The position numbers and the translations under genes were made by a program. From positions 1 to 20,028 of the IMG/VR virus record IMGVR_UViG_3300044858_000998: a stretch of DNA of 20,028 bases; one strand, written 5' to 3'. The DNA is from a virus. Positions 1 through 20,028 of the stretch are shown here, one piece after another; positions within the stretch are counted from its first letter, which is position 1, and each line of letters starts with the position of its first letter. The notes below the pieces were generated by a model. That model saw only the letters and a list, made by a program, of their open reading frames with translations. It did no database searches and had not been told where the DNA came from.

Positions 1-90
1 AAGCGTTGCTGAAGATAGGCAGCCTTCAATGTAGGAGCCTTCTTCTTTAGTTCCGACGTAGTCCTGTAGTTGTTCTACCGTTACGCTCAT
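1..90 (-). CDS. Head-tail adaptor, 5' part only (same gene as 18382-18684)
   Basis: These are the first 30 codons of the gp6-like head-tail connector whose complete copy lies at 18382-18684. The reading frame runs off base 1 and continues on the other side of the circle. The ATG at 88-90 follows a GGAGC ribosome binding site and starts 13 bases after the end of the capsid gene. It should not be counted as a second gene. Confidence 0.9.
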   Translation of the reverse strand, partial: MSVTVEQLQDYVGTKEEGSYIEGCLSSATL

Positions 91-102
91 TTTTTGCTCC
101 TA

Positions 103-1626
103 TTAGGCTACGACTGGAACCAAAGCCTCTGGAGCTTCGGTAGCGATTGCACCGTACTGGTATACGGAGAAGTCGCGGCTTAGGTTGATGATGTTGTCGT
201 CGGTTAGAGACACAACTGGAGCGGTGTATAGACGCATTGCGTTCGAGTTAACGAATGCTGCGCTTCCGTTTCTCAGTGCGGTGTCGCAAGCAACAGTTAG
301 ACCAGCGAAAGAACCACTAAGAGCTAGTGGGTTTACCTGACCAACAGTGTTTACTCCGCTGTTTCCAGTTACGATTAGCAATGGACGACCGTCAGCGCCT
401 TCAAGCTTCATAAGGGACTTGAATACGTCCTTAGAAACTGCAAGAGCGTCGATTGACCAACCATTGGTCTGGAACTTGTCAGCAGCCTCAACGATTGCAT
501 CTAGCCACTTGTCGTAAGTACCAGAAACTAGAGCAGCATTAAGGTCAATAACCTTTGAGCCACCAGCAGCAACGTGTGCGTCGTACTGGGTGTTGAATGC
601 AGTGCGGACATATCCGTTCAGGTTGTTTGCTACTGCAACTGCCATTGCACGCATGTGTGCATCAAGGAAGTTAACAGATGAGCGCTCAATTGCCTGGCGG
701 CTTAGAGTGGTGTAGCCACCGAAGGTCTTGACAGCGGCAGTGTCAGTGGTGAGTACAACCTGACCGTAAGTTAGGTCGTCACCTTCAGACTCCTGCTCAT
801 CAACTACAACAGAGTTGCTCGATAGCTTTGCGAACTCTAGAGTGTTGCCAGTTGCAGGCAGAACACCAGTAGAGATCAGACCACGAACACCGATTGGGCT
901 GTCAACAATGCGAGTTAGGTCACCAATGAAGGTGTTTAGCATTACAGAGTTGTCAGTGGTGTTTCCGGCGTATGTACGAATGGTGCTCTCGTCTCCAGCT
1001 ACGATGGCCTTTAGGACCTCTCCAGCGGAGCGAGTGTCAGCTGCAGGTGCCGAAGAAGCAACAGCGAAGCCCGACTCAACGAGACGGCGCAACTCAGCTA
1101 CATCCTCCTGAACACTCTGCACGTCGAACTCGACGTTAGTTCTTGATTCCATAGGAATCTCCTTTATTTCAGTAGGGGTTTCGTCCTCGCGGACTTCTTG
1201 GATTGTTGCTCCAGCATATGCTGGAAACGGCACAACGCTGACTTCCCTGAGGGATACAGCTTTGCGAATCACTGTCGATCCGTCGCGCTCACTTTCGAGC
1301 GGAACAAAACCAACAGAGAATTTGTTTAGGACGCCATCCTTTAGCAGGGTGCGTACTTCATTTCCACGAGCAGTGTCACTGATTCGAGCAGTAATAACAA
1401 AGCCCTCCTCAGAGTCACGACCTTCGATTAACTTACCGATTGGCTCCTCGTGTCCATAAAATAGCTTGACATCAGTAATGTCTTCGCTGATTGCTCCGCG
1501 TTCGAAGCGCTCAGTGTAAACACCACCAATGTTGGCGTCCTGGCCATAAGGAACAGCAATACCGCTAACGGTGCGCTCTTCCTCGTCATAACGCAACTCA
1601 ATGTTGCGGGTTTCGATGTTATCCAT
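103..1626 (-). CDS. Fused prohead protease and HK97-fold major capsid protein
   Basis: This 507-residue protein joins two head proteins that most HK97-type phages encode separately. Residues 1 to about 145 are a U35-type prohead protease. The expected triad is visible as H59 (in FYGHEE), S104 (in FSVGF) and E128 (in LREVSVVPFPAY). Residues 159-200 form a short helical, coiled-coil-like delta/scaffold region, and about 205-507 are the HK97-fold capsid subunit. The protease is known in the family to cleave the delta region after assembly. The gene overlaps the portal stop by 8 bases (TAA 1619-1621 against ATG 1624-1626) and follows an AAGGAAGG ribosome binding site. A second strong start lies inside, at M159. 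The family call is firm. The maturation cleavage site is not determined. Confidence 0.93.
   Translation of the reverse strand: MDNIETRNIELRYDEEERTVSGIAVPYGQDANIGGVYTERFERGAISEDITDVKLFYGHEEPIGKLIEGRDSEEGFVITARISDTARGNEVRTLLKDGVLNKFSVGFVPLESERDGSTVIRKAVSLREVSVVPFPAYAGATIQEVREDETPTEIKEIPMESRTNVEFDVQSVQEDVAELRRLVESGFAVASSAPAADTRSAGEVLKAIVAGDESTIRTYAGNTTDNSVMLNTFIGDLTRIVDSPIGVRGLISTGVLPATGNTLEFAKLSSNSVVVDEQESEGDDLTYGQVVLTTDTAAVKTFGGYTTLSRQAIERSSVNFLDAHMRAMAVAVANNLNGYVRTAFNTQYDAHVAAGGSKVIDLNAALVSGTYDKWLDAIVEAADKFQTNGWSIDALAVSKDVFKSLMKLEGADGRPLLIVTGNSGVNTVGQVNPLALSGSFAGLTVACDTALRNGSAAFVNSNAMRLYTAPVVSLTDDNIINLSRDFSVYQYGAIATEAPEALVPVVA
1150..1165 (-). promoter_or_regulatory. Internal ribosome binding site and start codon for capsid-only product
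   Basis: On the minus strand AAAGGAG (1159-1165) is followed by a 6-base spacer and ATG (1150-1152), in frame with the fusion gene at residue M159. The spacing is ideal and the site falls exactly at the border between the protease and the delta/capsid part. Initiation here would give a 349-residue capsid protein (103-1152) without the protease, so capsid could be made in excess over the fusion. The same site is present in the second copy at 19744-19759. That it is used is inference. Confidence 0.65.
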
Positions 1627-2746
1627 CTAGACCTTCCTTAGCTCGGACTTCGTCAGTAGTCAAGAATTGGTTCTGAAGACCGACGGCGTAGTTGGCGTAA
1701 CGCTGTGAGATGTCTGCTTTGAAAAGACCCTCGTAGTCAAACTTAACACGAGTTCCTCTAGGCAAACAATTGCTCATAGCGTCCTCAATGGCGTCCAAAT
1801 AAGCCATGAGAGTGTGGCGATAGAAGATTTGATTCTCATCGCTCAAATTTGTGTAGGTGTCGCTGGTTCCATCAACACCAGTCAGAAGCAAACGTGCAGG
1901 AATACCGAACATGCGTGCGATCTGTTGAACAGCTTGGCTTTGCACATCGGTAAACAGCGCATCCTTTGGAGAGATGGCTACTGCGTCGTAGTTGAATCCA
2001 TTACCCAGAACTGCAATCTTGCGTTCGGACTGTTTATCGTGCCAGCGAGCTGTAATTTCATCAGCTTGCTCGGCGGTGAGCATGGAGTTGCTAGTCAACA
2101 CTCCTGTGGGCACCCCAGCGCTGGCGAACCATGTCGAAGCGTATTCGCGGAGGTCCAACACTCCAGCGATATCTTCTTTGCATAGCTGTATTGGGCCGAA
2201 GCCATGCAGTTCGCCTGGGATCGAGAATAGCTTGAGGTGCTCCATCTCGTTCGCTGGCACGACATCTACAACGTGGTGAGGATAGTAACCGTGGCTGTAG
2301 CTGTAATACTTCAGTCCAGTTTCTTTGTCTACCTCGATACGTACGTTTTTGGTTGGGAGAATCTCTAGTGAATTAACTGCTCCGCTTGTGCTTAGTTTCT
2401 TAAGCCAGAATGCTTCACCAGTTGTAGCAAGGCTAACAACTGTTTGATAAAAGAACTCACGACGTGAATCAAGCAACGATGGGCTGTTGACAATTAGTGG
2501 ATTTGGAATCTGTTGCTCTTGACCAGTAGATGCGATGTAACGAATTGTCTTTACATCCATCTTGGAGATTGGCGTAGCTAGGATTTGTATTGCGCGGAAT
2601 ACTGACGTTAATGAAAGTGCGGTTCTCGGATCAACGATCGGAGTCGCATCGACTCTGCTTGGAGCAGTGCGAATTGATGACGAGACGGTTGCCCGCTCTT
2701 CAACTGGATCGGCAATGCCCAATAGCCTTTGAAAGAAGTTTGCCAT
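1619..2746 (-). CDS. Portal protein (HK97 family)
   Basis: This 375-residue protein forms the ring at one capsid vertex through which DNA enters and leaves and to which terminase and the tail connectors attach. The sequence has the usual course of an HK97-type portal: an N-terminal stretch with LTSVFRAIQILATPISKM (about residues 46-63), a central clip/stem region, and a C-terminal segment with IFYRHTLMAYLDAIEDAMS that precedes the crown. The length is at the short end for the family. It lies between the large terminase and the protease-capsid fusion, the normal position. AGGAG a few bases before the ATG at 2746 sets the start. The stop overlaps the next gene. Confidence 0.92.
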   Translation of the reverse strand: MANFFQRLLGIADPVEERATVSSSIRTAPSRVDATPIVDPRTALSLTSVFRAIQILATPISKMDVKTIRYIASTGQEQQIPNPLIVNSPSLLDSRREFFYQTVVSLATTGEAFWLKKLSTSGAVNSLEILPTKNVRIEVDKETGLKYYSYSHGYYPHHVVDVVPANEMEHLKLFSIPGELHGFGPIQLCKEDIAGVLDLREYASTWFASAGVPTGVLTSNSMLTAEQADEITARWHDKQSERKIAVLGNGFNYDAVAISPKDALFTDVQSQAVQQIARMFGIPARLLLTGVDGTSDTYTNLSDENQIFYRHTLMAYLDAIEDAMSNCLPRGTRVKFDYEGLFKADISQRYANYAVGLQNQFLTTDEVRAKEGLDG

Positions 2747-2773
2747 ATTGCTCCTATTTTATCACATTCTATT

Positions 2774-4225
2774 CTAGAACACTTGTATCGGTACTGATTC
2801 GGTTATGTTGGCACAGTAGAGTGCCATTGCAGTTGCAAGCACTGCATCCAAGTCTCCACGACTCTCTTTCCGACTGATGAACCATGTCTCGCCTGAGTAC
2901 TTGGCAACACCTCTCGGAATCTGACTTCTGAGCAGTGGATCGTTGTTGTGCTTTACCTTCTCGTTAGCAAAGAGCCAGTAAGTGAAGGCTGCCGCTGCTG
3001 CCATCTCTTTAGCCCAGAACTGATAAGTCGGAATACCACTCAACTTTAGCTTCTTTCCGATGTTAGGCATTTGGCGATCGTCTAGCGCAATGCCTTGTGG
3101 GCCATGCTTTAGATATAGATCCTTAAGATCGTCAAACACTTGCTGTTCGGTTGGATTGACATAGCTGGCAACCAACTCTGTCTCAAATGTGCCATCTGGA
3201 TGCTTGGTAGCTGCTGTGATGCAAACGTGGCCCCAGCTGGCAGTTCTGTCAACTGCAAAGACAAGCGGAATCGACTTCTTTGTGATTCCAGTGCCGATTG
3301 CTTTGTCAAACAGGTCCATGGGTAGCCAGCCTGGGACTTTGTTTGCTTCAATGAATTGATTTAGTCTGTATCGACGAGCCTCAATCTCGGGTATTGCTCT
3401 AAGGTCTGAGATGACTCTGTCGAGCGGGATGCGGCCCGACTCGACTGCCGGATTTGCAGCGAAGATAGCGCTTGGCTCATCGATCCTGCAATCGGCTGGT
3501 GCTTCCCAAACAAAGAAACCAAATCTTTCGAGCTCAGGGTCACCATCAATTGCTCTTTGTCCTGTTGCATATAACTCCTTTAAAGTTTCTGAGTCTTCGT
3601 CACCAGCTGTTGTAATGCCGATGACTAGACCGTCTTTTTTGGTTGATGTTCCCAAGGTTAACGACGAGTAAAGACCCTTGGGCAATATGTGCAGCTCGTC
3701 TACTATCCCCAGCGTAACAGGAATACCTTGCAACGCTGTCTCTTTTGCCGCTTTGATCATGTAAGTGCCAGCACCGTTGTTTAGGTGCATGCCACGGTGC
3801 TCAGTCGCCTTGTGAAAGCGCTTCTTGAGCCATGGGTTGTTGTTGACAGAGTACAGAGTCCTGTTATAGACAATGCGAGCCTGATCAACGCTAGACGCAA
3901 CACCGATTACCGATGGGCCTTGCTCGTGCATGAGCAATCCGTACAGGCTCAGTGCTTGCGTCAAGGTCGACTTGCCGTTCTGACGACCCATGGATACGAC
4001 TACCTGGCGATACCTCAGACGCCCAGCCTTTTGAGGGTCTGAGTAGTCATCTGGGTATCGTTCAAGCACAGCCCGAAGCAACCACTTCTGCCAGTCATCC
4101 AGTTTGATCGGATCAGTGCCAGTTTCCTGGGTACACATGAACGTTTCAACGATTTGGATGAGCTTATCGCCGTCAGTGGGGAAATCCTCACTGAGCGGAG
4201 CGGTATATCGAGCTGGAAGTTGCAT
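2774..4225 (-). CDS. terL: Terminase large subunit
   Basis: This is the ATP-driven DNA packaging motor and nuclease, 483 residues. The N-terminal ATPase carries a Walker A motif G80-RQNGKST-87 and a Walker B motif LGIVDELH with D176/E177. The coupling region is near ITTAGDE (204-210). The C-terminal RNase H-like nuclease shows acidic residues at the expected places: D325 (FAVDR), D382/D383 (IALDDRQ) and D458/D460 (GDLDAVLA). The start ATG overlaps the stop of the preceding 71-residue gene by one base (TAATG), so the two are probably translationally coupled. The portal gene follows after 27 bases. A nearby HNH nuclease gene fits cos-type packaging. Confidence 0.95.
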   Translation of the reverse strand: MQLPARYTAPLSEDFPTDGDKLIQIVETFMCTQETGTDPIKLDDWQKWLLRAVLERYPDDYSDPQKAGRLRYRQVVVSMGRQNGKSTLTQALSLYGLLMHEQGPSVIGVASSVDQARIVYNRTLYSVNNNPWLKKRFHKATEHRGMHLNNGAGTYMIKAAKETALQGIPVTLGIVDELHILPKGLYSSLTLGTSTKKDGLVIGITTAGDEDSETLKELYATGQRAIDGDPELERFGFFVWEAPADCRIDEPSAIFAANPAVESGRIPLDRVISDLRAIPEIEARRYRLNQFIEANKVPGWLPMDLFDKAIGTGITKKSIPLVFAVDRTASWGHVCITAATKHPDGTFETELVASYVNPTEQQVFDDLKDLYLKHGPQGIALDDRQMPNIGKKLKLSGIPTYQFWAKEMAAAAAFTYWLFANEKVKHNNDPLLRSQIPRGVAKYSGETWFISRKESRGDLDAVLATAMALYCANITESVPIQVF

Positions 4226-4440
4226 TAGCGCTTGAGAATCTGCTCTAGTGGGTCAACTTCGACTTTATCGCCCTCAATTAGTTTCTTGAGGTCGTTAACT
4301 GCACGCCTAAGCTCGGCAGCCGTGCTCGTAAGTTGCTCACGGTCGTATAGCCGAGCTAGCGATAGGCATAAATCAGCGTGGACGCGCTTTTCCAAGTCAA
4401 GTTCCACAGTATCCAGCCATTCCTTGATTGTTTGTTCCAT
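4225..4440 (-). CDS. Probable terminase small subunit
   Basis: A 71-residue, mostly helical and highly charged protein with no motif I can name. The assignment rests on position: it is the first gene after the regulatory intergenic region, and its stop overlaps the large terminase start as TAATG. It is short for a small terminase, which usually has an N-terminal DNA-binding helix-turn-helix, and I do not see one clearly. It could instead be an unrelated small helical protein coupled to the terminase. AAAGG lies about nine bases before the ATG, and a LexA-type operator ends 13 bases upstream, so its expression, and that of the late genes behind it, is probably under that site. Confidence 0.5.
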   Translation of the reverse strand: MEQTIKEWLDTVELDLEKRVHADLCLSLARLYDREQLTSTAAELRRAVNDLKKLIEGDKVEVDPLEQILKR

Positions 4441-4453
4441 TTTATGCTACCTT

Positions 4454-4469
4454 TCGAACATTTGTTCGG
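4454..4469 (-). promoter_or_regulatory. LexA/SOS operator, copy 2 (proximal)
   Basis: The core CGAACATTTGTTCG (4455-4468) fits the Gram-positive and actinobacterial SOS box CGAACRNRYGTTCG, read on either strand. The flanks (T before, G after on the plus strand) break the outermost base pair, unlike copy 1. It ends 13 bases before the start codon of the first late gene and lies just downstream, in the transcription sense, of a TTGACC that could be a -35 element, so bound LexA would obstruct transcription of the terminase-structural block. I could not identify a convincing -10 box. Confidence 0.75.
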
Positions 4470-4497
4470 ATAATTTGGTCAATTTCGTTTTTATTTT

Positions 4498-4520
4498 GCG
4501 CACATGCGTGGGGGTCGCCC
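4498..4520. other. GC-rich block, possible cos (packaging) site
   Basis: Between the two LexA operators an AT-rich intergenic region is interrupted by 23 bases that are mostly G and C, including the inverted arms CGCA/TGCG around 4499-4508 and a run of five G (4510-4514). Cos sites commonly lie next to the small terminase and HNH genes, and actinophage cos overhangs are often GC-rich. Nothing in the sequence proves cleavage here. It could simply be promoter or leader sequence. Confidence 0.25.
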
Positions 4521-4539
4521 AGCAACACAGAAAAAAACG

Positions 4540-4555
4540 TCGAACATTTGTTCGA
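4540..4555 (-). promoter_or_regulatory. LexA/SOS operator, copy 1 (distal), followed by T-run
   Basis: A perfect 16-base palindrome, TCGAAC-4-GTTCGA, identical in its 14-base core to copy 2 and lying 86 bases from it. It matches the mycobacterial/Bacillus LexA box. It begins 15 bases after the stop of the HNH gene. On the minus strand it is followed by CG and seven T, so the RNA could also form a 6-bp stem with an AAAT loop and act as a weak intrinsic terminator for the early block. Copy 2 lacks the T-run, so shared sequence is better explained by protein binding. Confidence 0.75.
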
Positions 4556-4569
4556 ATATCTTTCAGTGC

Positions 4570-4857
4570 TTAGAACCATGCTTTGTTCTTCCAATCGATG
4601 CGCTTCAATCCGACAGCTTTGATATCTTTCTTTCTTCCATTGCATTCAGCGCACAGAACTCGCAAGTTATCAAACGAATTGTCCCACTCATATTCACCAT
4701 TGCCTTGATGACCTGGGTTGATGTGATCCACATGCAAGTCCATGCCAGCAAGGTCAGGCTTTCCACAACTCATGCATGAGTATTCGGTCATGGTTGCCAG
4801 GTAGGAGGCCCGTATACGCTTCCACTCTGCTGACCTATGGAAATCACTACCTGACAT
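4570..4857 (-). CDS. HNH endonuclease, packaging-associated type
   Basis: A 95-residue HNH protein. Zinc ligands C28-x2-C31 and C69-x2-C72 bracket the nuclease core. The catalytic motif is V43-D44-H45-I46-N47, with the second histidine/asparagine region at W58-DNSFDNL-R66 and a final N73-GRK. The family is known: HNH proteins coded beside terminase in many cos phages (HK97 gp74 is the classic example) are needed for specific genome cleavage with terminase. Here it lies immediately before the intergenic region and the terminase genes. Its ATG at 4855-4857 overlaps the 3' end of the 44-residue membrane peptide gene by 11 bases. A solitary homing function is less likely, given the small size and position. 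Confidence 0.88.
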   Translation of the reverse strand: MSGSDFHRSAEWKRIRASYLATMTEYSCMSCGKPDLAGMDLHVDHINPGHQGNGEYEWDNSFDNLRVLCAECNGRKKDIKAVGLKRIDWKNKAWF

Positions 4858-4981
4858 GTTTCGTGCCTTCTATGGCCTTCCTGACGCTGTTTAGGGCATA
4901 TACAGCGCCAAGCAAGAATCCAATTGCAAATCCGAGTAAGCTCAAGCTTCCCGTTACCAACATTCCTATTCCTAGTTCCAT
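4847..4981 (-). CDS. Small single-pass membrane peptide, 44 residues
   Basis: An open frame of 44 codons starts at ATG 4979-4981 behind a near-perfect ribosome binding site (AGGAGGTG, then ACA, then ATG). The peptide is very hydrophobic from about residue 4 to 30 (GIGMLVTGSLSLLGFAIGFL and onward), with a basic tail (VRKAIEGTKHVR), predicting one membrane span with a cytoplasmic C-terminus. It ends with TAG 4847-4849 inside the start of the HNH gene, so the two are coupled. No family is recognised. Since no holin or endolysin is otherwise evident, a lysis or membrane role is conceivable but unproven. The strong start signal and the hairpin just upstream support a real, regulated gene. Confidence 0.72.
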   Translation of the reverse strand: MELGIGMLVTGSLSLLGFAIGFLLGAVYALNSVRKAIEGTKHVR

Positions 4982-5000
4982 TGTCACCTCCTAAGTTAAA

Positions 5001-5039
5001 GACCCTGCACTCGGCAAAGTAAGTGCAGGGTCCTGCACT
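5001..5039 (-). promoter_or_regulatory. Three-arm hairpin, attenuator-like, upstream of the membrane peptide
   Basis: In the minus-strand RNA three arms occur in order: A (AGTGCAGG, 5039-5032), B (CCTGCACT, within 5031-5022) and C (AGTGCAGGGTC, 5011-5001). B with C makes a perfect 11-bp stem with a 10-base loop, followed by TTTAACTT. A with B makes a competing 7-bp stem with a 4-base loop. The two cannot form together. This is the architecture of an antiterminator/terminator pair. It sits 20 bases before the ATG of the 44-residue peptide. The weak U-tract means B-C may be a stability or pausing element instead of a terminator. Confidence 0.5.
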
Positions 5040-5069
5040 GATTCAAACTGGGGAGAGACTGTTGATAGA

Positions 5070-5456
5070 TCAGTGCTCATCTATTCTACCGTCTCTCTTC
5101 TGCTTGTAGTGTTTCCAGCCAGCCTCCTTCTTGGGCTTGTAGCCACGTCTCTTGTTTATAAGATCCGTGACTGGCTCAAGGTGGTCTGGATTAATACATA
5201 GCTTGTTTGAATAGCCCTCGCTGTCATAGCACAAGTGGTCTATGAACAAAGTCTTGCCATTCTCATCTGTTGGGATAGGCCCAACAAATTCTTGATATGA
5301 GACCCGATGGGCTAGCCCTGGGTTCTGGTCTCTCCGTAACCGAATCTGGCCATAGCCACTGCCAGCTTTGGCACCTTGCCACATCCAACAGCCATTCTCA
5401 TTCTTGATAATGCGTCTTAGTAAACGCTCCTTGACAGATGCTCTACTACCTGGCAT
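5070..5456 (-). CDS. HNH endonuclease, homing type
   Basis: A 128-residue protein of the HNH_3 kind often found as a free-standing homing endonuclease in phages. It has the characteristic order C23-WMWQG, GYGQIRL (35-40), AHRVSYQEFVGPIP (49-62), IDHLC (72-76), CINPDHLEPVT (87-97) and N101 with RRG. These supply the zinc or structural cysteines and the H/N catalytic residues. The C-terminus is basic (KPKKEAGWKHYKQK) and may bind DNA. AGGAGG four bases before the ATG at 5456 fixes the start. It lies just downstream of the iteron-like repeats. It may be a selfish gene or may act in replication or packaging. It is not closely similar to the 95-residue HNH protein nearby. Confidence 0.85.
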   Translation of the reverse strand: MPGSRASVKERLLRRIIKNENGCWMWQGAKAGSGYGQIRLRRDQNPGLAHRVSYQEFVGPIPTDENGKTLFIDHLCYDSEGYSNKLCINPDHLEPVTDLINKRRGYKPKKEAGWKHYKQKRDGRIDEH

Positions 5457-5634
5457 ATTTCCTCCTAGGTGTTACAGGTGTTACAAGGTGTGACAGGACA
5501 GTATTACTACTGTCTTTAGTAGTTTGTAACACTTGTAACTGTAACACTTGAGCCCCGTATTTACGCGGTTTAAGTGTTACAAATCGCCAAGTGTTACATG
5601 TAAGTGTTACAAAATCATCACATTGAAAGGCCAT
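5446..5634 (-). CDS. Doubtful 62-residue ORF overlying the repeat array
   Basis: An ATG at 5634 preceded by GAGG with a 7-base spacer opens a 62-codon frame that overlaps the end of the primase gene by 17 bases and the start of the HNH gene by 11. Much of the peptide (CNT, VTL, QVLQLQVLQ, VTPVTP) is just translated GTGTTACA repeats, and no family is recognised. I regard it as more likely a by-product of the origin-like repeats than a real protein, but the overlaps and the ribosome binding site keep it possible. Confidence 0.25.
   Translation of the reverse strand: MAFQCDDFVTLTCNTWRFVTLKPRKYGAQVLQLQVLQTTKDSSNTVLSHLVTPVTPRRKYAR
5469..5611. repeat. Iteron-like array of nine GTGTTACA repeats, probable replication origin
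   Basis: Copies on the plus strand: 5469-5476, 5478-5485, 5488-5495 (GTGTGACA variant), 5574-5581, 5591-5598, 5604-5611. Inverted copies (TGTAACAC): 5525-5532, 5534-5541 (variant) and 5540-5547. The direct groups on each side flank an inverted group in the middle. A 7-bp inverted repeat with a 4-base loop lies at 5497-5514. The array begins right after the primase-helicase stop. Short repeated sites next to a replication gene are typical of iteron origins bound by an initiator, and they can also be operators. The copies are seen directly. The origin role is inferred. Confidence 0.75.
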
Positions 5635-7642
5635 TTAGGTACCTCAAATCTGGGAGTTTGCTGAGAACATAAATGGTCTCTCTGTTGGCTCCAACCTTGG
5701 TTTGGAGCTCTCCACGCATGACTGCCTTGTCTAGCATTCTGCGTGCAGCGGCCTTAACCTTCCAGCCAGTATCATTTGCGTTCTTTAGACCTAGAGAGTC
5801 TGCTGCAGCCCAGAATGCGGCCGATGTGCATTCTTGGCCTTTATTCTCTAGGAATTCCATAACCTGTTTAACGGTTGAATAGTCTGCGTGCTGCTTAGTT
5901 CCATTGGCCTGAGCCAGCGAAACTCCAGCATCTGTTTCCCGCAAATACATGCCCTTGATCGTGATGGGCTCGGACTCCTTGCTCTTGCCCTCATACTCGT
6001 TGTCATCGGTACTTAGGGTCAAGAACCTAGGCCTACCTCCAGCAGCGTCTGTAACCTCCTGAGAGGGCTCAAATGAGTCATCTAGGGTTACGGTCATCAA
6101 ATTGTCCGCATTGGACTTAAAAGCGCCTGAGCCACGAGCCTTGGGCTTCTGAGAGTAACGTGTGGCATCATTTGGGTGGTGAACTGCCACTTTAGCTGCT
6201 AGCGGATAAATGCTGGCAATCTTTAGAAGCAGATCACGCATTTCAGCAGCGTCATTTTCATTATCAATTGATGATGTTGCCGAGAGTGTGTCAACAATTA
6301 CAAGAACAGGTTCTAGCTCTCCACAAAGCTTTCTGATTTCATCAACCGAGTCTTCTGACATCAAATCAGCGCCTCTAACAACCTTCAAGTTCTTCTTGAG
6401 GATTTCCCAATCTTGTTTGTTGTGTGTGCACCAAGATTTAAAGCGTTTTGCAATTCCTTTAAATCCTTCACCAGCGATGTAAAGAACTTTGCCTTGAATG
6501 ACATCTCTGCCAAACCATTTGATGCCCATAGCAACTGAACCAGCCATGCTTGCAGCCACAAATGTTTTTCCGATTTGCGATCTACCAACAAGGGCGTTTA
6601 GTGAATCGAAATACCAAACTCCATCGATCACCCATTCAATAGTTGTGTTTTCGAGTTCATCCCAATCACAAATTTCGATTCCCTTGTAGCGTTCTTTGCG
6701 CTTTTGCTCTTTTGCCCACTCCTGAGCGTTTAGCCGAATCAATTCTTTGCGATTTGCTTCTGCTTGCTCATCTACAGGCACCTTTGACGCAACAGCTTTG
6801 GCCTCGAACTCAGGAATTTTATCTATGAGACCGAGAAGTGTTGCATTCCAATCTTTTTTGTGTTTCTCAATGTCAAATGGAGGTCTAAGCCACATAGCTT
6901 GAAGTTCATTAAGGGCGTCTATTGCTCCAGGTTGGCCTTTAGCGCCTTCAGAGACAATTGCATACATTGCATCTCTCACAGCGTTATGCCCAAACTCAGA
7001 TTCGCTCAATCTGGACACATAATCCAAAATCTTGCGGATCTCAGGGCCGATTTCACCCTTTGGGAGGGCATCAAACCAATCCTGAGGGCTTTTTGGCTTG
7101 GTTGAGGGTAATTCTACCTTCTCGAACGCATATGCCCACGTAGGGGCGTCTGGGACGTTTAACCAGTGCTCAAACGCGGGTACTTCGCCGTACCAAATTG
7201 CTAGTCCATTGCCAATGCGTCTATCGACACCCGAAAGCTTGACACCGTTATAGACAATGTCAACATTTTCTGTTGTGCCTTTTGGAAATTTGTAAATGTA
7301 GTGGCGTCCACCACTTGGCGTGTCGTACCAGACTGGAGTTTCTGGTAATTCGAGCCCAGCACGCTCTAAAGTTTCGAATCCGTTCTTGCCGTCTTTGACG
7401 TCGATGTCAATTGCGCCATATTCTTCGTGGATCCAGCCGACGTATGGTTGCGGATCGCGTCCGTCATACCAGTGGCCATCAATTGCTTCTTTTGTGGTGA
7501 GCCGATGCTCTTTCCACTTGATAGTTGGTTTCTTTTCTTTGTTAGCAATGATGATTGGAACAATCTCAATACCATGCTCAAGAAGGTCATATGCCTTTGC
7601 CTTGTTTGTAGCCATCTCCTCTGCCTTTTCTACTCGTGCCAC
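5618..7642 (-). CDS. Bifunctional primase-polymerase and RepA-like helicase
   Basis: A 674-residue replication protein. Residues about 20-175 are an archaeo-eukaryotic-type Prim-Pol domain, with metal-binding D79-x-D81 (AIDIDVKDG) and the S110-GGRHYIY motif. Residues about 320-545 are a RecA-fold RepA-type ATPase: Walker A G353-RSQIGKT-360, VLYIAGEG (387-393), Walker B VLVIVD451, then the HHPNDATRYSQ and RGSGAFKSNADN signatures of the family. The C-terminus (about 590-660) looks like a winged-helix segment. It would prime and unwind the phage origin, with elongation by the host polymerase, as no DNA polymerase is present. The frame opens with GTG at 7642, without a ribosome binding site and 16 bases from the likely transcription start. 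The ATG at 7615 (residue 10), behind AAAGG, is at least as plausible. It is first in the early block and directly before the iterons. Confidence 0.92.
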   Translation of the reverse strand: MARVEKAEEMATNKAKAYDLLEHGIEIVPIIIANKEKKPTIKWKEHRLTTKEAIDGHWYDGRDPQPYVGWIHEEYGAIDIDVKDGKNGFETLERAGLELPETPVWYDTPSGGRHYIYKFPKGTTENVDIVYNGVKLSGVDRRIGNGLAIWYGEVPAFEHWLNVPDAPTWAYAFEKVELPSTKPKSPQDWFDALPKGEIGPEIRKILDYVSRLSESEFGHNAVRDAMYAIVSEGAKGQPGAIDALNELQAMWLRPPFDIEKHKKDWNATLLGLIDKIPEFEAKAVASKVPVDEQAEANRKELIRLNAQEWAKEQKRKERYKGIEICDWDELENTTIEWVIDGVWYFDSLNALVGRSQIGKTFVAASMAGSVAMGIKWFGRDVIQGKVLYIAGEGFKGIAKRFKSWCTHNKQDWEILKKNLKVVRGADLMSEDSVDEIRKLCGELEPVLVIVDTLSATSSIDNENDAAEMRDLLLKIASIYPLAAKVAVHHPNDATRYSQKPKARGSGAFKSNADNLMTVTLDDSFEPSQEVTDAAGGRPRFLTLSTDDNEYEGKSKESEPITIKGMYLRETDAGVSLAQANGTKQHADYSTVKQVMEFLENKGQECTSAAFWAAADSLGLKNANDTGWKVKAAARRMLDKAVMRGELQTKVGANRETIYVLSKLPDLRYLNGLSM

Positions 7643-7664
7643 GTCTGTAGCTTTGCCTACAAAT

Positions 7665-7692
7665 ATTATACATGCTTTTTATGCGGTGTATT
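7665..7692 (-). promoter_or_regulatory. Early promoter for the replication block
   Basis: On the minus strand a perfect -10 hexamer TATAAT (7670-7665) is preceded directly by TG, with a weak -35 (AATACA, 7692-7687, 16-base spacer). Two seven-base A tracts on the same strand (7706-7712 and 7720-7726) lie just upstream and resemble an UP element. Transcription would start near 7658, a short leader before the primase gene. It stands right after the late terminator. Confidence 0.6.
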
Positions 7693-7730
7693 CCGATTCA
7701 GTTAATTTTTTTAGGTTTATTTTTTTCACC

Positions 7731-7774
7731 AAAAAGAAAGCCCCCGCCAGGGAATGAAGTAACCTAGCGGGGGC
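7731..7774 (-). terminator. Intrinsic terminator at the end of the late block
   Basis: The minus-strand RNA forms an 8-bp all-GC stem, GCCCCCGC (7774-7767) with GCGGGGGC (7747-7740), plus two further pairs inside a mismatch, followed directly by TTTCTTTTT (7739-7731). It is oriented to stop transcription coming from the fibre and 50-residue genes before it reaches the early promoter. A smaller hairpin with a GAAA loop (7797-7810) lies between the last stop codon and it. Confidence 0.9.
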
Positions 7775-7814
7775 CCAGACATGGCAGTCATAGGAAGCAG
7801 TTTTCACTGCAGTT

Positions 7815-7967
7815 TTAGTCTAGCACACCTTCTGGTGCCGTGTCCATAATTGGTTTGCGTGTCGCTGGGTCCCAGACGATTTTTCCATTTTCATCTTTGA
7901 CTGGCTCAGCTTGCCAGGTTTTGGTTACAGAACTATCTTTGTTTTGGATTGTAATTACTTTACCCAT
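7815..7967 (-). CDS. Hypothetical 50-residue protein at the end of the late block
   Basis: An ATG at 7965-7967, two bases after the fibre stop codon, follows GGAG with a 5-base spacer and opens a 50-codon frame ending in TAA 7815-7817. The peptide is hydrophilic and compact (MGKVITIQNK..., later WDPATRKPIMDTAPEGVLD), with no membrane segment or family I recognise. It fills the gap between the fibre gene and the terminator, with normal spacing and codons, so it is probably real. It may assist the fibre, by position only. Confidence 0.72.
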   Translation of the reverse strand: MGKVITIQNKDSSVTKTWQAEPVKDENGKIVWDPATRKPIMDTAPEGVLD

Positions 7968-7969
7968 TT

Positions 7970-10516
7970 TTACTCCACTGTCTTAAGGAACGTGATTGGT
8001 AGGTGCATGAAGTCAGAGCCGTCAAATGCTTGACCTTCATTTAGAGTTGCAGGCCAAGCTCCGCTGTTTTGGCTGAAATCGTTACCGCCTCTGAATCCAC
8101 CATTTGCGCTAGGGCTTCCAGATGCTGGGTTACCTGGCCAGTATGGTCTCAAGTAGCCTTCGTATTTAACAGCAATATCATTTACACCTTGCTCATAATC
8201 TGGGTGCTGGTAGCTAAAGCCCAAGTAGTACATTCCAGCTGCAACAAAGACTGAGTCAAAGTTAAGCTGAACGATACCGATGTTGGTGCTGGCGGTTAGG
8301 CTGTACTCACCAAGTTCATCCACCAAATTCTTAGGCAAGCCAGTTTCAGGGTCTGCAGTATAGATAGCAAATTTAATTGAACCATTTCCAGTCAATGAAT
8401 CTGGATTATTTAGTTCAGTTAAATGCAACTTAACTGCTTCAAATGTTGCATCAGCACCTAACAAGATTGGGTGCCAGATAATGCTGTGCGCCCAAGCATT
8501 GTTATCTACTACGCTGGTTGGATCATTATCGCCCATCAGACCGCTCGGAATCCATGAATCTGGCCTTGGCCTGCTGAAGTTGATAATGTCTGGAATTCCA
8601 TCGCTTGGAGCTGCTTCGCCCACTGCAAATGAGTGCTTGAACATATTTACAAATATAAAAGGCGTTTGCTCTTCTTCGGGATCACTGCCATCTAAGGAGT
8701 AAGCAATTGGAATCTGGAAATCAGCTGGGATGTTTGTGTCCAAAGGCCTGAGCTGTCCAGGGAAATCAGCACCTGGATACAAAGGCGTATTAGGACCCCA
8801 GTTGGAGTTGTCAGTTATGTTGGCAACAGTTCCGTAAACAACGGCTGTTCCATATTCACCATCATCAATTGAGTTTGGATAGACCAATCCGACAATCTGC
8901 TCTGGGTCTGGCGGCGTGGTGCTTAGGTCAAGTAAAGAAACCTTGACAGCACCATCATCATAATCAGTTGCATAAACTACTGCTCCTGGATAAATTGTTT
9001 CTCCAGAAACATTCTTGATGTCAACAAGAACTACCTTTGCTTCTGTGCTTCCACCAGCAGGTGCCTGGGCTTGCCATTCTCCGCCCTCTTCAAAGGCAGC
9101 CCATGTAAGTACATGTCCACCTTGAATAGAGCCTTGGTCAACCGAAATTCCATTTAGGTCGTAATTAATGTCAAGGCGTCTGCGCTCCCATTTGTCTGTA
9201 TCTGGGTTCCAAACAAGAGCTTGAGCAGTCTGGTCTGGGTCTCCATAAATGTCTGCATCTATTAAATCCGAAAGGGCCAAGCTTGGCTCCCGCAAGTAGT
9301 AAATAGTTATGCGGTCGTTATTATTAAATGAGTGAGTTCCATCAACGTAAGTTACTGGAACTTCTGCATAGGTTGTGTCTGGAATAGGCGCGGCCGATAG
9401 TTCCCAGCGCTGGAAGTTGTTGTGGTCAGCTTCATCAGCAATAACAATAATGTCTCCAGGCTGAGCATTTGCCAAAGCCAAAGCAACGTCAACTCCGTCA
9501 TCAGTAATTTGGCTAACGTAAAGAGATGTTGAATCCGCTTGGGTTGCATTGTTCCACATCAAATAGCCAGTACCGACAGGTGGCGTCTGATCGTTTGTAA
9601 CAGCTCGGTATGTGTAATAGCTTGCGCTTGCACCAGCTGGGCCAGTAGGACCAGTTTCACCTTGCGGTCCCGTAGCTCCTGTGTCACCCTGGGGTCCAGT
9701 TGGACCAGTTTCACCAGTTGCACCTGCAGGACCAGTAGGTCCTGGAACTGTGCTATCAGCACCAGCAGGTCCCGTAGGGCCTGTAGCGCCAGTTGCACCT
9801 GCAGGGCCTGTTGGGCCAGGTACGGTGCTTGCGGCGCCTTCAGGTCCAGTAGGACCAGTTGCACCGATAGCTCCAGCTGGGCCAGTTGGGCCTTCAATTC
9901 CTTGAGCGCCTTGAGGACCAGTTGGTCCTACCGCTCCCGTTGCTCCAGTAGGTCCAGTAGGACCAGGGACAGTTGAATTAGCTCCAGTCGCTCCTGTGGG
10001 TCCAGTTGGGCCCTGAGCGCCAGCTGGTCCAGTCGGTCCAGGCACTGTTGAGGCTGCTCCTTGAGGTCCTGTAGGTCCAGTGGCTCCTGCTGCTCCAGCT
10101 GGGCCTGTTGGGCCTGGAACGGTTGATGCTGCTCCTTGTGGGCCTGTTGGACCTGTAGCCCCTGTAGATCCTGCAGGTCCTGTTGGTCCAGGAACCGTAG
10201 ATGCGGCACCAGTTGCACCAGTTGGTCCTGTAGGTCCGATTGCTCCATTGGCTCCTGCGGGTCCTGTTGCACCTGTGGCACCTACCTGTCCTTGAGGACC
10301 AGTAGGTCCTTGAATTCCTTGTGGCCCAGTAGGACCAGTCGCTCCAGTAGGACCAGTAGGTCCGCCTGGATCACCCTGAGGACCAGTAGGTCCTGTAGGT
10401 CCTTGAGAACCAGTAGCACCAGCTGGTCCAGCAGGTCCTTGAGGTCCTTGTGGTCCAGCTTCTGCTGCGGAAATGATTAGGGAGACTTCAGCTCCAGATA
10501 CAACGATCTCGCTCAT
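7970..10516 (-). CDS. Collagen-like tail fibre
   Basis: An 848-residue structural protein, probably the adsorption fibre. Residues 1-20 form a short N-terminal anchor. Residues 21 to about 296 are almost unbroken Gly-X-Y triplets dominated by GPT, GPQ, GPA and GAT, predicting a collagen triple helix and so a trimer. From about 104 to 277 the triplets form 25-residue modules marked by STVPGPTGP, at residues 106, 131, 156, 181, 230 and 255. Each STV breaks the triplet register and may act as a hinge. Residues about 300-848 are a beta-rich C-terminal region with segments such as [20 protein letters not shown] and a final jelly-roll-like part (about 650-848), the likely receptor-binding end. Collagen-like fibres are common in phages. 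The start overlaps the previous stop as TAATG, without a strong ribosome binding site of its own, implying coupling. Confidence 0.9.
9686..10207 (-). repeat. 75-bp tandem modules inside the collagen-like fibre gene
   Basis: Seven consecutive modules (six of 25 codons, one of 24 that lacks the STV marker) encode residues 104-277 of the fibre. The protein repeats are close, while many third bases differ, so the array is old or has diverged by drift. Such an array can change length by recombination and would alter fibre length by whole modules. Confidence 0.8.
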
Positions 10517-10914
10517 TATCTTGTTACTTCTCCAATTACTGTTATGCTTCCACGAACTAGTGTCCGAATCTCGCCATTGTTGTCATACTGCCAGTCCCAT
10601 ACGCCCTTAAACATTGGCGCAGTAACAAGGTCGTCTTTGACATAAATAGATTCAGTAGTGGCGTCTACTACAAGTTCTGCAGCTACTTCAGATGGCACTT
10701 TCAAAATGGCCTTGCCCTCTACGCCAGTGTCAGTGTTGATCTCAATTTCCCATGATTCATCACTGTTTTCATCTACGCGAATAGATGCCGAGTGGGTGCC
10801 AACAAACTCGTATGGCTCCTCGTCCTCATTTGTAATGTTAAAAACTATGTTGGTGTCATCGCCGCCGTAAGCAACAATGTCAAGAATAGGCGGAACAATG
10901 TTAAGCGTTGCCAT
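10516..10914 (-). CDS. Tail accessory protein, 132 residues
   Basis: A small beta-rich protein typical of a group found beside tail fibres. An N-terminal [20 protein letters not shown] strand region is followed by an acidic middle, and the protein closes with [20 protein letters not shown] and VIGEVTR. The same closing pattern (W-D..., a G-V/I-TL-RG turn, then V-x-V-x-x-DVTR) recurs in fibre or baseplate-associated proteins of many siphophages. A longer frame starting at TTG 10953 exists, but the ATG at 10912-10914 has GGAGG nine bases upstream and is preferred. It overlaps the 63-residue gene by 14 bases and hands over to the fibre gene with TAATG. It is probably an adaptor or chaperone for the fibre; the exact role is not shown. 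Confidence 0.72.
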
Positions 10915-11092
10915 CTGTAGGTTCCTCCGTGATTTCTTCGGCCTGAGGCTCAATGATTAAATCGATTGGCTCATCTTCTATTTTAGCAGGCTCTTCAGCT
11001 ACTGGCTTTGTTGAAGCCTTCTTTGCAGGCTTGTCAGCAGGCTGTGGGCCCTTGTTGGTGTCCCTTGTAAACGGGATTCTGTGTGCATACAT
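10901..11092 (-). CDS. Disordered acidic small protein, 63 residues
   Basis: A 63-residue protein without hydrophobic core: a short basic start (MYAHRIPFTRDTNKG), a Lys-Ala-Pro segment (about 17-37), and a strongly acidic, Glu-rich tail. It is probably unstructured. AAGGAG six bases before the ATG at 11092 supports it, and it overlaps the next gene. I do not recognise a family. By position, between the tail tip and fibre genes, it may be a linker or assembly factor. Confidence 0.65.
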   Translation of the reverse strand: MYAHRIPFTRDTNKGPQPADKPAKKASTKPVAEEPAKIEDEPIDLIIEPQAEEITEEPTDGNA

Positions 11093-11110
11093 ATTTGCTC
11101 CTTAATTTAA

Positions 11111-11145
11111 GGGAGGACTGAACAGGAGGTTGGCTCAGTCCACCC
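11111..11145 (-). other. Intergenic hairpin between the membrane protein and the 63-residue gene
   Basis: The mRNA can pair GGACTGA with TCAGTCC around a 13-base loop, extended past one mismatch by three G-C pairs. Directly after it CCTTAAATTAAGG is a palindrome that includes the ribosome binding site of the 63-residue gene. The U-tract is poor, so this is more likely a processing, stability or translation-control element than a terminator. Confidence 0.45.
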
Positions 11146-11148
11146 AGC

Positions 11149-11406
11149 TTATTCGCCCAATCTCACCTTGAGTTTGACGTGTTCCTCATAGATCTCAAAA
11201 TACTTGTCACGCCAGTGCCCAACTTCTGAGCGCAATTCCTGTATTTCCGCCTTAAGGGCGTCTATTTGATCTTGTAACTCTTTGCGCAATACCTCTTCAT
11301 TGCTCAAAGTTTGTTCTCTGCGAGCTAGCAAAAACTTGAAGAGGCTAGTGCCTCCAGCTCCAGCTGCTCCGCCGCCGAGTAGTGCTAATAATGTTTCTAG
11401 TTCCAT
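11149..11406 (-). CDS. Small membrane protein with coiled coil, holin candidate
   Basis: An 85-residue protein. Residues 4-28 are small and hydrophobic with many glycines (LETLLALLGGGAAGAGGTSL, then FKFLLA), a probable single membrane span. Residues about 33-80 are a charged heptad-like helix (EEVLRKELQDQIDALKAEIQ and onward), a probable coiled coil. The layout recalls small one-span holins or spanin-like accessory proteins, but nothing diagnostic is present. It follows the hub gene after one base. As the only late-block protein with a membrane segment of this size it is a lysis candidate. Tail-tip membrane interaction is the alternative. Confidence 0.68.
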   Translation of the reverse strand: MELETLLALLGGGAAGAGGTSLFKFLLARREQTLSNEEVLRKELQDQIDALKAEIQELRSEVGHWRDKYFEIYEEHVKLKVRLGE

Positions 11407-11407
11407 G

Positions 11408-14400
11408 TTAGTTGCTTGTCAGGTCCAGGGTCATTGTCCAGTTTTCGGGGGTGATATTGTGTGTAACTCTTTTAGCAAACCAGACCCCATTTACCGCAAC
11501 AGGGCCAGTAGATATAAAGACTCTTATAGGGTCAATTAGTGCGTCAACCTTATAAGCTCTTGTTACATATCCCTCCCGATTGACTACGTTTGTAGTCAAA
11601 GACTGTAATTCAGATTGATCCTCAAAATAAGGAACTTCTTCAATCCAAGATTCTAGATACTGAGCTGGGTTTCCGGCTGGTGCATCTAAATTTAGTGCAA
11701 CATCAAATGAACGCTCCCCATACCGAGTGATGCTGGCTGCGTCGCTGTAGGTTGCTGAGGTCAACTCATCGTAAGTTAGCGTTGCAATTACCTTATTGGT
11801 AATGTCATTCATGCTATTTGAAATTATAAAATCTGAGATACAGAAATGATCTAATGAATCTGAATGAGCCGTACTAAATCCAAAATCAAATGGCTCTAAT
11901 ACTAGGTCTTCGTTGGCTGCATAAATTAAAGCACGCGCATTCCTGTTAAACCAAAAGATTACACCACCTCGGTTCTGACCCATGATGCCGAATTCACCCT
12001 CAGTCAACTCAGTGATTATGTCGCTTGAGGTGACATTTTCTCTGAACTCAATTGGGAATACCGACCCATCGTACGGCTGGAATGTTTCGTAAATTGATGT
12101 GTCATAAGTAACTCCCCAAGTTGCTGGAGAGACGTATTCATCCAAGACTCTAAACATTCTGTCGCTAAATGATTCTGCATCATTAACTTCATATGTAGGA
12201 ATGTTTACATTTAGCACTCTAGACATTGAATCTACCAAATTTAAAGTGGTATTGGCATTTCCGAATGTGTCATAGGTTGTTGACATTGACTCAATAAAAC
12301 CAGTAAATAAATAATCCTCTTCGTCATCTGGGGCAGCAGCTTCGGCCAATAAAATTCTTACCTTGTTGTCAAGCTGCAAGGCACTGTTACTTCTGGGATC
12401 CCCCTCAGACCCTTTAAGTTCTATTGTTGCAAAACCAGGCTCTGGCCTACGCAATAAACCACGCTCTTCGTTGTAGCCAGTGTTTATGTCTACACTCGAA
12501 GTAGAGCACTCAATTGGCCACCAGCCAGAAGCATAAACAAAATCTCCATAAACAAAAGCATATGGTTCGCCAACTATAAATTCATGCAAAACCTCTGAGT
12601 CGTTATAGACAACATTTAATACGAAGTCTTCTGGTAATCCAGGTAGATCTACTTTTACTACTCCGATTGCTGGTACCGTGACATTAAACTGGGGGTATTT
12701 GGCTGCGTTAGTGCTGCTTATGTAATAAGTTCTTCCAGCAAGCGAGTTGTAAAAACTTAACTCATAGGTCCCAGACCCTAATGAAGAGACACCAAGAGTG
12801 TAATTTTCATCATAAGTAAAGACAGTTTGATATGCATAAACGGTATCTCCTATTTCATAGATATCTTCTGCCAATATTTGTATGGATGCTATTTGAACCC
12901 ATTGAGATCCGTTCCAAGAACTTAAAGTTATTGTGTTATTTGCCGTTATCGCACCAGGTGTGCCAGTTATCTCATAATTAACAGTTGTATTGTCTGTTAT
13001 TGCCGTGGCTTGGGCAATTAAAACTTGAGGACTTTGTGTGCCGCCAACAACAGGAAACCATGTTGCTACAGCCCGAAGGCCTGTATAGCTATTGTTCCAG
13101 TTTTTAAATTCCATAGTAAGTATGGCTTTATAGTCAGTTTTTCTGATTGTTGCGGACGGGACAAAATCCGAGCTTGTTAGGTTGGAGTAAGAAATTTGAT
13201 TGCTGGTTGTGTAATCAGTATAAATTAAAGGATACAGAGCAAATTTGTTGTAGCCAGATGGGAAATAGTCTATTGCTAAATTAGTGCTTGTAATAGTTCT
13301 ACTATCATATGTTGCAACTAAAGTGCCAGTAGTTTTTAAGTCATCAGATGGCGAGAAATTGTCGACTGCTCTGTTTTCATGGTACATTGCATAGCCAACA
13401 GAAGGGACATCAAAGTTATTAGTCAGATCAGTTAGTGTCCTAGAATCTCTGGTCCATGTGCAATTTCCGTTATGAAAATTTAAATAGTTGTAACCTTGAG
13501 AAAAAGACATATTTGTGCCAGCTTGATATGTGCCAACTTCTCTTTTTAAAGTTAAAACGTCTGAAAGATCTACGTGGTCCGATATTGGCTCTGGCCCGTG
13601 GAACAGCTCGGTCCTAACCACAGTAGTGTCATCTGTTTTTAAAATAGAAACCGTAAACTTTGTGCTATTCGGATCAATGTATGTACTTGGTATATAAACT
13701 TCGTAAACATCTTCTAAATACAAACTAAGATCTCCAGCAACAAAAGCCCTAGGAGTTACATAGAATTGCGGATAGTATTCACCAGAACCACTAATGCCAA
13801 TTAAATACCGATCTTTGTCCGTAAACGGTATCGACTCGGCCGTATCGGCTGCTTTTGGAAAAAACCTTAATTTATAAAAATTACTGCCAGCATCTACAAG
13901 TGATTCTGGGGCTGGGGTTGTGAAAGTTCTGTCAAAGTAGCTTCCACCAGCTCTCCATCCAATTGTAGAATTTAATGATGTGTCTGGATAGTACCAACCT
14001 TGATAGCTAGTTCCGCTAGCAGAGTTGTATGAATAAGTACTTCCATTAGCCTGCGCAATAAAGTCAGTCCACGTTCCACCTACTAAAGCTTGAAATTTAA
14101 AAAATGTAGTAGTCCCACCAACTCTATTTAACACAACACCAAAATCTCCAGAAGCTACTGTTGTGTATGAAGATGGGGTAGAAGAGCTTCCATTGTAATA
14201 TCTATATGAAGTAGCCCCAGATACTGCTTTCCAAACTACAAAAATGCTGGTTCCCCGCCACTCAACTATGTATGGATAGTCCATATCCTCTATAGGAAAT
14301 AATTCAGTTCCAGACTCTAAATCAAGTGGGGTTACTGAATAATCAGCATAAGGAAAGGTCTTGCCATTTACCTCAAGCTCAGTTGGCGAAATAACTTCGG

Positions 14401-14461
14401 CAATTCTTATGCCGAGTGCTTCAACCTTGATGTGCTCACTGATATCAAATTTCTCTGCCAT
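11408..14461 (-). CDS. Tail tip/hub minor tail protein
   Basis: A 1017-residue minor tail protein coded directly after the tape measure (overlap of one base), where siphophages place Dit and Tal/hub genes. No separate Dit is present, so this protein may combine tip functions. Residues about 63-140 resemble a fibronectin-III-like domain (YIVEWRGTSIFVVWKAVSGA). Residues about 150-620 are Ser/Thr/Tyr-rich beta sequence of unknown family. Residues about 640-1017 (from ASGWWPIECSTSSVDINTGY, with LRRPEPGFATIELKG) match the style of hub proteins from actinobacterial phages, where this part forms the tip ring. The DNA for the N-terminal two thirds is visibly more AT-rich than that for the C-terminal third, suggesting replacement of the receptor-facing part. 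I see no peptidase or lysozyme motif. Confidence 0.8.
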   Translation of the reverse strand: MAEKFDISEHIKVEALGIRIAEVISPTELEVNGKTFPYADYSVTPLDLESGTELFPIEDMDYPYIVEWRGTSIFVVWKAVSGATSYRYYNGSSSTPSSYTTVASGDFGVVLNRVGGTTTFFKFQALVGGTWTDFIAQANGSTYSYNSASGTSYQGWYYPDTSLNSTIGWRAGGSYFDRTFTTPAPESLVDAGSNFYKLRFFPKAADTAESIPFTDKDRYLIGISGSGEYYPQFYVTPRAFVAGDLSLYLEDVYEVYIPSTYIDPNSTKFTVSILKTDDTTVVRTELFHGPEPISDHVDLSDVLTLKREVGTYQAGTNMSFSQGYNYLNFHNGNCTWTRDSRTLTDLTNNFDVPSVGYAMYHENRAVDNFSPSDDLKTTGTLVATYDSRTITSTNLAIDYFPSGYNKFALYPLIYTDYTTSNQISYSNLTSSDFVPSATIRKTDYKAILTMEFKNWNNSYTGLRAVATWFPVVGGTQSPQVLIAQATAITDNTTVNYEITGTPGAITANNTITLSSWNGSQWVQIASIQILAEDIYEIGDTVYAYQTVFTYDENYTLGVSSLGSGTYELSFYNSLAGRTYYISSTNAAKYPQFNVTVPAIGVVKVDLPGLPEDFVLNVVYNDSEVLHEFIVGEPYAFVYGDFVYASGWWPIECSTSSVDINTGYNEERGLLRRPEPGFATIELKGSEGDPRSNSALQLDNKVRILLAEAAAPDDEEDYLFTGFIESMSTTYDTFGNANTTLNLVDSMSRVLNVNIPTYEVNDAESFSDRMFRVLDEYVSPATWGVTYDTSIYETFQPYDGSVFPIEFRENVTSSDIITELTEGEFGIMGQNRGGVIFWFNRNARALIYAANEDLVLEPFDFGFSTAHSDSLDHFCISDFIISNSMNDITNKVIATLTYDELTSATYSDAASITRYGERSFDVALNLDAPAGNPAQYLESWIEEVPYFEDQSELQSLTTNVVNREGYVTRAYKVDALIDPIRVFISTGPVAVNGVWFAKRVTHNITPENWTMTLDLTSN

Positions 14462-16770
14462 TAGTTACTAAACACCTTCTTACCAGTAGTTTTCTCATAT
14501 TGCTTAATTGCATTGATTATCTCTTGGGCTGTCAATTTGCTTGTATTTGCTAGGTTAATGTTGTAGGTATTTCCAGCACCCTTTTCAATAACTCTAGACA
14601 ACTTGTCAATTGCATTTGTCAGTTGTGTCGTGTTTGCGCCATATAAATTCATGTTGGCAGCTTCGGCTGCAGATGTTCCGATGCCAGCAAGCTGGTTGCG
14701 TAGATCAAGGAACTCTTGCAAACGGCCTGAGCTTAGAAGGCCACGGGCAGCCGTTGCACCAGAGATTGGGTCCATGCCAAGTAGCTGATCAATAAGACTC
14801 TGATCTGCGCCCTGCTCCTGCAGCTTCTTGATGTCATCTGCAAAAGTAGCAGCTGCATCCCTAATACGCTGCATCTGGCGGATAACTCGGTTAACATCGA
14901 ACACAGCGAATGCGCCGTTTGTAATAATTCCAAAACTTAGCTGAACAGCGTCACGGAAGTTTTCAGACGCATCTTGAATTCTTTGCTTAGAATCTTCAAG
15001 AGCTTCTTGAAGCTTGGTTACAACATTTGTAACTTTCTTTCTAAACAGTTCAATGCCAGCATTTACTTTATCGCCTTCAGTTTTACCAGTTCCAGATGGA
15101 GTCTTATATGCATCAGCATCTTTTGTAATTTTCCATTTGTAACCAGTCCAAGTTCTGGTGTACCACTGGTTTCCATCACGCCAGTTAATAAACTTTTCCG
15201 AGTAGCCTGGCTGTAGCGGACCAGATGGGCGACGATCAGTTGTTGGCGAGGCTGGAATAGTTTGAGCTCCAGCAGTAAAGTTTGTAGTAATTACGTCGAT
15301 GTAATTTCTTATTCTTCTGTTATCTAGAGCATCTAGGTCATTTTTGTAATCTCTAACAGTGTCAATTGCAGCACCAGTTGTAGATCTAATTGCACCAGCA
15401 ACTCTATTTGCAGCAGAGGTTGTTGTCTTTGCTACTTCGTCTGCTGATTTACCTAAATTAGCCCAGTCTTTGATAACATCATCTACTGCGGTGCCAATGT
15501 TCTTTGCAATTCCCTGTAGGGCTTTCCCTGGATTAAGAATGTTTTGTATTGCAATTTTTGCTGTATCCAGCGTCTTTGTAAATGGAACAAAGAAGGATAA
15601 TGCAATACCTAAATTCTTTCCAATCCCCTGCAGAAGCTCGCCAAGTATTCGCATCAAATCTGCAAATCCACTTATTGGCTGTTCGCCTTGTCTAAATATA
15701 TCAATCCAGCCAAATAGACCAACTGCCAGGCCGTTTAAAACTGCAAGCAGTCCTTTACCAAGTTCTCCGATTGCGCCAAGCAGTTCTATGAATGGGCCTA
15801 TTTTTTGTTCTAGCTGAACAAAAGAATTTCCTGCAGTTGCAGTTCCATTTAAGAAATCAGTAAGATCTGTCAGCAGGGTAATCAGCTTTGTTCCAAAGTT
15901 TTGTGCTGAAGTACCAGTTGTTTCAAAAGCTTGTCTTAATCTCTCGCCAATTGCTGATGCAAGATCCTGGAAAACTGTGATGTTCTGTCTAATGAATTGA
16001 ACAACAGCATTAATGGCTGGTGCAAATCCTTGGCCAATGGAAGCCTGAGCATCTGTAAAAGTTGCTCGCAAAATTCTAAGTCCGTTTGCAAGAGATCCAG
16101 ATGTGTTTGCAAAGTCGCCAGAAGTCTTGGAAGTCTCTTCAAGCAGCAGTCTGTAGCGAGCTTGAACTTTCTGAGTATTAGTTAGCTCTTTGCCAACTTC
16201 AGCAATTCCACGCTCATAAGCAAATGTTTTAACTGCCGTGTCATTCAGAATAATACCGAAGCGCTTTAGCGGCTCGCTCTCGCCAGAAAGACCAGATCGG
16301 AATACTCGCAGAGCTTCAGAAACTTCAATGTTGTAAACAGATGCAAAGTCGGCACCACGTTGTGCCAGCTCTTCAATTACAGAAGCTACGTCTCCGCCTG
16401 GGCCGACAATCTCGTCAGTAAATGCCGAGAAGGTTACAGCGGCCTGGTTAAATTCTGCTCTAGCAATACCAAAAGATGTTGCAGAGTTTTCGCCTATGGC
16501 AAGAACAGCATCGGCTGCCGCGCCGAATGACACTCTGACCGCATTTATGGATTCTTCCAGGTTACTAGCCTGGGTAACGGCAGACTCGATGCTGTTCTTC
16601 AGTGCATTGAAAGAGATGCCGACACCGATCGCTGCAAATGCAGTGTTGATGCTTCTAGAGATCTTGCGAGCACTGTTCTGCAGTCCCTGTAACTGCTTAG
16701 TAGCGCCCTTAGTTGCCTTGGTTAAATTTCTATATTCACCAAGGATATTGACTTCTAGATTTAGTGCCAT
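14461..16770 (-). CDS. Tape measure protein
   Basis: A 769-residue protein that sets tail length and is ejected ahead of the DNA. The N-terminus (about 20-260) has the TP901-type course: a helical start, AFAAIGVGISFNALKNSIES, FGAAADAVLAIGEN, FSAFTDEIVGPGGDVASVIE, and so on. Hydrophobic stretches at about 325-350 and 375-395 may insert into the host membrane. The rest is long helix with coiled-coil character (KVTNVVTKLQEALEDSKQRI near 590). By the usual rule of about 1.5 angstrom per residue the tail would be near 115 nm. It starts directly after the frameshifted chaperone stop (TAA 16771-16773, ATG 16768-16770). No transglycosylase or peptidase motif is seen. Confidence 0.93.
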   Translation of the reverse strand: MALNLEVNILGEYRNLTKATKGATKQLQGLQNSARKISRSINTAFAAIGVGISFNALKNSIESAVTQASNLEESINAVRVSFGAAADAVLAIGENSATSFGIARAEFNQAAVTFSAFTDEIVGPGGDVASVIEELAQRGADFASVYNIEVSEALRVFRSGLSGESEPLKRFGIILNDTAVKTFAYERGIAEVGKELTNTQKVQARYRLLLEETSKTSGDFANTSGSLANGLRILRATFTDAQASIGQGFAPAINAVVQFIRQNITVFQDLASAIGERLRQAFETTGTSAQNFGTKLITLLTDLTDFLNGTATAGNSFVQLEQKIGPFIELLGAIGELGKGLLAVLNGLAVGLFGWIDIFRQGEQPISGFADLMRILGELLQGIGKNLGIALSFFVPFTKTLDTAKIAIQNILNPGKALQGIAKNIGTAVDDVIKDWANLGKSADEVAKTTTSAANRVAGAIRSTTGAAIDTVRDYKNDLDALDNRRIRNYIDVITTNFTAGAQTIPASPTTDRRPSGPLQPGYSEKFINWRDGNQWYTRTWTGYKWKITKDADAYKTPSGTGKTEGDKVNAGIELFRKKVTNVVTKLQEALEDSKQRIQDASENFRDAVQLSFGIITNGAFAVFDVNRVIRQMQRIRDAAATFADDIKKLQEQGADQSLIDQLLGMDPISGATAARGLLSSGRLQEFLDLRNQLAGIGTSAAEAANMNLYGANTTQLTNAIDKLSRVIEKGAGNTYNINLANTSKLTAQEIINAIKQYEKTTGKKVFSN

Positions 16771-17174
16771 TTAGATCAAATCTTCCAATGAGGTCGCCCC
16801 ACCCTGCTCATTTAGGGCTTCAATGAATGCCCCAAATTCGCGGAGCGAAAGCGAACGGTATTCAGAGGGCTGCATTTTTGTAGCGATACAAAATGTAGCC
16901 ATCCTTTTAGCGGCCTCTTTTGAGGTCGTTATTCTTTTGGGTCGGCGTCATCTCCGGCATTCAGAATACCCATTGCATCCTTGAATGAAAGCTTTGCTGC
17001 ATCTTCAAGGGTGAACATTGCATCTTCACGCTTTTTGATTACGAAAACCACAGCTTTTAGGCTCTTGCCTTTCAATGCTTTCTCGTCCATAAGTGCATCG
17101 ATTGGTGAGCCAGAAATCTGCTCAATAGTTTCCACTTCACCGATGGTGAGTGATTCAAAGTCGAACTTTGCCAT
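16771..17174 (-). CDS. Tail assembly chaperone, long form by -1 frameshift (gpGT type)
   Basis: A programmed -1 slip at CCCAAAA (16935-16941) during translation of the 81-residue chaperone gene gives a 134-residue fusion: codons 17174-16935, then 16935-16771 in the new frame. The added 54 residues begin RITTSKEAAK and contain MQPSEYRSLSLREFGAFIEA, the recognisable C-terminal domain of siphophage tail chaperones, and end at TAA 16771-16773, abutting the tape measure ATG. In lambda, gpG and gpGT hold the tape measure while the tail tube forms, and a fixed ratio of the two is required. There is no own ribosome binding site for the second frame, so frameshifting is the only reasonable source. Confidence 0.9.
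16929..17174 (-). CDS. Tail assembly chaperone, short form (gpG type)
   Basis: The unshifted product has 81 residues, acidic and helical (FDFESLTIGEVETIEQISGS, later TLEDAAKLSFKDAMGI), ending DPKE with TAA 16929-16931. Size and position between the tail tube genes and the tape measure are as in lambda gpG. Its stop lies one codon after the slippery site, so most ribosomes end here and a minority read on into the long form. It shares its start with the previous gene's stop region (overlap at 17174). Confidence 0.9.
   Translation of the reverse strand: MAKFDFESLTIGEVETIEQISGSPIDALMDEKALKGKSLKAVVFVIKKREDAMFTLEDAAKLSFKDAMGILNAGDDADPKE
16935..16941 (-). promoter_or_regulatory. Ribosomal -1 frameshift site CCCAAAA
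   Basis: In the zero frame the bases read C-CCA-AAA, an exact X-XXY-YYZ heptamer, one codon before the TAA of the short chaperone. Both tRNAs can re-pair after slipping back one base. A small CCTC/GAGG hairpin with an AAAA loop follows about 10 bases downstream. A stop codon close behind may also stimulate slipping. Confidence 0.9.
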
Positions 17175-17560
17175 TATTTTTTACCTCCGTATTTAGTAAT
17201 TAAGTTGCCTAAGTTCTCGAAGTATCTGGTGTAGATTTCTTCGATATTTAATTTTAGCGCCTTGCTGAAGAATGGATTCGGCAGAATGCCTCTTCTAAAC
17301 CAACCCCAGTGGATTGGATTAGCGTAAGGAACTCTTGCTCCACCAGCTCTTACAACAATTGCTCTTTGCTGTCTGGCAACTCTAATACTATCTCTGAGTT
17401 TGCCAGTTTTGACAGGCACCAGGGTGCGGGCTTCATCTGCTACAACCTGACCAGCTTCAAAGCCAGCCTGGCTGATTTCCTTTGCAGGAACGCCGATTAC
17501 TTTTAGTGCACGAACTGCTTCATTCAGCCCGCTTACCCTAATGCTGTCGGATTTAGCCAT
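17174..17560 (-). CDS. HK97 gp10-like tail/neck protein
   Basis: A 128-residue protein of the gp10-like family: VPVKTGKLRDSIRVARQ (about residues 48-64) and VPYANPIHWGWFRRGILPNP followed by FFSKAL (about 77-102) are its hallmark segments. Members take part in joining head and tail or in tail completion. In HK97-like phages the gene normally precedes the tail terminator and major tail protein; here it follows the major tail protein, directly before the chaperones. The start follows the tail protein stop after two bases. Confidence 0.85.
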   Translation of the reverse strand: MAKSDSIRVSGLNEAVRALKVIGVPAKEISQAGFEAGQVVADEARTLVPVKTGKLRDSIRVARQQRAIVVRAGGARVPYANPIHWGWFRRGILPNPFFSKALKLNIEEIYTRYFENLGNLITKYGGKK

Positions 17561-17562
17561 GA

Positions 17563-18003
17563 TTAGGCAGTTGCGTCTACCTCAACGCCCCAGTAGATGT
17601 CGCTAGCTGGGTTGTGGGTTGAGTTGTCAACCTCAAGCGCAACTGAGAACGAAGCAACTTCGCCAGCAGTTAGCGCTAGTGGAGGAAGCTCGCTGAATAC
17701 AACGGTTCCTTTGTAGTGAGGTTGTGCGCTTGATGGAGTTGCGTTTCCATAAGGCGCGATAGTGAAACCAGCCTCAGTACCGTAGTTGTCCCATAGGACA
17801 CGGTATAGAGATGTTGAGTCACCTGAGGTAATTCCCTCAAGGGTTAGAGTCCACTGCTTGCCGACCGATACCTCGCAAAAGGTACGGACGTCACCAGGGG
17901 CGTCACCCAATTCAAGGTTCACAGCAGTTGCGTCACAAGCGAAGTCGGTGCCACCGATCTTGAACACAATGTTCTGAGCCTTGATGCGTGTTGATGCAGC
18001 CAT
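17563..18003 (-). CDS. Major tail (tube) protein
   Basis: A 146-residue tail tube subunit, which stacks as hexameric rings around the tape measure. The fold is beta-rich: IKAQNIVFKIGGTDFACDAT, then a WTLTLEG strand (about 51-57), a hydrophobic LYRVLWDNYGTEAGFTIAPY segment, and TGEVASFSVALEV-like closing strands (TAGEVASFSVALEVDN here). These are the usual landmarks of short siphophage tube proteins. AGGAG with a 7-base spacer before the ATG at 18003 is the clearest ribosome binding site of the late block, in keeping with high expression. It lies between the terminator and the gp10-like protein. Confidence 0.88.
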   Translation of the reverse strand: MAASTRIKAQNIVFKIGGTDFACDATAVNLELGDAPGDVRTFCEVSVGKQWTLTLEGITSGDSTSLYRVLWDNYGTEAGFTIAPYGNATPSSAQPHYKGTVVFSELPPLALTAGEVASFSVALEVDNSTHNPASDIYWGVEVDATA

Positions 18004-18013
18004 TTTTTAGCTC

Positions 18014-18382
18014 CTAGATAGTTATTGTTATTTCTACAAAGACGTTAGTGCTGAGATACTCAGTGTTGTTAATCGCCAATGCAAATGGTTTGTCCACCCT
18101 CTGCAAAGCCGCATAAGCAGGCAATGCAAGGAGTGTTTGTTCGATTAGATCCTCCAACTTTTCAGTTGCAGTCTCGTTGGTTGCTGTTCCAGCAATCAGG
18201 ACTAATTCCAAAACCATTGTGTATTCGTGACCGAGGGTCTCAGGCACAAGGAATGGTGATCCTGAATTGATGACAACGACAGGCGGAATTACTCGCTCAG
18301 GAATGTACTCGTAGCAGTCCAGATCCGCTGCAATTAATGCATCGCGGAACTGTTCCTTAGCAGTAGTAATTTCGTTTGCCAT
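18014..18382 (-). CDS. Probable tail terminator/minor tail protein
   Basis: A 122-residue protein placed between the head-tail adaptor and the tail tube gene. It has the alternating course of tail terminators: an N-terminal helix (AKEQFRDALIAADLDCYEYI), a strand with PPVVVINSGSPFLV, a strand MVLELVLIAG, a long helix (ATEKLEDLIEQTLLALPAYA) and a final amphipathic strand (TNVFVEITITI). Such proteins cap the tube and join it to the head. Assignment is by shape and position and could equally be a head-closure protein. Its ATG overlaps the adaptor stop as TAATG. Confidence 0.7.
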   Translation of the reverse strand: MANEITTAKEQFRDALIAADLDCYEYIPERVIPPVVVINSGSPFLVPETLGHEYTMVLELVLIAGTATNETATEKLEDLIEQTLLALPAYAALQRVDKPFALAINNTEYLSTNVFVEITITI

Positions 18383-18684
18383 TAGAGTGCGGGCCTCACA
18401 AATGGCAACAGAAGCGGGTAAACCGCATTCATCGGGTCCTTTGCAATTCGGACAGGGTTGCCGTCCAAGCTTGCAAATTGAGCCACGCCGTTAGGTGCAG
18501 AGCGACGGTGGAACAACTCAGAAGCAGCAGTCAGAATTGCCTGGTCCTTTATGTTGGCAGGCACAGCAGCTGTCTTGATGTAATTGTTCACCAAAAGCGT
18601 TGCTGAAGATAGGCAGCCTTCAATGTAGGAGCCTTCTTCTTTAGTTCCGACGTAGTCCTGTAGTTGTTCTACCGTTACGCTCAT
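18382..18684 (-). CDS. Head-tail adaptor (gp6-like)
   Basis: A 100-residue mainly helical protein of the HK97 gp6/connector type, which forms the ring below the portal. EQLQDYVGTKEEGSYIEGCL and the later AILTAASELFHRRSAPNGVA are typical of the family, as is the C-terminal DPMNAVYPLLLPFV. It begins 12 bases after the capsid gene, behind GGAGC. This is the complete copy; its first 30 codons recur at 1-90 because of the terminal overlap. Confidence 0.85.
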   Translation of the reverse strand: MSVTVEQLQDYVGTKEEGSYIEGCLSSATLLVNNYIKTAAVPANIKDQAILTAASELFHRRSAPNGVAQFASLDGNPVRIAKDPMNAVYPLLLPFVRPAL

Positions 18685-20028
18685 TTTTTGCTCCTATTAG
18701 GCTACGACTGGAACCAAAGCCTCTGGAGCTTCGGTAGCGATTGCACCGTACTGGTATACGGAGAAGTCGCGGCTTAGGTTGATGATGTTGTCGTCGGTTA
18801 GAGACACAACTGGAGCGGTGTATAGACGCATTGCGTTCGAGTTAACGAATGCTGCGCTTCCGTTTCTCAGTGCGGTGTCGCAAGCAACAGTTAGACCAGC
18901 GAAAGAACCACTAAGAGCTAGTGGGTTTACCTGACCAACAGTGTTTACTCCGCTGTTTCCAGTTACGATTAGCAATGGACGACCGTCAGCGCCTTCAAGC
19001 TTCATAAGGGACTTGAATACGTCCTTAGAAACTGCAAGAGCGTCGATTGACCAACCATTGGTCTGGAACTTGTCAGCAGCCTCAACGATTGCATCTAGCC
19101 ACTTGTCGTAAGTACCAGAAACTAGAGCAGCATTAAGGTCAATAACCTTTGAGCCACCAGCAGCAACGTGTGCGTCGTACTGGGTGTTGAATGCAGTGCG
19201 GACATATCCGTTCAGGTTGTTTGCTACTGCAACTGCCATTGCACGCATGTGTGCATCAAGGAAGTTAACAGATGAGCGCTCAATTGCCTGGCGGCTTAGA
19301 GTGGTGTAGCCACCGAAGGTCTTGACAGCGGCAGTGTCAGTGGTGAGTACAACCTGACCGTAAGTTAGGTCGTCACCTTCAGACTCCTGCTCATCAACTA
19401 CAACAGAGTTGCTCGATAGCTTTGCGAACTCTAGAGTGTTGCCAGTTGCAGGCAGAACACCAGTAGAGATCAGACCACGAACACCGATTGGGCTGTCAAC
19501 AATGCGAGTTAGGTCACCAATGAAGGTGTTTAGCATTACAGAGTTGTCAGTGGTGTTTCCGGCGTATGTACGAATGGTGCTCTCGTCTCCAGCTACGATG
19601 GCCTTTAGGACCTCTCCAGCGGAGCGAGTGTCAGCTGCAGGTGCCGAAGAAGCAACAGCGAAGCCCGACTCAACGAGACGGCGCAACTCAGCTACATCCT
19701 CCTGAACACTCTGCACGTCGAACTCGACGTTAGTTCTTGATTCCATAGGAATCTCCTTTATTTCAGTAGGGGTTTCGTCCTCGCGGACTTCTTGGATTGT
19801 TGCTCCAGCATATGCTGGAAACGGCACAACGCTGACTTCCCTGAGGGATACAGCTTTGCGAATCACTGTCGATCCGTCGCGCTCGCTTTCGAGCGGAACA
19901 AAACCAACAGAGAATTTGTTTAGGACGCCATCCTTTAGCAGGGTGCGTACTTCATTTCCACGAGCAGTGTCACTGATTCGAGCAGTGATAACAAAGCCCT
20001 CCTCAGAGTCACGGCCTTCGATTAATTT
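18595..20028. repeat. Terminal overlap, second copy
   Basis: Duplicate of bases 1-1434. The four differences all lie in its last 144 bases and are transitions at third codon positions that leave the protein unchanged: Ser AGT/AGC, Ile ATT/ATC, Gly GGT/GGC and Lys AAG/AAA. This looks like reads from a sister strain at the contig end. Confidence 0.93.
18697..20028 (-). CDS. Protease-capsid fusion, second copy, lacking the first 64 codons
   Basis: Residues 65-507 of the protein at 103-1626, cut off by the window end. The natural start would lie at 20220, beyond the window. A GTG near 19866 only looks like a start and is codon 119. The internal capsid start is at 19744-19746. It is the same gene as the first copy, differing by four silent bases. 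Confidence 0.92.
   Translation of the reverse strand, partial: KLIEGRDSEEGFVITARISDTARGNEVRTLLKDGVLNKFSVGFVPLESERDGSTVIRKAVSLREVSVVPFPAYAGATIQEVREDETPTEIKEIPMESRTNVEFDVQSVQEDVAELRRLVESGFAVASSAPAADTRSAGEVLKAIVAGDESTIRTYAGNTTDNSVMLNTFIGDLTRIVDSPIGVRGLISTGVLPATGNTLEFAKLSSNSVVVDEQESEGDDLTYGQVVLTTDTAAVKTFGGYTTLSRQAIERSSVNFLDAHMRAMAVAVANNLNGYVRTAFNTQYDAHVAAGGSKVIDLNAALVSGTYDKWLDAIVEAADKFQTNGWSIDALAVSKDVFKSLMKLEGADGRPLLIVTGNSGVNTVGQVNPLALSGSFAGLTVACDTALRNGSAAFVNSNAMRLYTAPVVSLTDDNIINLSRDFSVYQYGAIATEAPEALVPVVA

Follow-up and report, generated by a model that had tools for sequence, protein, structure and literature searches.

Conserved internal start codon in protease-capsid fusion genes of small-genome phages suggests a second, capsid-only product

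A single open reading frame (ORF) of a viral contig (IMG/VR record IMGVR_UViG_3300044858_000998; "the window" hereafter means the whole stretch of 20,028 nucleotides analysed) very probably encodes two co-terminal proteins, the shorter one being initiated at an internal ATG (M159) preceded by a Shine-Dalgarno (SD) sequence. Internal initiation yielding a separate capsid precursor of 349 residues is strongly supported by sequence comparison within the family. Ribosomes starting at position 1626 would make the full protease-delta-capsid protein, and those starting at the internal site would make the delta-capsid precursor alone. Since the long and the short proteins would share their delta and capsid parts, co-assembly is to be expected. 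In that case the protease would enter the procapsid as part of the fusion copies and, prior to DNA packaging, cleave the linker and the delta domains there. We infer that both proteins are made, as well as their ratio, their co-assembly and what is cut. Such a scheme would place few protease copies alongside many shell copies and would tether the protease to the shell.

The ORF specifies a protein of 507 amino acids from an ATG start (Table 1). It joins an S78 protease and a capsid in one uninterrupted frame and belongs to the phrog_2263 family. Its protease part scores 68.2 bits with TIGR01543 (cut-off 59), and NF045541, the profile for prohead protease/major capsid fusions, gives 35.7 bits against a curated cut-off of 525. 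This profile yielded seven partial matches in 296 genomes of one bacterial phylum, none of them over the cut-off. In the AlphaFold2 model, the protease is ordered (about residues 20-145) and followed by a linker predicted with low confidence (146-168); a helix spans residues 166-187, and an HK97 fold begins at about residue 235. A Foldseek search with the capsid domain gave phage D3 as best match (7.7e-13) and also HK97 (1.9e-12), and the predicted structure places the capsid part within the HK97 fold; a search by sequence found no relatives in the PDB. H59 and S104 are invariant among 56 relatives and are plausible candidates for catalytic residues.

Table 1. Location in the window of the fusion gene, its presumed internal start and associated features
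Feature	Position	Strand	Remarks
Protease-delta-capsid fusion gene	103..1626	-	Peptidase_S78 3.4e-16 at 9-147; Phage_capsid_4 7e-9 at 269-503; phrog_2263 3.8e-80 at 11-506
SD of full-length product, TAAGGAAGG	1632..1640	-	5 nt from ATG
Portal gene, upstream of fusion gene	1619..2746	-	gene end overlaps fusion start by 8 nt
S78 prohead protease domain, residues 9-147	1186..1602	-	Pfam S78 match ends at residue 147
Disordered hypervariable linker, residues 147-168	1123..1188	-	AlphaFold2 pLDDT under 50; indels among relatives
Internal SD, AAAGGAG	1159..1165	-	
Internal start codon ATG (M159)	1150..1152	-	start codon kept in 166/166 distinct family members
Predicted second product, delta + capsid, 349 aa	103..1152	-	follows from internal start
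6-bp hairpin GATTCC-TAT-GGAATC around internal start	1145..1159	-	window's clade only
Delta (scaffold-like) helix, residues 166-187	1066..1131	-	AlphaFold2
HK97-fold capsid domain, residues 235-507	106..924	-	AlphaFold2; Foldseek
Second copy of most of the fusion gene (contig-end overlap)	18697..20028	-	internal ATG at 19746..19744

The contig ends (1..1434 and 18595..20028) overlap over 1434 bases with four mismatches, which accounts for the double listing of the fusion gene. We are probably dealing with a complete genome of about 18.6 kb, either circular or circularly permuted. Elsewhere in the window, the TTG start listed for the gene at 10516..10953 is doubtful, its true start being probably the ATG located 13 codons further in (10914..10912), which has GGAGG upstream. 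The large protein encoded at 7970..10516 contains an extended collagen-like Gly-X-Y region (Pfam Collagen 8.7e-30) and, judged by position, is probably a tail protein.

The original prediction had placed an in-frame ATG six bases behind AAAGGAG at the protease/delta border, and the DNA (ctgaaatAAAGGAGattcctATGgaatca, i.e. AAAGGAG, six nucleotides, ATG) agrees with it exactly. The border position also holds, M159 being located in the linker, beyond the end of the S78 match and seven residues ahead of the delta-like helix. The signal had been described as stronger than many gene starts. Its anti-SD duplex (-8.7 kcal/mol) indeed ranks fourth among the 20 sites of the window and beats 16 annotated starts, yet it is about equal to that of the fusion gene's own start (-8.9 kcal/mol). 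When the codons of the gene are shuffled, 13% of the versions carry a comparable ATG somewhere, which, scaled to a linker of about 25 codons, corresponds to a chance of roughly 0.6%. In this one sequence the site is suggestive only; its presence across relatives is far beyond chance.

The relatives comprise 166 distinct fusion genes, about 35-100% identical, sampled by pattern scans plus named phages (145 genes, then enlarged to 166). The first peptide-pattern scan touched the junction, a possible source of bias, and all other scans used patterns away from it. For each gene, the start with the best score inside the linker was taken as the junction site; in L058, where a TTG far from its SD scored higher, the ATG was chosen manually. 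In the set of 166, the automatic assignment of L241 is ambiguous. A start codon is found at the junction of all 166 distinct fusions (142 ATG, 23 GTG and one TTG, versus 129, 15 and one in the set of 145). Fused relatives devoid of the internal site, which the original prediction had proposed to look for, thus number none among the 166 family members. The linker around this start is hypervariable, with indels, variations in length and sequence and little conservation, and the start is kept down to about 35-45% protein identity.

Valines at the junction are encoded by GTG in 15 out of 15 cases in the set of 145, with no clear exception in the larger set. Of the remaining valine codons in the 22 unambiguous GTG genes of the set of 166, only 5-46% (mean 18%) are GTG. 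L155 has a TTG behind an SD, and a GTT two codons after that TTG. On a maximum-likelihood tree built with the junction columns left out, the junction codon changed 12 times, always among ATG, GTG and TTG; a quicker, rougher tree of all 166 genes gives 14 changes, all between start codons. Since a methionine requirement would not prefer GTG, the junction appears to be kept as a start codon and not as a methionine residue.

Furthermore, an SD-like site (dG <= -4 kcal/mol) is present in 90.5% of junction windows versus 13.2% of control windows from the same genes, and a strong one (dG <= -7) in 42.9% versus 1.2%, these tests being, like those on codons and folding, only partly corrected for shared ancestry. 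The duplex averages -6.5 at junction ATGs versus -2.1 at other in-frame ATGs, and 11 of 105 contexts have only a weak SD, lacking a core of 4 nt or more. The SD is accommodated by different peptides (KEIPM, TGDPV, RGEQTM, ERSTPM), with its GG in any of the three codon phases. From -25 to +20, the mRNA also shows less folding than elsewhere in the same gene (mean z 1.46 SD, median percentile 0.94), a difference partly explained by the lower G+C of the linker. The expectation that the SD would be held by synonymous constraint was not borne out: synonymous-codon resampling revealed no significant excess (mean percentile 0.48 versus 0.52 at control positions, p=0.13). Hence, what selection acts on seems to be the choice of amino acids in the linker.

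The original prediction also proposed a rare fusion and an abundant capsid. The internal initiation that it postulated agrees with the 166 retained starts, but the proposed imbalance finds no echo in the SDs, which are equal in the window and similar in the family (-7.0 for the gene's own start versus -6.4 for the internal one, n=63), nor in the hairpin that covers the internal ATG. This hairpin, confined to the clade of the window and its nearest relatives, might tune initiation; 6-26% of synonymous versions fold equally well. Given equal SDs at both starts and a hairpin in this clade, relative abundance is not readable from the sequence. The "several hundred" capsid subunits initially assumed may moreover be an overestimate for an 18.6-kb genome.

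Other explanations of the junction deserve to be weighed against internal initiation. All capsid subunits might be made as fusion (1:1), the protease cutting itself off. The equal strength of the two SDs would fit with this, as would the SallySpecial fusion (see below), which seems to do without an internal start, and, by a rough volume estimate, there could be room for one small protease domain per subunit. In HK97, a 1:1 ratio of scaffold to capsid is obtained by fusion (PMC10275583), every subunit carrying a delta domain. However, production as fusion only leaves unexplained why the junction is always a start codon that exchanges methionine for valine through GTG alone, and why an SD lies in range within a region of low RNA structure; we consider it improbable. 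A relic of a recent fusion of two genes by loss of a stop codon, with the old capsid start not yet decayed, would account for a site located just where a capsid gene would begin. Such a relic is hardly credible, because the start has outlasted the divergence of the linker around it and neither 140 phage records nor the IMG/VR loci read contained a split homologue, with protease and capsid encoded separately.

A nested transcript from an internal promoter, as for herpesvirus UL26/UL26.5, would likewise need an internal SD and ATG, which would then serve a shorter mRNA. A consensus scan, which is a weak test, detected no sigma-70-like site on the minus strand between 1100 and 2800, and this origin of a capsid-only protein seems very improbable. 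Slightly more improbable still is the conservation of a K-E-x-x-M type motif at the protein level, for instance as a cleavage site releasing the capsid, the SD likeness resulting from Lys/Arg-Glu codons. KE, RED or QEE are indeed common ahead of the junction methionine, and the SD is set mainly by the choice of residues and not by synonymous choice. However, the peptides are diverse (TGDPV, SGGKM, ERGTLM, QRGSSTM, KGNPPM) with an SD that shifts in codon phase, the valine is GTG with no clear exception, and the site is still present where a ClpP-like enzyme replaces the protease.

This replacement is found in L121 (1095-3080), where a ClpP-like maturation protease (NF045542 7.7e-57; CLP_protease 3.7e-32) takes the place of the S78 domain. 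Its identity to stand-alone proteases from Gordonia and Mycobacterium phages reaches 56%. The ClpP-like part is joined just upstream of AAAGGAactccagATG, and the same internal start is retained. A protease swap that leaves the junction start in place suggests that both fused and free capsid may be needed.

PHROG 2263 also includes the fusions of small phages from Rhodococcus (RRH1), Gordonia and Arthrobacter (AN-type), which are remote in sequence. Thirteen of 15 carry, between protease and capsid, an ATG with some SD-like purines, often weak: RRH1 (M274), GMA5 (M265; AGGAGG, 8 nt), Coeur, McGonagall, Schiebs, Kels, Atraxa, Maggie, BlueFeather, Root, Noely and, in weaker form, Corgi and Piku. 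The internal site of EricDab is poor, and the linker of SallySpecial has no start codon. Some of these fusions also differ by an extra N-terminal part, which is hydrophobic and holin-like in appearance in RRH1 and SallySpecial (L106:4439-6424 and L190). In SallySpecial, an ATG behind AAAGGA lies ahead of the protease (M118) and is possibly a third start-without-stop boundary. We are inclined to think, with some reserve, that in the smallest siphoviruses the genes for protease-scaffold-capsid fusions generally encode two products, the stop having been lost and the capsid start kept. Such genes would thereby provide a small protease dose in a shell subunit together with free capsid, the protease module (S78 or ClpP-like) being exchangeable at that start.

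Two-product genes using an internal start are an old theme. In phage lambda, an in-frame internal start in the protease gene C gives a shorter co-terminal assembly protein, Nu3, and herpesvirus UL26/UL26.5 produces a protease-scaffold fusion and the same scaffold alone through a nested transcript. An internal in-frame start, here conserved and with an SD, is shared with lambda C/Nu3, the short protein being predicted; however, the short product of lambda is a scaffold and its capsid protein is encoded by a separate gene, whereas here the short product would be the capsid itself. UL26/UL26.5 differs both by its nested transcript and by concerning scaffold instead of capsid. HK97 gp4/gp5 share the S78 protease and the HK97-fold capsid with an N-terminal delta domain, but are two separate genes. 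mEp235, considered as a test case, was dropped, its protease and capsid genes being separate.

The protease-scaffold-capsid fusion itself is already known and is described as common in small-genome siphoviruses (PMC5513430, PMC7302621), the former mentioning the scaffold-protease fusion of lambda. The passages of PMC7302621 on protease, fusion and translation initiation contain no internal start, and our searches of the open-access literature turned up no description of a conserved internal start for the capsid in such fusions. The nearest fusions from named phages are homologous over their full length, 40-44% identical, have the same gene neighbours and are annotated as one product; a junction ATG with a purine-rich SD is present in 11 of the 11 examined. 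This identity of 40-44%, which is that with Orlajensenviridae, concerns the fusion protein alone.

Annotations of over 200 sequenced phages (clusters EE, AN, CW and the like) list a single protease-capsid product. Should the internal start be in use, their abundant coat protein would be mis-annotated, and internal initiation would be a simple answer to how a fused protease stays below the dose of the shell protein. The internal start may also offer a conserved and tunable site for the study of protease dose in capsid maturation.
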